Shown here: one piece after another, positions 1 to 64,000 of the stretch
Layout: every line of letters begins with the position of its first letter
Position numbering within the stretch: the first letter of the stretch is position 1
NCBI GenBank assembly: GCA_900469345.1
Contig: UBWZ01000014.1
Span: 124,001-188,000, forward strand
From: Hyphomicrobiales bacterium
Lineage (GTDB): Bacteria > Pseudomonadota > Alphaproteobacteria > Rhizobiales > Rhizobiaceae
Reading direction: 5' to 3'
DNA length: 64,000 nt
Notes under the pieces: generated by a model
Told to the model about the DNA's origin: nothing
The model's input: the letters and a program-made list of their open reading frames with translations, nothing else
Databases searched by the model: none
Made by a program: the position numbers and the translations under genes

Positions 1-459
1 CCTGAAGTGTCCGCTCAGCAGGCTGAATCCCAGGTAGAGAATTCCATTGATCACAAACAGCCAGGCAAAGAAGAAATGCCAGCGACGTCCAGCCGCGAGA
101 TCCTGGAACGAGGGAATTGTCGCCCAGGACGGGAAAGCTCGCGCAGTCGGCTCCCCATCAACATTGGAAACACCCAAGACGCCGGTTGTAGGGATTTGTA
201 GCCCTGCGACACGCAAGAAGCCGCTTGGCAAGCCTGCATCGTCGTCGGAGCCAATTGTCAGGACGGCGGGGTCGCCGTTCGCGCCATAATGACCCCAATA
301 AAGCTCCGGGTGGGCATTGAAGATCTGCAGCCCGCTCAAAAGAAGGAAGCTCAGGCAAAGCACGTTTAGCCAGTGCGTGAGCCGGGTTACAACGGAGTGG
401 CGGCGGATGAAGATCGTCCGAGGATATTGAACATTGTCATTGGAAGCGTTTGCGCTCAT
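1..459 (-). CDS. Cytochrome b/b6-like membrane protein, partial (C-terminus beyond window)
   Basis: Reading the minus strand from 459 to the window edge gives 153 uninterrupted codons. Residues 15-40 contain an HSVVTRLTHWLNVLCLSFLLLSG segment, with a His next to the first membrane helix, as in b-type cytochromes of the Ni/Fe-hydrogenase, formate-dehydrogenase and thiosulfate-reductase type. A long periplasmic-looking loop follows, and a second helix begins with WHFFFAWLFVINGILYLGF. The family normally has four helices with four haem-ligating His, so about half is missing. In-frame upstream ATGs at 474 and 483 also exist; a stop lies directly before 483. It is probably co-transcribed with the 567-1193 gene. 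The partner oxidoreductase, often molybdopterin-dependent, would lie outside the window (inference). Confidence 0.7.
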   Translation of the reverse strand, partial: MSANASNDNVQYPRTIFIRRHSVVTRLTHWLNVLCLSFLLLSGLQIFNAHPELYWGHYGANGDPAVLTIGSDDDAGLPSGFLRVAGLQIPTTGVLGVSNVDGEPTARAFPSWATIPSFQDLAAGRRWHFFFAWLFVINGILYLGFSLLSGHFR

Positions 460-566
460 CTCAGCGTCTTTCATCTGTGGCATTTACGGCTGCAGATCGA
501 ACAACCTCGATCTGTAGTCACCGGCCGAAGCAGTATGGCGGCTGCTCCGGCCAGTGACGGCGTGGC

Positions 567-1193
567 TTACATGGGTGGAACCACGCCGTTCTTGCCGACG
601 ACCACCTGGTGGGCGATCGGGCCTGTTGCAGCCTTTTCGGCGGTGATAAAGACAACGGCGCCGGGAACGAGATCATCCTTGGTGGCTCCAGCGATGGTCA
701 CGACAGGTGTCCCATCCGGAATGGCGATCCTCTTTTCCTTCCCATGATAGGTGACCGTGACGGTCCGGCCATCGACGCCCTTAACGGCATCCGCGACCGT
801 CGCATTGGTCATGCTGCTGTCGGGCTTCAGATCCCAGCCGTAGCTGCCTTCGCCAAGGCCTTTCATTGCCGGCGGGAAAATGACGACCTCAAGCGCTCCA
901 TCGCCCCCGTCGGCCTTTGGCAAGGATGCGATTCCCACGAAATCGCCCGGCTTTATGTCGGTGACCTTGGCATCCGCGACGCCCGCCACCTTCCAGTCGT
1001 CGGCAAGCGCCACATCGATTGTCTCGCCTTCGCGCGTCTTCACTTTGAGCGTTGAACCCTGGTAGTCGACGATGCTGCCGCGGACATGGATCGGCGCGGC
1101 TTTCTTATCTTCGGCAGATGCGGGTGTCGAAAGGACTGTTACCGAAAGGAGGCTGGTCAGCCCGAGGGCCAGAGCGGGGAATACATTTTTCAC
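567..1193 (-). CDS. Secreted DUF5666-like beta-rich protein
   Basis: 208 aa with a clear Sec signal peptide (positively charged MKN, then a hydrophobic stretch, with A-S-A cleavage near residue 27), so it is predicted to be periplasmic. The mature part has repeated short beta segments such as VRGSIVDYQGSTLKVKTREG and VKGVDGRTVTVTYHGKEKRI. These are typical of OB-like/DUF5666 proteins, which databases often misname metal ABC transporter permease. The start is GTG with an AGGAA ribosome site seven bases upstream, and that site overlaps a TetR-type palindrome. It lies between its presumed regulator (1261-1851) and the cytochrome b gene, all on the same strand. The biochemical role is unknown. 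Confidence 0.75.
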   Translation of the reverse strand: MKNVFPALALGLTSLLSVTVLSTPASAEDKKAAPIHVRGSIVDYQGSTLKVKTREGETIDVALADDWKVAGVADAKVTDIKPGDFVGIASLPKADGGDGALEVVIFPPAMKGLGEGSYGWDLKPDSSMTNATVADAVKGVDGRTVTVTYHGKEKRIAIPDGTPVVTIAGATKDDLVPGAVVFITAEKAATGPIAHQVVVGKNGVVPPM

Positions 1194-1202
1194 TTTGATC
1201 TT

Positions 1203-1217
1203 CCTACTAGTTGGTAG
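1203..1217 (-). promoter_or_regulatory. Palindromic operator O1 upstream of 567-1193 gene
   Basis: Minus-strand sequence CTACCAACTAGTAGG carries CTAC-N6-GTAG dyad symmetry. It matches the site at 1861-1875 at 13 of 15 positions and overlaps the ribosome site of the downstream gene. It is a likely binding site of the TetR protein encoded between the two copies. Confidence 0.65.
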
Positions 1218-1260
1218 TTTCGTTGGACGCGATTGGCCTGAGCAGGCTAGCTACGCAGGA

Positions 1261-1851
1261 TTAGTGAGAGACATTCGGCGTAAGGCGGTTGAGAGCAGGT
1301 GCAAGTATCGTCGAAAAGACCTCCGGTTTCCCGTAGGCTCTCGCCGAGAGCATCGCCCCGTACACCGTCGCCAGAAATGCTTCGGCTTCAACGTGCGGTT
1401 CGCTCGTGAGATTGAGCGCTCCATTTTTGCTTCCACGCTCCATCACCGTCGTCAGCCACGATGAAATAAAGCGAAAGAAATTCGTCACCTCGGTTGCGAC
1501 TTCCGGCGGAAGAGATGGCAGTTCACTGGCGAGCAGGGCGCACACGCAGTAGGGCCTGCTCGCATCCTCGATGCATTTGGTCCAATGGTTTGCGTAAACC
1601 TTGAGGATGTCCAGAGCGTTTGGAACATTCTGTTCGAGCGCCGCCACGTTCGCCTGACCGTCTTCCCGGTAACGCTTGACCAGCTCACGCACCAGATCAA
1701 CCTTGCTGGGAAAGTGATGGTGGATGCTAGCCTTGCGTATGCCGACCACTTCCGAGATATCTGCATAGCTGAACCCGTTGTAACCCCCACTCATGATGAG
1801 GTTGCGCGCAGAGGCCAGGATTTCGTCGGAAGTGTTCGAAAGATTGCTCAT
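1261..1851 (-). CDS. TetR/AcrR-family transcriptional repressor
   Basis: 196 aa. The N-terminal helix-turn-helix (about residues 10-55; YADISEVVGIRKASIHHHFPSK) is a textbook TetR DNA-binding domain ending in the HxHFxxK signature. The C-terminal ligand/dimerisation domain resembles TetR_C proteins that sense small hydrophobic compounds, but the ligand cannot be read from sequence. The ATG at 1851 lies 10 bases from an operator-like palindrome, and a near-identical palindrome precedes the next gene, so autoregulation and control of the 567-1193/cytochrome b unit are inferred. Confidence 0.88.
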   Translation of the reverse strand: MSNLSNTSDEILASARNLIMSGGYNGFSYADISEVVGIRKASIHHHFPSKVDLVRELVKRYREDGQANVAALEQNVPNALDILKVYANHWTKCIEDASRPYCVCALLASELPSLPPEVATEVTNFFRFISSWLTTVMERGSKNGALNLTSEPHVEAEAFLATVYGAMLSARAYGKPEVFSTILAPALNRLTPNVSH

Positions 1852-1860
1852 GGCGTCTGT

Positions 1861-1875
1861 CTACCTTCTAGTAGG
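1861..1875 (+). promoter_or_regulatory. Palindromic operator O2 upstream of tetR
   Basis: CTACCTTCTAGTAGG, with CTAC-N6-GTAG symmetry, sits 10 bases upstream of the TetR start codon. It differs from O1 only at the two central AA/TT positions. The two sites bracket the regulator gene. Confidence 0.65.
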
Positions 1876-1908
1876 CAGATCGTCAATAGCAAATAGTTCG
1901 TTTTCTTG

Positions 1909-2736
1909 CTAGCCGTCTGTGGAGACGGTAAGAGCTTTCCACGATGTGAGTTCCTTCTGCAACCGCTCGATCCGCGCCGTCACGTGGCTGAGGGCATCGC
2001 TCCCAAGGAGAAGTTGCGGCGGGGGATTGTCCGATTCAATGAGTGTAAGCACAGCGGCGGCCAGTTTTTTGGGATCACCAAGTTGCTTGCCGCTTACGGC
2101 CTGACGCGCCTCGCGGATCGGATCGAACAGGCTGTCGTAATCTGCAATCGACCTGTCTGTGCGGACCATGGAACGCCCGGCCCAGTCTGTCCGGAACGAG
2201 CCAGGGCAAAGCGTTGTCACGTGAACTCCAAACGGCGCCATTTCCGAGCGCATGACCTCGGAAATGCCCTGAAACGCGAACTTGCTGCCGCAGTAATATG
2301 CGATGCCGGGCATGGTGATCATACCGCCCATCGACGTGACGTTCACGATAAAACCACGGCGGCGCTCACGGAACCTCGGAAGAAATGCCTTGGCCACAGC
2401 CACGGCGCCGAACACGTTCACGTCAAACTGACGTCGCATCTCTTCAAGTGGCGATTCCTCGAGCACGCCCTCGTGACCGTATCCGGCATTGTTGATCAGC
2501 ACGTCGACTGGCCCGTGTTCGTCCTCCGCTTGCTGGACGACGTCAGGGATGCGGTCGAAATCGGTGACGTCGCAAAGGACCGGGCGCAGTTCCGGGAGGC
2601 TCTTTGCCAGCGTTTCGCGCGAGGCTTCGGAGCGGACGGTCCCGATGACGGTGTGACCGGCTTCGATTGCGGCAGTGGCGATCGCCAAACCGAAGCCCGA
2701 ATTCGCCCCTGTTATGAAAAACGTTTTGCTCGACAT
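1909..2736 (-). CDS. SDR-family NAD(P)-dependent oxidoreductase
   Basis: 275 aa classical short-chain dehydrogenase. The Rossmann motif TGANSGFG is near residue 9, NNAGYG near 88, the catalytic Ser in VNVTSMGG and the catalytic pair in YYCGSK near 155-159. The long C-terminal region (after about 190) resembles the retinol-dehydrogenase-like/YdfG-like SDRs acting on aldehydes or ketones. An AAGGAG ribosome site precedes the ATG. It is divergent from the AraC gene at 2828, an arrangement common for AraC-controlled oxidoreductases such as yqhC-yqhD. The substrate is unknown. Confidence 0.88.
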   Translation of the reverse strand: MSSKTFFITGANSGFGLAIATAAIEAGHTVIGTVRSEASRETLAKSLPELRPVLCDVTDFDRIPDVVQQAEDEHGPVDVLINNAGYGHEGVLEESPLEEMRRQFDVNVFGAVAVAKAFLPRFRERRRGFIVNVTSMGGMITMPGIAYYCGSKFAFQGISEVMRSEMAPFGVHVTTLCPGSFRTDWAGRSMVRTDRSIADYDSLFDPIREARQAVSGKQLGDPKKLAAAVLTLIESDNPPPQLLLGSDALSHVTARIERLQKELTSWKALTVSTDG

Positions 2737-2827
2737 TTCTAAAACTCCTTGATTAACCGTGGATGACAGATAATCTCAACGCCACCTGAACTCGATTGCG
2801 GATCCTCTAATTGTTTTGCCTAATCCT

Positions 2828-3739
2828 ATGATTTCTGAAAATCAGTCCGTCGCCCATGACCGGCTCGTCGCCGTGGCCGGGCAACTGGCTCCTCGCCTCG
2901 GCTACAATCAGACTGCGATCAGTTGTGTCCGTATCCTTCGCACCGAGGCGGTGCTCGATGACGTCCCGGTTCTCTATAAGCCCGGGGCGGTCTTCGTATT
3001 ACAGGGAAGCAAATACGGAATCCTCGAAGGCGACGTCTACCTTTATGACGAGGATCATTATCTCGCTGTCTCGGTACCGGTTCCATTCCGAATGACTTCA
3101 AAGGCAAGTCCACAGCGGCCATTGCTTGCCGTCTATCTGGAGTTCGATATGCAGATGGCGACGGAGATCGCTCTGCAGGTGGAAGAACTCGCAGGTCCCG
3201 CAGACGCCAAACCGAGAGGGCTGCTCTCGAGCAGAATGGACAGCGATATCGAAGACGTCCTGCTTCGCTTACTGACGGCGCTCGGCAACCCGGTCGATGT
3301 CGCCGTGCTCGGGAGCTCTATTCTGCGTGAACTGCATTACCGCGTGATGGTTGGCTCGCAAGGTAGCGCGGTTATCGCGGCCCTTCAGCGAAAAGGGACG
3401 TCCGGAAAACTGCTTCAGAGCGTGGCATGGCTGCGGGAGAACTACAGCAGTGAAATCGCCGTCGCGGATCTTGCGAGAGACTTGGGTATGAGCGTTCCTT
3501 CCTATCACGTCCATTTCAAGAACCTGACCGGCTCAAGTCCGATGCAATATGTGAAGGCGATGCGGCTCCATGAAGCGAGACTGATGATCGCCCGCCAGAC
3601 TGCAACAATTGCGGAGGTGGCGGCGTCAGTGGGCTATGTCAGCCCGGCGCAATTCAGCCGCGACTTCAGACGGCATTTCGGGCGTACCGCATCGGAAGAA
3701 GCGAAGTGGGTCCGGCATCACCTGGGCGAACAGGTTTGA
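2828..3739 (+). CDS. AraC-family regulator with N-terminal cupin (YqhC-like)
   Basis: About 303 aa. The N-terminal AraC_N/cupin part (residues 25-170) contains VPVLYKPGAVFVLQGSK and YLAVSVPVPF, diagnostic of the AraC_N group that includes aldehyde-responsive YqhC. The C-terminal double helix-turn-helix is at about 205-300 (VADLARDLGMSVPSYHVHFK and IAEVAASVGYVSPAQFSRDFRRHFG). An upstream in-frame TTG at 2816 is possible; no strong ribosome site is visible for either. Being divergent from the SDR at 1909-2736, it is the likely activator of that gene (inference). Confidence 0.88.
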   Translation: MISENQSVAHDRLVAVAGQLAPRLGYNQTAISCVRILRTEAVLDDVPVLYKPGAVFVLQGSKYGILEGDVYLYDEDHYLAVSVPVPFRMTSKASPQRPLLAVYLEFDMQMATEIALQVEELAGPADAKPRGLLSSRMDSDIEDVLLRLLTALGNPVDVAVLGSSILRELHYRVMVGSQGSAVIAALQRKGTSGKLLQSVAWLRENYSSEIAVADLARDLGMSVPSYHVHFKNLTGSSPMQYVKAMRLHEARLMIARQTATIAEVAASVGYVSPAQFSRDFRRHFGRTASEEAKWVRHHLGEQV

Positions 3740-3790
3740 CCATTGCCCCTCACCGTTATCACGATCGATCGACCGTCAGAACACAACATG

Positions 3791-4498
3791 TCATTGTAAA
3801 GCGGCTTGAAGGGCGGCTTTGCAATGAATGAGGGTCGTGTCGAAGACGGGAACGCCTACGTTATCCTGGTTTAACAGCATACCCACCTCGGTACAGCCGA
3901 GGATAAGACAGTCGCAGCCTTTGTCGACCAGACGCTGCGCAATCCGTTCATAGGTCAAGCGGCTCTCCTCGCGAACGATGTCGCGGCACAGCTCTTCATA
4001 GATAATACGATGGGTTTCTGTTCGATCATCCGCTTCAGGGATCGTTGGCGACAGCCCCTGAGCGATGAGGCGGTCGGTGTAGAAGGTCTGCTCCATGGTG
4101 AAGGCCGTTGCCATCAAACCCGGTCTCCGGAAACCGCGGTCGAGGATAGCGGTTGCAGTCGCGTCTGCGATGTGCACGAACGGGATCGACACCCCGCCCA
4201 CGATGTTGTCCGCCACCTTGTGCATGGTATTCGTCGCCAGGATGAGGAGGTCGGCACCTCCGCGCTGCAGCGCGATAGCATGTTCATTGAGGATTCGGCC
4301 CGCCGCGTCCCAATCGGAGGATGCCTGCAACTTTTCGATTTCGTCGAAGTCGACAGACCGTATGAGAAGCTCGGGAGAATGAAGTCCTCCCAGGCTATCG
4401 CGGGTAAGCCTGCAGAGTTCTCGGTAATAAATCTGGGTTGATGTCGCGGACATTCCGCCAAGTATGCCGATGGTCTTCAAATGTCTCTCCATGTTCAT
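3791..4498 (-). CDS. Aspartate/glutamate racemase-family protein (YgeA-like)
   Basis: 235 aa, the usual length for PLP-independent amino-acid racemases. Motifs are IGILGGMS at the N-terminus, LATNTMH (residues 87-93) and ILGCTE (200-204). Cys202 is the conserved second catalytic Cys, whereas the first Cys position is Thr89. That Thr/Cys pairing is typical of the YgeA/broad-spectrum racemase branch rather than of Asp racemases with Cys/Cys. It is cytoplasmic and interconverts L- and D-amino acids. It converges on the AraC gene and has no operon partner. Confidence 0.85.
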   Translation of the reverse strand: MNMERHLKTIGILGGMSATSTQIYYRELCRLTRDSLGGLHSPELLIRSVDFDEIEKLQASSDWDAAGRILNEHAIALQRGGADLLILATNTMHKVADNIVGGVSIPFVHIADATATAILDRGFRRPGLMATAFTMEQTFYTDRLIAQGLSPTIPEADDRTETHRIIYEELCRDIVREESRLTYERIAQRLVDKGCDCLILGCTEVGMLLNQDNVGVPVFDTTLIHCKAALQAALQ

Positions 4499-4750
4499 GC
4501 GTTAGGTCTGTTACCGCTCAACGGCCGCTTGAGCAGAAACCGGGGCACGCATATTCGCTACCCCAGCACGATTGCAACGTCAGGAAAACCACCAACGGAG
4601 TGGAGAAATGCCTGAATAAGGGCCGCCGTCCGCTTCGCCGAACATACGCGCACAGTGCAGCGGAGGGAACTCCGCGGCGGCCCATGCGCGCCCTTATTCC
4701 GCGCTAGTAGCTACAGGGTGGAGCGGCGAGGCACCGCCTCGTCTCAATGC

Positions 4751-5506
4751 TCAGGCACTGATGCCGCCGTCGACGAGAATGCCTGAGCCGGTAATGTAGG
4801 CTGCACCGGGCCCCGCGAGAAAGGCGACGGCCTCTGCGACTTCACTGGTTTTACCGTATCGAGCAATCGAGAGGTTTGGCAGGATAGCGGCTGCGAGCGC
4901 GCCATCGGCAGGGTTCATGTCAGTATCAATCGGACCTGGTCGAACCAGATTGACCGTAATTTCCCGAGAGCCCAACTCACGTGCGAGGCCGCGCGTGAAG
5001 CTTTCCAGCGCAGACTTGGTCGCGGCATAGACCGCGATCCCCGCGAACGGCACAGCCAGACCCGCATTGCTGCCGGTACTGATGACGCGACCTCCGTTGG
5101 GAATATATTTCAGCGCTGCCTGAGTGATCAGAAAGACACCGCGAACATTGACGTTCAGCTGAAGATCAATCTCCTCCAGTGGCTGCGTGGAGAAATCACC
5201 TGCGAAAAGGACACCGGCATTATTGACCAGAATATCAAGGCCGCCGAGCTCAGCGACAGTTTGTTCGACGGTAGCCATCGCGGCTGCTTTGCTCGCGGCA
5301 TCGGCATGGATGGCGATCGCATTTCGACCCATGGCGCGGATCTTGGCAACGAGAGCTTCCGCTTTCTCGACCGACTTCTCATAGGTGATCGCAACGTCGG
5401 CACCATCCTCGGCCAGTTTTAGCGCAATTGCCGCACCGATACCGCGTGCCGCACCGGTGACCAGCGCGCGCTTGCCGGAAAGAGGTAGTGTGGAGATGTT
5501 GTTCAT
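4751..5506 (-). CDS. SDR-family oxidoreductase (3-oxoacyl-ACP reductase-like)
   Basis: 251 aa with the complete classical SDR set: TGAARGIG (about residue 17), NNAGVL (92), the catalytic Ser in STGSNAG and YAATK (157-161). The GSGILVDGG C-terminus is typical of FabG-like and cyclopentanol-like SDRs. The gene lies 77 bases downstream of the MFS exporter on the same strand, so exporter and reductase may share a transcript under the TetR at 7083-7694. The substrate is not deducible. The 250 bases between this gene's end and the racemase start hold nothing recognisable. Confidence 0.88.
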   Translation of the reverse strand: MNNISTLPLSGKRALVTGAARGIGAAIALKLAEDGADVAITYEKSVEKAEALVAKIRAMGRNAIAIHADAASKAAAMATVEQTVAELGGLDILVNNAGVLFAGDFSTQPLEEIDLQLNVNVRGVFLITQAALKYIPNGGRVISTGSNAGLAVPFAGIAVYAATKSALESFTRGLARELGSREITVNLVRPGPIDTDMNPADGALAAAILPNLSIARYGKTSEVAEAVAFLAGPGAAYITGSGILVDGGISA

Positions 5507-5583
5507 GGAGAGTACCTCTGTATGTCTCTGTTTTGCTCGGGAGTTTCACGCCGTTTCCGCGCGATCGGCTGATGATGCGCCGC

Positions 5584-7002
5584 TCATCGACGCAACGGTT
5601 GGGTCGATGTAAGGCTGACGGAAAGCCATCCCGCGATGAGAAGACAAATGGCAATTGCAACGGCTGCAACGCTGTATGCTCGGCCAATGGATTGAACGTC
5701 TGTGGCCGGCCCCAAGATCGAGAAGAACAACCCGCCAACGATTGCGGCTGCCAACGCACCGCCAATCTGAAACATCGAATTGACCAGACCAGAGGCCAAT
5801 CCTGACTGCGCCCGGTCCACCCTTTGCACGATGCTCTTCACCAGGTTTGGAAGGGCGATCCCCTGCCCCGCACCGATAAGAAAAAGCGCAGCAAAAAGGA
5901 ATTGTGGAAGGCCATTCGAAATCAAGGCCGCCGTTCCAAACAACCCTGCAGCTTGCAGCACCATGCCGGCGCCGGCGGAAAATCTTCCGAAGACGCGGAG
6001 GATGCGCTCACTTGCGAACGGACCAAGGACGAAGCCGACGGCCGCAGGAAGGATCGCCAGCCCGGCCTCGAAAGGCGTCAGACCAAGGCCACCCTGCTGA
6101 TAGACCGAGAATATCAGCCAGAAGGCCGCAAGCGAGTAGAAGAACAATGCAGCCAGCAGCCCGCGCATTAGTCCACGGTTTTGCAGCAGGCTAGGTGCAA
6201 GAATCGGATCTCTCCCCGTCGACTCCAGGTGTTTCTCATGCCGCCAGAACAGGAGGAAAAACGGGAGGGACATGACAAGCATCAGGATTAGCCAGATCGG
6301 CCACCCCTGCTCCCGCCCCTCGATCAGCGGCGCAATCAGCGCAGATAGCGCAATCGCGATCAACAATGCTCCGCCAAGGTCCAATTTGCTTGGGCGCTCA
6401 GATCGGGTTTCCCGCAACATGATGAAGGCCGACGGCGCAGCGACCGCGATAACCGGCAGGTTGATGAGGAAGATGGCTCTCCATCCAAGACCAAGGATAT
6501 CAAGCGCAATCAACGCACCACCGAGAAACAGACCAACCATCGATGCCACCCCGAATGTCAGGGCATAAAAGCTGAGGGCTTTTGATTTTTCGTGGTCTGG
6601 GAAAATCGCGTTGATGGAAGCCAAGGCTTGCGGCGCCATGATTGCCGCTGCAAACCCCTGAAGGATACGGCCGGCGACCAACGCGGCTGGAGACCAGGCA
6701 AACCCGCATAAGGCAGATGCGGCTGCAAACCCGACCATTCCAGCCAGAAAGACATTTCGTCGACCATAGAGATCTCCAAGCCTGCCCCCAGTGATCAGCA
6801 TCACAGCATAGGTGGTGGCGTAACCGGAGATAATCAGCTGCATCGTCGACGCAGAGGCCCCGAAATCCTCCCGGATCGAGGGCAGCGCCACATTGACGAT
6901 GAAGAAGTCGAGCGGTGGCAAAAAGGCACCGGTCAAAAGGATGACCAGTGCCATCCATCGACGTGGATCGAGTTTGTTATTGGGATTGCTGGTGTCTCTC
7001 AT
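5584..7002 (-). CDS. MFS transporter, DHA2-type drug exporter
   Basis: 472 aa with about 14 hydrophobic segments, as in EmrB/QacA-type proton antiporters. It has the motif A region GGRLGDLYGRRNVFLAG between the second and third helices and a motif C-like stretch in the fifth. It is an inner-membrane exporter of hydrophobic or quinone-like compounds. The start at 7002 is chosen because GGAGAG lies four bases upstream; an in-frame TTG at 7023 is less likely. It is preceded by a 20-bp palindrome and the TetR gene, giving a repressor-exporter-SDR unit. Confidence 0.88.
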   Translation of the reverse strand: MRDTSNPNNKLDPRRWMALVILLTGAFLPPLDFFIVNVALPSIREDFGASASTMQLIISGYATTYAVMLITGGRLGDLYGRRNVFLAGMVGFAAASALCGFAWSPAALVAGRILQGFAAAIMAPQALASINAIFPDHEKSKALSFYALTFGVASMVGLFLGGALIALDILGLGWRAIFLINLPVIAVAAPSAFIMLRETRSERPSKLDLGGALLIAIALSALIAPLIEGREQGWPIWLILMLVMSLPFFLLFWRHEKHLESTGRDPILAPSLLQNRGLMRGLLAALFFYSLAAFWLIFSVYQQGGLGLTPFEAGLAILPAAVGFVLGPFASERILRVFGRFSAGAGMVLQAAGLFGTAALISNGLPQFLFAALFLIGAGQGIALPNLVKSIVQRVDRAQSGLASGLVNSMFQIGGALAAAIVGGLFFSILGPATDVQSIGRAYSVAAVAIAICLLIAGWLSVSLTSTQPLRR

Positions 7003-7055
7003 AAGTCTCTCCACATCGACCAAAAAATCGATCGACGGTTTGCAATGGCAATGAT

Positions 7056-7075
7056 TTGGAACTATTTGGTTCCAA
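7056..7075 (-). promoter_or_regulatory. TetR-type operator upstream of MFS exporter
   Basis: TTGGAACTATTTGGTTCCAA is a perfect 7-6-7 inverted repeat 54 bases before the exporter start. The half-site GGAAC and the central ATT-GGT are shared with the site at 7705-7721 in front of tetR. Confidence 0.7.
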
Positions 7076-7082
7076 TTTTGGG

Positions 7083-7694
7083 TCAGCCAAGTGCCTTCAG
7101 CGCCAGTTCGACCATGGCCCTCGTCTCAGCGCGATCCGCTCCTGCCTTGGCCAGGACCCGCATACCTTGGATCTGACACACGAGGAACCTGGCGAGCGTT
7201 CGTTCATCCAGCCCTGGATCGATTTCGCCCACGGCCTGGGCTCTTATGATCGCCGCCGCATAAAGATCTTGCAGACGTCTGAACAGCCGGGAAATACGTG
7301 GTGCGACCTCTTTATCCTCTGGAAGCATTTCGACGGCTGCAAAGACGACAAAGCAGCCACGCAAACCTTCCGGTCCGGATGCTTGATCCACTTGTTGCGA
7401 GAAAGCATCTCGAATTGCTGCTTTGGGCGACGGATTGGAATGCAGCGTTTCACCGACCGAGCGAACGGCGTCCTCGATGTAAGCGTCGAGGGCGCGCAGA
7501 TAGATGCCTCTCTTGTCGACGAAAGCCTTATAAAAGCTGCCTCTGGAAAGTTCCATGCCCTCAAGCAAGTCGGGAAGGGATGCATCGTGATATCCACGAT
7601 TCCAAAATACGTGCATTGCTTTTCGAACTACTTCATCGAGTTCGAATTCTCGAGGGCGACCGACGGACGCGGATATTTGATTGCGCTTGACCAT
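7083..7694 (-). CDS. TetR/AcrR-family repressor (AcrR/NemR-like)
   Basis: 203 aa. It carries the GRPREFELDEVVRKAMHVFW segment followed by HTH SLPDLLEGMELSRGSFYKAF, typical of the GRPxxFD-box TetR subgroup that includes NemR-like electrophile sensors. The ATG at 7694 is preferred over the ORF's upstream start at 7724 because an operator-like repeat ends 10 bases upstream of it. The C-terminal part contains a single Cys in GLRGCFVV and another in FLVCQIQGM. Control of the downstream MFS-SDR pair is inferred from shared operators. Confidence 0.88.
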   Translation of the reverse strand: MVKRNQISASVGRPREFELDEVVRKAMHVFWNRGYHDASLPDLLEGMELSRGSFYKAFVDKRGIYLRALDAYIEDAVRSVGETLHSNPSPKAAIRDAFSQQVDQASGPEGLRGCFVVFAAVEMLPEDKEVAPRISRLFRRLQDLYAAAIIRAQAVGEIDPGLDERTLARFLVCQIQGMRVLAKAGADRAETRAMVELALKALG

Positions 7695-7704
7695 GGCAAA
7701 TATA

Positions 7705-7721
7705 TGGAACCATTCGGTCCA
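7705..7721 (-). promoter_or_regulatory. TetR-type operator upstream of tetR
   Basis: TGGAACCATTCGGTCCA is an imperfect inverted repeat matching the exporter operator over TGGAAC-ATT-GGT. Its placement immediately upstream of the chosen start suggests autorepression. Confidence 0.55.
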
Positions 7722-7774
7722 CAATACAAGCGATATTTTCGGGATGATGCGCCAAGCGTCGGTGCCGAACTTAG

Positions 7775-8155
7775 TTAGCGACGCCGATCGACGGGATAAT
7801 CCCGAGAGAATTCCCTGACGGCCATCAAAATCGGCATAAGCCCGCGGCCTGCCGAACTCAGCGAGTATTCGACACGAGGAGGCTGCTCTTGAAAGTCGTG
7901 CCGGATTATGAGGCCGTCAATTTCCAGCTCCCTGAGATGTTGCGTTAGCATCTTCTGGGATATCCCAGGTATGTCTCTCATGAACTGCGATGCCCGCAAT
8001 GATGGTTCGGCGAACAATCGGAAAAGGATCGGCAGTTTCCAACGTCCTGTGATCATCCGAAGCACCCTGCTGACATGAGAGACAGAACCGTCGGCTCCGA
8101 GGCACGTCGCCCTGTCCTCGACAGGCACTATAAAGTGCGTAATTGCCTGCTTCAT
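7775..8155 (-). CDS. HxlR-family transcriptional regulator
   Basis: 126 aa winged-helix protein with the HxlR signature: ITGRWKLPILFRLF, FMRDIPGISQKMLTQHLRELEIDGLI and VEYSLSSAGRGLMPIL. It has one N-terminal Cys (residue 18), but its distance to the GRW motif (21) is larger than in quinone-sensing YodB/CatR. It is divergent from the SDR at 8202 across 46 bases, so it very likely controls that gene. The inducer is unknown. Confidence 0.88.
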   Translation of the reverse strand: MKQAITHFIVPVEDRATCLGADGSVSHVSRVLRMITGRWKLPILFRLFAEPSLRASQFMRDIPGISQKMLTQHLRELEIDGLIIRHDFQEQPPRVEYSLSSAGRGLMPILMAVREFSRDYPVDRRR

Positions 8156-8201
8156 CGACGAACCTCATATCTGCTGGAGACGGTAAGACGGATCAAATAT
8201 C

Positions 8202-9011
8202 ATGGACTTACAACTCCAAAACAAGGTTGCGCTGGTCACGGGAAGCAGCAAGGGGATTGGCGAGGGTGTGGCCAGAGGCCTCGCGAAGGAAGGGGCAACC
8301 GTTCTTGTCCACGGTCGCGACAGAATGAAAACAGAGGACGTCGCGCATGACATCATATCCTCTGGAGGTCGGGCATTCGCGGTATTCGGCGACCTGACAG
8401 TGTCGGATCAGGTCGATCGTCTTGTTAGGGATTCCAAGGCCGCAGCAGGGTCGATCGACATCCTGGTCAATAATGCCGGCGGATCTGCCCCGGCAGAGGA
8501 TTGGACTTCGACAAACCCTGAAACGTGGGCCGCTGTCTATGACATGAACGTGCTCGCATCTGTGAGGATCATCTCGCTAGTTCTGCCCGCAATGAAAGCA
8601 TCGCGGTGGGGTCGGATCATAAACATCTCAAGCCTGGCGGCCCTGATGCCGCCCGCAAGTCGACCGGACTACTCCGCCGCCAAGGCGGCCATGATCGCGA
8701 TGACGGCGTCGCTCGCAAAAGACGTTGCTGCATACGGCATCACCGCAAACACCGTTTCGCCTGGAACGGTGCATAGCATCAGTTTGGATACCGCATTCCG
8801 TAAGAAAGCCATTGAGAGGGGGATGGCCATTGACGCCCCCTGGGACGACATAGAGAGAGAAATCCTGCCAATGTTTGCTCAGGTGCCCGTTGGAAGGGTC
8901 GGAACCCTCGAGGAGATTGCAGATGCGATTGCGTTTCTCTCGAGCCCCCGTGCTGGCTATATCACAGGAGCAAACCTCCGACTTGACGGAGGAATGTGGC
9001 CAGGGATGTAG
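8202..9011 (+). CDS. SDR-family oxidoreductase
   Basis: 269 aa SDR with TGSSKGIG (residue 14), NNAGGS (about 91), INISSLAAL (catalytic Ser) and YSAAKAAM (Tyr/Lys), ending in GANLRLDGGMWPGM. The insertion after the active site (SLDTAFRKKAIERGMAIDAPWDDIERE) is typical of SDRs annotated as 3-oxoacyl-ACP reductase in aromatic or terpenoid catabolism loci. It is divergent from and presumably regulated by the HxlR gene. It reduces or oxidises an unknown carbonyl substrate in the cytoplasm. Confidence 0.88.
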   Translation: MDLQLQNKVALVTGSSKGIGEGVARGLAKEGATVLVHGRDRMKTEDVAHDIISSGGRAFAVFGDLTVSDQVDRLVRDSKAAAGSIDILVNNAGGSAPAEDWTSTNPETWAAVYDMNVLASVRIISLVLPAMKASRWGRIINISSLAALMPPASRPDYSAAKAAMIAMTASLAKDVAAYGITANTVSPGTVHSISLDTAFRKKAIERGMAIDAPWDDIEREILPMFAQVPVGRVGTLEEIADAIAFLSSPRAGYITGANLRLDGGMWPGM

Positions 9012-9056
9012 CAGGACAACAGAGAAGCTGCGCCAAACCTGTCTAAGTTCCCCGCC

Positions 9057-10043
9057 TCAGTTCCAGTTTGCCATGACGAACCGGTGGATCTCCGCTTCGA
9101 GTTCCTGGTCTTCCGGCGTCCCCCCCATGAAGCCACCATGGGGCATAGCTTCGAGGACGTGCAATTCGGTTTCCACGCCAGCTTTTCGCAAGGCTCGATG
9201 CATCCTCACCGTGTTTGACAGGAACAGGTCACGCGTGCCGGTCTGCAGGAATGTCGGCGGAAAGCCCGCCAAATCGCCGAAGAGCGGCGATAGATAGGGA
9301 TTGGAGAGATCGGCACCACCGGCGTAGAGCAGGTTGTTTGATCGTAGCGGGCGGGGCAGAACGAGATCAATCATCTGGTTGGTCTGGAAGCTGTCACCGG
9401 ATTCGGTGAGGTCAACCTGTGGCGAGAGCAAGACTAATCTGCCAGGCATTGGCATGCCTTCATCTCTTGCCCGCAGCAGCATGGCAGTCGCGAGATTGCC
9501 GCCTGCCGATCTCCCCAGGATGATTACCTTGTCGGGGGAGTGACCTCTCAAGACATGACGGTACGTGGCTAAGCAGTCATCAAGAGCGGCCGGATAGGGA
9601 TGCTCAGGCGGCATCCGGTAATCGACGCCGTAGCATCGCACGGCGTGCTGGTGAGCTTGGCGTCGCGCACTGACGCGACAGGCCTCACCGCCTCCGAACA
9701 CCAATGCGCCGCCATGCAGGTCGATGAGTGCGCCACGCTCATGAAATGCTCCGTGCGGCGTCGCGACATAGATCGTTGCTTGTTCGACTACAATTGTCTT
9801 GACTGTGGACTGCAAACTCCCGGCAAGATCTTTGGCCGCGGCGGCGTAATGCGCATCTACTGCGGCTTTCATCATCATCCAGCCTGAAAAATCCTCTGGG
9901 GACGGCATTTCGAACCGCGCATTCATAGGGCTGCCGTCCTTGTCGACCAGGCGCGACAGTGCCGCTTGTGCTTCGACGCTGATGGACTGTGGGGCCTGAA
10001 TCATCCGTGAAGGGACGGCTGCACTGCGTGAGGAATTGCTCAT
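9057..10043 (-). CDS. Alpha/beta hydrolase, HSL-family esterase
   Basis: 328 aa. It has the hormone-sensitive-lipase oxyanion motif DLHGGALVFGG (about residue 108), nucleophile elbow GRSAGGN (about 175), catalytic Asp in TGTRDLFLSN and His in MPHGGFMG near the C-terminus. It is an acyl-ester hydrolase of the HSL (family IV) type, predicted cytoplasmic because no signal peptide is visible. It converges with the SDR at 8202-9011. No regulator-specific site was seen in the 190 bases upstream of it. Confidence 0.88.
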   Translation of the reverse strand: MSNSSRSAAVPSRMIQAPQSISVEAQAALSRLVDKDGSPMNARFEMPSPEDFSGWMMMKAAVDAHYAAAAKDLAGSLQSTVKTIVVEQATIYVATPHGAFHERGALIDLHGGALVFGGGEACRVSARRQAHQHAVRCYGVDYRMPPEHPYPAALDDCLATYRHVLRGHSPDKVIILGRSAGGNLATAMLLRARDEGMPMPGRLVLLSPQVDLTESGDSFQTNQMIDLVLPRPLRSNNLLYAGGADLSNPYLSPLFGDLAGFPPTFLQTGTRDLFLSNTVRMHRALRKAGVETELHVLEAMPHGGFMGGTPEDQELEAEIHRFVMANWN

Positions 10044-10233
10044 TTCTTGCTCTGTAATGGAACGAAGCGACGATGACTTTTTCTCGAACCCGGGCGCCGG
10101 TCTGGCCTGTCGATTTTAGATGTTCTGCCCGAGACATGAGATCGCTTCAGATTGGCACTTGGGTCCGCAGCCAGATGACTGACTGTATCCCATTGCTTTG
10201 AAGGGAGAATAGCCTATTACCAAACTGATTTTG

Positions 10234-10881
10234 CTACCACCTCAACAGTTTGGGCCCGATTGACGCTCCCAGTGCCGCTACACATGCAATGGCGATCGAA
10301 TACCATACCGCCACAAAGGCAGCGCCATCGTTGAGGCAGGCGATGGTATAGGCGAGACCACCAACGGAACCTGCAAGGAAACCTGCAATAGCGCCTGCCT
10401 GGCTGAGCCGCGTGGGCGTTCCGGCCCGCATCGCAGAAAGAATAGCGGCGAGCGCCGGGATGGAAGCCATGATGATAGTACCCGCACAATTTAGCACCGA
10501 GTAGGTGTGAACCCCAAGCAAGGGAAAGCCGCTCCGATCAAACAGAGCTCCGATAAGCAGGAACACCAGTGCTGGAGCAAGAAAAAGAACCGTATGAGGC
10601 GCCTGGCCCGGCTGGACCACTGTCAAAACAAGCTGAAACCCGCCGGCAGCTACAAGAACCATGCCGATGACCTTGAACAGGAACGTCCATGTCGGGAGTA
10701 TCTGCATGAGGTCGGAGCGAGGTCCGGCGATCATCACAACGACACCAGTCGCTGCCAGGATCGAAAAGACCAGCGCGACAGGTAGGACGATCGAGAGACG
10801 GAGCGAAAGTGACGCGCCTTTACCAGCTTGCGCTGCAAGCCCTCGAATAAGATCGTCCGTTGGTTGTCGATTGTCATTCAT
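10234..10881 (-). CDS. nrsF: NrsF-family anti-sigma factor (DUF1109)
   Basis: 215 aa with six predicted membrane helices after a short cytoplasmic N-terminus, the DUF1109/NrsF architecture. Cys132 (VLNCAGTI) and Cys182 (TIACLND) sit where NrsF of Caulobacter carries its two functionally important cysteines; Cys200 is extra. The start overlaps the end of the sigma-factor gene by 8 bases, which indicates translational coupling. It is expected to hold the sigma factor at the inner membrane and release it under metal or oxidative stress, based on the Caulobacter SigF-NrsF precedent. Confidence 0.85.
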   Translation of the reverse strand: MNDNRQPTDDLIRGLAAQAGKGASLSLRLSIVLPVALVFSILAATGVVVMIAGPRSDLMQILPTWTFLFKVIGMVLVAAGGFQLVLTVVQPGQAPHTVLFLAPALVFLLIGALFDRSGFPLLGVHTYSVLNCAGTIIMASIPALAAILSAMRAGTPTRLSQAGAIAGFLAGSVGGLAYTIACLNDGAAFVAVWYSIAIACVAALGASIGPKLLRW

Positions 10882-11446
10882 GCCCGGGGCCTCTTCTCTG
10901 TGTTGCCGCCATCAGTTTCTTCAACGAGCGATGGAAAGCGACGCGCACCGCTCCCTCGGTGGAACCGATTCGCGCAGCGGCCTCTTTGGTAGAGGCACCC
11001 TCAAGCCCGATGGCTCGGACAGCTGCCTGTTCGCCAGGGGGCAAGGCGGAGATTAGTTTTTCAACATCTGCCGGATTGCGTTCAGGATCGAACACCTCAA
11101 ATGAGAACAAGCCGGCCCACTGCTCCTCGGTCAAATCAACGCGCGTGCGTGCGTCACGGCCCAAGCGCCGGCTGGCATCAATGATCTTGTAGCGCGTAAT
11201 TGCGTTCAGCCACGGAAGCAGAGACCGCTTCGTATCCCATTGGTGGCGACGGGAATGCACTGCTATGAGCACTTCCTGGACGACATCCTCTGCCTCGTAA
11301 AGACTGAAACCCATATATCGCAAATGCGCCTCGACGATCCGCCGCACCGAAGCGGCGAAAGCCCTGAGAAACGCCTCGTAGGCAGCGCTATCTCCAGTGC
11401 GTTCCGCGCGCATCGCTTTCGCCCATCTGTCTTCCCGTGTGTCCAT
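10874..11446 (-). CDS. sigF: ECF RNA polymerase sigma factor (SigF/EcfF-like)
   Basis: 190 aa. Region 2 (EAEDVVQEVLIAVHSRRHQWD) and region 4 (STKEAAARIGSTEGAVRVAFHRSLKKLM) of sigma-70 ECF type are both complete. Paired with NrsF it belongs to the SigF group. A match to the SigF promoter consensus (GTAAC-N16-CGAA) lies directly upstream, so the gene is probably autoregulated. The predicted transcript starts only a few bases before the ATG at 11446; an internal ATG at 11413 is an alternative. Confidence 0.88.
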   Translation of the reverse strand: MDTREDRWAKAMRAERTGDSAAYEAFLRAFAASVRRIVEAHLRYMGFSLYEAEDVVQEVLIAVHSRRHQWDTKRSLLPWLNAITRYKIIDASRRLGRDARTRVDLTEEQWAGLFSFEVFDPERNPADVEKLISALPPGEQAAVRAIGLEGASTKEAAARIGSTEGAVRVAFHRSLKKLMAATQRRGPGHE

Positions 11447-11455
11447 GCACCCATG

Positions 11456-11483
11456 CTTTCGGTTGGACGAAACCCATTGTTAC
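11456..11483 (-). promoter_or_regulatory. Predicted SigF-type promoter of sigF-nrsF
   Basis: On the minus strand GTAACA is followed by exactly 16 bases and then CGAAAG, matching the Caulobacter SigF consensus GTAACC-N16-CGAA. It lies 10 bases upstream of the sigma factor start codon. Confidence 0.65.
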
Positions 11484-11536
11484 GACCTATCGCGAATTTA
11501 TTCGAATTTACGCGCCGATCACATAGTCGTGACGAT

Positions 11537-11563
11537 GTAAGATTGGGGAATTCCCAACGAAAG
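11537..11563 (+). promoter_or_regulatory. Possible SigF-type promoter of the exported hydrolase
   Basis: GTAAGA, 15 bases and CGAAAG lie 43 bases upstream of the hydrolase start. The elements match those before sigF but the spacer is one base short. A 15-base near-palindrome TTGGGGAATTCCCAA fills the spacer. Confidence 0.4.
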
Positions 11564-11605
11564 ACTCCTCCGAAGCATGTGCTTTACGATGAAAGGAAGT
11601 CCGGA

Positions 11606-12391
11606 ATGATCATGAACAGGCGCACATTTTCCACTGCTATGCTTGCCGGCGCGGCAGCATCAATGCTTTCAACCAAAGGCATGGCCGCATCGGCGGCCGG
11701 CCACCCAGAAAAGGCCCGTAACGTTGTCTTCGTCCATGGGCTATTCGCAGATGGTTCCTGCTGGAGCGAAGTGATATCGAGGCTGCAGCCCGAGGGCTTG
11801 AACATCACATCCGTGCAGAACCCTCTGACTACTCTCTCGGAATCGGTTGCTGCTGCGGAGCGAGTACTGGCGCGGCAGGATGGGCCAACAGTATTGGTAG
11901 GGCACTCATTTGGGGGAATGATTGTAACTCAGGCCGGCATGCATCCTAATGTGTCGGCTCTCGTGTACGTCGCCGCCCGTGCACCCGACGCAAACGAGGA
12001 TTTTGGCGCTTTGGCAAAAACCTTCCCTACTCCCCCCGCTTCTGCCGGGATCGTTTTCGACGGTGAGGAAGGGAGACTTAGCGAGAAGGCATTCCTCGAG
12101 GACTTCGCCGGCGACATTCCAACGGCCCGCGCGAAGGTGCTGTATGCAACGCAGTATCCGTTCCAGAAGGCGCTACTCTCAGGCAAAGTTATCGAAGCCG
12201 CTTGGCGCCACAAGCCCAGCTATTACGCGGTGTCGAGCGAGGACCGCACGATCAACCCGGACCTGCAGCGCTTTCTCGCCAAACGCATGGACGCAAAGGC
12301 AATCGAATTGAAAGCCAGCCATCTCTCGCTGATCTCGCACCCGGACGAGGTCGCGGAGCTTATCCTGGAAGCTGCAGGCCAGAAAGCCTAA
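11606..12391 (+). CDS. Exported alpha/beta hydrolase (Tat signal)
   Basis: 261 aa from the ATG at 11606, which has AAGGAAG six bases upstream; the long upstream open frame is not coding. The N-terminus MNRRTFSTAMLAGAAASML is a Tat-type signal followed by an alpha/beta hydrolase fold: VVFVHGLFADGSCW, nucleophile elbow VGHSFGG and catalytic His in SHLSLISHP. It belongs to the secreted hydrolase group often annotated as alpha/beta hydrolase in Rhizobiales. It is divergent from sigF, and its possible SigF-type promoter makes it a candidate member of that stress regulon. Confidence 0.85.
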   Translation: MIMNRRTFSTAMLAGAAASMLSTKGMAASAAGHPEKARNVVFVHGLFADGSCWSEVISRLQPEGLNITSVQNPLTTLSESVAAAERVLARQDGPTVLVGHSFGGMIVTQAGMHPNVSALVYVAARAPDANEDFGALAKTFPTPPASAGIVFDGEEGRLSEKAFLEDFAGDIPTARAKVLYATQYPFQKALLSGKVIEAAWRHKPSYYAVSSEDRTINPDLQRFLAKRMDAKAIELKASHLSLISHPDEVAELILEAAGQKA

Positions 12392-12798
12392 CCCGATCCG
12401 CGAAATTCAGACAGTCAGACACCGCTGCGTGACCTCCCCTAAACCTGCGCCAGTCGTCCAGTGACCTCTTTGCAAAGCGGACGGTTTCTAGGCAACGAGG
12501 CAAGCAGCGCAGTCGAGAGAGGACGACAGCCAAGACTGGGGGTGTCGTTCTTTCTCCGAGCTGTTAGGCAATGAATATATGTGTGCCAGGTTGTTCAGAT
12601 TTATCTCTCAAGCCATCTAGCTCTTGAAGGGATTTTAACTGCTGCCACGGCGTACGGGTGACAGAGCAATTGATTTTCTTGCTAATCTCAGAAGCAAGCG
12701 CGGTTTCCGATCTTAGATTGCGATGCCTTGATGAACTGTCAGGACGCGAGCTTCGAGCACATGCAACAGCGCTTGGTCTGCGGTAGCCATAGCGATAA
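12392..12798 (+). other. Intergenic stretch without recognised gene
   Basis: About 400 bases between the hydrolase and the convergent SnoaL-like gene. A short minus-strand open frame (12564-12815) has no recognisable features and overlaps the end of the neighbouring gene. No terminator with a T-run was seen. Confidence 0.5.
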
Positions 12799-13185
12799 TC
12801 AAGAAGAGACCGCATCAGAGATGTCGAAACGCACGATCTTGCTGCCTTCCATGTGGAAGATATGTATCACGGTCTTATCTTTCAGGTTGTGGTCCTGCTG
12901 TCCCTGCAGCGGATGACCGTCGAGGTCGAACACTGTCTGAACCACCTCGACGGTAACCGTATTTTCATTCTGGACTTGAAACCGAATGGGCTCGACGTGC
13001 GGACTAACAAGGGCCCACTGCCGCGTCCAGTACGCACGCACCGCCTCGCGCCCTTTCTCATGGCCTCCATCCATGCCGTTCGCCCAAGAGACATCATCGG
13101 AAAGCACGTCTAAAACCCCATCAACGTCGCGAGCATTGAAGCAGTCATAGAGGTGCCTGATCAACTGGATTTTATCGTGCGACAT
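12799..13185 (-). CDS. SnoaL-like (NTF2-fold) protein
   Basis: 128 aa. It shows the SnoaL/ketosteroid-isomerase-like pattern IRHLYDCFNARDVDGVLDVLSDDVSWANG at the N-terminus, GREAVRAYW in the middle and a beta-rich C-terminal half (VTVEVVQTVFDLDG, DKTVIHIFHMEGSKIVRFDI). Such proteins form small cone-shaped alpha+beta barrels that bind hydrophobic ligands, some being isomerases or cyclases. No catalytic assignment is possible. It is isolated; an N-terminally decayed relative is visible at about 37.8 kb. Confidence 0.82.
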   Translation of the reverse strand: MSHDKIQLIRHLYDCFNARDVDGVLDVLSDDVSWANGMDGGHEKGREAVRAYWTRQWALVSPHVEPIRFQVQNENTVTVEVVQTVFDLDGHPLQGQQDHNLKDKTVIHIFHMEGSKIVRFDISDAVSS

Positions 13186-13492
13186 GTCAGCCCCAATCTG
13201 AAGTGTCCGCTGGCCATAATTTCATCAACCCAGCGGGCGAACAAGGTTTACATATGCACATATATATTGTTCGTCAAGCACTATGGAAGCAGTCGTATTG
13301 CAAAAATTGTCCGCTCGATCCCTGTACTGATCCTCCGCACGTCGGGCTCTCTTGGGCCTAACAAAGCGGGTCCGAGTGCGCGCTCAATGGTATCGGTCAG
13401 TTCCCGTCCTTCTCGCCCTGCAGAACTGCCACGTAGACATGCAGTGACGCGACCGGCAAAGCCGCCGCCTATGCTGTCAATAACGCATCTAC
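13186..13492 (+). other. Intergenic stretch, possible gene remnant
   Basis: About 300 bases. The minus-strand frame across 13400-13480 contains VIDSIGGGFAGRVTACL, faintly like the cofactor domain of zinc-type quinone oxidoreductases, but without the rest of the family. It is treated as an unproven remnant. An A/T-rich stretch at 13250-13310 may hold the promoter of the SnoaL-like gene. Confidence 0.3.
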
Positions 13493-14086
13493 CTAGGCAA
13501 AGCGGCAAGCTTCCTCGAAATCGAGCCGCGGGCTGCGCGGAAAAACGGAGCCAGGATCGCCACTTCCCATACAGCAAATGAAGTTTGACTGTACGCTCGT
13601 ACCAACGAAAAACGCCTTATCGACCGCCGCATTGTCAAAGCCAGACATTGGTCCGCAATCAAGACCTAGCGCACGGGCTGCAATGATCAGGTATGCGCCT
13701 TGTAGGGTGCCATTACGCATCGCAGTTGCAGCCCGCACTTCTGGCGGGGCGAACGCCTTTTGCATGGCTTCGGCATTATGGGGCAAGAGCTGTGGCAGCT
13801 TGTCAGCAAAGCCGATGTCGTTGCCAATAATCACCGTGACTGGAGCTGCCAGAATTTTTGGCTGATTCCGCTCCGAAGCGAAGCCTGCAAGTCTCTCCTT
13901 CCCCTCAGCAGTGCGCACAAAAACGAACCGTGCTGGACTGGAGTTTGCCGAGGTTGGCCCCCATTTCAGCAGATCGTACAACTCGTGAAGCAAGCTTTCT
14001 CCGACCGGCGTTTTCGCCCAACCATTGTAGGTTCGAGCGCTCCGAAAAATCTGATCAAGGGAATCCTGGGAGATTGGCTGTCTCAT
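13493..14086 (-). CDS. Nitroreductase-family protein (RutE/HadB-like)
   Basis: 197 aa FMN-dependent nitroreductase fold with the RutE-type signature [34 protein letters not shown] and [11 protein letters not shown]. The family includes malonic semialdehyde reductase RutE, but there are no other rut genes here, so a stand-alone enoate/nitro/aldehyde reductase is more likely. It lies 18 bases downstream of the SDR at 14105-14899 on the same strand, so the two are probably co-transcribed. Confidence 0.87.
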
Positions 14087-14104
14087 GATATCACTCTTTT
14101 GCTT

Positions 14105-14899
14105 TCAAAGGATTGAGCGCAGGACGCCGCCATCGACGCGCATGGCTGATCCGTTCGTCGCTGAGGCCTGCTCGGAGCAGAGGTAGACGATCATGTTGGC
14201 GACCTCGTCGGTGGTCGCGAACCTGCCGATGAGACTTGTCGGGCGCGCGGAGTTGAGGAATGCCTGCTCTGCATCGGACTGCGAGATACCGTGCTCTGTG
14301 GCCTGTGCGGCCATCCAGTTGGATAAGATCTCCGATCGCGTTGGCCCCGGCAGTACCGAGTTGACCGTGACGCCGGTACCAGCGGTTGTTTCGGCCAGTC
14401 CCCGCGCGATCGCAATCTGCGCGGTCTTCGTCACGCCGTAATCAATCATCTCCTTCGGGATGTTGACGCCGGACTCGCTGCTTACAAACACGACCCGCCC
14501 CCACCCGCGTCGCAACATCTGAGGCAAATAATGGCGCGTGGCACGAACACCGCTCATGACGTTGATCTGGAAGATGCTCCACCAGTCCCCATCTGTCGTA
14601 TCGATAAAGTCGCGCAGAACGGCAGTTCCGAGATTATTCACTAGGATGTCTGCGTCTGGCACTTGCGTGATCAGACGCTCGGCTCCTTCGGCCGTCGAAA
14701 GGTCTGCCGCGACGCCTGAAATATTCGCGTCTGGGAATGCATGGCGGATCTCCTGGATGGCCTTGTTGACCCGTGCGTCGCCTCTACCGTTAACAACGAC
14801 CGAGGCGCCCGCCCGCGCCAAGCCTTCGGCAGTCGCACGACCGATACCGGCGGTCGAGCCAGTGACAACCGCCTTCTTACCCGTGAAATCGATATTCAT
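14105..14899 (-). CDS. SDR-family oxidoreductase
   Basis: 264 aa. It has TGSTAGIG, DILVNNLG, the catalytic region VFVSSESGVNIPKEMIDYGVTK and a C-terminal RVDGG. The SESG-N-P-EM-YGV-K block and NSVLPGPT are shared with the frameshifted SDR at 36828-37618, so the two are paralogues of one SDR subgroup. In the Rossmann glycine motif the third position is filled normally. It heads a three-gene minus-strand series with the nitroreductase and follows the F420-type reductase gene. Confidence 0.88.
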   Translation of the reverse strand: MNIDFTGKKAVVTGSTAGIGRATAEGLARAGASVVVNGRGDARVNKAIQEIRHAFPDANISGVAADLSTAEGAERLITQVPDADILVNNLGTAVLRDFIDTTDGDWWSIFQINVMSGVRATRHYLPQMLRRGWGRVVFVSSESGVNIPKEMIDYGVTKTAQIAIARGLAETTAGTGVTVNSVLPGPTRSEILSNWMAAQATEHGISQSDAEQAFLNSARPTSLIGRFATTDEVANMIVYLCSEQASATNGSAMRVDGGVLRSIL

Positions 14900-14949
14900 T
14901 GTGAGGAGCTTTCCCTAAAGCACTAATGGAACGACCGTGTAGTTCCGTT

Positions 14950-15561
14950 TTATGCGGCGCCCACCTCATCGAATTTGACGAGATCCTGGAAGATGAGAGG
15001 GGCCCATTCATTCTCCTCGGCTTGCACGAGCCTGCCGCCCTCGGAAAGACGGCCAAGATTAACGGGCGCGAAGTCCAGTAGCTCGGCAAGCTCCGCAACG
15101 CGCGTAACGGCAGCCGCATTGTCACCTGCTAGAAATACGACACGGCGACCGCCGTTGATTGCGGGATCCTGCGCTAAAACCCGCGCGGCAAGGTGGTTAA
15201 ATCCTTTGACCACACTCGCGCCCGGATAGATGCTGACGACAAACGACGAGGACGGATGGCCGTCCAAATCCGCGAGCGGGACACCATAGGCGTTGGTGAC
15301 ATCGACCAAGATTTTGCCATTCCAGTCAGCCGCTCCAGCCAGTTTTTGATGTTTGGCGAAAGGTACAGCGAGGAATATGATGTCGGCCTCGAGAGCATCA
15401 GTGATCGCACCAGGCAAAACCGATGGACCAAGTGCCTGGGCGGTTGACGCGAGTTCCGGGGCCGTCCGCGTTGCGGCAACCGTCACTTCCATGCTCTTGC
15501 GGGCAAAGGCTGTTGCTATCGCCTGTCCTATTTTTCCGAACCCTATGATGGCGTATTTCAT
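14950..15561 (-). CDS. NADPH-dependent F420 reductase-like (NAD-binding) protein
   Basis: 203 aa from the ATG at 15561, which has an AGGAG ribosome site; the longer open frame upstream lacks one. The N-terminal dinucleotide motif is IIGFGKIGQAIA. The next segment, ILVDVTNAYGVPLADL, and the C-terminal FLAGDNAAAVTRVAELAELLDFAPVNLG match the NPD1/F420-oxidoreductase (COG2085) family. Rhizobia lack F420, so NAD(P) chemistry on an unknown substrate is expected. It is divergent from the LysR at 15794. Confidence 0.85.
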   Translation of the reverse strand: MKYAIIGFGKIGQAIATAFARKSMEVTVAATRTAPELASTAQALGPSVLPGAITDALEADIIFLAVPFAKHQKLAGAADWNGKILVDVTNAYGVPLADLDGHPSSSFVVSIYPGASVVKGFNHLAARVLAQDPAINGGRRVVFLAGDNAAAVTRVAELAELLDFAPVNLGRLSEGGRLVQAEENEWAPLIFQDLVKFDEVGAA

Positions 15562-15702
15562 GTGCTGCTCCTGTACATCCGCGCTTGATCCAGATGACTG
15601 AGTGAGCTGCGCACGACGACAACAGCACCTCAGTTCAACGGGCGTTCCGGCAACATAGGCAGGTTCGCGCAACCGGCTAAGTCTTGAAGTCTGCACAACC
15701 GT

Positions 15703-15718
15703 GGTGCACATTTGCACC
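15703..15718 (+). promoter_or_regulatory. LysR-type inverted repeat
   Basis: GGTGCA-CATT-TGCACC is a perfect 6-4-6 palindrome in the gap between the divergent reductase and lysR genes. A second GGTGCA half-site occurs just before the lysR start (about 15777-15782). This is consistent with recognition and activation sites for the adjacent LysR. Confidence 0.55.
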
Positions 15719-15793
15719 GGACACATCAATCTCGTAGCTGCTTAGTTTCTCATGGCGCGGGATGGATCGCAGTATGTGGTGCAAAGATAAGTC

Positions 15794-16684
15794 ATGCTGA
15801 ATTGGGACGATGTGCGGTATTTCCTTGCCGTATCCCGTAGCGGGTCAGTTCGCGGCGCAGCCGAGAAGCTTCAGGTCAACCATACGACCGTCTTAAGACG
15901 TATTGCGCAGCTGGAAGACCGTCTCGGTGCCAGGATGTTCGAGAAACTGCCGTCAGGTTATCGGCTCACAGATGCAGGTGAGCAAGTGCAAGAGTTTGCC
16001 GAACAGATGGAAACGTCGTCCCATCAACTCGAAAAACGAGTGCTCGGGCAAGATCAGGGGCTTCGCGGCGTCCTGCGTGTGACCATGGCGCCAACGGTCG
16101 CGACCCATTTGCTCATGCCCGATTTCGCTGAGTTCTCATATCTCCATCCCGAAATTGAGATGGAGATACTGTCAACGCTGGAACGAGTGAATCTGACAAA
16201 TCGCGAGGCTGATGTGGCAGTCCGGGTTGTGCATGACCGTAACACTCTGCCTGCGAACCTGCATGGGGTTAAAGGTCCGGACCTCAATAGCGGGGTTTAT
16301 ATAGCACGAGAACTTCTTGATGCCTGGCGGAAGGGAGAGACCAGCCGGATACGCTGGGTTTCCAAGACCCCGAATGGCATGCCCGACTGGGCTGGGATTT
16401 GCGACGTGCCGATAAACGGGCCTCCGTTCACGGTACCGGAAGATGAAGCACATATTGAAGCTTTACGCCGAGGTATCGGAGCCGGAGCGCTGCCATGTTT
16501 TGTGGGAGACGCTGAAGATCAATTGATACGCGTCCCGGGATCAAGATTGGCACCGCATGGGACGTTTTGGCTGCTCACCTATGGCGAGACCCGGAAGACC
16601 AAGCGGGTCCGACTGTTCATCGAATTCATGCGAGCTCGACTTTCCAGATATGCCGAAGCACTTAGCGGCAAGGATGCCGACTGA
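15794..16684 (+). CDS. LysR-family transcriptional regulator
   Basis: 296 aa. N-terminal wHTH is at residues 4-62 (WDDVRYFLAVSRSGSVRGAAEKLQVNHTTVLRRIAQLEDRLGARMFEK) followed by a LysR substrate-binding domain. The VNHTTVLRRI helix is characteristic of the LysR subgroup often found beside SDRs and reductases. It is divergent from the 14950-15561 reductase, with a palindrome between them, so it probably controls the reductase-SDR-nitroreductase series. Confidence 0.9.
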   Translation: MLNWDDVRYFLAVSRSGSVRGAAEKLQVNHTTVLRRIAQLEDRLGARMFEKLPSGYRLTDAGEQVQEFAEQMETSSHQLEKRVLGQDQGLRGVLRVTMAPTVATHLLMPDFAEFSYLHPEIEMEILSTLERVNLTNREADVAVRVVHDRNTLPANLHGVKGPDLNSGVYIARELLDAWRKGETSRIRWVSKTPNGMPDWAGICDVPINGPPFTVPEDEAHIEALRRGIGAGALPCFVGDAEDQLIRVPGSRLAPHGTFWLLTYGETRKTKRVRLFIEFMRARLSRYAEALSGKDAD

Positions 16685-16770
16685 GATCCTCACGGGAGCT
16701 GCTGAAGGATTTCCACCCATCTTTCGCAAAGCCTCCGCTTAGGATTGAGCCAGTACGTAATGGTAAGCAG

Positions 16771-17970
16771 TTACGCAGGCTGAAATTTCTTCCAGAACAC
16801 GACCGCTTGTAGGACGGACAGCGCTGCAACGCCCGCGAAGACGAGACGCAATTGCATCGACTCAGCCGCTACTCCAGCGAACATCGCTCCAGCCGGCAGG
16901 CACCCCCAGCTCAGCATGCGATAAATCGCATAAAAGCGCCCCAACATGTCTGCAGGCACAGTTCGTTGAACGATAGTGCGAGAATTGATGCTCCAGACAG
17001 ATGAACCAAAGCCCGCGAGAAATATGGCCGCGCCGACCGCAACCCAACTCGTTGTCAGGAGAGGTACACCTACCATAGCGGTCGTTCCCACCATATTAGT
17101 AAACATCGCAGTCTTCTGGCCGACGACTGTGGTGATCGAGTTGGCGACTAACGCCCCCACCACCCCGCCAATTCCGAGCATCGCAATCAAGATGCCGTAG
17201 CTCTCAGACGAAAGATGCATTGGGCCAGGCTCTACGGCGAACAACACAATAAGCGTTCGCCATGCGCTCCAACAGGCCGCAACTCCTCCTACTAGAACTG
17301 TCATGTAGACCAAATCCGGACGAGCAAGCAGGTACTTAACACCGGCTTTCGCATCCTGAACCGCAGACCCACTGTCCGCGCGATTTCTTGCCACGAAATA
17401 GCCGGTGATCAAGTTCGTCCCAGCTAGAGCAAGGGAAAAGCCGCCCGCAGCGGCGAGCAACATGGCTTCCGGGCTAATCGCTACAAGCAGTCCCCCAACC
17501 GCCGGGCCGATTGTTTCGCTTCCAAGCGTCTCTAAACCGGTGATCCAAGCATTCGTCTTCTGGACCTTTGCAGGCGTTACCGTCATAGGCACGATGGCCG
17601 TTTCACTTGTCATCGCCAGCACTTCGGCGCTACCGATAACGACAGCCACGGGAAAAAGCCATTCGATCGTGGCAACGCCAAACCAGAAGGCCGCAAGCAG
17701 TAGGGTGACGGCGATGCTGCGGGCCGTTTGCGCAGCGAGTAATAAATGACGGCGATCAACGCGATCGACAAGCACCCCAACATGCAGTGCAGCAACAATC
17801 CATGGAAGACTGAAGCACGCAATTAGCCCGCCGACTGCAGTAGCGTTACCTGTCATCTGAGCGGCCAGCAGGGGCAGCCCGACGCGGGCGATCCCATCCG
17901 CCAAGTTCGCAAGGCCAGCGGCGGCCACCAATGCAGCCATGTTCCGCTGACCTCGTGCCGCCCCTGCCAT
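16771..17970 (-). CDS. MFS transporter (EntS/DHA3-like)
   Basis: 399 aa from the ATG at 17970, four bases after the SnoaL-like stop codon. It has about 12 hydrophobic segments with an N-terminal AALVAAAGLANLADGIARVGLPLLA and the motif A variant GVLVDRVDRRHLLLAAQ. This is typical of the MFS_3 (enterobactin exporter-like) group of inner-membrane exporters. It is translationally coupled to the upstream SnoaL-like protein and divergent from the LysR at 18508. Confidence 0.85.
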   Translation of the reverse strand: MAGAARGQRNMAALVAAAGLANLADGIARVGLPLLAAQMTGNATAVGGLIACFSLPWIVAALHVGVLVDRVDRRHLLLAAQTARSIAVTLLLAAFWFGVATIEWLFPVAVVIGSAEVLAMTSETAIVPMTVTPAKVQKTNAWITGLETLGSETIGPAVGGLLVAISPEAMLLAAAGGFSLALAGTNLITGYFVARNRADSGSAVQDAKAGVKYLLARPDLVYMTVLVGGVAACWSAWRTLIVLFAVEPGPMHLSSESYGILIAMLGIGGVVGALVANSITTVVGQKTAMFTNMVGTTAMVGVPLLTTSWVAVGAAIFLAGFGSSVWSINSRTIVQRTVPADMLGRFYAIYRMLSWGCLPAGAMFAGVAAESMQLRLVFAGVAALSVLQAVVFWKKFQPA

Positions 17971-17974
17971 GCCG

Positions 17975-18400
17975 TTACGCCTGGACCTGACGTTCCCGAA
18001 TGCTTTGAAAAAGCTCAAGCGCACTGCGTTCTACCCAACATTCAGCCAACCGCTCGCCTTCCACCCGCCAGATAGCAATGCCGGTGAAAGCAACACGGCT
18101 CTGGTCAGCGGGTAAGTTGAACATCCCATTATTGCGCCCGCGCGTTATCCAGCGCGATACAACGCGGTCTCCCGCAGCGTTTGTGATGATTTCCAGGTGC
18201 TCATTCGTCGCCTCACGTATGAGGCTTTGCATACTGGCGACCCACGCCTTGAATGCTTCTCGGCCTTCGACAAGATGCCCGGCTGTCGTGATGCGGTAAT
18301 CGGACGTCATCAATTCATCAATTGCGCTCAGCTCATGAGGCGGCGCCCATACCCGCCGGAAAAATTCACGCACGAGGTGTTCAGCGAGATCCGCACGCAT
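17975..18400 (-). CDS. SnoaL-like / ester cyclase-like NTF2-fold protein
   Basis: 141 aa. It shows the SnoaL pattern LVREFFRRVWAPPHELSAIDELMTSDY, then GREAFKAWVASMQ and the core VSRWITRGRNNGMF and FTGIAIWRVEGERLAECWVE, which is typical of ester cyclase/polyketide-cyclase-like proteins. An AGGAG lies upstream, and a TTG three bases earlier is also possible. It is the first gene of a two-gene unit with the MFS exporter, suggesting modification plus export of one compound (inference). Confidence 0.83.
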   Translation of the reverse strand: MRADLAEHLVREFFRRVWAPPHELSAIDELMTSDYRITTAGHLVEGREAFKAWVASMQSLIREATNEHLEIITNAAGDRVVSRWITRGRNNGMFNLPADQSRVAFTGIAIWRVEGERLAECWVERSALELFQSIRERQVQA

Positions 18401-18455
18401 CAAGCGCTAGCTCCTTTCGCAAACGTTGGATCCTAGAGATCTCAGAACAAGATGT

Positions 18456-18484
18456 CCCCCGCAAACGAATGTTTGTGAAGGGGG
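18456..18484 (+). promoter_or_regulatory. Nested inverted repeat in snoaL/lysR intergenic region
   Basis: CAAAC-GAAT-GTTTG (18462-18475) is a perfect palindrome enclosed by CCCCC and GGGGG runs at the two ends. It lies between the divergent SnoaL-MFS unit and lysR and is the best candidate operator for that LysR. Confidence 0.5.
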
Positions 18485-18507
18485 GTATAAGAGGTCATAA
18501 TGGCCGC

Positions 18508-19383
18508 ATGAACCGAAACTTAGATATCTCTCTGCTGCGCACCTTCGTCACCACAATCGACGAGGGCAGCGTGACGGCCGCCGCAACGAGGCTGCATCTC
18601 ACCCAAAGCGCGGTCAGCCAACAACTCCATCGGCTGGAAGCCTTGCTTCAAGTCCAACTGCTCATACGCGATCACTTAGGATCTCGAGCTACCTCCGCCG
18701 GCTTGAGGTTGCTTGGCCGTGCACGAGATATGCTCGCAGCCAATGATCTTGTCCTGGCGGAGATGACCGGGGCTATCTCGGGGCGACTTCGTATCGGAGT
18801 GCCAGAGGACCTTATCGCAGGAGTTCTCCATCCAGTTTTGCGGAGTTTTTCAAGAACCCATCCAGCGGTCGACATCTCTCTACTGGCTGCACCGTCGATC
18901 GATGTGGCTAAAGCGCTAGAAAGCGGCCATGCTGATCTCATACTGGTGGAAGAGCCGGACAAAGCCTCGCCAAAGTTCGAAGAACTATGGTCCGATCAAC
19001 TCGTGTGGATTGGCGCCCCCGGCGGATCCGCATACAAAGAAATCCCACTTCCGGTCTCTTTTGCAGCACTGACTTGTGCATTTCGCCCGGTCGTAGAAGC
19101 TGCCCTCCAAGCTGGAGATAGGAGTTGGAGGGCCGCGCTTGATGGCGAAGGGACCGAAGCTACCTTGGCAGCTATCCGCGCTGACCTGGCTGTCGGCGTG
19201 TGGCTACACTCTATCGTCCCAGCGGGTCTGCAGGTATTGAGCGACGCAGGCCTACCGTTACTGCCCCCGTTCTCTATCGGCCTCGGTCTACCCTCAAAGC
19301 ACGCGCCAACGCCACCCGCACTTGCTCTTGCTGATGCGCTACGATGCTATGATCGCGAAAGGCTGGCAGCACAGCAAAGCTGA
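18508..19383 (+). CDS. LysR-family transcriptional regulator
   Basis: 291 aa from the ATG at 18508, where homology begins (NLDISLLRTFVTTIDEGSVTAAATRLHLTQSAVSQQLHRLEALL). The upstream in-frame extension to 18322 overlaps the divergent gene and is not coding. A LysR substrate-binding domain follows the wHTH. It is predicted to control the divergent SnoaL-like/MFS pair. Confidence 0.9.
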   Translation: MNRNLDISLLRTFVTTIDEGSVTAAATRLHLTQSAVSQQLHRLEALLQVQLLIRDHLGSRATSAGLRLLGRARDMLAANDLVLAEMTGAISGRLRIGVPEDLIAGVLHPVLRSFSRTHPAVDISLLAAPSIDVAKALESGHADLILVEEPDKASPKFEELWSDQLVWIGAPGGSAYKEIPLPVSFAALTCAFRPVVEAALQAGDRSWRAALDGEGTEATLAAIRADLAVGVWLHSIVPAGLQVLSDAGLPLLPPFSIGLGLPSKHAPTPPALALADALRCYDRERLAAQQS

Positions 19384-19705
19384 CGGAACATTGAGGTCGA
19401 TCTCCCCACAGAAGCCGGCTTACACCCACGTAACGCTGCCAGATGGCGGTCAGCTTCCGAAAAACTGGATGAACCAGTCGCTCCCGAGACCGCAATACCT
19501 CAATTTGCGGCGTGGCGAGCCTTCACCAGGCCCAGACGCAAGGCTCTGGTGCTGGGCATCTTCATGGCGATGAGGGTCGCACCGGTTAGCGGATTTGCAG
19601 CAAGAGCAGGTCGTTTTGTAGTCACCCATGGGCTTCTACCCAGCCACGAACGATTCCGCAGGGTCCGGTTTCGCAAAGCCGGGACGGAGGTTTCCATGCT
19701 GGAGA
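19384..19705 (+). other. Intergenic stretch without recognised gene
   Basis: About 320 bases between lysR and the convergent XRE gene. Short overlapping frames on both strands (19500-19746) have no family features. No terminator or repeat was seen. Confidence 0.45.
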
Positions 19706-20557
19706 CTACTTCTGTGCCGGGCCGGCTCCTGGAGCGCCGGTTATGAACGCGAGATAATTACTCTCTGCTTCCTCATCGGTCGGAAAAAGTGTCTCTACCC
19801 TTAGCTCTTCAACCGCGACCGTCTGTGGCGAGCCCACTGTCGTCACCAAGGAAAACATTGGCAGTGACTTGCCCTTGGCGAGGAACTTAATCGGCAATAC
19901 CGGAAGATTAAGGTCGCCTGTTCGCGGGACCCCGGCCGCCCTCCTTGGGAAATCAGGATAGGCTGACAGTTCTGCCAGCAGTTGGCGCGTACCATCATCA
20001 AGCACCCCTCCAACGCACTCGCGGTAGATCCGAGTTATCAATGCAGGAGCAGTGTCTTCAAAGTTCTCGATGAATGGGCGCAACCCAGCTGGATCAAATA
20101 TCAGGTGTAGAAGATTGCGGGGGCGCGGCCGGTTGTTCAGATCCGTGAACCTCCCAAAGAACAGCGGCGCGGCCTCGTTTGTAGCGACCACGCTCCAGTA
20201 GCGATCCATCACCAATGCGGGGAAAGGCTCATGCTGACGCAGCATCCGTTGGACGGCCTTGTCTACTTCAGCAGGTAGCTTGTCTGGAGGATCTTGGACA
20301 TAGACCGGAGCATACCCCGCGGCTAAGATTATCGCGTTCCGCTCTCGAAGTGGTATTCCCAACGCGTGCGCTAAGTCGAGAACCATTTGACGACTGGGCG
20401 TCGACCGCCCAGTCTCAAGGAAGCTTATATGCTTCTGCGACACTCCTGAATCGAGGGCTAGGTCGAGTTGTGACATTCCCCTCATACCGCGCCAGTAGCG
20501 GAGCAGATCCCCTAGGGGCGGCCGCCCAACACGGTCATCATTGAAATGTGTTGCCAT
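19706..20557 (-). CDS. XRE-family regulator with MmyB-like ligand domain
   Basis: 283 aa. The N-terminal helix-turn-helix is at residues 14-70 (GDLLRYWRGMRGMSQLDLALDSGVSQKHISFLETGRSTPSRQM), followed by the MmyB-like/PAS-type domain with MDRYWSVVATNEAAPLFFGRF and NLLHLIFDPAGLRPFIENFE. MmyB-like regulators bind fatty-acid-like ligands and usually control adjacent oxidoreductases. It starts 7 bases after the CMD-family gene ends, so both are probably one transcript. Confidence 0.9.
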   Translation of the reverse strand: MATHFNDDRVGRPPLGDLLRYWRGMRGMSQLDLALDSGVSQKHISFLETGRSTPSRQMVLDLAHALGIPLRERNAIILAAGYAPVYVQDPPDKLPAEVDKAVQRMLRQHEPFPALVMDRYWSVVATNEAAPLFFGRFTDLNNRPRPRNLLHLIFDPAGLRPFIENFEDTAPALITRIYRECVGGVLDDGTRQLLAELSAYPDFPRRAAGVPRTGDLNLPVLPIKFLAKGKSLPMFSLVTTVGSPQTVAVEELRVETLFPTDEEAESNYLAFITGAPGAGPAQK

Positions 20558-20563
20558 CGGTTC

Positions 20564-21160
20564 TCAACTAGGTTGGGCGTGCGCTGCGGCCTTTTCGGCT
20601 GCGGCCATCGAATTGCCGCTCCAGACAAAGACATCGAACGGTGCTTCAACGGGTGGACGCGTGATGCTGACCGTATAATTGGTGATCGTAGACGCCGCCA
20701 CGACGGCAACAACTTCGAGGGACTGTTCCGTGGTGAAGCCGGCGCTCATAAATGCTTCCACGTCCTCCTGCCGCACCTTGCCTCTGTTCCCGATCAGCAG
20801 GCGCGCGTAGTTTGAAAGCGCTGCATCTGCGGGGCTTGACGGCAGTCGGCCTTCTCGGATCGCATCGACGTCGGAAGTGGATATGCCCTGTTGTGAAGCA
20901 AGGAAGCTGTGAAATGCGACCGCCCAATCCGCAGCGTTGGTCACAGCATTGGTCAGAAGTAATACCTGAAGCTGGCGCTCACTGAAGCTTCCGCTGTGCA
21001 CATTTCCGAAAATTGCCGCCAGACAATTTATCAGTACCGGCGAAGCCGCCATGACGGCCGCCACATTGGGAACAAAGCCGAATGCGTCCCTGAGACCTAC
21101 AATAGCCGTCTTCGATCCGTGGGGCGCGTCTTCTACATTGTAAAGTTTGAACTCAGCCAT
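20564..21160 (-). CDS. Carboxymuconolactone decarboxylase/AhpD-like protein lacking redox Cys
   Basis: 198 aa from the ATG at 21160. The fold-defining core is VPNVAAVMAASPVLINCLAAI then LTNAVTNAADWAVAFHSFLA. In AhpD-like peroxidases this last region reads C-x-x-C-x-x-x-H; here the His is present but both Cys positions are Ala (A-D-W-A-V-A-F-H). Thiol peroxidase activity is therefore unlikely, and a decarboxylase-like or degenerate role is possible. It is upstream of and coupled to the XRE/MmyB regulator. Confidence 0.8.
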   Translation of the reverse strand: MAEFKLYNVEDAPHGSKTAIVGLRDAFGFVPNVAAVMAASPVLINCLAAIFGNVHSGSFSERQLQVLLLTNAVTNAADWAVAFHSFLASQQGISTSDVDAIREGRLPSSPADAALSNYARLLIGNRGKVRQEDVEAFMSAGFTTEQSLEVVAVVAASTITNYTVSITRPPVEAPFDVFVWSGNSMAAAEKAAAHAQPS

Positions 21161-21465
21161 CTTCGCTCTTTCGTTTCGGTTCGCGACTGCGCAGCTCAGC
21201 TGCACGATCTAATTTGAGCGTAAATCGGCCTTGGCTCAATTACATGGGAGGTAGTTACTCAGAAGCGCTCAGGTACGACACGACACTGTGATGTCTTGGT
21301 CGCAGGTGCCCGACTGTGCCGACGGCACCCTTGGCTCTCGTTAATCCATGTCAGCTTCCTATAAAGAGGCACCAAAATGGTCTCGTTGGAGCAAGTCATT
21401 GCGCCGAGGTACCGACTTCTATACGCCCATATCGATTTGGCGAGTAATGGCAATAGGATCATCGA

Positions 21466-21966
21466 ATGGACACGGATGTACTCTCGACGCCAGGACATCT
21501 GGTATCGCTTGCTGCTCGGGCATTCGCCCGCCTCAGTGAAGCCCGCCTTGGGCCACTCGGCTTCGGCATCGGTCATCTGCCTGTCCTGGTCGCATTGATG
21601 GACGGCAAAGCCTCAACGCAGCGAGATCTGGCACACCTGGCAAAAGTCGAGCAGCCGCCAATGGCGCAGATGCTTTCGCGGATGGAGCGGGATGGCCTGA
21701 TTAAGAGGACTCAGGATCCTGCAGATAGGCGCAGTAGCAGCATCACTTTGACAGATACAGCCCGAGAACGAATCCCTGCGGCGATCGCAACCTTGTTTGA
21801 AGGCAACAGAGAAGCATTGAAGGGCTTCAGCGATGTTGAAGCCGAACAGTTCACTGACCTCCTGAAGCGGTTAATCATAAACCTGGATCGGATCGCGGGC
21901 GCCGACCGGCGTCGCGAAAGGCGAACGCATCCTTCGGGAGGTCCCAAAGTCGCTGTTTCCCACTGA
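21466..21966 (+). CDS. MarR-family transcriptional regulator
   Basis: 166 aa. The winged helix is seen in LPVLVALMDGKASTQRDLAHLAKVEQPPMAQMLSRMERDGLIKRTQDPADRRSSSITLTD, including the DxRxxxxxLT wing. It stands alone: the nearest possible target is the CMD-XRE unit some 300 bases upstream on the other strand. A Ser/Arg-rich C-terminal tail after residue 145 is not part of the family fold. The ligand is unknown. Confidence 0.88.
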   Translation: MDTDVLSTPGHLVSLAARAFARLSEARLGPLGFGIGHLPVLVALMDGKASTQRDLAHLAKVEQPPMAQMLSRMERDGLIKRTQDPADRRSSSITLTDTARERIPAAIATLFEGNREALKGFSDVEAEQFTDLLKRLIINLDRIAGADRRRERRTHPSGGPKVAVSH

Positions 21967-22059
21967 CCGACGTCTTCAGCTTCATCCCTAAGCGCCGTAC
22001 TGGGGTACTTCGGGTGGACGTTAGAATAAGCGCAGCCGCAGTAGGGCAAACTCTGCCGA

Positions 22060-22827
22060 TCAACCGCTTTCAAGGAAGTTAAACCGCCAACTGATCATCA
22101 ACAGCCCCATTGCTGGATAGGGAAAGAACCGGCATGGCCGCCAATTTGGATCAGCTGAACTGCCAGCTGTAACCTTCAGCCGAGCGGCTGACATGTCCTG
22201 CAGAAGAGCTCGGAAAATGCGAACTGAACCAGATCGCATTCTGGTCCGCCGCGTAGTCCAGTGCCCAGAGACTACCCATCCTATGGTGGCTGCATAAAGA
22301 AGCGTCCCGAAACCCACTGTTCCTCCGAGCAGCCAGCCGACAGTAAGAACCACCAGCTCTATAGCGGTGCGGACCAGTTTTACCGGTAGGCCGGTGCGCC
22401 GGCAGAAGCCAGTCATCAGCCCGTCCCGCGGTCCTGGACCAAGACCGGCGCCGATATAGGCTCCACCGGCTAGTCCGTTTAGGCAGATCCCGAAGCAAAG
22501 AAGCGCCACACGCAATGCCAGAGAGTCGGGCGCAGGAAGGACCGTCAGCGCTAGATCAGTGACCGTACCAATGATGAAGATGTTCAAGACGGTCCCGACA
22601 CCCGGGCGCTGCCTCAGCGGCCACCACAAAATGAGGACGATGAAGCCGAGAAGATTGACGGTTTGTCCGAAGCTGAGGCCAAGCCGCGGCGCAAGGCCCT
22701 GATGTAATACGTCCCAGGGACCCAAGCCGAGATTGGACTGGATCATCATGGCCATGGAGATGCCGTAGAGACAGAGGCCCGCGGTTAATTGAAAAAGCCG
22801 AAGACGAAGGCGGTCAGATGTGAACAT
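22060..22827 (-). CDS. yczE: YczE/YyaS/YitT-family membrane protein
   Basis: About 255 aa with five or more membrane helices. The family signature is ISMAMMIQSNLGLGPWDVLHQGL (residues 24-46) and YIGAGLGPGPRDGLMTGF. Homology begins only after the ATG at 22827; in-frame ATG 22863 and GTG 22869 lie inside a palindrome shared with the divergent regulator. The C-terminal 60 residues beyond the last helix are unusually long and basic, perhaps a 3' frameshift. YczE proteins are typically controlled by the divergent MocR regulator YczR. Confidence 0.8.
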   Translation of the reverse strand: MFTSDRLRLRLFQLTAGLCLYGISMAMMIQSNLGLGPWDVLHQGLAPRLGLSFGQTVNLLGFIVLILWWPLRQRPGVGTVLNIFIIGTVTDLALTVLPAPDSLALRVALLCFGICLNGLAGGAYIGAGLGPGPRDGLMTGFCRRTGLPVKLVRTAIELVVLTVGWLLGGTVGFGTLLYAATIGWVVSGHWTTRRTRMRSGSVRIFRALLQDMSAARLKVTAGSSADPNWRPCRFFPYPAMGLLMISWRFNFLESG

Positions 22828-22843
22828 AGCGGCAAGTTTTCGC

Positions 22844-22872
22844 AAAGTGGCTCTGTTGACCATAGCCACTTT
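22844..22872 (+). promoter_or_regulatory. Inverted repeat between yczE and yczR
   Basis: AAAGTGGCT and AGCCACTTT form perfect 9-base arms separated by 11 bases, in the short divergent gap. It is the likely operator of the MocR regulator and supports the downstream yczE start. Confidence 0.6.
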
Positions 22873-22889
22873 CGAGATATTGGATCTCT

Positions 22890-24350
22890 ATGAACACGAT
22901 TTCTCTTAAAGCCGGCTCTCTTACGCGCCTGCTTGGCCACTGGCGCACAGAAAACAGCTCTGATGCAAGCTATCGCCAGCTTGCCAGGGCGCTTCGTCTG
23001 CTGATCATCGACGGCAGGATTGGTATCGGGATCCGCTTACCGGGAGAGCGCGAGTTGGCGCAGGCCATCGGGGTAAGCCGTACCACTCTGGCTGCGGCCT
23101 ATGACGAGTTGCGCGAGGAGGGCTATTTGCTGAGCCGACGAGGATCGGGCAGCATCACCCGTTTTCCTTCTACGCGCTCTGCCGCGCCAGACCCCCGTGA
23201 AGAACAGGATAGGGCCGACCTCATCGACTGGACATCGGCCGCCCTCCCGGCGCCTCCAGGACTTTGGCATGCTTATGGTGAAGCCATGGCTCGTTTGCCC
23301 AGTCAACTGTCTGGCATCGGCTATGAGACGCTGGGCCTTCCCAGTCTGCGGCAGGCTATCGCGCACGATTATGAAAGACGGGGCTGCCCGACCCGAGCCG
23401 AACAGATCATCGTGACCAGCGGCGCACAGAGCGGGTTGTCTTTGGTGCTGCAAGCGCTGACGGGGCCTGGTGATCGCGTTGTTATCGAGCATCCTACCTA
23501 TCATAACGCCATCGGCGCGATCATGCGCAACTACCGTCAGCCTGTGCCGCTAGGCTTTCCGGTTCTGGGATGGGACATGGCGGCAATCGCTGCCGCCTTT
23601 CGCCAGACTGGACCACGTCTCGCCTACTTCATCCCTGATTTCCATGTGCCAACGGGCAGGCTGATGGACGACGAATGCCGGAGTATGCTTGTGGGGCTTG
23701 CGGCGCAAACGCGAACTCCACTGCTGATCGACGAAACCATGGCGGAAACAGGTTTTCATGCCGCCGCCATTACCCCGGTTGCCGCATACGACCCCGGAGG
23801 TCATACGGTCATCAGTCTCGGGTCAGCCAGCAAGCGCTTTTGGGGCGGTTTGCGGATCGGCTGGATCCGGGCGAGCGAGCAGCGCATCGCCGAGTTCGCC
23901 CGACTACGAGCGACGCACGATATGGCTACCCCAGTGCTCGAACAACTGGCAGTGACGGTGTTGCTCGAGCGAGACGAGACGGGGGACGTGAGACGGGAGG
24001 AGCTGCGCAGTCGCTGCGACAATCTGATCGCCTCGCTCACGAAGGCGCTGCCCGACTGGTGCGTAACCACACCCGAGGGTGGCCTATCGCTTTGGGCGGA
24101 ACTGCCTTGGGCGGGCGCATCCGCCATCGCGGCTACCGCGCAGAGCTTCGGCCTACGCCTCGGCGCAGGCCCGCGTTTCGGCATCGATGGCGCCTTCGAG
24201 CGGTACCTGAGACTTCCCTTTACGCTGTCAGAGCCTGACATGGCGGCCGCCGTTGAGCGCTTGGCTCGCGCAGATGCTCAGCTTCGCCGGCGTCCGGACG
24301 CTGGCTCGCACAATCCCTTTAGCGACATCAATGCTACCCGTCTGATCTGA
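22890..24350 (+). CDS. yczR: MocR/GntR-family PLP-dependent regulator (YczR type)
   Basis: 486 aa fusion typical of MocR regulators. The N-terminal GntR wHTH is at about residues 25-95 (YRQLARALRLLIIDGRIGIGIRLPGERELAQAIGVSRTTLAAAYDELREEGYLLSRRGSG). A class-I aminotransferase-like domain follows, with the PLP-binding lysine in LGSASKRFWGGLRIGW and the NAIG-type substrate loop. The pairing with a divergent yczE gene places it in the YczR subgroup. It probably senses PLP or an amino compound and regulates both genes. Confidence 0.9.
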   Translation: MNTISLKAGSLTRLLGHWRTENSSDASYRQLARALRLLIIDGRIGIGIRLPGERELAQAIGVSRTTLAAAYDELREEGYLLSRRGSGSITRFPSTRSAAPDPREEQDRADLIDWTSAALPAPPGLWHAYGEAMARLPSQLSGIGYETLGLPSLRQAIAHDYERRGCPTRAEQIIVTSGAQSGLSLVLQALTGPGDRVVIEHPTYHNAIGAIMRNYRQPVPLGFPVLGWDMAAIAAAFRQTGPRLAYFIPDFHVPTGRLMDDECRSMLVGLAAQTRTPLLIDETMAETGFHAAAITPVAAYDPGGHTVISLGSASKRFWGGLRIGWIRASEQRIAEFARLRATHDMATPVLEQLAVTVLLERDETGDVRREELRSRCDNLIASLTKALPDWCVTTPEGGLSLWAELPWAGASAIAATAQSFGLRLGAGPRFGIDGAFERYLRLPFTLSEPDMAAAVERLARADAQLRRRPDAGSHNPFSDINATRLI

Positions 24351-24652
24351 TCAAAGATGGCTCGGATCTGCGCAAGACAGGTCAGGCGTCTCCTGCATTT
24401 TCGCATTGCAACTCCGCTAACTCTGCCATCGGCCCCAAGTTCATGCGAAACAAGCCTGCGTGCGGGGCAAAAACCCGAGCATGGGTGGGTGCGCCAGGTC
24501 AAGGGCCGCGAGCCTGGCCGCCTTGCTTATGGATCTCTGCCAACAACTTCGACTACCTAGACATGCAGTTTTGCGGTCGTAGCCGTAGTTTCATCGCGAT
24601 GCCAGCGGCGAATTCTGCAATTGACTCCGCTGACGCGAGCGAATAGCGTCGG
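24351..24652 (+). other. Intergenic stretch without recognised gene
   Basis: About 300 bases between yczR and the LacI-type gene; nothing recognised apart from the operator immediately downstream. The region marks a change to higher, more uniform GC content and fewer rare codons in the following operon. Confidence 0.4.
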
Positions 24653-24664
24653 TGAAACGTTACA
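24653..24664 (+). promoter_or_regulatory. LacI-type operator
   Basis: TGAAACGTTACA has near-perfect dyad symmetry around a central CG, the hallmark of LacI-family operators. It lies 10 bases before the LacI-type start codon, implying autoregulation of the whole downstream operon. Confidence 0.65.
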
Positions 24665-24674
24665 TGGACATTAC

Positions 24675-26915
24675 ATGGCCACTTCCTCCACCATCAAAGA
24701 TGTCGCGCGTCAAGCCGGCGTTTCTATTGCCACTGTCTCAAACGTTCTCAACGAACGCGAAACGGTGAACCGCGATATCGTCCGCCGGGTACGCGAAGCC
24801 GTCGAATTGCTAGGCTACAAGAGGCATCAATCCGGCTGGCAGCTGAAGACGAAGAAGTCTTCGCTGGTCAACGTCATCGTGCCATCGGTAACCGATCCGC
24901 ATTTCGGCGCGCTCTTCACTGGTGCGGAGCGCGTGCTGAACGACTACGGCTATACAGCCGCACTGCATGTCACCTCGGAAATCCGGGCCAAGGAGAACGA
25001 GCTGCTCGAAATGTCGCTGCAGCAGCGTGCGGCAGGCGTTCTGATCGCCACTTGCCAGCCTGATGACATGAAGCGGGCGGAAGAGCTGCGGGAGGCTGGC
25101 ATCCAGGTTGTCTGCCTGGGGCGTGAACCCGTCGGCGGCGGGTTTACCTTCATTGAACACGACCTGCGCCGGCTGCTGTTCGATGCGACCCGCGGCCTGC
25201 TACACCAAGGTTATCGCAAGATTGTGCTGCTCACCGGCCCGAAGGAATACTCGAGCGAGGAACGGGCGGCGACCGGTTTTCTCGACGCGATCGCGGCGGC
25301 CGGCAGCGATGCCGCCGGTGTCGCCCTCGAAACCAACCACGATCCCGAAACCGCGTTTCGTGTGCTTGTCGAGCATATTGCCCGCGGCCGTCCTGCGGAT
25401 CTTGTCGTATCGACCTCCTCGGCCATTCACCGCGGCGCCCGCAAAGCGTTGCAGCTTCTCGCAAGTCAGCTGCAGGGTCATGTCCGCCTCGTCTCGATCG
25501 ACGAGGAATCCTGGGCCGATGTGGAAAGCGATGACCGGCTCGTCATCCGTCGCTCCGGCGTCCAGCTTGGCGCCGCTGCCGCCGAAGCTCTGCTCGACAA
25601 CCTCCGCAATCCGATTGCCCATGGCGGCGGTTATCGCCGTCTCGCCGTCTCGGCGCCATTTGGCGAACGCAAGCTCGCGGCAAAGCGTTATGGCGACCGC
25701 GAAGAATTGCGTGTTTTGATGTTCGACAGCATGTCGCGCCGCGCCATTTCCGACCTGCAGCCGCACTTCGAGGCTCGCCACGGCGCAAAAGTACACATCG
25801 AGGCAATGTCTGCCGAGCGCCTGCATGGCGTGTTGAGCGATCCCTCAAAACGCGCTGCCTATGATATCATCGAGATCGACCAGCCGTGGATGAGCGAGCT
25901 TGCCTCCTCGGGCGCCCTACTGCGTCTCGATGACCGGTTGAAGCAGCACCCGGAACTGGTGCGTGGCCTCGTGCCCGGCGTGATGGACGCAAACTGCCGT
26001 TACGGCGCAGGTTATTTCGCCCTGCCCTCCCGTTTTGACGTGGAGATGCTGTTTTACCGCAAGGACCTTTTCGACGATGCAAACCAGCGCCTTGCCTATC
26101 GCGATCTAACGGGCGGCGAATTGCGGCCGCCGGAAACCTGGCGCGAGTTCAACACCGTTGCGCGCTTCTTCACCCGGGCCGTCAATCCGGCCTCCCCGAC
26201 GAAATACGGAACTTCGCTTGGCGCCTCGCTGCCGCATGGCGCTCTGGTAGAATTCCTGACCCGGCTCTGGGGCAGCAATAGCCGCGTGCTGGACGACAGC
26301 GGCCGCGTCATTCTCGACAGCCGCGAGGCCGCCGACATTCTGGAAAGCTATGTCGAAAGCACCAGCTATGCCGCACCCGGCTGGCAAGACAAACAACGGT
26401 CGGGCCAGGTCGATGACTTCGCGACTGGCGAAGTCGCGATGGTCGCACTTTTCTGTGCGCCGGCGGCTCCGCTGACCGACCGCAGCATATCGCGGGTCGT
26501 CGGCAAGATCGGTTACGCGGCTGTGCCCGGAGGTGTGCCGGTGCTCGGCGGCTGGTCGATGGGCATCATCGCCGAGTGCGGCCGACCGGACCTGGCCTTC
26601 GACTGGATGTCCTGGGCGGCCGGCATGGAGATGGCGATCCCGCTCTCGATCATGGGCGGCTCGACCCCGGCGCTGGCGCTGCACAACAGCCTGGAACTGC
26701 GCTCGGTCTATCCCTGGCTCGGCAAGGCCGTCGAACTGTTTCCAAAATCGCGGGCGCGGGCGATCTCGCTCACCACGACCGGCGGGAAACTCAGCGAATT
26801 CCGTTACGAGCAGATCGTCGGCAGCCACGTGCATCAGGCGCTGCGACACGAGATCAGTGCCGCCGATGCCTTGCGGGCGGCGGCCGATGAGCTGCGTAAC
26901 ATTCTCGGCCAATAG
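24675..26915 (+). CDS. LacI-family regulator fused to extracellular-type solute-binding domain
   Basis: 746 aa from the ATG at 24675. Residues 4-50 are a LacI HTH (STIKDVARQAGVSIATVSNVLNERETVNRDIVRRVREAVELLGY), and about 58-335 a periplasmic-binding-protein-like effector domain. After a short linker, about 343-746 form a second domain with the SBP_bac_1 pattern (VLMFDSMSRRAISDLQPHFEARHGAKVHIE, YDIIEIDQPWMSELASSGALLRLDD, LPSRFDVEMLFYRKDLFDD, PPETWREFNTVARFFTRA). Normal LacI proteins stop near 340. No signal peptide is present, so both sensor domains are cytoplasmic. It is the first gene of the ABC transporter/dehydratase operon and presumably its regulator. Confidence 0.88.
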   Translation: MATSSTIKDVARQAGVSIATVSNVLNERETVNRDIVRRVREAVELLGYKRHQSGWQLKTKKSSLVNVIVPSVTDPHFGALFTGAERVLNDYGYTAALHVTSEIRAKENELLEMSLQQRAAGVLIATCQPDDMKRAEELREAGIQVVCLGREPVGGGFTFIEHDLRRLLFDATRGLLHQGYRKIVLLTGPKEYSSEERAATGFLDAIAAAGSDAAGVALETNHDPETAFRVLVEHIARGRPADLVVSTSSAIHRGARKALQLLASQLQGHVRLVSIDEESWADVESDDRLVIRRSGVQLGAAAAEALLDNLRNPIAHGGGYRRLAVSAPFGERKLAAKRYGDREELRVLMFDSMSRRAISDLQPHFEARHGAKVHIEAMSAERLHGVLSDPSKRAAYDIIEIDQPWMSELASSGALLRLDDRLKQHPELVRGLVPGVMDANCRYGAGYFALPSRFDVEMLFYRKDLFDDANQRLAYRDLTGGELRPPETWREFNTVARFFTRAVNPASPTKYGTSLGASLPHGALVEFLTRLWGSNSRVLDDSGRVILDSREAADILESYVESTSYAAPGWQDKQRSGQVDDFATGEVAMVALFCAPAAPLTDRSISRVVGKIGYAAVPGGVPVLGGWSMGIIAECGRPDLAFDWMSWAAGMEMAIPLSIMGGSTPALALHNSLELRSVYPWLGKAVELFPKSRARAISLTTTGGKLSEFRYEQIVGSHVHQALRHEISAADALRAAADELRNILGQ

Positions 26916-27021
26916 CCGACACGAAATCAGCACCCGGCGGAGGCCGGATGCGCAGAGTGGAATGGGCGGTCGGACTTGCCGTAAGCGGTCCCGGCTGGAG
27001 GTAAATGAAGGGAGTGAGGCC

Positions 27022-28116
27022 ATGGCCAACGTTTCGTTGCGCGGTGTGGAGAAGTCGTACGGCGCGTTCAAGATCGTCCGGCAGATGGATCTGGAGATCC
27101 ATGACGGAGAGTTTCTAGTTCTGGTCGGCCCGTCCGGCTGCGGCAAGTCCACGACGCTGCGCATGATCGCCGGTCTGGAAGACATCAATCAGGGGCAGAT
27201 CCTGATCGACGACCAGCTCGTCAACGGCGTTGCGGCCAAGAACCGCGACATAGCGATGGTTTTCCAGAACTATGCGCTTTATCCGCATATGGACGTGTTC
27301 CAGAACATGGCCTTCGGCCTGGAACTGCGTAAGTTTCCGAAAGAGGAGATCAAGAGCCGCGTCGAGCAGGCCGCCGACATCCTGGCGCTCGGCGACCTCC
27401 TGAAGCGCAAGCCGAAGGAACTGTCCGGCGGCCAGCGCCAGCGCGTCGCGCTCGGCCGCGCCATCGTGCGCCAGCCGAAAGTCTTTCTGTTCGACGAGCC
27501 GCTATCCAACCTCGATGCCCAGCTTCGCGTCCAGATGCGCGCCGAGATCTCCCGCCTGCATGCGCAGCTGAAGACCACAATGGTCTATGTCACCCATGAC
27601 CAGGTCGAGGCCATGACCATGGGCACGCGCATCGTCGTGATGAAGGGCGGCGACGTGCAGCAGGTCGGTGCGCCGCTCGAACTTTACACCAGGCCCGCCA
27701 ACCGTTTCGTCGCCGGGTTCATCGGCACGCCGCAGATGAACTTTCTCGACGCGTCGATCGAAGGCGGCACGGACGCACCCGTGCTTGTCGCCGAGGCACT
27801 GCAGCTGCCGCTTCAGGGCGCGATGGCCGCTGCCATCAGTGGCCTCAAGGACAAGCGCTGCACTCTAGGCATCCGCCCCAGCGACCTCCATGTCGTAGGA
27901 ACGCCGGGTGCCGGGCCGATCACCTTCGAGGCCGGGATCGACATGGTCGAGATCCTCGGCGCCGTCCAGGTCGTGCACATCCGTCTGGGAGGACAGACGA
28001 TGCGCGCCGAGCTGCCGATACGGGTTGCCTGCAAGCCGGGGGAGACAATCAGCCTCGCGGCCGAGCCGGACGCATTTCATATTTTCGACGCGACGAGTGG
28101 CGTTGCGATCGCTTGA
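27022..28116 (+). CDS. Carbohydrate ABC transporter ATPase (UgpC/MsmK type)
   Basis: 364 aa from the ATG at 27022, preceded by GGGAGTGAGG; the longer in-frame extension into the preceding gene is not coding. Walker A is GPSGCGKST, the Q-loop FQNYALYPHM, the signature LSGGQRQRVALGRAI, Walker B VFLFDEPLSNLDA and the H-loop YVTHDQVEA. The C-terminal TOBE/OB domain (LGIRPSDLHV) marks the CUT1 MalK/UgpC group. It energises the permeases at 29509 and 30404. Confidence 0.93.
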   Translation: MANVSLRGVEKSYGAFKIVRQMDLEIHDGEFLVLVGPSGCGKSTTLRMIAGLEDINQGQILIDDQLVNGVAAKNRDIAMVFQNYALYPHMDVFQNMAFGLELRKFPKEEIKSRVEQAADILALGDLLKRKPKELSGGQRQRVALGRAIVRQPKVFLFDEPLSNLDAQLRVQMRAEISRLHAQLKTTMVYVTHDQVEAMTMGTRIVVMKGGDVQQVGAPLELYTRPANRFVAGFIGTPQMNFLDASIEGGTDAPVLVAEALQLPLQGAMAAAISGLKDKRCTLGIRPSDLHVVGTPGAGPITFEAGIDMVEILGAVQVVHIRLGGQTMRAELPIRVACKPGETISLAAEPDAFHIFDATSGVAIA

Positions 28117-28130
28117 GGAGGAGAAGAGGA

Positions 28131-29414
28131 ATGAAGCTTTCTACGTTCAGAAAGGCCGCGGTCGGTGTCGCCGCCGCCTTCATGATGACGGCCTCGGCCG
28201 GTGCAGCGCTTGCGCAGCAGAAGATCACCATCATGCCCGGCGCCTGGTCCGGCAATACGATCGACTTCCTGCGCCAGCAGATCAAGCCTTGGGAAGAGAA
28301 GAACAATACCAAGGTCGAGATCCTCAACGTTCCGAACAACGGCACCGAGATTCTCGCCATCATGCAGCAGAATCTGGCTGCCGAAAATTCCGATATCGAC
28401 ATCAACGCGATGGACGTTGTGTGGCAGGGCATGCTGGAGCGTTACGCGGTCGACATGAAGCAGTTCTTCACACCTGAAGAAATAGCCAAATACACGCCGG
28501 CGACCATTTCGCTCAACACGATCAAGGACCGGCTGATTGCCGTTCCCTTCTATGGCGACGTCGGCCTCTTTTATTACCGCACGGATCTCCTGAAGAAATA
28601 CGGCTTTAACGAGCCGCCCAAGACCTGGGCCGAAGTCAAGGAGATGTCTGACAAGGTGCAGGCCGGCGAACGCGCAGCCGGCAACGCCAATTTCTGGGGC
28701 TTCGTATACCCTGGCTCCGTCTACGAAGGTTTTGCAACCGATCTTGTCGAGTGGATCTCCTCTTATGGCGGCGGCACATGGGTCGACAAGGACGGAAATG
28801 TCACGGCCAATAATCCGCAGTCCAAGGCAGCCCTTGAAGAGTTGACCTCCTGGGTCGGCAAGACCGTTCCGCCGGGCGTGACCTCCTACATCATCGACGA
28901 TGCCCGCGGCGCCTTCCAGTCCGGCAATTACCTGTTCATGCGCAACTGGCCTTATGCTTACGCGGCGATGCAGGCCGAAGGTTCGGCTGTGAAAGACAAA
29001 TTCGCAGTGACCGCCATTCCGCATGGCCCGGACGGCAAGTCGGCATCAGGACTCGGCGGCTGGCAGCTGTGGATTTCGAAATTCTCGAAGAACCAGAAGC
29101 TTGCAGCCGATCTGATCAAGTTCATCAACTCGCCCGAAAACCAGAAGGACCGCATGCTGAAGCTCGCGCGTCTGCCCGGTTATCCGGAACTGCTGAACGA
29201 TGCGGATATCCTGAAGACCTACCCCTGGGTCGAGATGGTCAAGAACTTCGATCTCGTGGCTCGCCCCTCCGGCTCCACCGGAACCAAATATTCGCAGGTT
29301 TCGAATGCCGCTCTGAAGGCGGTCAACGACATGATGACCGGCCGCGCCAAGGTTCCGGAGCGGCTTGAGCAACTCGACAAGGAGCTGAACCGCATCAAGG
29401 GCCGCGGCTGGTAA
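28131..29414 (+). CDS. Sugar ABC transporter substrate-binding protein
   Basis: 427 aa from the ATG at 28131, with GAGGAG 10-15 bases upstream. Signal peptide MKLSTFRKAAVGVAAAFMMTASAGAALA is followed by a family-1 solute-binding fold: IDFLRQQIKPWEEKNNTKVEI, MDVVWQGML, VPFYGDVGLFYYRTDLLKKYGF and LGGWQLWISKFSKN. It is periplasmic and delivers a sugar or sugar acid to the CUT1 transporter. The binding-pocket ligand cannot be read from sequence. A strong stem-loop follows directly. Confidence 0.93.
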   Translation: MKLSTFRKAAVGVAAAFMMTASAGAALAQQKITIMPGAWSGNTIDFLRQQIKPWEEKNNTKVEILNVPNNGTEILAIMQQNLAAENSDIDINAMDVVWQGMLERYAVDMKQFFTPEEIAKYTPATISLNTIKDRLIAVPFYGDVGLFYYRTDLLKKYGFNEPPKTWAEVKEMSDKVQAGERAAGNANFWGFVYPGSVYEGFATDLVEWISSYGGGTWVDKDGNVTANNPQSKAALEELTSWVGKTVPPGVTSYIIDDARGAFQSGNYLFMRNWPYAYAAMQAEGSAVKDKFAVTAIPHGPDGKSASGLGGWQLWISKFSKNQKLAADLIKFINSPENQKDRMLKLARLPGYPELLNDADILKTYPWVEMVKNFDLVARPSGSTGTKYSQVSNAALKAVNDMMTGRAKVPERLEQLDKELNRIKGRGW

Positions 29415-29429
29415 TCTGATGCCTATGTC

Positions 29430-29458
29430 GACATCCCGCACTTCATGTGCGGGATGTC
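29430..29458 (+). terminator. Intra-operon stem-loop after binding-protein gene
   Basis: GACATCCCGCAC and GTGCGGGATGTC form a perfect 12-bp stem with a five-base loop, 16 bases after the binding-protein stop. No T-run follows, so it more likely stabilises the upstream mRNA or partly attenuates transcription, as known for mal-type operons, than ends it. Confidence 0.75.
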
Positions 29459-29508
29459 ACCGCCCTGACGGGCCTTTCATGCCCCTTATCCGAAGTCGGG
29501 AGATCGAG

Positions 29509-30402
29509 ATGATCCTCTTCAAACGCGCCGAAACCCTGGCCGCGACGCACGCGCGCACGGCGATGCTGTTCCTCGCACCCACCTTTCTCGTCCTGGCCGC
29601 CGTCGGCCTTTACCCGCTGAGCCGGACGATCTGGCTGAGTTTCACGGATGCCAATTTCTTCGCCGACGACGTGCGCTTCGTCTGGTTCGACAACTATCTC
29701 GATCTGCATGCCAATCCCGACTGGTGGGCGGCGCTCTATAACACCGTGTTCTTCGCCGTCGCCAGCGTTGCGCTGCAGGTCGTGCTCGGCATCGCCTTCG
29801 CCATGGTGTTGAACGTCAATTTCGCGGGCCGCAAGTTCGCTCGCGCAGCCAATCTCATCCCACTCGTGATCGCGCTGACTGTCGCCTCGCAGCTATGGAA
29901 ATGGATGTATCACGACGTCTTTGGTGTGGTGAACGACGCGCTCTTGAGGCTAGGCCTGATACAGGACCCGGTCGCTTGGCTGAACAACCCAAATACGGCG
30001 CTCTGGGCGATCATCGCCATGTCGACCTGGAAGTTCGTTCCGTTCGTTACCCTGCTCGTGCTTGCCTCCCTGCAAGGCATTCCGAAGGAGCTCTACGAGG
30101 CCGCCGAGATCGATGGCGCGGGACCGATCGCGCGCTTCATCCGCATCACCCTGCCGATGCTGAAAAGCGCCATCGCCGTTGTCGTTGTCTTCCGCATGCT
30201 GGATGCGTTGCGCGTCTTCGACATCGTCTATGTCATGACCGGCAACTCGCCTGCCACCGTCACCATTTCCATGTTCGCGCGACAGCAGATGATCGAATTC
30301 GGTCTGGTCGGTGCAGGGTCTGCCGCTTCCGTTGAGATCTTCCTGCTGATCATCCTCGGCACGATGATCTACATGCGCATGTTGAAAGTTGAGGATCGCT
30401 AA
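29509..30402 (+). CDS. Carbohydrate ABC transporter permease (MalF type)
   Basis: 297 aa from the ATG at 29509, with GGGAG seven bases upstream; longer in-frame starts at 29419 and 29479 cross the stem-loop region. Six membrane helices are predicted, and the EAA loop is ELYEAAEIDGAGPIARFIRITLPML. It forms the transmembrane pore with the 30404 permease. Its stop is one base before the next start. Confidence 0.92.
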   Translation: MILFKRAETLAATHARTAMLFLAPTFLVLAAVGLYPLSRTIWLSFTDANFFADDVRFVWFDNYLDLHANPDWWAALYNTVFFAVASVALQVVLGIAFAMVLNVNFAGRKFARAANLIPLVIALTVASQLWKWMYHDVFGVVNDALLRLGLIQDPVAWLNNPNTALWAIIAMSTWKFVPFVTLLVLASLQGIPKELYEAAEIDGAGPIARFIRITLPMLKSAIAVVVVFRMLDALRVFDIVYVMTGNSPATVTISMFARQQMIEFGLVGAGSAASVEIFLLIILGTMIYMRMLKVEDR

Positions 30403-30403
30403 G

Positions 30404-31240
30404 ATGATCATTCGCCTTCTCTCCCGCACCGCTTTTTACCTCATCCTGGCAGTCGGCCTCTTCTACATCCTGTTTCCGTTCTACTGGATGATCGTCAACT
30501 CGCTGAAACCTTCGGCCGAACTGTTCGCGACGCCGCTATCCTACTGGCCGCGGCAGCTGACGCTGGACAATTACCGCGCCGTTCTTGCCGATGGCTCCTT
30601 CGTGCGCTCCATCTTCAATTCTTTTGTGGTCGCAGGCGGCGCGACAATCCTGTCGCTCGCGCTCTCCTCGATGGCTGCCTATGCGCTTGCCCGTTATCGC
30701 TTCGCCGGGAAACAGGCGACGCTCTACATTATCCTCGGCATGAGCACGTTTCCGCAGATTGCCGTGCTCGGCGGGCTGTTCACGCTCGCCCGGGCACTCG
30801 GCATCTACAACACCTATTGGGCTCTGATCCTCTCCTACATGATCTTCACCCTTCCCTTCTGCGTCTGGGTGCTGACGAGCTTCATCAAGGAGATCCCCGA
30901 CACGCTGGACGAGGCGGCGACGATCGACGGTGCCAGCGCCTGGCAGATCCTCTGGAAAGTCATCATCCCGCTTGCCGGCCCCGGCCTCGTCGCAACCGGT
31001 CTGCTCTCCTTCATCAATGCCTGGAACGAGTTCCTCTTTGCCCTGACGCTGACTGCCGACAACCAGGCCCGCACGGTGCCGGTCGCCGTTGCCTTGTTCA
31101 GCGGCCAGAGCGAGCACGAACTCCCATGGGGCAAGATCACCGCCGCCTCCACCGTCGTCACGGTCCCCGTCGTCCTTCTGGCACTGATGTTCCAGAAGCG
31201 CATCGTTGAAGGCCTGACCTCGGGCGCGGTCAAAGGTTAA
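30404..31240 (+). CDS. Carbohydrate ABC transporter permease (MalG type)
   Basis: 278 aa with six predicted helices. The EAA loop is DTLDEAATIDGASAWQILWKVIIPLAGP, and the conserved LSFINAWNEFLFALTLT occurs near the C-terminus, typical of MalG-like inner-membrane subunits. Start 30404 has GAGGAT upstream and directly follows the partner permease, so the two are translationally coupled. Confidence 0.92.
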   Translation: MIIRLLSRTAFYLILAVGLFYILFPFYWMIVNSLKPSAELFATPLSYWPRQLTLDNYRAVLADGSFVRSIFNSFVVAGGATILSLALSSMAAYALARYRFAGKQATLYIILGMSTFPQIAVLGGLFTLARALGIYNTYWALILSYMIFTLPFCVWVLTSFIKEIPDTLDEAATIDGASAWQILWKVIIPLAGPGLVATGLLSFINAWNEFLFALTLTADNQARTVPVAVALFSGQSEHELPWGKITAASTVVTVPVVLLALMFQKRIVEGLTSGAVKG

Positions 31241-31254
31241 AAGGAAAGTTTTCA

Positions 31255-32448
31255 ATGCGTATTACCGATCTGCGCTGCATCGTTTACGAAGGCGACTGCG
31301 ACTATTACGGCCCCTATTACGGCGACCGACAAGTGCGTCCGACCGATATCTACGAGACCTTCCGCGTCAAGGAATGGGGTCGCGAGGACAATCTTCCCTT
31401 CGAGACGGCTCCCGGCAAACTGTCGATCACCGGCCGCTTTCTTTATGTCGATACGGACGAAGGCGTCTCCGGCCTGTTCGGGCCGATCGGGCTGGCTCCG
31501 GCCATCCTTGCGCTGCAGATGAAGGGCCTGATCATCGGCCTCGATCCGCTGGCGACCAACATGGTCTGGGACGTGCTCTACCGTGCGGCGATCCACGGCC
31601 GAAAGGGCACGCCGATGCTGGCGATCTCGGCGATCGACTGCGCGCTCTGGGATCTCAAGGGCAAGGTCATGGGCCAGCCGCTTTACCGCCTGCTCGGCGG
31701 TCCCACGCGCACCGAAATGCCCGCCTATGTCTCGGCGCTGGCCTATCCGGTCAATCCCGACTTCGTTGAAAGGCAGGCGCGGCACTTTGTCGACCAGGGC
31801 TATGCCGGGCAAAAATGGTTCTTCCGGCACGGGCCCGGTGAGGGAAAGGCCGGTCTTGCGAGAAACCTCGCAATGCTGGAAGCCGCCCGCACCGGCGCGG
31901 GAGACGATTGCGCCATCATGCTTGACGCCTGGAACAGCTGGACCGTGCCCTACACGCTGGAATTCGCAGCCGCTGCGACCCGCTGGAGCCCAGCCTGGAT
32001 CGAGGAGCCGGTTCTTCCCGACATGCTCGACCAGATGGCAGAACTGACGCGGCGCTCGCCGGTGCGGATTGCCGGGGGTGAGCACGAATATACCCGATGG
32101 GGATTTCTCGACATCTTCCAGCGCAAAGCGCTCGATATCATCCAGGCAGACCCGATGTGGTGCGGCGGCATCACCGAAATGATCTCCATCTGCGCGCTCG
32201 CTTCTGCCTATGGCAAGACAGTCATCCCGCATGGCGAGAGCATTGCCGTCTGTGCTCACATCGTTGCTTCGCAGCCGCCGGACCTCTGCCCGCTCGTCGA
32301 AAACCTCGAGAAGTTCAATGTGGGCTGGCAACACTTCCTAGTCGATCCCGTCAAGCCGGCCTCTGGCAAGATCCGGCTCGATGACAGGCCCGGCCTCGGG
32401 CTGGTGATCGATGAAACCAAGGTCATGCGGCAAAGCTCTCTCGGCTGA
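31255..32448 (+). CDS. Enolase-superfamily acid-sugar dehydratase (rhamnonate dehydratase-like)
   Basis: 397 aa mandelate racemase/muconate lactonizing enzyme family. The metal ligands are readable as Asp224 (LDAW), Glu250 (WIEEP) and Glu276 (GEHEYTRWGF), with His277 and His326 (IPHGE) as acid/base candidates. GEHEYTR-GF together with KWFFRHGPGEG is the pattern of the L-rhamnonate dehydratase subgroup. It would dehydrate an aldonic acid to a 2-keto-3-deoxy sugar acid in the cytoplasm. No rhamnose genes flank it, so the exact substrate is open. Confidence 0.88.
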   Translation: MRITDLRCIVYEGDCDYYGPYYGDRQVRPTDIYETFRVKEWGREDNLPFETAPGKLSITGRFLYVDTDEGVSGLFGPIGLAPAILALQMKGLIIGLDPLATNMVWDVLYRAAIHGRKGTPMLAISAIDCALWDLKGKVMGQPLYRLLGGPTRTEMPAYVSALAYPVNPDFVERQARHFVDQGYAGQKWFFRHGPGEGKAGLARNLAMLEAARTGAGDDCAIMLDAWNSWTVPYTLEFAAAATRWSPAWIEEPVLPDMLDQMAELTRRSPVRIAGGEHEYTRWGFLDIFQRKALDIIQADPMWCGGITEMISICALASAYGKTVIPHGESIAVCAHIVASQPPDLCPLVENLEKFNVGWQHFLVDPVKPASGKIRLDDRPGLGLVIDETKVMRQSSLG

Positions 32449-32477
32449 TCGCCGGGGCCTCATGCTAAGACAGGTCG

Positions 32478-33422
32478 ATGCGAAAAAATCCCGTCATCAT
32501 CAATCAGGTCAGCGCCGAACTCGGCGCGGCCATTGCCGCACATCCCTCGGCCCCGGTCGTGATCGATCAGATCCGGCCGGAACGCCCATGGGAACTGCCC
32601 GAAGGCGGAGAAATCATCGTCACAAACACGTCCGCCTGGCGCAACGCGCCAAGCGATTTTCGCCCACCACCAGGCCTGAAATGGGTGCAGACTGAAACGG
32701 CAGGCGTCGACATCTATCCCGAAGCTCTAAAGCGCGACTGCACGATGACTTGCGGCCGCGGCCTGACAGCCGTGCCGATTGCCGAGTTTGTTTTCGCCGC
32801 CATGCTCCGCCACGAAAAGAGGCTGGAGGAAACGAGAGCCCGCGCGGAAGCCGACTGGACACGGCCAGCGATCGGCACGCTTTATGGACGCAAGCTGGGC
32901 CTCATCGGTTTCGGCGCCCTCGGACAGGCCATCGTTCACCGCGCGGTAGCATTCGGCATGGACGTTCTCGTTACACGCCGAGGTGCGTGGACGGAGGTTC
33001 CGCATGGCGTGACGCCGTGCACGAGCGCCACAGAGGTCGCTGCGCAATCGGACCATCTGGTAGTCGCAGCGCCTCTGACAGCCGAAACAGTTGGGATGGT
33101 CGATGCCAAGCTATTGGCACAAGCCAAGCCAGGATTGCACCTTATCAACATCTCCCGGGGACCGCTGGTCGATCAACAAGCGTTACTCAATGGACTGGAC
33201 AATGGCGACGTCGGTTATGCAACCCTCGACGTCACGACACCCGAACCACTGCCGGACGGGCACGCACTCTACAAGCACCCCAACGTGTTCATCAGCCCGC
33301 ACATCTCCTGGATGGGCGGCGAAAACTCTGGCCTCTTTCTAGGGCGATTTCTGGATAATCTTACCGCCTATCTCAACGGCACACCGTTGCAGTATCTCGT
33401 AGACCCAGAACACGGCTATTGA
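32478..33422 (+). CDS. D-isomer-specific 2-hydroxyacid dehydrogenase
   Basis: 314 aa. The NAD-binding motif is GLIGFGALGQAI (about residue 138); the catalytic Arg is in NISRGPLVDQQALL, Glu in LDVTTPEPLPDGHALYKHPNV and His in ISPHISW. It is a cytoplasmic 2-ketoacid/2-hydroxyacid reductase of the glyoxylate/phosphoglycerate dehydrogenase type. As the last gene of the operon it probably handles the 2-keto acid product of the dehydratase. The start is ATG 30 bases after the dehydratase stop. Confidence 0.9.
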   Translation: MRKNPVIINQVSAELGAAIAAHPSAPVVIDQIRPERPWELPEGGEIIVTNTSAWRNAPSDFRPPPGLKWVQTETAGVDIYPEALKRDCTMTCGRGLTAVPIAEFVFAAMLRHEKRLEETRARAEADWTRPAIGTLYGRKLGLIGFGALGQAIVHRAVAFGMDVLVTRRGAWTEVPHGVTPCTSATEVAAQSDHLVVAAPLTAETVGMVDAKLLAQAKPGLHLINISRGPLVDQQALLNGLDNGDVGYATLDVTTPEPLPDGHALYKHPNVFISPHISWMGGENSGLFLGRFLDNLTAYLNGTPLQYLVDPEHGY

Positions 33423-34026
33423 GATCACGGCTTTTGGCTAGGGCCCCGCTGCCTTCGGCGTTAACCGGTATCAACCTACTTGACTATCATTAGCGGGCCT
33501 GACTGCTCTTGATGGGTCCGGGGGAGCACTACCGATTGGCGGCAGGCTATCTAAGGTGAATAATTTTTTTAGGGTGATGGCGAGGCGCCCGTCGAGCCGA
33601 TGGGACTGGGAGATCGCCGTCCTCGATCATTCCTGATGCGCGACCAGGCTTTCACATGTTTGAGAGGCCACAAGTTTGAAAGTATGTTCACTCAGCATCG
33701 CCGGCCATGATGTTGACGCACCGAGAAGGTGGCCTCCTGCGTGGCCTCAACTAGTTGTCCGCCGACGATCGATTAACCTCGACGTCGCTCACTTGAAAGA
33801 GAAGATGGTGGTCTCGTGATTGTGATTTGTCGGCGCGAAATAGTTAGCGTACTTAGGGATTGGCTGATCCACCGGTCACCTCCAGCATGAAAAACCCTTC
33901 GTCTCCCCGGCGAGGGTTTTTCGCAGCTGCCAATCTGCTCTGAGTGGCCGTTATTCGAACCGCTCCTCATTTGATGTCTGATCCGTTCCGGTTAGATCAT
34001 CGTGGGCCGGCAGCTAACTTCGGAAC
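33423..34026 (+). other. Intergenic region with one strong stem-loop
   Basis: About 600 bases without a supported gene. A seven-T run at about 33564 follows A/T-rich sequence but no clear hairpin. The only strong structure is the stem-loop at 33889-33922, annotated separately. Confidence 0.5.
33889..33922. terminator. Bidirectional rho-independent terminator-like hairpin
   Basis: GAAAAACCCT and AGGGTTTTTC form a perfect 10-bp stem around a 14-base GC-rich loop. The A-run on one side and T-run on the other make it usable from either strand. No gene of matching orientation is close, so it may end an unannotated small transcript. Confidence 0.6.
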
Positions 34027-34101
34027 GTCTCTGGAAGCCAACGCACTTGCCAATGGTTAACCGTGCGTTAAGTACGCGGCGAAACATAGCAAGGGGTCGG
34101 A
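34027..34101 (+). repeat. Conserved leader upstream of small gene, copy A
   Basis: These 75 bases closely match 48207-48278 (shared blocks GTCTCTG, ACGCACTTGCCAATGG, AGTACGC and AGCAAGGGG-CGGA). AAGGGG is a ribosome site for the following ATG; TTGCCA may be a -35 element. Confidence 0.6.
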
Positions 34102-34263
34102 ATGGATAAGCAAGAGCAGAAAGAGGTTCAAGCAATTGCGGCTGACGAGTTGGTAACGATGGCAGCTACGCGCCTGACGGAGATCGCCCGTGAACTCCGC
34201 AAGCTCGTCGACCGCGTGGACGAATTGAACCGTACGCCGCTGTTCCAACCGACCTATCATTGA
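34102..34263 (+). CDS. Small helical protein, 53 aa, paralogue of 48279 gene
   Basis: 53 aa, rich in Glu, Arg, Leu and Ala, predicted to be mostly one amphipathic helix (ADELVTMAATRLTEIARELRKLVDRVDELN). The first 40 residues match the protein at 48279-48464 at about 32 positions, and the upstream 75 bases are conserved too. That shows selection or recent duplication of gene plus promoter. No family was recognised; it may be a small regulatory or partner-binding protein. It is too short for most gene callers. Confidence 0.6.
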   Translation: MDKQEQKEVQAIAADELVTMAATRLTEIARELRKLVDRVDELNRTPLFQPTYH

Positions 34264-34438
34264 CTAATCGGTGCACGTGACACAATGAAGCAGCTGCCGG
34301 TTCCGAAAGGTGTCGGACTTGCTATAGGCATCCGTTTTCACGCCCACAGGCAAAGCCATAGCGTCAGCAATCTGCTCCTTTCCGTGTGAGAAACGGCGCC
34401 AGGCTCTTCGGCTAGGTCTCCAGTCGCGCGGTTAGATA

Positions 34439-35011
34439 TCACTTCTGCTCAAATCGCTTCAACATCTGTTTGAGCTGTGCGTTCTGGATGCGAAGCTTTG
34501 CCGACAGCTGTGCGCGTAGCTGCCGGATTTCCCATTCCAGCGCCCTCGGATCGGACGAAGACAAGCGCGCGGTGTCCGGCGTCGAGACTTGATCCTGCTC
34601 GACCTGAACAGGCGGAGCCGCTTTGGCTGTGTTGCGCTTGGACCGGCGCGGCGTGTTGGCTTGTTCCTCGTTTGGCGGCTGAAGGTGCGGCTCTGCGGGC
34701 GGCACTTCGTCAGATGTCGGCGGCCTGCCCTCGTCCAGCGGTTCGCTTGCAGCTTCCAGCTCTGCTGTCGTCTCGGCCGCCTCGGCCGGCTCTGCATCGC
34801 GGGGCTGCGAAAGTTCATCCGCAACTGCGCCCGTAGGCACGAGGGCCGCCGCTGCCGCATCACCGACTTCGAGACTGGCGAAAGCCACGTCAGGCGTGTC
34901 TATCACCTCAGCACTGACGTCGCGATCATCGGACAGTTGTGCTTGTACCTGGTCCGCAGGTCGGCGCCGCAGCATCAATTGAGTGAGGCGTTTCCACGGT
35001 GATAGCGCCAT
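34439..35011 (-). CDS. SyrB-like coiled-coil protein, diverged
   Basis: 190 aa. The N-terminal two thirds are low-complexity, acidic/Ala/Pro-rich, with a short basic segment PRRSKRNTAKAA. The C-terminus IRQLRAQLSAKLRIQNAQLKQMLKRF is a coiled coil that aligns with the C-terminal QRLRKLLAEKLREENATLRKRLG of the neighbouring SyrB-like protein. It is probably a diverged paralogue arranged in tandem; DNA or protein partner unknown. GGAGG lies 10 bases before the ATG at 35011. Confidence 0.6.
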   Translation of the reverse strand: MALSPWKRLTQLMLRRRPADQVQAQLSDDRDVSAEVIDTPDVAFASLEVGDAAAAALVPTGAVADELSQPRDAEPAEAAETTAELEAASEPLDEGRPPTSDEVPPAEPHLQPPNEEQANTPRRSKRNTAKAAPPVQVEQDQVSTPDTARLSSSDPRALEWEIRQLRAQLSAKLRIQNAQLKQMLKRFEQK

Positions 35012-35109
35012 CGTCAGAGGGCCTCCAGCGGAGTGGGTCGAATACTACGCAACTTGGGAAGGATACGGGGTTGCGCGGCCGAGCCTTGACCCGGCCGCAA
35101 GCCATTGGA

Positions 35110-35784
35110 TCAGTCGAGGCCGAGGCGCTTGCGAAGCGTCGCATTCTCTTCGCGCAGCTTTTCCGCCAGAAGCTTGCGAAGCCGCTGGTTTTCCTGCTCG
35201 AGCTGGAGAAGATCTTCTATCTCGTCAAGCGGAGTAACGGCATCAGGAGCCGTGTCCACTGATGCTGAGCTTGGCTGTGCCGGCGCGGATCCCTTTGCGC
35301 GTCCAGGACCGCGAGCGGCCCTACCCTGAGCGGCGGCTTTCGGCCTACCGCGTTTGGCGGCCGGCTTAGTGGAACTGGATACAGCCGCCTCGTCGCCTGA
35401 TGTGTCCGCTGACGCCTTCCTGCGCCCCCCGCGCCGCTTCTTTGGTTCTTCTGTTTCAGTCGGCAAGGCGTCTGCCGTCTGTGTATCAAGATCGGGTTCG
35501 TTGCTGTTCTCGTCGGCCATAGGTCCCTCCTGTGCCACAGATGCTGTTGTTATCTCGCCTAAGACCGATGTCAATGAAGCTGCAGAAAGCTCGCCCGCTG
35601 GCAGCGCATGATCTGGATCTGCAGGTGTTGCTGTCTCTTGATCGTTGAACGGAAGCGTTTCATCTTCGACCTGGCGTGTCACTGACTTCAGGTCGAGATT
35701 GCCCCATATGGAGTTCGCAGGAGAAGCGACCTTGCGGCGAGGGTTTTTGTATTCAACTGCGAAATGAGCTGTTGGCTTCTTCAA
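35110..35784 (-). CDS. syrB: SyrB-like transcriptional regulator
   Basis: 224 aa. From residue 90 it resembles Sinorhizobium SyrB, which represses syrM: an acidic MADEN start, a Lys/Arg-rich stretch (EPKKRRGGRRKAS and AAKRGRPKAAAQGRAARG with an AT-hook-like GRP), and the hallmark C-terminal coiled coil PLDEIEDLLQLEQENQRLRKLLAEKLREENATLRKRLGLD. The N-terminal 88 residues are extra compared with SyrB. The start shown is TTG at 35784; the internal ATG at the SyrB-like start is an alternative. It is likely a DNA-binding repressor with unknown targets here. Confidence 0.75.
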   Translation of the reverse strand: MKKPTAHFAVEYKNPRRKVASPANSIWGNLDLKSVTRQVEDETLPFNDQETATPADPDHALPAGELSAASLTSVLGEITTASVAQEGPMADENSNEPDLDTQTADALPTETEEPKKRRGGRRKASADTSGDEAAVSSSTKPAAKRGRPKAAAQGRAARGPGRAKGSAPAQPSSASVDTAPDAVTPLDEIEDLLQLEQENQRLRKLLAEKLREENATLRKRLGLD

Positions 35785-36306
35785 TGGTTGTGACCTTCAC
35801 AAGCAGTGGAATTGACATGATCGCCAGGCAGGTCGCCCGCGCTGACCCGGCCGCGTCGCTTTTTTCCAAGGGACATAGACGTCGTACGACCAGGAACGCA
35901 AGACTTACATCGTCCAGTCTAGCATCACGTCGCTACGACCGTCTTCACGGGTTGATGCTTGCCGGGAGCTTAGGTCTCTGCATGTTGGTACGCCAGATCT
36001 TGCGCCAGCGCTACTGCCCTGCTCCATTGGTCCATGCACTCGACACCAGAGCGAGCGGGATCAAGACCAAGGTGCGAACGGTCGACGGCGCTCGCGAGCC
36101 ACAGCGAAGTCCAAACCACATGCCGCAGTGCCGATCCCTAATACTATAGATCGCCGCGTGTTGGTCTTTGCATCTGCAAAGCGCAAAACTTCTCTTCGTT
36201 CTCTCACAGCCACAGGCACAGGTGGTATTTCGCTGGCCGTGGAAGCCGATCAGTGTCGCTTTTACCGAACCGGCTGCCGACATCTCGAAAGCTGTCCCGA
36301 CAGCAG
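35785..36306 (+). other. Intergenic region upstream of syrB-like gene
   Basis: About 520 bases. Overlapping frames on both strands (for example 36011-36283 minus, Cys-rich) have no family features or good ribosome sites. It presumably contains the syrB-like promoter on the minus strand. Confidence 0.4.
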
Positions 36307-36480
36307 CACAAAAGCAAAAAGCCTGCCGCGGGAGGAGGTGCGGCAGGCTTTCTAAAGGTTCCGTACAGCGGCTGGGAGGAGGAGCGCCGCAGTCCGGACA
36401 GACGCCCCTTGGGAGGAGACGGCGTCAGAGTTCGAAGCTTTGCGGGAGGAGGTGCATTGCTTCGACAACCGAAACATACC
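36307..36480 (-). ncRNA. Cuckoo-type sRNA with four CCUCCUCCC-loop hairpins
   Basis: On the minus strand four hairpins follow one another, each presenting CCUCCUCCC or UCUCCUCCC in its loop. H1 is 36465-36432 (stem TCGAAGC..GCTTCGA plus inner TGC/GCA). H2 is 36426-36401 (GACGCC/GGCGTC). H3 is 36398-36360 (TCCG and GCGGC with complements). H4 is 36351-36318 (12-bp stem) and is followed by TTTTTGCTTTTG, a terminator. This matches the alphaproteobacterial cuckoo RNA family (CcsR1-4 in Rhodobacter sphaeroides), whose anti-Shine-Dalgarno loops regulate mRNAs under stress. The 5' end is not defined by the sequence. A possible DUF1127-like ORF lies upstream, as is usual for the family. Confidence 0.85.
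36318..36351 (-). terminator. Rho-independent terminator of the cuckoo-type sRNA
   Basis: Minus-strand stem AAAGCCTGCCGC/GCGGCAGGCTTT (12 bp), loop ACCTCCTCCC, then TTTTTGCTTTT. The terminator hairpin itself carries the fourth anti-Shine-Dalgarno motif in its loop. Confidence 0.85.
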
Positions 36481-36703
36481 AGCTGTCGCCGCTCATGGAA
36501 TGGGAATTGTTGCAGCGCAGTCGTGCGTTAGACGCATGTCTATCCCACCGAATCGCTGAGTAGCCAAGGTTGGGAAGTGATCGGCTCCCTGAGCTCAAGA
36601 CAGCCAATACTTCGTAATCGCCGCTGCCACCGAGCGACAGCTTAAGCCACCTGCGGCGTGACGCAGGTGCTCGGCAAACGTAAGCTAGTCGAGCGGCACA
36701 CAT
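36425..36703 (-). CDS. Possible DUF1127-like small ORF upstream of sRNA
   Basis: 92 aa open frame from an ATG at 36703 with GGAG six bases upstream. Residues 16-52 (RRRWLKLSLGGSGDYEVLAVLSSGSRSLPNLGYSAIRWDRH) loosely follow the DUF1127 pattern of a basic W-containing helix and an LS-L-D-IG-SR-I helix, with a two-residue insertion and a missing Asp. The 3' end runs into hairpin H1. In Rhodobacter the DUF1127 protein CcaF1 is encoded directly before the CCUCCUCCC RNAs, and this position is what makes the ORF worth listing. It may be degenerate, so the assignment is tentative. Confidence 0.35.
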   Translation of the reverse strand: MCAARLAYVCRAPASRRRWLKLSLGGSGDYEVLAVLSSGSRSLPNLGYSAIRWDRHASNARLRCNNSHSMSGDSWYVSVVEAMHLLPQSFEL

Positions 36704-36827
36704 GCAAATCTCCAGGGATCGCAGTTTCTTTGCATCCGACGATGCTGGCGATATCGTATGCAGCGAGCGCGTCATCAACGGCGGCATACGCAACCGCTGG
36801 TCGGCTTGAACGTCAAAGGAGCAGAAC

Positions 36828-37618
36828 TTGCAGATCGATCTCAGGAAAAAAACAGCCCTCGTTACTGGATCCACCGAGGGCATCGGCTATGCGATCGCCC
36901 GACAACTCGTGAGAGCCGGCGCTGACGTCGTCGTCAACGGCAGGTCCGAGGAAAAGACCGCCAAGGCCGCCGAGCGGCTCGGGGTGAAGGGGCAGTGGCA
37001 GGAGTATCAGCGATTCCCGCCGATCTCGCGAGCGCCGAAGGATGCAGAGCGCTCGTCGAGAAGCTGCCCCATGTTGACATCCTCATCAATAACGCCGGTA
37101 TCTTTCAGCCGAGCGACTTCTTCGAGACCCCTGACGACGTGTGGGACCGGCACTGGCAGGTGAACGTCATGTCAGCGGTACGACTCTCTCGGGCCTACCT
37201 GCCAGGCATGGAGAAGGCCAACTGGGGCCGGGTCATCTTCATTGCATCGGAATCGGGTTTCAACATCCCGGTCGAGATGATCCACTACGGCGTCAGCAAG
37301 ACGGCAGACATCGCAGTTGCAAGGGGCCTTGCCAAGCGCATGTCTGGCACCGGGGTTACGGTGAACTCCGTTCTTCCTGGTCCCACGCTCTCGGAAGGCG
37401 TCCAATCGATGCTCGTCGACGAGCAGCAAAAGAGCGGAAAATCGATTGAAGAGGTAGCTGCCGATTTCGTGAAGAAGCACCGTAGCAGCTCCATCATCCA
37501 GCGTGCTGCCAGTGTCGATGAGATCGCAAACATCGTGACATACCTCGCCTCGCCGCTGGCATCCGCTACGACAGGTGCCTCCGTGCGCGTTGACGGCGGC
37601 TTGATCGACACTTTGTGA
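36828..37618 (+). pseudogene. SDR-family oxidoreductase, frameshifted
   Basis: Two overlapping frames together make one SDR. Frame 1 from TTG 36828 (AGGAG upstream) carries TGSTEGIGYAIA and VVVNGRSEEK up to about 36990. The next frame from about 36995 carries VSAIPADLASAEG, DILINNAGIF, SESGFNIPVEMIHYGVSK and SVRVDGGLIDTL. Joining them needs a one-base gain near the G-rich stretch 36980-37000, so one base was lost there or misread. The protein would be about 263 aa and is a paralogue of the 14105-14899 SDR. It is either a recent pseudogene or a sequencing indel. Confidence 0.75.
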
Positions 37619-37754
37619 ACTCGCGTCTAAGGGCGTCGGACTGTCCGGCCCGGCGCCGAGCTTGGGTGTCACAAATAAGTTGATGCGCTTGCGTGGGCGC
37701 GAGCATTAAGTCGGACCGGTCGCCTGCCCGCTCACGCGACGTCGACACGGACTA

Positions 37755-37860
37755 CCTCCGTCCTTCATGCGGAAGATGTGTTTCATCATCTTGTCCTGCA
37801 GGTGGTAGCTCTGCTCGTCTTCTAGCATCTCCTCGTCTAGCAGCAGGACAACCACTACAA
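37755..37860 (-). pseudogene. Remnant of SnoaL-like gene (C-terminal part)
   Basis: The minus-strand frame reads LVVVVLLLDEEMLEDEQSY and then HLQDKMMKHIFRMKDG, which parallels the core of the SnoaL-like protein at 12799-13185 (VQTVFDLDG..HNLKDKTVIHIFHMEGSK). Neither a start nor the N-terminal half is present. It sits convergent to the frameshifted SDR, indicating local decay. Confidence 0.4.
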
Positions 37861-38031
37861 GCCAAAGAGGGCCGTTCGGTAGGCTGCTCGACGCTCTGCC
37901 ACTCCCGGAATGAGCTGAATCAAAATATCAGCTATGATTCTTAAGCCGTTGATATTTGATTCGTTTTGAGTCGGAACGAATCACCCGGATTCCGATTGAG
38001 TCGCTCATCGAAGTGATTCGGAGTACGGCGT

Positions 38032-38937
38032 ATGGCAGGGCATCGGGCACAGTGGAAAGGCTTCCTCAAGTTCGGCGAGGTGACCTGCGGCGTCGGCCTC
38101 TATACGGCCGCCAGCACGTCCGAGCGGCTAACCTTCAACACCATCAACACGGCGACAGGCAACCGGGTGAACAGGGTGTTCGTTGATAGCGAGACGGAGG
38201 AACTGGTCCCGAAGGAGCAGCAGACGAAGGGCTTCGAGATCGACAAGGACCGCTACATCATCATCAATCCGGAAGAGATCGCCGCCGCTGTTCCGGAAAG
38301 CAACAAGACCCTGGAGATCGAAGCCTTCATTCCCTGCCGTGAGGTGGACGACGTTTACTTCGACAAGCCCTACTACCTGACGCCCGACAAGATGGGCGGC
38401 GACGCCTTCGTGGCGTTGCGGGATGCGATGCGCAAGTCCAAGGTTGCCGCTATCGCCCGCACTGTCCTGTTCCGCCGGATGCGGACTGTACTGATCCGGC
38501 CGCACGGCAAGGGCCTGATCGCGACCACGCTGAACTTTGACTACGAAGTCCGCTCAAGTGCCAAGGCCTTCGAGGACATGCCGAAGCTGAAGATCGAAGG
38601 CGAAATGCTCGATCTTGCCAAGCACATCATCGGCACCAAGAAGGGCGAGTTCGACCCGGCTGGCTTCGATGACCGCTACGAGACGGCGCTGGCGGAGCTT
38701 GTGAAGGCGAAGATCGAGGGCAAGGCGCTGCCGAAGCGGAAAAAGGTCGAGGTGTCGAAGCCGAACGATCTGCTGGCGGCTCTTCGCGAGAGTGCCGGCT
38801 CGATGAAGGAGGCAGAAGTTAAACCGACACGCACCGCCGCCAATGCAAATGCTGGCCTTGGCAGGCAGCGTGCCGCGCGCGGGGCGGCTGGGAAGGCCGC
38901 CTCTTCGAAGGCAACCCCGCAGCGCAAGGCAGGGTGA
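38032..38937 (+). CDS. ku: Ku-family DNA end-binding protein (first of tandem pair)
   Basis: 301 aa bacterial Ku. It has the core beta-barrel (WKGFLKFGEVTCGVGLYTAASTSERLTFNTINTATGNRV), the YYLTPDKMGGDAFVALRDAM helix region and a basic, Ala/Lys-rich C-terminal tail after about residue 255, typical of DNA-binding or LigD-recruiting tails. Ku rings load on double-strand ends for non-homologous end joining. No ligD lies in the window. It is followed 11 bases later by a second Ku gene, suggesting a heterodimer, as proposed for the paired Ku genes of Sinorhizobium meliloti. Confidence 0.92.
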   Translation: MAGHRAQWKGFLKFGEVTCGVGLYTAASTSERLTFNTINTATGNRVNRVFVDSETEELVPKEQQTKGFEIDKDRYIIINPEEIAAAVPESNKTLEIEAFIPCREVDDVYFDKPYYLTPDKMGGDAFVALRDAMRKSKVAAIARTVLFRRMRTVLIRPHGKGLIATTLNFDYEVRSSAKAFEDMPKLKIEGEMLDLAKHIIGTKKGEFDPAGFDDRYETALAELVKAKIEGKALPKRKKVEVSKPNDLLAALRESAGSMKEAEVKPTRTAANANAGLGRQRAARGAAGKAASSKATPQRKAG

Positions 38938-38948
38938 GGAGGTAGATC

Positions 38949-39761
38949 ATGGCCATCCGACCCTACTGGCGCGGCTATCTCAAGCTGTCTCTCGTGACAT
39001 GCCCTGTCGCGATGACGCCTGCCACCAGCGAGAGCGAAAAGGTACGCTTCCACACGCTCAATAAGGATACCGGCAACCGTGTCGTCTCGCAGTACGTCGA
39101 CTCGGTCACTGGCAAGCCCGTGAAGGACGAGAACGAGGCGAAGGGCTATGCCCGCGGCGAGAACGACTACGTCGTACTGAACGAGGACGATCTTGACGCC
39201 GTGCAGCTCGACACAGTGAAGACGATCGACATTGAGAAGTTCGTGGCGGCGGACAGTATCGAGTGGGTCTACCTCGAGAAGCCGCACTATCTCGCACCGG
39301 ACGACCCGGTTGGTCAGGAAGCCTTTGCGGTCATACGTGACGCAATGGCGGCCGACAACGTGGTCGGTATCTCAAAGCTGGTGATCGGACGGCGGGAGCG
39401 TGCGGTGGTTCTGGAGCCCCGTGGCGACGGCATCGTGCTCTGGACGCTTCGCTTCGGCGACGAGGTTCGCCGCGAGGATGGCTATTTCGGTGAAATCGAG
39501 GACGAGGCCGATCCCGATCTGATCCCACTGGTGCAGTCGCTGATCAAGCAGAAGACGCAGCACTGGTCGCCGAAGATGGTCAGCGATCCCATCCAGGAGA
39601 CGCTGCTCAGAATAATCGACGAGAAAAAGAAGGCGATGAAGCCGTCGAAGAGGAGCACGCCTAAGGAAGCCGACACCGCTGCACGGAGCAACGTCGTCGA
39701 CATCATGAGCGCTCTGAAGGCTAGCTTGGCGACTGAAGCGAAGAGGCAGAAGGCGGTTTGA
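38949..39761 (+). CDS. ku: Ku-family DNA end-binding protein (second of tandem pair)
   Basis: 270 aa Ku homologue. It begins MAIRPYWRGYLKLSLVTCPVAMTPATSESEKVRFHTLNKDTGNRV and contains WVYLEKPHYLAPDDPVGQEAFAVIRDAM and VLEPRGDGIVLWTLRFGDEV. A GAGGAGG ribosome site precedes the ATG. It is clearly diverged from the first Ku, so the pair is not a recent duplication and probably assembles as a heterodimer. The C-terminal tail is shorter and less basic than in the first Ku. Its stop overlaps the start of a frameshifted Cys-rich ORF. Confidence 0.92.
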   Translation: MAIRPYWRGYLKLSLVTCPVAMTPATSESEKVRFHTLNKDTGNRVVSQYVDSVTGKPVKDENEAKGYARGENDYVVLNEDDLDAVQLDTVKTIDIEKFVAADSIEWVYLEKPHYLAPDDPVGQEAFAVIRDAMAADNVVGISKLVIGRRERAVVLEPRGDGIVLWTLRFGDEVRREDGYFGEIEDEADPDLIPLVQSLIKQKTQHWSPKMVSDPIQETLLRIIDEKKKAMKPSKRSTPKEADTAARSNVVDIMSALKASLATEAKRQKAV

Positions 39762-39900
39762 TGGTCATCCGCTGCGACAACTACAGCGGCGTCGGCTGGG
39801 TCTGCGAATGTCACGGCCGTCGCCCCCTGGACCGGAGCACAAGCATGCAGATGCGGTGGCGCGGGAATGCCCTGCGGTGTCTGTAATAGCTACGGGCCGG
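39761..39900 (+). pseudogene. Cys-rich small ORF, frameshifted
   Basis: The frame starting at the ATG overlapping the Ku stop reads MVIRCDNYSGVGWVCECHGRRP. After the C5 run at about 39824 the next frame continues WTGAQACRCGGAGMPCGVCN. Together they form a GWVCE-H-RPW-ACxCGGAGMPCxVCN pattern known from small zinc-ribbon-like alphaproteobacterial proteins. One extra C in the homopolymer breaks it, so it is a pseudogene or a sequencing error. Confidence 0.4.
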
Positions 39901-39954
39901 GCAAGCATCCTAGATGGCCGCAGCGACTGACTGAACACGGGGAGGAGAATACAT

Positions 39955-40269
39955 ATGCAGCAGACAGTCAAACTCGTTCTGTGCGAGCCCTCCCCGTTTA
40001 TCTACGGGGCGAACGGCCATATTGGCGTGACCGACGGTTCCTCCTTCTGGATCGTAGTCGTGACTTGTGAAGCGATGCGCGAAACGGCATCGCCTCGAGA
40101 AGCGTCGCTGAAACGGCTGCTGCGTTTTGCAGATCTGTACTTGGCGATGGCCGAGGCCGCGCTATCGCGTGGCGAAGACGAGGACGGGAAGATCTGGATC
40201 TTCGAGAGCGACATCCTAGCCCGCGGCAACGTGGCGGCGCCTCGAACGCAAGTATCGCTGGAACTGTGA
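39955..40269 (+). CDS. Hypothetical protein, 104 aa
   Basis: 104 aa with a strong GGGGAGGAG ribosome site 8 bases before the ATG. The N-terminal half is beta-like (VKLVLCEPSPFIYGANGHIGVTDGSSFWIVVVTCEAM); the second half is a helix (ASLKRLLRFADLYLAMAEAALSRG) followed by KIWIFESDIL. No family was recognised with confidence. It follows the Ku pair and may belong to the same transcript. Confidence 0.65.
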   Translation: MQQTVKLVLCEPSPFIYGANGHIGVTDGSSFWIVVVTCEAMRETASPREASLKRLLRFADLYLAMAEAALSRGEDEDGKIWIFESDILARGNVAAPRTQVSLEL

Positions 40270-40535
40270 GACATGATCCGGCGTCGGCGCCGTTCCTGAT
40301 GGTGCCGCTGAACGCTCGTGGTCGATTACGCGGACCCTCCAGTGCCGGCAGCTCCTGAAGCCCTTCCTTTCGAAGCTCGAAGAACCTCGCACCGTCCGTC
40401 GATCATTCGAAAATCTACCGGTTGGTCCGGAGCCGAATAGATCATGCGGGGGCCGCGCTGCCCAACGTGCGGCTGACAAGCCCAGCAACATTTAGTACAA
40501 AAGCAACCAGAGGCCGTGCAGTCTTGAAGATTGAG

Positions 40536-41012
40536 CTAAGGAGCAAGCTCCGGATGCTGGTAGCGTACCGCCGGCCGGTCCAGCGACAGATGGGGCCATA
40601 GCTCCCGGCGTGAGGCCTCGAAATTGACCCACAGATCATGGTGCTCGAGCGACGGTATTGTCACCACCTCCCCTAGATCGTGGCCCGCAAGAGCCGCTTC
40701 CACCATTTTTCCGGCATCCATCATCATGCTTGGGGGAATGGACGAGCTATCCACACCGGCGCGATTGAAGATTTCCGTCCTAGTGAACCCAGGCAGCACC
40801 GCCTGGATGCGCACTCCCTTCGGCTTCAGCTCGACGTACATGGCCTGCGTCAGAGCCAGTACGAATGCCCTTCCCGCCGCGTAGGAGCCACTGAACCTTT
40901 CCGGCATCGTCGCGACGACGGAGGCGATGTTGATGATGCCGCCGCTACCGCGTCCGACGAACGCCTTTGCTGCCGCGACGGTCAGCGCATGTAGTACCCG
41001 TACGTTCACCAT
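40536..41012 (-). pseudogene. SDR-family oxidoreductase, N-terminally truncated
   Basis: 158 aa that begin in the middle of an SDR (NVRVLHALTVAAAKAF). They contain the catalytic Ser region IINIASVVATMPERFSGSYAAGRAF, with Tyr but Gly-Arg where YxxxK is expected, and the C-terminal VLPGFTRTEIF. The Rossmann half with TGxxxGxG is absent; upstream sequence is unrelated. It is a 5'-deleted gene, and the altered Lys (Arg) in the active-site YxxxK supports loss of function. Confidence 0.65.
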
Positions 41013-41368
41013 AGTGCGATCTGCGTGAAGTAGGCTTCCAGCGCGCTTCGGATTGTACTCAGTATCTGCACCTCAGTCGCATTTGCTGTTGCGGCAACCT
41101 TCGGCAACCTCCCGAGCATCTCGGCGACGCACTTGAGACGCCATTCAGTGGTCCCTTCGGTGATCGTCTCCCCCGAGCGTAAATTTAACGGCAGCGCCAC
41201 ATTAATCTCGCTCTGTTTATCACCGTTCACGATGGCGGTGATCCCGCGGCTGGATAAGCTTGGAGTTGATGGCACATACATCGCTAGTGCACGCCGTTCT
41301 CGTCAGTCGCGGAGAGATCGAACTTCGGCCCGTCGCGGACCGGCTCCGGGCGCAGGCTTGCTGCGCCG
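41013..41368 (-). other. Junction region upstream of truncated SDR
   Basis: An unrecognised minus-strand frame (41006-41281; ITAIVNGDKQSEINVALPLNL) ends at the point where SDR homology starts. It has no ribosome site and may be a fragment of a foreign gene joined to the SDR by deletion. Confidence 0.35.
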
Positions 41369-42157
41369 TTACAACGAGCGAACGCTGCGCTGACGGATCA
41401 GCAAAACCAGAGCCCCAAGTGCCACAGTTCCTACGATGAACAGAAACGCGGCAGCTGCGATGGCTGGGCTGATGTTTTCCCTGATCGTTGAGAACATCTG
41501 CCTGGCAACGGTGCGCTGGTTCGGGCCCGCAACGAAGAGGGTCAGCACGACCTCGTCGAGTGACGTAGCGAAAGCGAAGACCGCACCAGATACGACGCCG
41601 GGCAGAGCCAATGGCAAAGTGATTTTTTGCAAGACAACAGCCGGTGATGCGCCAAGGCTAGCAGCAGCATTTTCAAGACGATGGTCAATCCCCTGGAGTG
41701 CCGCTGTGACGTTAACGACAACAAAGGGAATGGCGATCACGGTATGAGCGACGATGACCCCAAGGTAGGTGTTTGCTAAACCATATTGTGCAAACATCAG
41801 CTGCATCCCAACGCCCAAGACAACGGCAGGCACCACCATCGGAAGCAGGAATACCGTCCTGAAGAACCCAAACAGCAAAGAGAAGCTTTTGCCTCGTAGT
41901 CCTAGAGCGGCGACCGTGCCAAGTATGGTCGCAAGCACGGTGGTTCCAACGCCAATAACGAGGCTGTTGATGATCGAGCGCCGCCATGCGTCAGCAGTTA
42001 ACAACTCGGTGAACCACCGGATAGAGAACCGCGGTATCGGGTAGTTCAAAAAGATGCTGTCTGTGAAGGCAAGAGGTAGAATCGCGAAAAGGGGTGCCAT
42101 AAGGAAGAAGACGACGGCGGAGCCAAAGAGGGCCTTGCTTAGAGGAAGGGCCCTCAT
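41369..42157 (-). CDS. ABC transporter permease (PotC type)
   Basis: 262 aa with six predicted helices. The EAA-like loop is DHRLENAAASLGASPAVVLQKITLPLALPGVVSGAVFAF, typical of spermidine/putrescine/opine-type inner-membrane permeases. The start ATG overlaps the stop of the upstream permease by four bases (ATGA), so the pair is translationally coupled. It is the last gene of the minus-strand unit 45549 to 41369. Confidence 0.9.
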   Translation of the reverse strand: MRALPLSKALFGSAVVFFLMAPLFAILPLAFTDSIFLNYPIPRFSIRWFTELLTADAWRRSIINSLVIGVGTTVLATILGTVAALGLRGKSFSLLFGFFRTVFLLPMVVPAVVLGVGMQLMFAQYGLANTYLGVIVAHTVIAIPFVVVNVTAALQGIDHRLENAAASLGASPAVVLQKITLPLALPGVVSGAVFAFATSLDEVVLTLFVAGPNQRTVARQMFSTIRENISPAIAAAAFLFIVGTVALGALVLLIRQRSVRSL

Positions 42158-43332
42158 GCCTTCACCTCCTCGGAAGACAGCCGCAGATATACAATGTAGA
42201 GGATCGTCGTCGCGAGCAGCAGGACGATGCCAAGCGCTCCCGCCATTCCCCAGTTGGCGGCACCCGTTGCATAGAAGGCAATGACCGAGCTGATCATTTG
42301 GTCCTGCGCGCCGCCAATAAGGGCTGGCGTGATGTAATAACCCAAGGCGCTCATGAATACGAGCAAGGCTCCGGAGACCACACCGCGCAGACTGAGCGGT
42401 AGCAGAACCATCGCAAAGGCGCGCATCGGTGGAGCGCCCAAGGATGCTGCAGCAGGCATCAGGTTCTTGGGGATACTGATCAGTACGCTAAAGATCGGCA
42501 GCACCATGAAAGGCAGCAGGACATGGGTCATGGCGATGACCACGCCCAACCTATTAAATATCAATGGGATCGGACCGCTGGTGATCCCAACTGCTTGTAG
42601 AGTGGAATTGATCAACCCATTGTCTTGCAACAGGATGTACCAGGCCGCTGTTCGGACGAGGAGAGAGGTCCAAAGTGGAAGCAGTACAGCGCCGAGAAGG
42701 AGCTGTCGCTTCCAGCCGCTAGTGGACGCAGCCACCATTGCAAATGGAAGGCCGACGAGGATGCAGCAAATGGTCACGATACCAGCCATGACCATTGTTC
42801 TCACAAGGGTGGTACGATTGGCGGATGTAGTGCTGATGTCAACAATGGTGCCGCTCGCATCACGCTCAAGGTCTATAGCTGCCAAGAGATTGCGATCTGT
42901 CAGGGTCGAGCTTGCCGCATCCTGGACAGCGATCCAGTAGCCAAGGTCGCTCCACCTTTTATCTACCGCGATCAGGTCGCCAAGATTTTGATCCGAGGAA
43001 GCTGCGGTCCTCGTCTTGGTCATCAGGGTCCTGAACCCGGATTTCGCGCTGTTTAAGCGTCGTACCAGGTCACCGAACAGCTCATCGTCAGTTATGCCAC
43101 GAATGTCCGATGCCAAGGCGCGTTGAGCTTCAGCGGAAGGAGTGCCAGCTCTATCCCAACCTTCAAGGGCTTTTGAAACGGTAGGCAGAGCGCGCGATGC
43201 AACTGGATCGGAGACCGCCGCCTTCATCATCGTTGCCAGAGGAGCAACGAAAAAAAAGACGAGGAATAGCGCGAGCGGCGCGATCATTAGGACCGATTTG
43301 ATGTGCTGAAGGAGCCAAGGTCGTTCTGTCAT
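42154..43332 (-). CDS. ABC transporter permease (PotB type) with large periplasmic insertion
   Basis: 392 aa. The start at 43332 overlaps the ATPase stop by four bases. After the first helix there is an insertion of about 150 residues (VASRALPTVSKALEGWDRAG to DASGTIVDISTTSANRT), then five further helices and the loop LGAPPMRAFAMVLLPLSLRGVVSGALLVF. Such long first periplasmic loops are known in a subgroup of PotB-like permeases in rhizobia. It works with the 41369 permease and the PotA-like ATPase. Confidence 0.9.
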   Translation of the reverse strand: MTERPWLLQHIKSVLMIAPLALFLVFFFVAPLATMMKAAVSDPVASRALPTVSKALEGWDRAGTPSAEAQRALASDIRGITDDELFGDLVRRLNSAKSGFRTLMTKTRTAASSDQNLGDLIAVDKRWSDLGYWIAVQDAASSTLTDRNLLAAIDLERDASGTIVDISTTSANRTTLVRTMVMAGIVTICCILVGLPFAMVAASTSGWKRQLLLGAVLLPLWTSLLVRTAAWYILLQDNGLINSTLQAVGITSGPIPLIFNRLGVVIAMTHVLLPFMVLPIFSVLISIPKNLMPAAASLGAPPMRAFAMVLLPLSLRGVVSGALLVFMSALGYYITPALIGGAQDQMISSVIAFYATGAANWGMAGALGIVLLLATTILYIVYLRLSSEEVKA

Positions 43333-44396
43333 GTCACGATCCAGCACTGGCTAGGTGAGAAGGACGCTGTCACTTCCTCTCCAATCTGCGGCGCAAGGGT
43401 TTGCCGAGTTGCCTTCACGACCAGTGGATTATTCCCAGCCTCGACCTGCACTTGGAGGTGATCACCGTGGTAGACTATATCGGAAACACGGACCCTGAGC
43501 TCGTTCTCGCCAAGTCCCGATTGGCCAAGTTCGATCCCTTCTGGACGGATGGAAACCTTCACGCTCTTCCCAACCTCGATCTTCGAAGCAGACGTCACTC
43601 TTAGGAGCTGCCCGCCTTCGAGGATCACGCTGAGGATGCCATCGTTGAAGCTGGACACTTTGCCGCTAAGCAGGTTGGTCTCGCCAATGAACTCCGCGAC
43701 AAATTGGGTTCGCGGCCGGTCGTAAATCTCAGAGGGCGACCCGATCTGCTCAATTTTGCCGTGGTTGAAGATCGCGATGCGGTCAGACATCGTCAGCGCC
43801 TCAGTCTGATCGTGCGTGACGAAAACAATAGTGAGGCCAAGGCGGTGATGAATATCGCGGATATCCATCTGCATCTGTTCACGAAGCTTCTTGTCCAGCG
43901 CTCCCAGAGGTTCATCCATCAGAACCACTTCAGGTTCAAAGACAAGAGCGCGCGCCAGTGCAACGCGCTGCTGTTGGCCGCCCGAAAGCTGGATTGGCTT
44001 ACGCTCGTGAAAGGCCCCAAGCTGGACCATGTCCAGAACCTTGGTGACGCGCTCCACCATCTCGCTTCGGCTTGCTCCCCTCATCTTGAGGGGAAAGGCG
44101 ACGTTCTCCGAGACAGTCATATGGGGAAAGAGCGCGTAATTCTGGAAAACGACGCCCATGTTACGCTTATGTGGCGGAAGAGCGTCCACACGCTTACCTG
44201 CGACCGAGATCGACCCGCTCGTGGGCTTTTCAAAACCGGCCAGCATCATAAGGAGAGTGGTTTTGCCGGATCCCGACGGCCCCAGCATGCTAACGAACTC
44301 ACCTTTACCGATTGTCAGGTCGAGATCGTCCACCACTGTCATGATGCCAAACGCTTTGCTGACTTTGTCGAAGTGGATAAACGCGTTGCTCATCAT
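43329..44396 (-). CDS. ABC transporter ATPase (PotA type)
   Basis: 355 aa. Walker A is GPSGSGKTT, the Q-loop [10 protein letters not shown], the signature [15 protein letters not shown], Walker [21 protein letters not shown] and the H-loop [11 protein letters not shown]-terminal TOBE domain ([10 protein letters not shown]) follows. It belongs to the PotA/FbpC group energising uptake of polyamines, opines or related compounds. It lies 112 bases downstream of the binding-protein gene, with a stem-loop between. Confidence 0.92.
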
Positions 44397-44448
44397 GACC
44401 TACGTCTTGCTATGGAAACGCCACCCGCCCTCAACATCATGAGATGAA

Positions 44449-44482
44449 GATCGACTGCCCCTCCTGATGGGAACAGTCGATC
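44449..44482 (-). terminator. Intra-operon stem-loop after binding-protein gene
   Basis: GATCGACTG and CAGTCGATC form a 9-bp outer stem continued by a CCC/GGG inner stem with a small bulge. It lies just downstream of the binding-protein stop (44509). There is no T-run; mRNA stabilisation or partial attenuation is more likely than full termination. Confidence 0.65.
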
Positions 44483-44508
44483 CGGGCGCATCTTACGGCC
44501 TGGCGACG

Positions 44509-45549
44509 TTACTTGGCGAGCCAAGCATTGAAGCGCTGTGTCAACTCCTCAGAGTTGTCCGTCCAGAAGTCGACATCAAGAGCGACCGAGCCCTTTATAT
44601 TTTCTTCCGTAGTCGGCAGTTCCCTCGCGAACTGTTGCGGGACAAGCTTTGTTGCGCCGAGGTTCGGAAGTCCGTAGGCAATAAATTCCGGAAGCTTCGC
44701 CTGGTTCTCCGCCTTGCTGGCGTAGGCAATGAAGTTCATGCCGGCGTCTTTGTTTGGGCTGTCCTTGAGTATGACCCAGCTATCAATTGCGTAGACGGAG
44801 CCGGGGAAGACAAAGCCAAACTTCTTGCCTTCTGTACGATTGATGCCGCTGATACGGCCGTTATAAGCAGACGTCATGACGACCTGACCGGACGACAGCA
44901 GCTGGAGCGGCTGAGCGCCCGCATCCCACCAGATGATATCGGCTTTCAGCGCGTCAAGCTTCTTGAATGCGCGGTCGACGCCACCCTTGTCGGCCAATAC
45001 TTTATAGACCTGGTCGGCCGGAACGCCGTCGGCCATCAAGGCAAATTCGAGCGCGTATTTCGGGCCCTTGCGAAGGCCACGCTTGCCTGGAAACTTCTTG
45101 GTGTCCCAGAAGTCAGCCCATGTCTTGGGAGCTTCCTTCAGCTTGTCCCCATCGTAGGACAAGCCGGTCGACCAGACGATGTTGCCGACGCCGCATTCGC
45201 TGACCGCAGCAGGAAGATAAGCCTCTTTGCCGCCGAGCTTTTGCCAGTCGATCTTCTCGTAGATACCGTCAGCGCAGCCTAGAGCGAGTTCCTCAGATTC
45301 TACTTCGACTACATCCCAGTTCGGAACGCCAGCCTTCACCTTGGCCTGAAGGACGCCATATCCGCCATCCCAGCTCTCATCGAGAACCGGCTTACCAAGT
45401 TCTTTAGCAAAGGGTTCAAAGAAGATCTTTCGCTGAGCATCCTGGAAGTTTCCTCCCCAGGATACCACTGTAAGATCACGAGCCTGGGCATGCAGACTTC
45501 CAGCCATGAGGACTGTAGAAGCCAAGATAGCAGCTTTTAGGATATTCAT
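44509..45549 (-). CDS. ABC transporter substrate-binding protein (PotD/opine type)
   Basis: 346 aa from the ATG at 45549 (AGGGGAG upstream); the upstream in-frame extension lacks a ribosome site. The signal peptide is MNILKAAILASTVLMAGSLHAQA. The mature part begins RDLTVVSWGGNFQDAQRKIFFEPFAKE, the hallmark of family-1 polyamine/opine-like binding proteins, with WDVVEVESEELALGCADG and IIWWDAGAQPLQLLSSGQVVM. It is periplasmic, with an organic cation, opine or sulfonate-like ligand unresolved. Confidence 0.9.
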   Translation of the reverse strand: MNILKAAILASTVLMAGSLHAQARDLTVVSWGGNFQDAQRKIFFEPFAKELGKPVLDESWDGGYGVLQAKVKAGVPNWDVVEVESEELALGCADGIYEKIDWQKLGGKEAYLPAAVSECGVGNIVWSTGLSYDGDKLKEAPKTWADFWDTKKFPGKRGLRKGPKYALEFALMADGVPADQVYKVLADKGGVDRAFKKLDALKADIIWWDAGAQPLQLLSSGQVVMTSAYNGRISGINRTEGKKFGFVFPGSVYAIDSWVILKDSPNKDAGMNFIAYASKAENQAKLPEFIAYGLPNLGATKLVPQQFARELPTTEENIKGSVALDVDFWTDNSEELTQRFNAWLAK

Positions 45550-45665
45550 GGTCGCTCCCCTTTGTGTTGTCGGCCGATGGATAGAAAAGCAGGTTTCCAA
45601 CGTTTGAGAAGCGGGCTCAACCATCGTGGTTACTATAATCACCAGGAGCAGCGCGCTGGAGCCGA

Positions 45666-46214
45666 CTAGTAGGTTGGCGGATTGATGGCGCTGACGATCT
45701 CGCTCTCTCCATCATGAACGTTGCGAAAACGGTGCGGTAACCTGCTGTCGAAGTAGTAGCCATCACCGGGCTTAAGAACACGCTTCTGATTGCCAACCGT
45801 TATCTCGATTGAGCCTGAGAGCACCATACCTGCCTCCTGAGCGGAATGGGTGAATTCTTCCCCAGTATCAGCCCCGACTGCATAACGCTCGTGAAGCATC
45901 AGCAGCTGCCTGTTAGGATGGTCGAGCCCGATGACACGGTAGGAGATTGTATCGGCTTTTCCGATCTCTACCAGATCAGCTGCCGAATAGAATGGCATGT
46001 ACGGCAGGCTAGACTGTAGGTCTGAGAAGAAGCCTGGCAGGGTTGTTCCAAGGGCATCCAGGACCGCGCCAAGTGTATCAATAGAGGGGCTCATCCGATC
46101 TCGTTCGATCAGAGATATCGTGGAATGGGAGATGCCCGATCTCGCCGCAAGCTCCCGTACACCGAGGTCCCGACGGCGACGCAGTTCACGAAGCTTACTT
46201 CCGATCTTTGGCAT
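45666..46214 (-). CDS. XRE-cupin transcriptional regulator (PuuR type)
   Basis: 182 aa. The XRE helix-turn-helix is at residues 5-60 (GSKLRELRRRRDLGVRELAARSGISHSTISLIERDRMSPSIDTL), followed by a cupin_2 domain (EEFTHSAQEAGMVLSGSIEITVGNQKRVLKPGDGYYFDSRLPHRF). PuuR-type regulators control polyamine or amino-acid catabolism. It is upstream of the ABC importer on the same strand and divergent from the HisD-like gene, so it is well placed to control both. Confidence 0.9.
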   Translation of the reverse strand: MPKIGSKLRELRRRRDLGVRELAARSGISHSTISLIERDRMSPSIDTLGAVLDALGTTLPGFFSDLQSSLPYMPFYSAADLVEIGKADTISYRVIGLDHPNRQLLMLHERYAVGADTGEEFTHSAQEAGMVLSGSIEITVGNQKRVLKPGDGYYFDSRLPHRFRNVHDGESEIVSAINPPTY

Positions 46215-46389
46215 CTATCTGTTTCCCCTGCCTGTTCAGATAAAGCAGGCCCGGAAGCCGGACTAGATACCACCGCCGACTTCCCACCATGCGGGTGGTG
46301 ATTTTACTAGACAAGTGGTTTGGAGGCAATTGCTCGGCTGGCGGGGTTGCACGATGCTGCGGCCATCATCTCACTGAATGGAGGTTTGG

Positions 46390-47688
46390 ATGACATCGCG
46401 TCTCGAAGCGCTCAAGGGCAAATTCACACAGATAAAAGAACCTACCCGAGACGCAGTCTCCGATACGGCCCCAGTTGAAAAGACCGTCAAGCAAATCATC
46501 GCGAACGTCCGTGAGCGTGGTGACGCGGCTGTTCGCGAATATTCGATTGCATTCGACAAAGCCGATGTCGCAAACTTCGAAGTGACCGAGGAAGAGAAGC
46601 TGAAGGCCGTCGCTGATCTCGATCCGCAGACGCGCGAAGACACCGAATTCGCCATCGCCAATGTTCGTCGCTTCGCCGAGGCGCAGCTAGCTACTATCCT
46701 TCCTCTCGAAATCGAAAGCCTGCCGGGCCTGCATCTAGGCCACCGAGTTATTCCGATTGAAATAGTTGGCTGCTATGTCCCTGGTGGTCGCTACCCCCTC
46801 CTCTCTGCACCGGTCATGACGATTGTCCCGGCCAAGGTCGCCGGCTGCGATCAAGTTATTGCGTGCCTGCCGCCAAACGCTCATCCGGCGATGATTGCTG
46901 GTTGTCACCTCGCTGGCGCTGATCGCATCTTTCGCGTCGGCGGAGCCCAGGCAATCGCAGCAATGGCTTACGGAACCGAAACTATCCCGGCCGTAGACAA
47001 AATTGTTGGTCCGGGTAACGCATTCGTCAATGAGGCAAAGCGCCAGGTCTTCGGTCAGGTCGGCATCGACCAGCTCGCAGGCCCGAGCGAAATCTTCATT
47101 GTCGCAGATGAGACCGCCAACCCGGCAACGCTTGCGACCGATATGTTGGCCCAAGCAGAACACGACGTTCGCACCCGCGTTGGCCTTGTTACGACCGACC
47201 GCAAGCTGGCTGAAGAAACCATCAAGGAAGTCGAGAAGCAGCTGGAAACCCTCTCAACAGCCGCTGTGGCGGGCGTCGCTTGGAAGGATTACGGCGAAGT
47301 CACCGTGGTTGAAGACGAAGCCACCATGGTTGCGTACTCGGACTACATCGCGACCGAGCACCTGCAGGTGCACACCCGAGACCCAAAAGCGACCGCCGCC
47401 AAGCTTCGCAACTACGGTTCCATTTTCATTGGCGAACTCGCCAGTGTCGTTTACTCCGACAAGTGCTGCGGTACAAACCATACGCTTCCGACCATGGCAG
47501 CAGGCCGCTACACGGGCGGTCTCTGGGTCGGCTCCTACGTCAAGATCGCAACGCATCAATGGTTGGATGAACGCGGTGTGGCAGCGGTAGCTCCGGCTGC
47601 GGTTCGCCAGAGCGCGACCGAGCAGCTTGAAGGTCACCGCCGCGCAGCTGCGCTTCGTCTCAGCCCAAGACAGCTTGCTGCAGATTGA
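46390..47688 (+). CDS. HisD-family NAD-dependent dehydrogenase, probably catabolic
   Basis: 432 aa from the ATG at 46390, which has GGAGG five bases upstream; ATG 46378 is weaker. It has the histidinol dehydrogenase blocks YVPGGRYPL, GGAQAIAAMAYGT, VGPGNAFVNEAKR, DQLAGPSEI, AQAEHDVRT and the catalytic Glu-His in ATEHLQVHT. No other histidine-biosynthesis gene is near, while a PotABCD-like importer and a cupin regulator are. That is the setting of catabolic HisD homologues, for example the dihydroxypropanesulfonate dehydrogenase HpsN. The name histidinol dehydrogenase should be used with caution. Confidence 0.85.
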   Translation: MTSRLEALKGKFTQIKEPTRDAVSDTAPVEKTVKQIIANVRERGDAAVREYSIAFDKADVANFEVTEEEKLKAVADLDPQTREDTEFAIANVRRFAEAQLATILPLEIESLPGLHLGHRVIPIEIVGCYVPGGRYPLLSAPVMTIVPAKVAGCDQVIACLPPNAHPAMIAGCHLAGADRIFRVGGAQAIAAMAYGTETIPAVDKIVGPGNAFVNEAKRQVFGQVGIDQLAGPSEIFIVADETANPATLATDMLAQAEHDVRTRVGLVTTDRKLAEETIKEVEKQLETLSTAAVAGVAWKDYGEVTVVEDEATMVAYSDYIATEHLQVHTRDPKATAAKLRNYGSIFIGELASVVYSDKCCGTNHTLPTMAAGRYTGGLWVGSYVKIATHQWLDERGVAAVAPAAVRQSATEQLEGHRRAAALRLSPRQLAAD

Positions 47689-47730
47689 TCTGATGCTCCC
47701 AAGATAGGCAGCTACTTGAACTGCTGCAGC

Positions 47731-47764
47731 GAAAGATCGCAAAGCGCTAGCTAGGCGATCTTTC
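47731..47764 (+). terminator. Stem-loop after hisD-like gene
   Basis: GAAAGATCGC and GCGATCTTTC form a perfect 10-bp stem around a 14-base loop, followed by TCTCCTCT. It lies about 45 bases after the hisD-like stop and also at the end of the convergent 47747-48067 frame. The tail is pyrimidine-rich, not a pure T-run. Confidence 0.55.
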
Positions 47765-48067
47765 TCTCCTCTGGTTAAGCGCGGTGACGATTGTGAAGGT
47801 CAAATCACTATGACTGTCGCTGCTGAGGCGACTCTCTGTTGGTGGTTGAGCGACCTTGATATAGACATGCGTGGGGCACTTCTTGTTCGCTGCTGACGCC
47901 CTGCCGCGCAGCCAATCCCATATTTCATCTTGAGGTAAGGGGGTAGAAGAAATGCATGCTTCCGGCACAACGAGCTGACAGTAAGGGCACATACCTACGA
48001 TCCAATAAAGGCCCTTTAACGGATCTGGACCCGTTGTCTCGTCGCTCCAGATCAACGCCCGAATCAA
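47747..48067 (-). CDS. Hypothetical protein, 106 aa
   Basis: 106 aa open frame with no recognised family. It contains a CPYC pair (GMCPYCQLVVPE) and a single later Cys in NKKCPTHVYIKV. There is no clear ribosome site before the ATG. Its 3' end overlaps a hairpin after the hisD-like gene. Coding potential is uncertain. Confidence 0.35.
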   Translation of the reverse strand: MIRALIWSDETTGPDPLKGLYWIVGMCPYCQLVVPEACISSTPLPQDEIWDWLRGRASAANKKCPTHVYIKVAQPPTESRLSSDSHSDLTFTIVTALNQRRERSPS

Positions 48068-48206
48068 GAGCGGGGGCTATATAGGCCACGCTAGCAAAAC
48101 CAAGAGCATCTATTAGCTTTGGCTGCGGACCGTGAGACGGGCTTCTGTGACGGTCTCCGTTCTTTCGGTGAATGAACCATTAGATAATAGCCCACTAAAT
48201 CTAAAC

Positions 48207-48278
48207 GTCTCTGTAAGCCGACGCACTTGCCAATGGTAACGGACGTTGAGTACGCAGCGGAACTAGCAAGGGGCCGGA
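48207..48278 (+). repeat. Conserved leader upstream of small gene, copy B
   Basis: Near copy of 34027-34101 (GTCTCTG, ACGCACTTGCCAATGG, AGTACGC, CTAGCAAGGGGCCGGA), with a few base changes and short indels. It ends in a ribosome site before the ATG at 48279. Confidence 0.6.
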
Positions 48279-48464
48279 ATGGATACGCAGGAGCAGAACG
48301 AAGTTGAAGCAATTGTGGCCGATGAGTTGGCAACGATGGCAGCTTCGCGCCTGACGGAGATCGCTCGTGGACTCCGCAAGCTCGCCGACCGCGTGGACGG
48401 TCGCACTGAAAGCGGAATGGGGCTGCTCCTTACCAGGTTTGTCTTCCTCTCCACCGAATGGTAA
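48279..48464 (+). CDS. Small helical protein, 61 aa, paralogue of 34102 gene
   Basis: 61 aa. Residues 1-40 (MDTQEQNEVEAIVADELATM then AASRLTEIARGLRKLADRVD) match the protein at 34102-34263 at about 32 positions, while the C-terminal 21 residues differ completely, so one copy may carry a 3' frameshift or fused tail. The leader is also conserved. No family was recognised. Confidence 0.6.
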   Translation: MDTQEQNEVEAIVADELATMAASRLTEIARGLRKLADRVDGRTESGMGLLLTRFVFLSTEW

Positions 48465-48497
48465 AGCGGCCTAACTATTCGATGGAGATTGCCTCAC

Positions 48498-49688
48498 GTG
48501 CGCCGCGCTTCCAGTTCACAGCCAAGCCCTCTCAGCATACCGGACCTTACCGAGAGCGCTCGTGCTGTCCTTCGGACCGTGGCGACCTCAGGCCCTTCAA
48601 CACGACCGCAACTTAGTGCAGCTCTCAACTTTTCCAAGCCTACCATGTCTGCCGCCGTCACCGAGCTGGAACGCTACCGGCTGGTGGTGCCCGCCGGGAT
48701 TTACCGCGGTGGCGTTGGCAGAGCGTCCGTCACTTACTCGGTGGGGCCAGAAGCGGGCGTCGTGGTCGGTATAGACTGCGGCACGACACAGATCCACGCA
48801 ATCGTTTGCTCTATTGATGGAACCAAAGTTACCGAAATTGAGAAACCCTCTCGCGCCATGTCCGGGAGCGAGCGGTTCGAGGCGCTGGAATCCGTGATCG
48901 AGGAGGTTCTGCGACAATGCCCGGACCACGCGCCGTTTCTGCGTACGGTCGTGGTCGCTTTGCCCAATATCGTCTCGCCCAATCTCGAGCGCCTGCCTGA
49001 GCGAGATCGATTTTTGCGCGCAGCAGAGCGTATCTGTGAGGTTTATCAAGTTCCGGTGCTGCTGGAAAACAATGTCAACTGCGCCGCTCTTGCAGAATAT
49101 CACTATGGCGCTGCAAAAGAGCATTCCTTTGCCATTTACATGCAGATCGGCGTCAAGGTCGGTGTCGGCATCGTCATCGACGGGAAGCTTTTCCGCGGCT
49201 TCAAGGGCGGTGCGGGTGAAGTGGGCCACCTGCCCTTTCCATGGTCGGAGCGTGAGCAACCGCGGCCTTCGCAGGTCGAAGCCTATCTCGGTTCTGCAGC
49301 GCTTGTGGAGCGCGCACGGTCCGAGTGGGGCGTGCCCGGAACGGCTCCCAGAGATACGAATGAGCTGTTTTCCATGGCCCAGCAGGGGGAGCCTGCCGCG
49401 TGCACCGCTGTCGACAAGCATGGACGCGATATCGGCAATCTGGCGGCGGCCTGCGTCAGCCTTCTTGATCCGGAGCTCATCGTCGTCGGTGGCGGCGTCG
49501 GCCAGAACGCGGTTCTTCTTCCGGCTATCAGGACAGTGGTCGAGCAGCTTTGCTGGCCGGTGGAGATCGTCACCAGCGAGCTGTCGAAAAGCGCGACTGT
49601 GCTTGGCGCGGTCCGCCTTGCCATGGATTTCACCCTGGCAAGGCTGCTTGGAGAAGAGGCAAAGGCTGCCTTCGTCCGCGAGGCCTGA
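48498..49688 (+). CDS. ROK-family transcriptional regulator
   Basis: About 396 aa. The N-terminal wHTH is at about residues 20-75 (ARAVLRTVATSGPSTRPQLSAALNFSKPTMSAAVTELERYRLV), followed by a ROK sugar-kinase-like domain (VVGIDCGTTQIHAIVCSIDG, VLLENNVNCAALAEYHYGAAK, GVGIVIDGKLFRGFKGGAGEVGHLPF). The GTG start at 48498 (GGAG 10 bases upstream) is preferred to the TTG at 48489. ROK regulators bind sugars or sugar phosphates. It converges on the SIS gene, abutting its stop, and probably represses the 54311-49689 operon through the palindrome at 54327. Confidence 0.88.
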   Translation: MRRASSSQPSPLSIPDLTESARAVLRTVATSGPSTRPQLSAALNFSKPTMSAAVTELERYRLVVPAGIYRGGVGRASVTYSVGPEAGVVVGIDCGTTQIHAIVCSIDGTKVTEIEKPSRAMSGSERFEALESVIEEVLRQCPDHAPFLRTVVVALPNIVSPNLERLPERDRFLRAAERICEVYQVPVLLENNVNCAALAEYHYGAAKEHSFAIYMQIGVKVGVGIVIDGKLFRGFKGGAGEVGHLPFPWSEREQPRPSQVEAYLGSAALVERARSEWGVPGTAPRDTNELFSMAQQGEPAACTAVDKHGRDIGNLAAACVSLLDPELIVVGGGVGQNAVLLPAIRTVVEQLCWPVEIVTSELSKSATVLGAVRLAMDFTLARLLGEEAKAAFVREA

Positions 49689-50696
49689 TCAGACGTCGCG
49701 CTTTGTGTCGGTCTGTCTGTAGCGGAAGTTGCAGACCGGCAGGCCCGCGTCCTCAGACAGCGTGGCGATCAGAAGCTGCGCCGGGATCGCCTGCAGAATG
49801 GCATCCCCGATCGCCGTCGAGAACGCCGGAACCGTAATGACAACCAGGTTCTCCATGTCCTTGACGTCCGTGCGCGTCGTGATCAGGACGGACGGGATGC
49901 CGAAGCCGGCGAGATCAACAGCCAGCTTGACCTCCCGGCCGTCGCCAAACAGGATCACGCCGGTGCGACTGTCGTTCGGCTCCATTGGTCCGTGCAGAAA
50001 GTTCAGCGTATCCCAATCCTGGGCTGCGACACGTGCTGCCTCACGGATCAGCAAGGCTGCGTAGCCGGCCGTACCGTAGGCACAACCGGCACCGACGCAA
50101 TCGATCGATGTCTTGCCAGCCAGCAGGCGGGCAGCTTTGTCCGCCTGTCCGCGGCTTTGCTCCAGAACCCGTGCCGCAAGCCCGGGCAGCTCGTGCCAGT
50201 CGGCGTTCGATGGCCTTCCCGCCTTGTCCGCCAGCAGCGCTGCGGTCATCAGCGAACCCAGATAGCTCGTCGTGTTCGGCCCGCTGTCGGCTCCACTGTG
50301 TGTGGAAATCATGTGCTTGACGACGCGCGAGATCGGCGTGCCATCAGCCTTGGCAATGCCGTAGGTCTCCGCTTGCGGGCGCAGTTCCATGGCCCGGGCA
50401 GGCTCCTCGCTGCGGCCGGAAGCGGAGAAGGCAATATAGGCCTTGCCCGCATCGATCGCCGGATCATAAAGATCCGTGCCGGCAAGCGCGAAAGCCCGCA
50501 GCCCCTGGCTGCGCATCTGAGCGGCTGCGACGACGGCAGCATAAAGACTGGCGCCTATCCCTGCGAGGACGACAGGTCCTTCCTTGATCGGCTGGATATC
50601 GAGTGTCTCCAGCCGCTTCGATACGGCCTCGATGCAGGATGCAAGGGAGGCGGGTTGCAAGGCAATAGCGTCGCGATAGAGCTCTCTGTCGTTCAT
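49689..50696 (-). CDS. SIS-domain sugar isomerase/deglycase-like protein
   Basis: 335 aa from the ATG at 50696 (GGAAGTGA upstream). Two SIS domains are seen: the first has VVLAGIGASLYAAVVAAAQMRSQG and YIAFSASGRSEEPARAM, the second IDCVGAGCAYGTAGYAALLIREAARVAAQDWDTLNFLHGPME. It is like the isomerase half of GlmS and fructoselysine-6-phosphate deglycase FrlB. No glutaminase domain is present, so it is not GlmS. It is predicted to act on the phosphorylated amino-sugar or Amadori-type substrate made by the linked kinase. It lies downstream of a terminator-like hairpin after the binding-protein gene. Confidence 0.85.
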   Translation of the reverse strand: MNDRELYRDAIALQPASLASCIEAVSKRLETLDIQPIKEGPVVLAGIGASLYAAVVAAAQMRSQGLRAFALAGTDLYDPAIDAGKAYIAFSASGRSEEPARAMELRPQAETYGIAKADGTPISRVVKHMISTHSGADSGPNTTSYLGSLMTAALLADKAGRPSNADWHELPGLAARVLEQSRGQADKAARLLAGKTSIDCVGAGCAYGTAGYAALLIREAARVAAQDWDTLNFLHGPMEPNDSRTGVILFGDGREVKLAVDLAGFGIPSVLITTRTDVKDMENLVVITVPAFSTAIGDAILQAIPAQLLIATLSEDAGLPVCNFRYRQTDTKRDV

Positions 50697-50715
50697 ATTC
50701 ACTTCCGTTATGTTG

Positions 50716-50749
50716 AAAAGAAAATGGCCGGAACTCCTGATCCCGGCCA
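50716..50749 (-). terminator. Terminator/attenuator after binding-protein gene
   Basis: On the minus strand TGGCCGG and CCGGCCA form a 7-bp stem with an 11-base loop, followed by TTTTCTTTT: a proper rho-independent arrangement. It lies between the binding-protein and SIS genes, so SIS expression would be read-through or lower. Confidence 0.7.
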
Positions 50750-50762
50750 CGATCGGCGTCGA

Positions 50763-51650
50763 TCAATCGAGCTTCAGGTAGTCGGCAAACCGCGCGGCGT
50801 CGTTGATCGTCACCTTGTCGAGCTTGTTTTCTCCAAGCCCCCACTTGTCGAAGATCTTGGCGTAGCTGCCATCGTCGATCATCGACTGCATGGTGGCCGC
50901 AAGGGCGTCCCGAAGCTGGGGGTTTTCCTTGCTGACGATCATCGCTTGATAGCCGACAGCATATTGGGCGCCAGTGACCAGTTCGAGCTTCTTGCCTCCA
51001 GCCGGCTGATGCTGTAGGCTGTAGGCTGCAACGCCCGTCGTATCCATGGACGCATCGACCCGGCCGCTCTGCAGGGCGATCTTGATCTGGTCGTTGGACG
51101 GGAACTGCATCACCGTCAGCGGCTTGTCGGCAGGGCAAAGCTCCTTCTGCTTGTCAAGAAGTTGCAGCGGGATCGATCCCTGAACGGCGCCGGCTCTCAG
51201 ACCGCACGTGTCCTTGAGCTTGTGGATCCGTTTCGGATTGCCTTCGAGCACGATGATGCTGGTTCCCTCTAGCATGTAGTTTACGACGTCGGTGATCTTT
51301 TCGCGTTCGGCGAAATCCCCCATGGCCGACATCCCAAGGTCGAAGCGTCCTGCCTGAATGCCTGGAATGATGCTCGCAAATTGCGCCGGCATGTCGGTGA
51401 ATTTGACGCCGAGGCGTACACCCATCTCATCGCGCAGATCTTTCTCGAGTCCAGTGATGGTCTTGTTGTCTTCGGCGTAGAAGTCATAGGGAGGAGTTTG
51501 AGGCTCCGTGCCGACCTTGATCTCGCCGGCGGACTTGATCTTCTCGGGCAGCATGTCGTGCAGCTTCTGGTCAAGGCCGGCGGCAAACCCCTGCCCCGCC
51601 ATCAGCGATGCAACGGCTGCCGCCGCTAGAAATCCGATCTTCCCTTTCAT
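50763..51650 (-). CDS. Polar amino acid-type ABC substrate-binding protein
   Basis: 295 aa from the ATG at 51650 (AAGGGGAAT upstream). The signal peptide MKGKIGFLAAAAVASLMAGQGFA is followed by a family-3 binding domain: IKVGTEPQTPPYDFYAEDNKTITGLEKDLRDEMGVRLGVKFTDMPAQFASIIPGIQAGRFDLGMSAMGDFAEREKITDVVNY. Periplasmic. The family usually binds amino acids or opines. Neighbouring sugar kinase, SIS and ROK genes suggest a sugar-amino acid ligand (inference). Confidence 0.92.
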   Translation of the reverse strand: MKGKIGFLAAAAVASLMAGQGFAAGLDQKLHDMLPEKIKSAGEIKVGTEPQTPPYDFYAEDNKTITGLEKDLRDEMGVRLGVKFTDMPAQFASIIPGIQAGRFDLGMSAMGDFAEREKITDVVNYMLEGTSIIVLEGNPKRIHKLKDTCGLRAGAVQGSIPLQLLDKQKELCPADKPLTVMQFPSNDQIKIALQSGRVDASMDTTGVAAYSLQHQPAGGKKLELVTGAQYAVGYQAMIVSKENPQLRDALAATMQSMIDDGSYAKIFDKWGLGENKLDKVTINDAARFADYLKLD

Positions 51651-51715
51651 GTCATTCCCCTTTTCTTGAATGCACGTGAAGGACGTGCCGCCTTGGTCTC
51701 GCGACTGCATCTTCC

Positions 51716-52494
<779 letters not shown>

Positions 52495-52498
<4 letters not shown>

Positions 52499-53361
52499 CC
52501 CTTTGTTCCTTCTGCTCGCAGGACACGAAGTGCAGCGCGCCAGGAGCCCACCGGCTGTCGGCTGGACCTGCCGAAATGTTGTTCGATCATGTATTGGAGA
52601 GCGGTGGCGATGGTGGTCATCAGCAGGTACCAGAGGCTGGCCACGATCAGCAGTTCGATGATCAGAAAGTTCCGGGCATAGATGTTCTGTGCACGGGTCA
52701 GGAGATCCTGGGCTGCGACGACCGACACGAGAGATGTTGTCTTCAGCATCGAGATGGTTTGATTGCCTATCGGCGGAATGATGACGCGTAGCGCCTGGGG
52801 AAAGATGATGCGGATCATCGCTTGGGCCGGCGTATAGCCAAGCGCTTTGGCGGCCTCATTTTGGCCATCGTCGATAGCGAGCAACCCGCCGCGGATGATC
52901 TCGGCCATATACGCAGCTTCATTGAGGCTCAGCGCCAGGAGCGCCGCCACGAAAGCCGTGACGACGACATTGGTATCCATCTGTAGGAAGCCGAGGTCGA
53001 TGCTTGGAATGAAGAGCTGGATATTGAACCAGAAGATGATCTGGACCAACAGCGGCGTCCCTCGGAAGAACCAGATATAGAGGCTCGCGAAGCTCGACAG
53101 AACCGGGTTCGAGGCAAGCCGCATCGTTGCCAGGATGGCGCCAGCGACAATGCTGATCACCATGGACAGGACGGTGAACAGGATCGTCAGCCGGATACCG
53201 TCGAGGATCGTCTCGTCAAAGATATACTGCGGGATCGTCGACCAGCTGATATGCCGGCTGGTGGCCACCATGTAGATCGCAAACGCGACGATCGCGATCA
53301 GGAAGACCGCAACGAGCCGCTGTCCCCAATGCCGCGCGGGGATGATCTTCTGGGCGCTCAT
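52495..53361 (-). CDS. Amino acid-type ABC transporter permease
   Basis: 288 aa HisM/GlnP-type permease. Helices include [26 protein letters not shown], then [19 protein letters not shown] and the cytoplasmic loop [46 protein letters not shown] single permease gene implies a homodimer. The C-terminal tail after about 265 is basic and variable. Four-base overlaps link it to both the ATPase and the kinase. Confidence 0.92.
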
Positions 53362-54311
53362 GCTGCTCTCCCGTTATCATGCAGTTCCTGACGCCCGGCC
53401 GAATGCGGCAGGGGAAGCCTCGGTGGGCGCTGACCGGCGGCCAGCTCGCGTGCCAGATGCAGAGCGCCAATCACGGGCGGCTTCGACAGCAGCGTGGCGG
53501 CTGCCGTGGGCACTCTTCGTGCCAGCGCACCCTCGAAAGCGGTATAAAGCCTGACCTGGCTGCTGATCACGCCGCCCGCCGCAACGACGTCGGTGCCGCT
53601 CGCTCCACGTCCGACCAATTGCCCGACCAGATCGGCAAGCGCTGCGCCGCCCCTGGTGATGACCCCGTCGGCAAGTTCCGATCCCGCGTCTGCAGCTTCG
53701 AAAACAAGATGTGCCAGGCTGCCTATACGCGCTGCAGATCCAAGATCTCCCAAGGCTCGGCTGATCTCGACCGGGCCCCTGATCTCCAGAGCGTCGATCA
53801 GCATGGCGCCAAGAGGATCCAGCACCTCGGATCGATCCAGGAGAGCTCGAACTGCACGCGCGGCATCGCGCACGAGACCGCTGGCGCTCCCCTCGTCGCC
53901 GAGAAACCAGCCCCAGCCGCCTGCCGCCATCATCTTGCGGTCGGCATCCCGAGACACCGCAATCGATCCTGTGCCGGCAATCAGTGAAATGCCACTGCGT
54001 CTGCCGGCTGCCGGAAGCAGTAGTTCCGAATCGTTCAGCACCAGCACCGTTGCCGCCAATTGCTTGGAAATCAGAGCTTGCAGAGTGAGGCAGTCACTAT
54101 CGGTGTCACATCCATGCGCGCCGATTACGACGACCGCAGGCTGACCCGCACTTAGCTGTTCGAGAACGCCAAGTAGAGCTTGGGAGTCAACGAAAGCGTC
54201 CTTCCGCTTCCGCCAGTCGATCGTTTCCAGAACCCGCTCACGGACGGCACCGCCATCGGACTGGACCGCCAGATGGGTTTTGGTGCCACCAATATCAATA
54301 CCTGCGATCAT
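53358..54311 (-). CDS. BadF/BadG-type sugar kinase (N-acetylglucosamine kinase-like)
   Basis: 317 aa ASKHA-fold kinase. The phosphate-1 motif is GIDIGGTKTHLAV at the N-terminus, with VLNDSELLLPAA, phosphate-2 ISLIAGTGSIAVSRDADRKMMAAGGWGWFLGDEGSASGL (diagnostic of BadF/BadG/GlcNAc-kinase-like proteins) and the adenosine motif VVAAGGVISS. It phosphorylates an imported sugar or amino-sugar part. It is the first gene of the minus-strand operon, with a ROK-type palindrome 16 bases upstream. Confidence 0.9.
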   Translation of the reverse strand: MIAGIDIGGTKTHLAVQSDGGAVRERVLETIDWRKRKDAFVDSQALLGVLEQLSAGQPAVVVIGAHGCDTDSDCLTLQALISKQLAATVLVLNDSELLLPAAGRRSGISLIAGTGSIAVSRDADRKMMAAGGWGWFLGDEGSASGLVRDAARAVRALLDRSEVLDPLGAMLIDALEIRGPVEISRALGDLGSAARIGSLAHLVFEAADAGSELADGVITRGGAALADLVGQLVGRGASGTDVVAAGGVISSQVRLYTAFEGALARRVPTAAATLLSKPPVIGALHLARELAAGQRPPRLPLPHSAGRQELHDNGRAA

Positions 54312-54326
54312 TGCTCATCCCTTTTG

Positions 54327-54343
54327 TTAGGCAACTTACCTAA
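54327..54343 (-). promoter_or_regulatory. Palindromic operator (probable ROK site)
   Basis: TTAGGCAACTTACCTAA is a 17-bp near-perfect palindrome (one mismatched pair) 16 bases before the kinase start. A CCTAA half-site also occurs upstream of the ROK gene (about 48470). Length, A/T ends and position fit NagC/Mlc-type ROK operators. Confidence 0.6.
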
Positions 54344-54981
54344 TTATATGAGTGGAGCAAGCGATATTTTATGCGAGGTTCTAATATTCCCGCGAGAGCA
54401 TTGAGTGGCCGGATAGGATGCTGCGATAAAGGTGGGGTGCAGGCCTGAGTTCTTGCCCTGCTCGAGCCGAAGAGGGCTTTGCTCTCTCGAGGCGAAGCTT
54501 GTGAGCACTCCCCTACTAATAGATGATGGCATAGGGAACTGCTGCGTCCGATCCCGTGACGAAACGGATTATCTCTAACTCGGAACCCGAATTACCGCCT
54601 GCTCAAGAGATCGTAGCTATCGACGCTCGATTGCCACTGCTGTCAGCGTTCGCACCAAGACGTCTGGCAAGAATTGCATTGCTCTTGAAGGGATGCGAAC
54701 CGACGACCAAGAGTATTCAAACATCCGGAAAGGTACGCTTCTTCTTTGATCGGAATGGTTCCGTTACCCAGAGTGATACCCGCCAGACGAAGATCCGCCT
54801 CGCTCCTCTCGGCCACCTCCGCGCGGAATGTTCGCTCCAGTTCCAACGCGTTTCAGAGCACGATAAACTACGATCACCCCTCGAAGCGCATACCTTATCT
54901 CTATCGACCTAGTAGAGTATTTTTAATCTATCAGGAGTTCCATTCGTGCTCGGTTGAGCGCTGTCAAAGCGGAGAGCGATT
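54344..54981 (+). other. Intergenic region without recognised gene
   Basis: About 640 bases. Frames at 54556-54912 (plus) and 54643-54846 (minus) have no recognisable motifs or ribosome sites. Promoters for the kinase operon (minus) and the truncated binding-protein gene (plus) should lie here. Confidence 0.4.
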
Positions 54982-55270
54982 TTGCATCGTAGAACCTTCT
55001 TGCTGAGATCGGCATCCACGCTGGCTGTTATTATCTCCGTTGCCGCTCCGACCGCGCGGGCCGCAGAACCGGAGCCCAAGCTTATTGTCGCCGATCAGTC
55101 GGAATTGTTGCGCAATCTATTGAAGGCGAGCGGGCAGCAGGAGAAGCTTTCGTTCGACGTTGAGTATCCCAACTTCGCTGGCGGTCCGGCGATCCTTGAA
55201 GCGATGCGGGCGGGAGCACTGGATATTGCCTATGTTGGTGATACGCCCCCGATCCAGACGGGGGCCACCA
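54982..55270 (+). pseudogene. SsuA-type substrate-binding protein, 3'-truncated
   Basis: TTG start with GGAGAG upstream. It encodes a Tat-type signal HRRTFLLRSASTLAVIISVAAPTARA and the beginning of an aliphatic sulfonate/nitrate-type binding domain (LKASGQQEKLSFDVEYPNFAGGPAILEAMRAGALDIAYVGDTPPIQTG), then breaks off at about 55270, where the remaining frame to 55359 is unrelated. Only about 95 of some 320 residues remain. It abuts, tail to tail, the truncated dioxygenase-like gene, showing a deletion junction. Confidence 0.7.
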
Positions 55271-55876
55271 TCTTGCAAGCTCGAAGCCGAGCCCGATGTA
55301 GAAGTCGCGCGACCGTTCAAGGTCTGCGACATAGAGGTGGATGTGGCCGACCCTGGTAGCAGGATGGGCCGCCTCCCCTTCCGAACCGGTCTCGTATGAT
55401 CGGAATATGTCGTTGAGATCGATAGGGTAGGAGCCGGGGCGCTCGACGCCGTCGGTGCCGATAAAAGCCAATCGGCTTCCCACGGCCCTAACGCCCTGAA
55501 AACGTTCGGACGTTTCCAGCGTCACCTCAATCGTGATGCCGTCGGGGTCTTCCAGGTAGATTGCCTTTGAGAACGTGTGATCGGTTGGCGAGCACGGGTA
55601 GCGGAGATCGGAGAACCGCTTCAGCAACCGGGCGAAATCCCGCTGGTCAGGAACATGGATTGCCACATGGTAGAGGCCGCTGTGGCCACGTCCGACCGGC
55701 AGGGTCGCGCCGCCATGCAGGACAATCAACGTCTCATTCTCGGTGCCCAGCTCGATACTGTCACCAGAGTTGCGGCGGGTGAACCCGAAGAGGCTTTCCC
55801 AAAAGTGCGCCGTCGTCTCGACATTCCTGACCTCCAGGTGAACCGCGCCGAAGGTGATCAGATCACGATCAGCCAT
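55271..55876 (-). pseudogene. Two-domain VOC dioxygenase-like protein (CatE-like), 3'-truncated
   Basis: Start ATG 55876 with GGAGGAGG upstream. The first VOC domain is complete (LITFGAVHLEVRNVETTAHFWESLFGFTRRN, GLYHVAIHVPDQRDFARLLKRFSDLRYPC, IYLEDPDGITIEVTLE). The second begins at VGHIHLYVADLERSRDFYIGLGFELAR and is cut at the junction; the frame then continues with about 65 foreign residues to 55082. The family resembles catechol-2,3-dioxygenase-like CatE. Second-domain metal ligands are lost, so it is probably non-functional. It overlaps the DoxX gene end. Confidence 0.7.
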
Positions 55877-56276
55877 GTTGCCTCCTCCGGGAGCTAACGC
55901 GGGCAAGGGCACCTCGTTGGAGATAGATCAGTAGGGAGATGAGCGCGGCGATAACCACGGTATGTATCCAGTCCATGTGGAGGATTGTGACCTGAGCCAC
56001 CAGCGCACCCAGATCGACGACCAGCATGAGAATGGCACCGTAGACGGAGACGCTGGGGATCACGACCGCGATGCCGCCGATCAACTCGAGGATCGCGGTG
56101 AAGTACCGGAACCATTGGCCGAGGCCAACGGCATCGAACTCGGCGACCATCGCCTCTCGCCCGCTCAGCTTCATGAGCGCGAAGAGAATGAAGGCAAGGC
56201 CCAGGACAATGCGGAGAGCCCATATCGTGTAGAAGACGGGACGGCTCGGACGGCCGGCGATCGAAGCTGTTTCCAT
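55869..56276 (-). CDS. DoxX-family membrane protein (CatD-like)
   Basis: 135 aa with four membrane helices. The DoxX signature is WALRIVLGLAFILFALMKLSGREAMVAEFDAVGLGQWFRYFTAILELIGGIAVVIPSVSVYGAILMLVVDLGALVAQ. In Bacillus the DoxX-like CatD is co-encoded with the dioxygenase CatE and controlled by HxlR-type quinone sensors; the same gene set occurs here. It overlaps the VOC gene start by eight bases and follows azoR by 30 bases. Confidence 0.87.
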   Translation of the reverse strand: METASIAGRPSRPVFYTIWALRIVLGLAFILFALMKLSGREAMVAEFDAVGLGQWFRYFTAILELIGGIAVVIPSVSVYGAILMLVVDLGALVAQVTILHMDWIHTVVIAALISLLIYLQRGALARVSSRRRQHG

Positions 56277-56306
56277 AGGGTGTTCTTTCGTGAGAGGAAG
56301 CGGTGG

Positions 56307-56921
56307 TTAGGCAACCAGTTGCGCGATCGCGCTGTGCGCTGCGGACAGCGACTCTGCCCGCGCTTCAGGACCGGCATTCATACCTTCCGCCACCACGAAC
56401 TCGGGCGCGATGCCGATGAAGCCGAACAGGGTTCGAAGCAGCGTCTCGGCATGCTCCGCCGAGGCGGCTGGAGTGTCCGGCGCGTAGACACCGCCGCGGG
56501 ACAGGGCAACGACCACGCGCTTGCCCTTCGCCAAGCCTTCGACGCCGCCGGCGGCCGGACGGAACGTGGTCCCGGGTATGATGATGCGGTCGATCCACGC
56601 TTTGAGCTGTGTGGAGATGGTGAAGTTGTACATCGGTGCGCCGATGACGACGACGTCGGCATCCAGGAACTCCTGGAGCATGCGGTCGCTGTCGTCGCGG
56701 ATCGTCTGGGCGCTTCCCTCCAGGGGCCCGGCCATCTTCGACGCGGGATGGGCGGCCGGAAGTGTCGCCAGGGCCAGATGCGGTAAATCCTCCGCCGCCA
56801 GATCACGATAGGTGACGTCGGCGTCCTGGCCTGCCGTTAGCCGTTCGACGATAAGCGCCGAAAGCTCCCGGGAGACGGAGCGCGGCCCGAGGATGCTGGC
56901 GTCGATGTGCAGGAGTTTCAT
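56307..56921 (-). CDS. azoR: FMN-dependent NADH-azoreductase
   Basis: 204 aa flavodoxin-fold quinone/azo reductase. It has [22 protein letters not shown] for FMN phosphate binding, [31 protein letters not shown] (the AzoR MPMYNF-type motif, here APMYNF) and [13 protein letters not shown]. It performs two-electron reduction of quinones and azo dyes in the cytoplasm. It is the first gene of a unit with DoxX and the VOC protein, divergent from an HxlR regulator with a conserved sensing Cys. Confidence 0.9.
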
Positions 56922-56923
56922 CT

Positions 56924-56948
56924 GGTAACCCTAGTTCTCGTTGGTAAC
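56924..56948 (+). promoter_or_regulatory. Repeated GGTAAC motifs between azoR and hxlR
   Basis: GGTAACC (56924-56930) and GGTAAC (56943-56948) occur next to the azoR start, and the inverted form GGTTAC (57007-57012) directly precedes the hxlR ATG. They are candidate half-sites for the HxlR regulator. Confidence 0.4.
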
Positions 56949-57012
56949 TGGGTGTGATACTAGATCGGCTGCAGACCCGCGCAAGAATGCACATTTTTGA
57001 TACCGAGGTTAC

Positions 57013-57384
57013 ATGGCTGTGCCTGACTCCCCCGCTAACCTGTCGCCTGCGTGTCTGAAGGTCTCGCAGGTTCTCGCCCGGGTGGGCGACAAGTGGAGCG
57101 TCCTCACGGTCATGACGCTCAAACGGCGCTCCTATCGCTTCAACGAGCTGAGGCGCGAGATCGAGGGCATCTCCCAGAGGATGCTCACACTGACGCTGCG
57201 CAATCTCGAGCGGGATGGCCTGGTGAAGCGCACCGTTACGCCGTCCATTCCGCCTCGGGTTGATTATGAATTGACGGAGCTGGGAAATTCGCTTTCCGGC
57301 GCGGTGCTGGGCCTCGGAACATGGGCAGCGGAGAACGCCGCAAAGATTGATGAAGCCCAAGCCCGATGGGACGCTGGCATCTAA
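57013..57384 (+). CDS. HxlR-family regulator (YodB/CatR-like quinone sensor)
   Basis: 123 aa winged-helix HxlR protein: VLARVGDKWSVLTVMTLKRRSYRFNELRREIEGISQRMLTLTLRNLERDGLVKRTV. Cys14 lies exactly 14 residues before the Trp of GDKW, the spacing of the redox Cys in Bacillus YodB (Cys6) and CatR, which sense quinones and diamide. It is divergent from azoR-DoxX-VOC. Repression of these genes, relieved by electrophile modification of Cys14, is inferred by analogy. Confidence 0.88.
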   Translation: MAVPDSPANLSPACLKVSQVLARVGDKWSVLTVMTLKRRSYRFNELRREIEGISQRMLTLTLRNLERDGLVKRTVTPSIPPRVDYELTELGNSLSGAVLGLGTWAAENAAKIDEAQARWDAGI

Positions 57385-57649
57385 AGGATTAGATGATCAG
57401 AGTTCAAAGCCGAAATTCGGTTCATTTGCAATTTTGATGGAGCCTTCATCTTGAATAGAATCGAACCGTCGGCCCTTATCTTTTAGGCAGCGATTTCGTA
57501 AGCGAAATCAGCGCCATAAACGCCACGGGCTATAGATGACAGGACCAACTGCACCGGCGTGACCTTCATGCGCGGCGCCAAGTTCAACGCGGCGATCCTC
57601 AAATACAAGGTCTATTCGGTGGTGAAGCCGGTCAAGCGGCAGCGCACCT
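57385..57649 (+). other. Intergenic region with possible gene fragment
   Basis: A plus-strand frame at about 57535-57680 reads CTGVTFMRGAKFNAAILKYK and continues VYSVVKPVKRQRTF. It is faintly like pentapeptide-repeat proteins, but lacks a start and overlaps the end of the epoxide hydrolase. Not supported as a gene. Confidence 0.25.
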
Positions 57650-58789
57650 TCAAGAGCGCGCTCCCGACACTGTCGCGATAAAGGCGCGCAAGTCGGCCAG
57701 CATCAGTTCCGACTCTTCCAGCGCGGCGAAATGCCCGCCCCGCGGCATGTCGGTCCAATACACAATGTTGTAGGTCTTCTCTGCAAACGAGCGCGGCGGC
57801 GGCACGAACACCGGATCGGGGAAGGCCGCAAAACCGGTCGGCACCTGGATGCGGGTACCGGCCGGGAGCATCCGCGACTCCTCAAGCCGGCTGCCGTAGT
57901 AGATCCAGGTTGCAGTCACGAACGATGCCGGCGCAATGTAGAGCATGATGTTGGTGAGCAGTTCCTCCTCGGAAAACTTGCTCCAGATGTCCGGGTCGCC
58001 ATCTGCGGTCGTCGGAAGATCGGCCCACTTGCCGAACTTTTCGAGTATCCAGCCCGCTACTCCGACCGGGCTGTCGGCCATCGCGACGCCGAGCGTCTGT
58101 GGACAGGTTGCTTGCTCGTGAAAGTAGGCGCTCTCCTGATCAGCGATCGCGGCCCGCGTGGCGGCGAAGGACTTCTCCTCGTCGGTCGTCGGAGCGGCAT
58201 CCTCCGCACGCACGGTCATCATGTTGATATGGATGCCGAGCAGAGTGTCCGGTCGATCATGCGCTGCCCAGGCAGCGAGGGCGTGGCCCCAATCGCCGCC
58301 TTGGATGAAATAACGCGCGTCGCCAAACAATTGGATCATCAGCCCATGCAAGAGCTCAGCAGCCCGCCGCGGGCCGATCGGGCCCGTGATCGGAGTGGAG
58401 AACGCAAAGCCGGGAAGCGAGGGGACGACAACATCGTGCCCGTCCGCTGCGAGCGGCTCCAAGAGCCGCTCGAACTCGAGATACGAGCCCGGCCAGCCAT
58501 GGAGAAGCAGGACGGGCGGCTTGGAGCCGTCCCCCTTCACGTGAACGAAGTGAAGGTGCTCGCCTTCCAGGTCAGCCATGAAGTTGGGGAGTGCGTTGAT
58601 GCGCCGTTCAACCGCACGCCAGTCATAGCTGTCTCGCCAATAAGCGGCCAGCCGCTTGAGGTCATCAACCCCGACACCCGCTGACCAGCCCCCCGCATCC
58701 GCCAGCTGGCTCCAATCATAGGCCTCGACCTTGGCTCTGATCGTGGCGAGACGTTCGTCAGGGATGTTGATCGTGTAGGGTGAAATCAT
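57650..58789 (-). CDS. Epoxide hydrolase, alpha/beta-hydrolase type
   Basis: 379 aa with the N-terminal epoxide hydrolase cap (INIPDERLATIRAKVEAYDW), the oxyanion motif HGWPG (97-101), nucleophile Asp166 in GGDWGHA, the lid region and the C-terminal catalytic His in PRGGHFAALEESELM. This is the microsomal-type family that hydrolyses epoxides to diols through an ester intermediate. It is cytoplasmic. It is encoded beside a limonene-epoxide-hydrolase-like gene, a second, unrelated epoxide-opening fold. Confidence 0.9.
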   Translation of the reverse strand: MISPYTINIPDERLATIRAKVEAYDWSQLADAGGWSAGVGVDDLKRLAAYWRDSYDWRAVERRINALPNFMADLEGEHLHFVHVKGDGSKPPVLLLHGWPGSYLEFERLLEPLAADGHDVVVPSLPGFAFSTPITGPIGPRRAAELLHGLMIQLFGDARYFIQGGDWGHALAAWAAHDRPDTLLGIHINMMTVRAEDAAPTTDEEKSFAATRAAIADQESAYFHEQATCPQTLGVAMADSPVGVAGWILEKFGKWADLPTTADGDPDIWSKFSEEELLTNIMLYIAPASFVTATWIYYGSRLEESRMLPAGTRIQVPTGFAAFPDPVFVPPPRSFAEKTYNIVYWTDMPRGGHFAALEESELMLADLRAFIATVSGARS

Positions 58790-58975
58790 AATGTTCTTCG
58801 CTTAGAGTGAAAGAAAACCGCTCTATTGCGGCGAATTCCTAGAACCCCGGGTCATTTCTATCGATATGTTACGGGAGCCAAGGACCCGCCCGGGTGATCG
58901 CCGGGAAGACAGGTACGGCTCCGTCAGTCACCAAAGAACCTCGCCTTCGAGCGCGGCATGCCGGCGAGGACAACG

Positions 58976-58998
58976 CCGCCGCGGCTCCGCCGCGGCGG
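58976..58998. terminator. GC-rich inverted repeat between epoxide hydrolase genes
   Basis: CCGCCGCGG and CCGCGGCGG form a perfect 9-bp stem with a five-base loop, 14 bases downstream of the 59012-59401 stop on the minus strand. Only GTTT follows on the plus strand, so termination strength is uncertain. Confidence 0.5.
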
Positions 58999-59011
58999 GT
59001 TTGCGATCTGG

Positions 59012-59401
59012 CTATCTCTTAAGAAGTGAGACCTGCCTCTCGAAGTCGGCCAGATCAAAATAGTCGCGCCAAATAGTGATTTCCCCGTTCTCTACGGTGA
59101 CCGTACCCATGACCGGCAATGTGATCGTCGCGCCACTCTCATGAGTGAACACATCGATCCGCTCGTTGAGAACAATATTCCCCGAAGCTGCGATGTTGGT
59201 CACGGCCCAGTCTACCGTGAACGCCGTTCCAACCCCAAAGTCCGAATGGAATTTGCGAACATTGTCCCTCCCTATGATGTCGGGCAGCGGCACGTTGTCA
59301 TAGAGGACGTCATCCGACAGCATTGCAAGGGCGTCCTCAATGCGATTTGCACTCCAGTGGCCGAAGAAAGTGATGGCGATATCGATAGGGTTAGTGGACA
59401 C
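59012..59401 (-). CDS. Limonene-1,2-epoxide hydrolase-like protein
   Basis: 129 aa NTF2-fold protein. The catalytic residues of limonene-epoxide hydrolase (Arg99-Asp101-Asp132 in Rhodococcus) are matched by Arg81 and Asp83 in LNERIDVF and Asp113 in TIWRDYFD, with nearly identical spacing; ALAMLSDDVLYDNVPLPDIIGRDNV also fits. It adds water to an epoxide in one step, in the cytoplasm. It is distinguished from the non-catalytic SnoaL-like proteins elsewhere in the window by this triad. Confidence 0.85.
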   Translation of the reverse strand: MSTNPIDIAITFFGHWSANRIEDALAMLSDDVLYDNVPLPDIIGRDNVRKFHSDFGVGTAFTVDWAVTNIAASGNIVLNERIDVFTHESGATITLPVMGTVTVENGEITIWRDYFDLADFERQVSLLKR

Positions 59402-59760
59402 GATTGCTCTCCAGAGAGGGTTGAGGGAACTTGACGAATTTGTTTGCCGGTAACGAGCGGCCAGGAAACTGCGTAGCTGGCCACCGATTGAGATGGGTCT
59501 AATATCCGCCGAAACAGACAGAGCGTCCTAAAGGCAAATCAGCTTAGGCTGAGTTACGCGGTCGGCAGGCGTGACGCTCCGGTGAAAGCTCAAAGATGCG
59601 CACTTAGTCGCGACTGAACTGCGATGGGCTGCCATAACCGACTTTGAAGCCCGCGCTGACCGCGTCCATCTTATTGCGGCGATCAGGTGCTGTGCGTCAT
59701 GCGCTCCCCTCGAACCGCTATCCACAAGTGCGGGCTTTCTGTACAGATCCATGCATTTCT
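59402..59760 (+). other. Intergenic region without recognised gene
   Basis: About 360 bases between the divergent epoxide-hydrolase-like and TetR genes. The minus-strand frame 59528-59752 has no family features. The TetR-type repeat sites lie just downstream. Confidence 0.4.
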
Positions 59761-59784
59761 TTTATGCAGTGATCGATGTACAAT
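59761..59784 (+). promoter_or_regulatory. TetR-type operator repeat 1
   Basis: A 24-base element beginning TTTATGCAGTGATCGATG. It recurs at 59817-59840 with 21 of 24 bases identical, 56 bases apart. The core resembles TGCA-N8-TGCA dyad symmetry. Confidence 0.6.
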
Positions 59785-59816
59785 AGGTAGCGGCATTGCT
59801 ATTGGCCGTCAACTGA

Positions 59817-59840
59817 TTTATGCAGTGCTCGATGCAAAAT
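59817..59840 (+). promoter_or_regulatory. TetR-type operator repeat 2, overlapping tetR start
   Basis: Second copy of the 24-base element (TTTATGCAGTGCTCGATG then CAAAAT). It covers both candidate start codons (59820 and 59832) of the TetR gene, so repressor binding would block transcription at the start of the gene. Confidence 0.6.
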
Positions 59841-60485
59841 GATGCTTCGATACCGCCAGCCAGCTCACCGCCCACACGTCCTCCGCGAGGCCGGCCGCGG
59901 GAGTTCGACCGACAGGCTGCACTTGCCACAGCGACACGGTTGTTCTGGATCAAGGGATACGAGGCGACCTCGATCGCCGACCTGACGGAGGCGATGGGGA
60001 TCGGAACGAAGAGCCTTTATGCGGCTTTCGGTTCGAAGGATGCGCTCTATGCCGAGGCCCTCCGATACTACTACACGACCTACGAGGGGCTGGTGTGGAC
60101 CCGCTTCAGGGCTGCCTCGACAGCGAGGCAGGCCGCGCTGCTCTATCTCCAGGATTCCGCGACCGCCATGACCGGTGGAGATCTCGATCTACCCCATGGG
60201 TGCATGTCAACGCTCGGGACCGTGGGCAGCGAAGGGCACTCCGAACTGGGCGAACTCATGCGAGCGACTCGTGCAGGCGGTTTCGATCTGCTCAAAGCGC
60301 GCTTCGATCGAGCGAAGAACGATGGTGATCTAAAAGCTACGGCGGACACGATCAAACTGGCGAGGTTCGTGCAGACAGTCCAAAGCGGCATGGCGATCCG
60401 TGCCCGGGATGGAGCGGGCCGCGCCGAGCTGCACGATGTGGCGGAAATTGCGTTTTCCGGCTGGGACAATATCACCGCCAACTGA
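59832..60485 (+). CDS. TetR/AcrR-family transcriptional regulator
   Basis: 217 aa from ATG 59832 (221 aa if ATG 59820 is used). GRPREFDRQAALATATRLFWIKGYEATSIADLTEAMGIGTKSLYAAFGSKDALY is the TetR DNA-binding domain of the GRPREFD subgroup. The C-terminal part has LPHGCMSTLGTVG, typical of the TetR_C_16/YxaF-like group with a conserved Cys. Targets may be the SDR genes downstream on the other strand or the epoxide-hydrolase genes upstream. Confidence 0.88.
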   Translation: MQNDASIPPASSPPTRPPRGRPREFDRQAALATATRLFWIKGYEATSIADLTEAMGIGTKSLYAAFGSKDALYAEALRYYYTTYEGLVWTRFRAASTARQAALLYLQDSATAMTGGDLDLPHGCMSTLGTVGSEGHSELGELMRATRAGGFDLLKARFDRAKNDGDLKATADTIKLARFVQTVQSGMAIRARDGAGRAELHDVAEIAFSGWDNITAN

Positions 60486-60693
60486 TTATACCTGCGTGGC
60501 GAGGTTGACTGGTGCCCGAAGTTCGCAGCTTCCATATCTACGATTCAAGCTGGCGACAGTCGCCAATCACTAGGCGGCTGAAGGAATTTCCCCTTCAAGC
60601 ACTTATGGCCGAAGCGCCATGGCGACTTGATCCAGCTCGTCGCTGACGTGCAGCTTATGCTCGACGTTTCTACTGCAGCCGCACGACACCTGT

Positions 60694-61371
60694 TCACCAG
60701 GGGAGCGATCGTCCTTGCCAATCTAGATACAGGTTTTTGCCCGTTCCCATGTGCGCCTTCAGCACATTCACCATGCCCTTGACGCTTTCGTCGACGGAAA
60801 TCTCAGCTTCGACAGTGCCATTCAAGGTGCCCATCGCGGTCGCCGCCCAGCCTGGATGGATTGAGAGGACGGTGAGATCGGGATGATCGGCATGAAGTGT
60901 CCGCGCGAGCATGTTGAGGCCGGCCTTGCTCGCCCGATAAAGATCGAGCTTCAGTCCAGGTTCCGTGTTGAGCGCTATGCTGCCGCGATGAGACGACATC
61001 ACGGCGATCGTACCATGCGGCTTCAACCGATCAATCAGACAGTGGGCCAGCCGTATAGGTCCAAAGCAGTTCGTCAGCATGATCTCAGCGAACTCTGCGT
61101 CGGTCGCTTCAACAACAGAGTTGTGCAAAGGCCCGAACATGCCCGCGACCAGGAAGATCACGTCAAAAGAACTGTCGGTTTCTTCCCGCAAGGCATCGAT
61201 CTGGTCTGTACGGGTCACGTCAACATGCGCGACGTGCGCGACCTTTCCCAGCGCAGTGGTATCGGTGCCGTGCCGAGCTGTTCCGGTGACCTCCCAGCCG
61301 TCCGACTTCAACGCCTCGGCAAGGCCAAGACCGAGACCGCGTTCAGCCCCGACGATAAGAATGCTTGGCAT
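60694..61371 (-). CDS. SDR-family oxidoreductase (short, CsgA-like)
   Basis: 225 aa. The Rossmann motif is GAERGLGLGLA; FLVAGMFGP replaces the usual NNAG, with the catalytic Ser region AVMSSHRGSI and YRASKAGL (Tyr/Lys). It is shorter than classical SDRs and resembles the CsgA/YciK-type C-factor-like group. It is transcribed after the SDR at 61383-62120 with an 11-base gap, probably as one unit. Confidence 0.85.
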   Translation of the reverse strand: MPSILIVGAERGLGLGLAEALKSDGWEVTGTARHGTDTTALGKVAHVAHVDVTRTDQIDALREETDSSFDVIFLVAGMFGPLHNSVVEATDAEFAEIMLTNCFGPIRLAHCLIDRLKPHGTIAVMSSHRGSIALNTEPGLKLDLYRASKAGLNMLARTLHADHPDLTVLSIHPGWAATAMGTLNGTVEAEISVDESVKGMVNVLKAHMGTGKNLYLDWQGRSLPW

Positions 61372-61382
61372 GTTGCTTTCCT

Positions 61383-62120
61383 TTACAATGCAGTGAAACC
61401 ACCATCCGCCATGACGAGTGAGCCCGTCATGAATGCGGATGCGGGAGAGGCGAGAAAGGCGATGACCTCAGCTATATCCTGGGGCTGACCCACCCGTCCG
61501 ATCGGATGGGCGGAGCCGTAGCTTGCCAGCGTCGCTCGGCTGTCGGAGACGATACCCTCGAGGATGTCCGTTTCGACTACGCCGGGGGCAACGGCATTGG
61601 CGCGAATGCCCCGAGTTCCATATTCTACGGCGATGACCTTGGTCAGCTGCGCAATAGCTCCCTTACTTGCTGCGTAGACGCAAGTGTCCTTCATCGCCAC
61701 CTGAGCGACGATCGAGGCAACATTGACGATGACGCCGCCCTGCTCTGCCAGCATGGCACGGACGGCTTCGCGGCAGTGAAGGAATGTACCGCGGGCGTTG
61801 ACCGACATGATGTCATCCCAGTCGGCAACGCTCATATCGATGAGAGCCCGGTTCATGGTACGACCTGCGTTGTTGACCAGGATGTCGAGGGCACCAAAAC
61901 GTCCGATTGCCATCCCGACGCTTCGGATGGCGGTCTCTTCGTCGGCAATGTTGCCCGTCAGCGTGACGATGTTCTGCGTCTCCAACTCATGAACAGCCTC
62001 GCTGACGTCAGTCGCGACGACACGTGCTCCCCTCGATTGAAGTGTTAAAGCTGTTGCGCGTCCGATGCCTCGGGCGGCTCCGGTCACCAGCGCTACCTGA
62101 TTTTCAAAGGTCTGAATCAT
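61383..62120 (-). CDS. SDR-family oxidoreductase (FabG-like)
   Basis: 245 aa classical SDR with TGAARGIG, NNAGRTM, VNVASIVAQ (catalytic Ser), YAASKGAI and a C-terminal LVMADGG. It reduces or oxidises an unknown carbonyl compound. It is divergent from the LysR at 62211, its probable regulator, and forms a two-SDR unit with 60694-61371. Confidence 0.88.
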   Translation of the reverse strand: MIQTFENQVALVTGAARGIGRATALTLQSRGARVVATDVSEAVHELETQNIVTLTGNIADEETAIRSVGMAIGRFGALDILVNNAGRTMNRALIDMSVADWDDIMSVNARGTFLHCREAVRAMLAEQGGVIVNVASIVAQVAMKDTCVYAASKGAIAQLTKVIAVEYGTRGIRANAVAPGVVETDILEGIVSDSRATLASYGSAHPIGRVGQPQDIAEVIAFLASPASAFMTGSLVMADGGFTAL

Positions 62121-62210
62121 CTCGTTTTCCTTTCGTAATGGAGGTTAAGGCGATCACGAGGCCGCGATAATCCAGAAAATATTTACAAGAATGCGTAGCT
62201 GTGCTTCGTA

Positions 62211-63113
62211 ATGCTTATGAAACCCACTGACTTTGCCCGCATCCGTACTTTTCTGGCGGTTGCAGAAACGTTGAACTTTTCCAAGGCCGCCGACGAGCTT
62301 GGCATCACGTCATCGGCTGCCAGCCAGACGGTCAGGGCATTGGAATCCGATCTTGGACAGCAGCTTTTCCAACGGACAACCCGTACGGTCGTGTTGACTG
62401 AGGCGGGAACCATGCTACGAGACCGGATGCAGCCGGCCGTGGCCGAGATGGAAATGGCACTCACACAAATCAGGGATGCGGCCGGGCGACCCGCCGGGAC
62501 AGTACGCATCGTCTCTTTCCGGTCCGCGGGCGAGAAGTTTATCTTGCCGGCCCTGGCGGACCTGCGCCGAAATTACCCCGAGATCCGGCTCGACATCACG
62601 TTCGACGATGAAGTGACGGATCCGGTCGCAGCCGGTTTCGACATCGCCGTGAGGATCGGCGAGGTTATCAGTCAGGACATGATCGCGGTGCCGCTCGGCG
62701 GCGACCTTCGGCAAATTGCGGTGGCCTCTCGGGACTATATCGCTCGACACAGCGCCCCCGAAACACCGCGCGATCTTCTTTCTCACAATTGCGTCTGCTG
62801 GCGATGGCCCGGTCAGCAGCATCCGTTTCCCTGGGAGTTTTTCGAGGACGGGCGGTGGGTTTCGATCAGTCCGCCGGCTGGTATCGTCGTCAATGACAGG
62901 CGCGCTGCCTTACAACTAGCGATCGATGGCCTCGGGATCACGTTCTGCATCGAGGATACCGTCACTGAACTCATTGAAGCAGGCAAACTTGTGCCTCTTC
63001 TGCTTGAGTGGAGTAAGCCATTCCCGGGGTTCTTCGTGAGTTACTCTCGTCAGCGACATATGGCCGTTGCCACCCGGGTCGTGATCAATAAAATCCGGGC
63101 CGGAAATCCGTGA
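62211..63113 (+). CDS. LysR-family transcriptional regulator
   Basis: 300 aa. The wHTH is FARIRTFLAVAETLNFSKAADELGITSSAASQTVRALESDLGQQLFQRTTRTVVLTEAG; the LysR substrate-binding domain starts at about residue 92. It is of the GcvA/YafC-like branch (DIAVRIGEV). An in-frame ATG at 62217 is possible. TTCGTAATG occurs twice in the 90-base divergent gap and may be part of its binding site. Confidence 0.9.
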   Translation: MLMKPTDFARIRTFLAVAETLNFSKAADELGITSSAASQTVRALESDLGQQLFQRTTRTVVLTEAGTMLRDRMQPAVAEMEMALTQIRDAAGRPAGTVRIVSFRSAGEKFILPALADLRRNYPEIRLDITFDDEVTDPVAAGFDIAVRIGEVISQDMIAVPLGGDLRQIAVASRDYIARHSAPETPRDLLSHNCVCWRWPGQQHPFPWEFFEDGRWVSISPPAGIVVNDRRAALQLAIDGLGITFCIEDTVTELIEAGKLVPLLLEWSKPFPGFFVSYSRQRHMAVATRVVINKIRAGNP

Positions 63114-63367
63114 CGCGGGGTTCACTTTCCTCATCAGCCCGGGGCGCCAAGCGCAAACAGCGCCACCAACCCTTGCTGCACGATTGTGATGATACAAGAG
63201 GTCTGCGCTGGAAAACATTGTCCTTGCTAGCAATGTCGCCACGCTCGAGGTCGGGCACGAGGACCTGACCAACTAAGGCCTCGAACCATCATCATGGCGA
63301 AATCATATCGCGAAAAATCCAGAGACGGAATTTCACGCAGAGCTAGCGTTGGGGTATGGCCGCGTCA
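63114..63367 (+). other. Intergenic region without recognised gene
   Basis: About 250 bases after lysR. A short plus-strand frame ends in NIVLASNVATLEVGHEDLTN then stop at about 63276, perhaps the end of a lost gene. Nothing else was recognised before the palindrome at 63368. Confidence 0.35.
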
Positions 63368-63387
63368 GTTTTCCAAATATGGAAAAC
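63368..63387 (+). promoter_or_regulatory. 20-bp palindromic operator upstream of SnoaL-like gene
   Basis: GTTTTCCA-AATA-TGGAAAAC is a perfect 8-4-8 inverted repeat about 93 bases before the start at 63480. Its regulator is not obvious within the window. Confidence 0.6.
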
Positions 63388-63479
63388 GGTTGAGCATTTT
63401 TTGCCGTTTTTTTCGCAACGCGAGCGCCTAAGTCAGGTTGTGTGAGGTCAAGACCAATGGCTAGGAAGGAGATAATGCC

Positions 63480-63896
63480 ATGGATAGAAAGCAGCAAGAG
63501 GACCTTGCCAAGGCCTTTCTGGAGGCACTTGGACGAGGCGATACCGACACGATGTCGATGCTCAGCACCGAGGATATGACCTGGTGGATCATGCCCGGGA
63601 ACAGGTTTTCCGGCTTGCACAGCAAGACATCCTATCTCGCAAACCTGCCCAAGCTTCTTCTGGAGAACGCCTCCGGGCCGCTCAAGATGGATTATCACGA
63701 AATCACCGGCGAGAGCGATCGCTTGGCGATCGTCGCCGAGGGCGATCTGCCGATGAAGGATGGCCGGCACTACCGGAACAATTATCATTTCCTGCTGCGC
63801 TTCCGCGACGGGAAGATAGCAAGCGGCAAGGAATTCACGGACTCGCTGCACATCAACGAGATCTTCGGCGCACCCGACAGAAGCGACGCCGCCTGA
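63480..63896 (+). CDS. SnoaL-like (NTF2-fold) protein
   Basis: 138 aa, KSI/SnoaL type: QQEDLAKAFLEALGRGDTDTMSMLSTEDMTWWIMPGNRFSG at the N-terminus and the beta-sheet core MDYHEITGESDRLAIVAEGDLPMKDGRHYRNNYHFLLRFRDGKIASGKEFTDSLHINEIFG. It belongs to the subgroup often annotated as nuclear transport factor 2 family protein, without a defined reaction. AAGGAG lies 11 bases upstream. It is probably followed in operon by the gene starting at 63998. Confidence 0.82.
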   Translation: MDRKQQEDLAKAFLEALGRGDTDTMSMLSTEDMTWWIMPGNRFSGLHSKTSYLANLPKLLLENASGPLKMDYHEITGESDRLAIVAEGDLPMKDGRHYRNNYHFLLRFRDGKIASGKEFTDSLHINEIFGAPDRSDAA

Positions 63897-63997
63897 TCGC
63901 GGCGAGCGCCAGGCAGCTCTACAACCACCATCAATCACAACTGACGCGGAGCGGACCTTCCTGTCCGAACGGATTGACGCGTCTCAAGGAGAGTAAA

Positions 63998-64000
63998 ATG
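63998..64000 (+). CDS. Start codon of next gene (cut by window edge)
   Basis: The window ends in ATG preceded by AAGGAGAG with a five-base gap, a good ribosome site. It lies about 100 bases after the SnoaL-like stop. Only the start is visible, so no product can be named. Confidence 0.5.

Follow-up and report, generated by a model that had tools for sequence, protein, structure and literature searches.

A probable four-hairpin small RNA gene of the αr14/cuckoo family on a plasmid-type contig

The founder of the αr14 family of small RNAs, NfeR1 (SmelC397, Smr14C2), is described as a chromosomally encoded RNA of 123 nt with three hairpins (PMC10746234, PMC7143759). In S. meliloti it pairs with ntrB through three redundant anti-Shine-Dalgarno (anti-SD) motifs, and lowers translation of ntrB and of two ABC-transporter mRNAs; LsrB activates it and NtrC represses it (PMC10746234). 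Only one of the six NfeR1-type copies of S. meliloti was reported as reliably seen on Northern blots under the conditions tested (PMC7143759). Hairpins carrying CCUCCUCCC number three in RFMSmelA075 and four in RFMSmelA099, both described by Reinkensmeier et al. (2011), who suggested that the two form a single family whose members differ in module number (PMC3927594). A different arrangement is reported for the CIN1-type locus of Rhodobacter sphaeroides, where CcsR1-4 are cut from a transcript shared with the DUF1127 gene ccaF1 (PMC10253847).

SmelA099 (smrA6, SMa6570) is listed as a 160-nt RNA from the minus strand of S. meliloti pSymA (1328175-1328334). Inside these published coordinates the plasmid carries four motifs on the SmelA099 strand, spaced by 37/36/46 nt, of which the first starts 16 nt past the reported 5' end as reckoned from the coordinates; the Rfam ar14 model, RF02344, also matches this region. 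The locus considered here lies in a 64-kb window (the whole stretch of DNA analysed, 64,000 nt), where GGGAGGAG starts on the plus strand at exactly 36330, 36374, 36411 and 36444, as an earlier note on this DNA had stated; read on the minus strand, these are four CTCCTCCC anti-SD motifs at 36.3-36.45 kb. By homology to the ends of SmelA099 the RNA would run from about 36467 to 36313, and not out to 36703, the limit first given to the feature. Folding of this predicted 155-nt minus-strand RNA yields four hairpins, each with one motif in its loop and with a T-rich run 3' of the last stem, the same structure that the earlier note had drawn; the fold is at -66.1 kcal/mol (z = -5.5), and none of 200 shuffles was equally stable. 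Hairpin 2 of the window copy reads UCUCCUCCC, the αr14 loop type being CCUCCUCCC. None of the four loops or stems is disrupted in this fold, and the terminator is intact as well.

Table 1. Features at and around the RNA locus, in window positions.
Feature	Position	Strand	Basis or score
Four-hairpin αr14/cuckoo sRNA, predicted transcript of ~155 nt	36313..36467	-	ends inferred by SmelA099 homology
Hairpin 1 (5'-most), anti-SD loop, beyond the Rfam model	36432..36465	-	fold and covariation
Hairpin 2, loop with CTCCTCCC at 36411-36418	36401..36426	-	fold and covariation
Hairpin 3, loop with CTCCTCCTCCC	36360..36398	-	fold and covariation
Hairpin 4, an intrinsic terminator with an anti-SD loop and a T-rich 3' side	36315..36354	-	fold and covariation
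Match to Rfam RF02344 (ar14) over the three 3' hairpins	36314..36433	-	80.6 bits (gathering threshold 58.8 bits), E 6.1e-13
Promoter-like block made up of an upstream box conserved in relatives (5' end 36526) and a -10-like GGTATG (36475-36480)	36475..36526	-	
92-aa frame once proposed as DUF1127, rejected	36428..36703, stop 36425-36427	-	profile searches, conservation
Putative regulator downstream of the sRNA	35110..35784	-	no Pfam match
Ku gene 1, divergent neighbour	38032..38937	+	TIGR02772 Ku_bact, 268 bits
Ku gene 2, neighbour	38949..39761	+	PF02735, 8.3e-42

The earlier note had called for a covariance-model search and for a check on compensatory base changes among relatives, and both were carried out. 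In the whole 64 kb, RF02344 is the one Rfam match over its own family cut-off (Table 1), and it covers three of the four hairpins, hairpin 1 lying outside the model. Matches to ar7, ctRNA_p42d and rnk_pseudo all fell far under their cut-offs, and identity with CcsR1 (RF02791) was rejected at 18.8 bits against a cut-off of 65.3. Covariation was assessed in an alignment of 39 of the 47 four-motif loci, eight having been dropped as similar to others; the sources were relatives in the genus of the source genome, named genomes and plasmids, and L006, L076, L085, L053 and L054 had been skipped in collecting loci as duplicates or mixed arrays. On the RNAalifold structure 97.5% of cells are paired and compensatory changes are indeed present, 20 of the 38 pairs showing double changes; none of 500 shuffles equalled the real alignment on even one of five measures, and sliding the 3' partners in the alignment made pairing fall to 36-54%. 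Since all eight pairs of hairpin 1 show compensatory changes across the 39 relatives, and since SmelA099 has the four-hairpin form, this 5' hairpin belongs to the same RNA as the three hairpins that Rfam covers. Hairpin 4 is near-invariant across the 39, an invariance that is partly selection, because 12 of these loci had been chosen by their exact terminator in the collection scan. A covariance model built for the four-hairpin form, R1, matches window 36301-36472 (G000:C30:160301-160472) at 159.8 bits, with the window copy among the sequences of the model.

Hairpins with CCUCCUCCC unpaired in their loops, the αr14 trait, are present in the window RNA, as are four consecutive anti-SD hairpins in one unit, the SmelA099-type trait. 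The window RNA belongs to the four-hairpin (SmelA099-type) subclass of the αr14/cuckoo family and is apparently intact. It represents neither a new family nor a CcaF1-CcsR operon. The cuckoo-type anti-SD sRNA with its own terminator that the earlier note had foreseen is thus upheld by the Rfam score and by the covarying stems, while its suggestion of an undescribed family member is good for this copy only, the four-hairpin form having been described in 2011 as RFMSmelA099. A possibly undescribed RNA is in this way placed in a family with a known mechanism, that of NfeR1. The αr14 family description also includes an Hfq-independent transcript that silences mRNAs in trans, properties which the window copy may share by analogy.

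Upstream of the first motif, 110 nt can be aligned in 84 sequences (82 loci of the genus, SmelA099 and NFR03), and in this alignment a box near GCATAGCTGCACTGCA is conserved, as is a GTAT that resembles a -10 element. The box of the window copy agrees with the consensus at 15 of 19 positions and ranks first among minus-strand matches of the 64 kb, which is a description and no independent test, because the consensus was drawn by eye from the same family. The published αr14 consensus is a σ70 promoter, CTTAGAC-N17-CTATAT, with a conserved stretch upstream; in the window sequence the upstream box and the -10-like element were recognised, and no clear -35. By eye, the box resembles the LTTR-type site of the NfeR1 promoter; this resemblance suggests control by a LysR-type activator, as by LsrB for NfeR1.

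The source genome carries five ar14 copies. Three of them have three motifs; the two with four are the window copy (contig C30) and L002 (contig C26). Both four-motif copies are on plasmid-type contigs, since C26 and C30, the 251-kb contig of the window, carry repC; this supports the accessory setting proposed in the earlier note. That four-hairpin copies are restricted to plasmids was considered and rejected, one being carried by a 4.65-Mb contig (G007:C1). Searching 57 genomes of the genus with R1 gave 84 places at or above 109 bits and then a gap to 102.8 bits. All four motifs are exact in 71 of these 84 loci (L002, L005, L007-L035 and L096-L148), three in 10 and two in 3. As a three-hairpin-class control we used 40 places in the same genus, those ranked first under the gap: exactly three motifs were seen in 38, which makes the gap a marker of hairpin number inside the genus, and no array was called in the other two (L172, L176). 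Outside the genus the gap is unclean, L057, a three-motif place, reaching 109.4 bits. As counted from the match listings, the four-hairpin form (at least 109 bits) is common in the genus, being present in 48 of 57 genomes, and occurs in 16 of 121 in a family-wide sample; ar14 in general is found in 146 of 151 genomes. In the closest relative among the fetched loci, that of Rhizobium sp. NFR03 (L077), the first anti-SD motif is degenerate.

The earlier note had also seen a DUF1127-like ORF upstream of the RNA and, with it, the layout of CcaF1-CcsR. The 92-aa frame concerned runs into hairpin 1. It has no Pfam match at E values up to 10 (HMMER filters on) and no NCBIfam match, and it went unreported, filters off, by an ad hoc DUF1127 HMM built from seven DUF1127 peptides, which reported 726 of 1000 of its shuffles. 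Applied to the 64-kb window, the same HMM gave a best frame at E 0.19 and none near the RNA; no DUF1127 is present in the 900 nt upstream of the window copy. Relatives match the frame only from residue 49 on, that is, in the promoter and hairpin DNA, and the DUF1127-like stretch lies outside this conserved part; the NFR03 locus, 93% identical over 35048-36536, has other DNA upstream of the promoter. A DUF1127 gene in this frame is rejected on these grounds: no profile match, a stretch that is unconserved, and its absence in NFR03.

The layout itself does exist among relatives. At 26 of the 84 four-hairpin loci of the genus a same-strand DUF1127 lies upstream, with 166-220 nt between the end of its domain match and the RNA model, and within 1 kb downstream or antisense these 84 loci have none (one of them, L117, has just 249 nt of upstream DNA). 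The 40 same-genus three-hairpin-class places have DUF1127 upstream in no case and downstream in five; at L172 there are two DUF1127 matches on the motif strand, downstream. What had been claimed of the CcaF1-CcsR layout is thus corrected for the window locus and holds for these relatives, where a real DUF1127 layout is found. A three-motif copy of the source genome (L004, G000:C22:125670-125790) has two same-strand DUF1127 genes 237 and 660 nt downstream; L065 and L066 are grouped with it.

How far can other explanations account for the locus? The motifs are short, and GGGAGGAG alone is mildly enriched, with 7 occurrences in the 64-kb window against 2.8 expected; the bare count is weak evidence, because 3 of 100 shuffles contain at least 7. 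A purine-rich repeat that arose by chance and has no RNA function would be compatible with these figures, but a motif triple at gaps of 24-40 nt occurs twice, both times within the array, and in none of 100 shuffles, and this array, the stem covariation and the Rfam match above cut-off together refute it, leaving a chance of practically nil. An operon of the CcaF1-CcsR type, in which the 92-aa frame would encode a co-transcribed DUF1127 RNA-binding protein that aids processing of the RNA, is very improbable: the loose LSSxSRxLxNLG pattern seen by eye in the frame and the upstream, same-strand DUF1127 of the 26 relatives are in its favour, but neither Pfam, NCBIfam nor the ad hoc HMM matches the frame, its DUF1127-like stretch is outside the conserved part, and the sRNA has its own promoter-like block.

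The remaining alternative, that the locus is a silent or decaying paralogue, unexpressed and kept by plasmid hitch-hiking, we consider unlikely, though far from negligible. The presence of five family members in the source genome would fit with it, as would the S. meliloti Northern blots described above (PMC7143759), the splitting of the adjoining SDR gene over two frames and the want of the DUF1127 gene found at 26 of the 84 relatives, although the other 57 are also without it. Against this, loops, stems and terminator are all intact in the window copy, and its promoter-like block remains.

We hold it very probable that the locus is a plasmid-borne gene for a trans-acting sRNA of the αr14/cuckoo family, four-hairpin (SmelA099-type) subclass: family membership, four covarying hairpins, a terminator, a promoter-like block and a repC contig are all features of the window copy itself. 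Transcription would start near 36467 and stop near 36313; each CCUCCUCCC-type loop would pair with a purine-rich Shine-Dalgarno sequence, GGGAGGAGG, and block ribosome binding there; and with four redundant loops one RNA could repress many mRNAs at the level of translation, the effect reported for NfeR1, with its three loops, on the mRNAs named above. By analogy with NfeR1, the window RNA probably has an anti-SD function, silencing mRNAs by masking their ribosome sites. The pattern GGGAGGA-N5..11-ATG is found at 114 sites in the source genome against 6 for the reversed pattern, so suitable target sites exist, which says nothing on their use. In the window, a 104-aa frame (39955-40269) has GGGAGGAG 7 nt upstream of its ATG, making 39940-39970 a fully complementary candidate target.

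The start of Ku gene 1 is about 1.6 kb from the 5' end of the RNA. On the downstream side, the product of the putative regulator gene is 89% identical over 224 aa in NFR03, where it is also beside the sRNA, and its homologues are annotated 'transcriptional regulator'. For one of the two neighbouring proteins that the earlier note described as SyrB-like regulators, the listed plasmid homologues carry only that annotation, which leaves the SyrB-like label putative. The SDR gene beside the sRNA (window 36828-37618) is split, with its N-terminus in 36828-37163 and the rest in 36995-37618, and is either a pseudogene or the product of a sequencing error; a second SDR fragment, at 40536-41012 on the minus strand, matches the family profile over its C-terminal half alone. 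Upstream of the sRNA of NFR03, positions 2700-3260 of that locus look, by eye, like the end of an insertion-sequence transposase.

Homologues of dinB, imuB, ligD, Ku or SRAP genes lie within about 1.5 kb of the RNA at 28 of the 84 four-hairpin loci, or at 34 if 3'-5' exonuclease is added. None accompanies 30 three-hairpin loci, mostly of other genera, nor any of the 40 same-genus three-hairpin-class places, which are the fairer control. Pfam searches of the nearest neighbours agree with this. Of 83 downstream frames, 71 entered the neighbour-protein alignments, and 13-14 of these have IMS domains; on the upstream side 68 of 83 entered, with exonuclease in 13 and LigD in 6 (the omitted frames being mostly short). 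Where a dinB match could be placed, the gene is convergent and ends at most 10 nt from the end of the RNA model in 15 of 16 loci. Several different arrangements of repair genes are seen at four-hairpin loci. The window copy is outside the 28 repair-linked loci; in a midpoint-rooted tree the loci labelled for repair fall in one part, and the window copy falls there too (the tree label 'ligDb' denotes what is actually an ABC-transporter ATPase, judging from three window matches and the Pfam ABC rows).

The 84 loci are related by descent and not independent, and the repair-gene neighbourhood is a lead only; a limited literature search, which included part of PMC3927594, found no repair-gene link for these RNAs. 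We think it quite unlikely that the four-hairpin subclass, instead of being a random paralogue, resides in DNA-repair islands of plasmids (with translesion polymerase, SRAP and end joining by LigD/Ku), where a DUF1127 module at near-fixed distance would be optional, and that it helps to tie translation, including that of repair or mutagenesis genes, to stress. If this were true, the window copy, beside its two Ku genes, would be a DUF1127-free version of such an island. Within a single genus, four-hairpin loci differ from three-hairpin-class places in having DUF1127 upstream (26 of 84, compared with 0 of 40) and repair genes nearby (28 of 84, compared with 0 of 40), and this contrast offers a testable lead on why these replicons carry the RNA.

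Compared with the described systems, the window RNA is of the same broad type as CcsR1-4, all being anti-SD sRNAs, but differs in being one four-hairpin unit with its own promoter-like block and without DUF1127, and in its score with the CcsR1 model, far under the cut-off. The Agrobacterium plasmids CP146245 and pTiAg57 have sRNA regions 80-81% identical to that of the window over 93-94% of the query; there, an annotated 48-aa DUF1127 gene, absent in the window, ends about 155 nt before the match. With NfeR1 the window RNA has in common the CCUCCUCCC loops, the terminator hairpin and the match to RF02344, whereas NfeR1 is chromosomal with three hairpins and the window RNA has four, on a plasmid-type contig. 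SmelA099, encoded on a symbiotic plasmid, was sequenced as an RNA, whereas the window copy is known from DNA alone; the two are alike in their four hairpins with CCUCCUCCC loops, spaced by 37/36/46 nt in SmelA099 and by 33/37/44 in the window, and they have the same terminator core.
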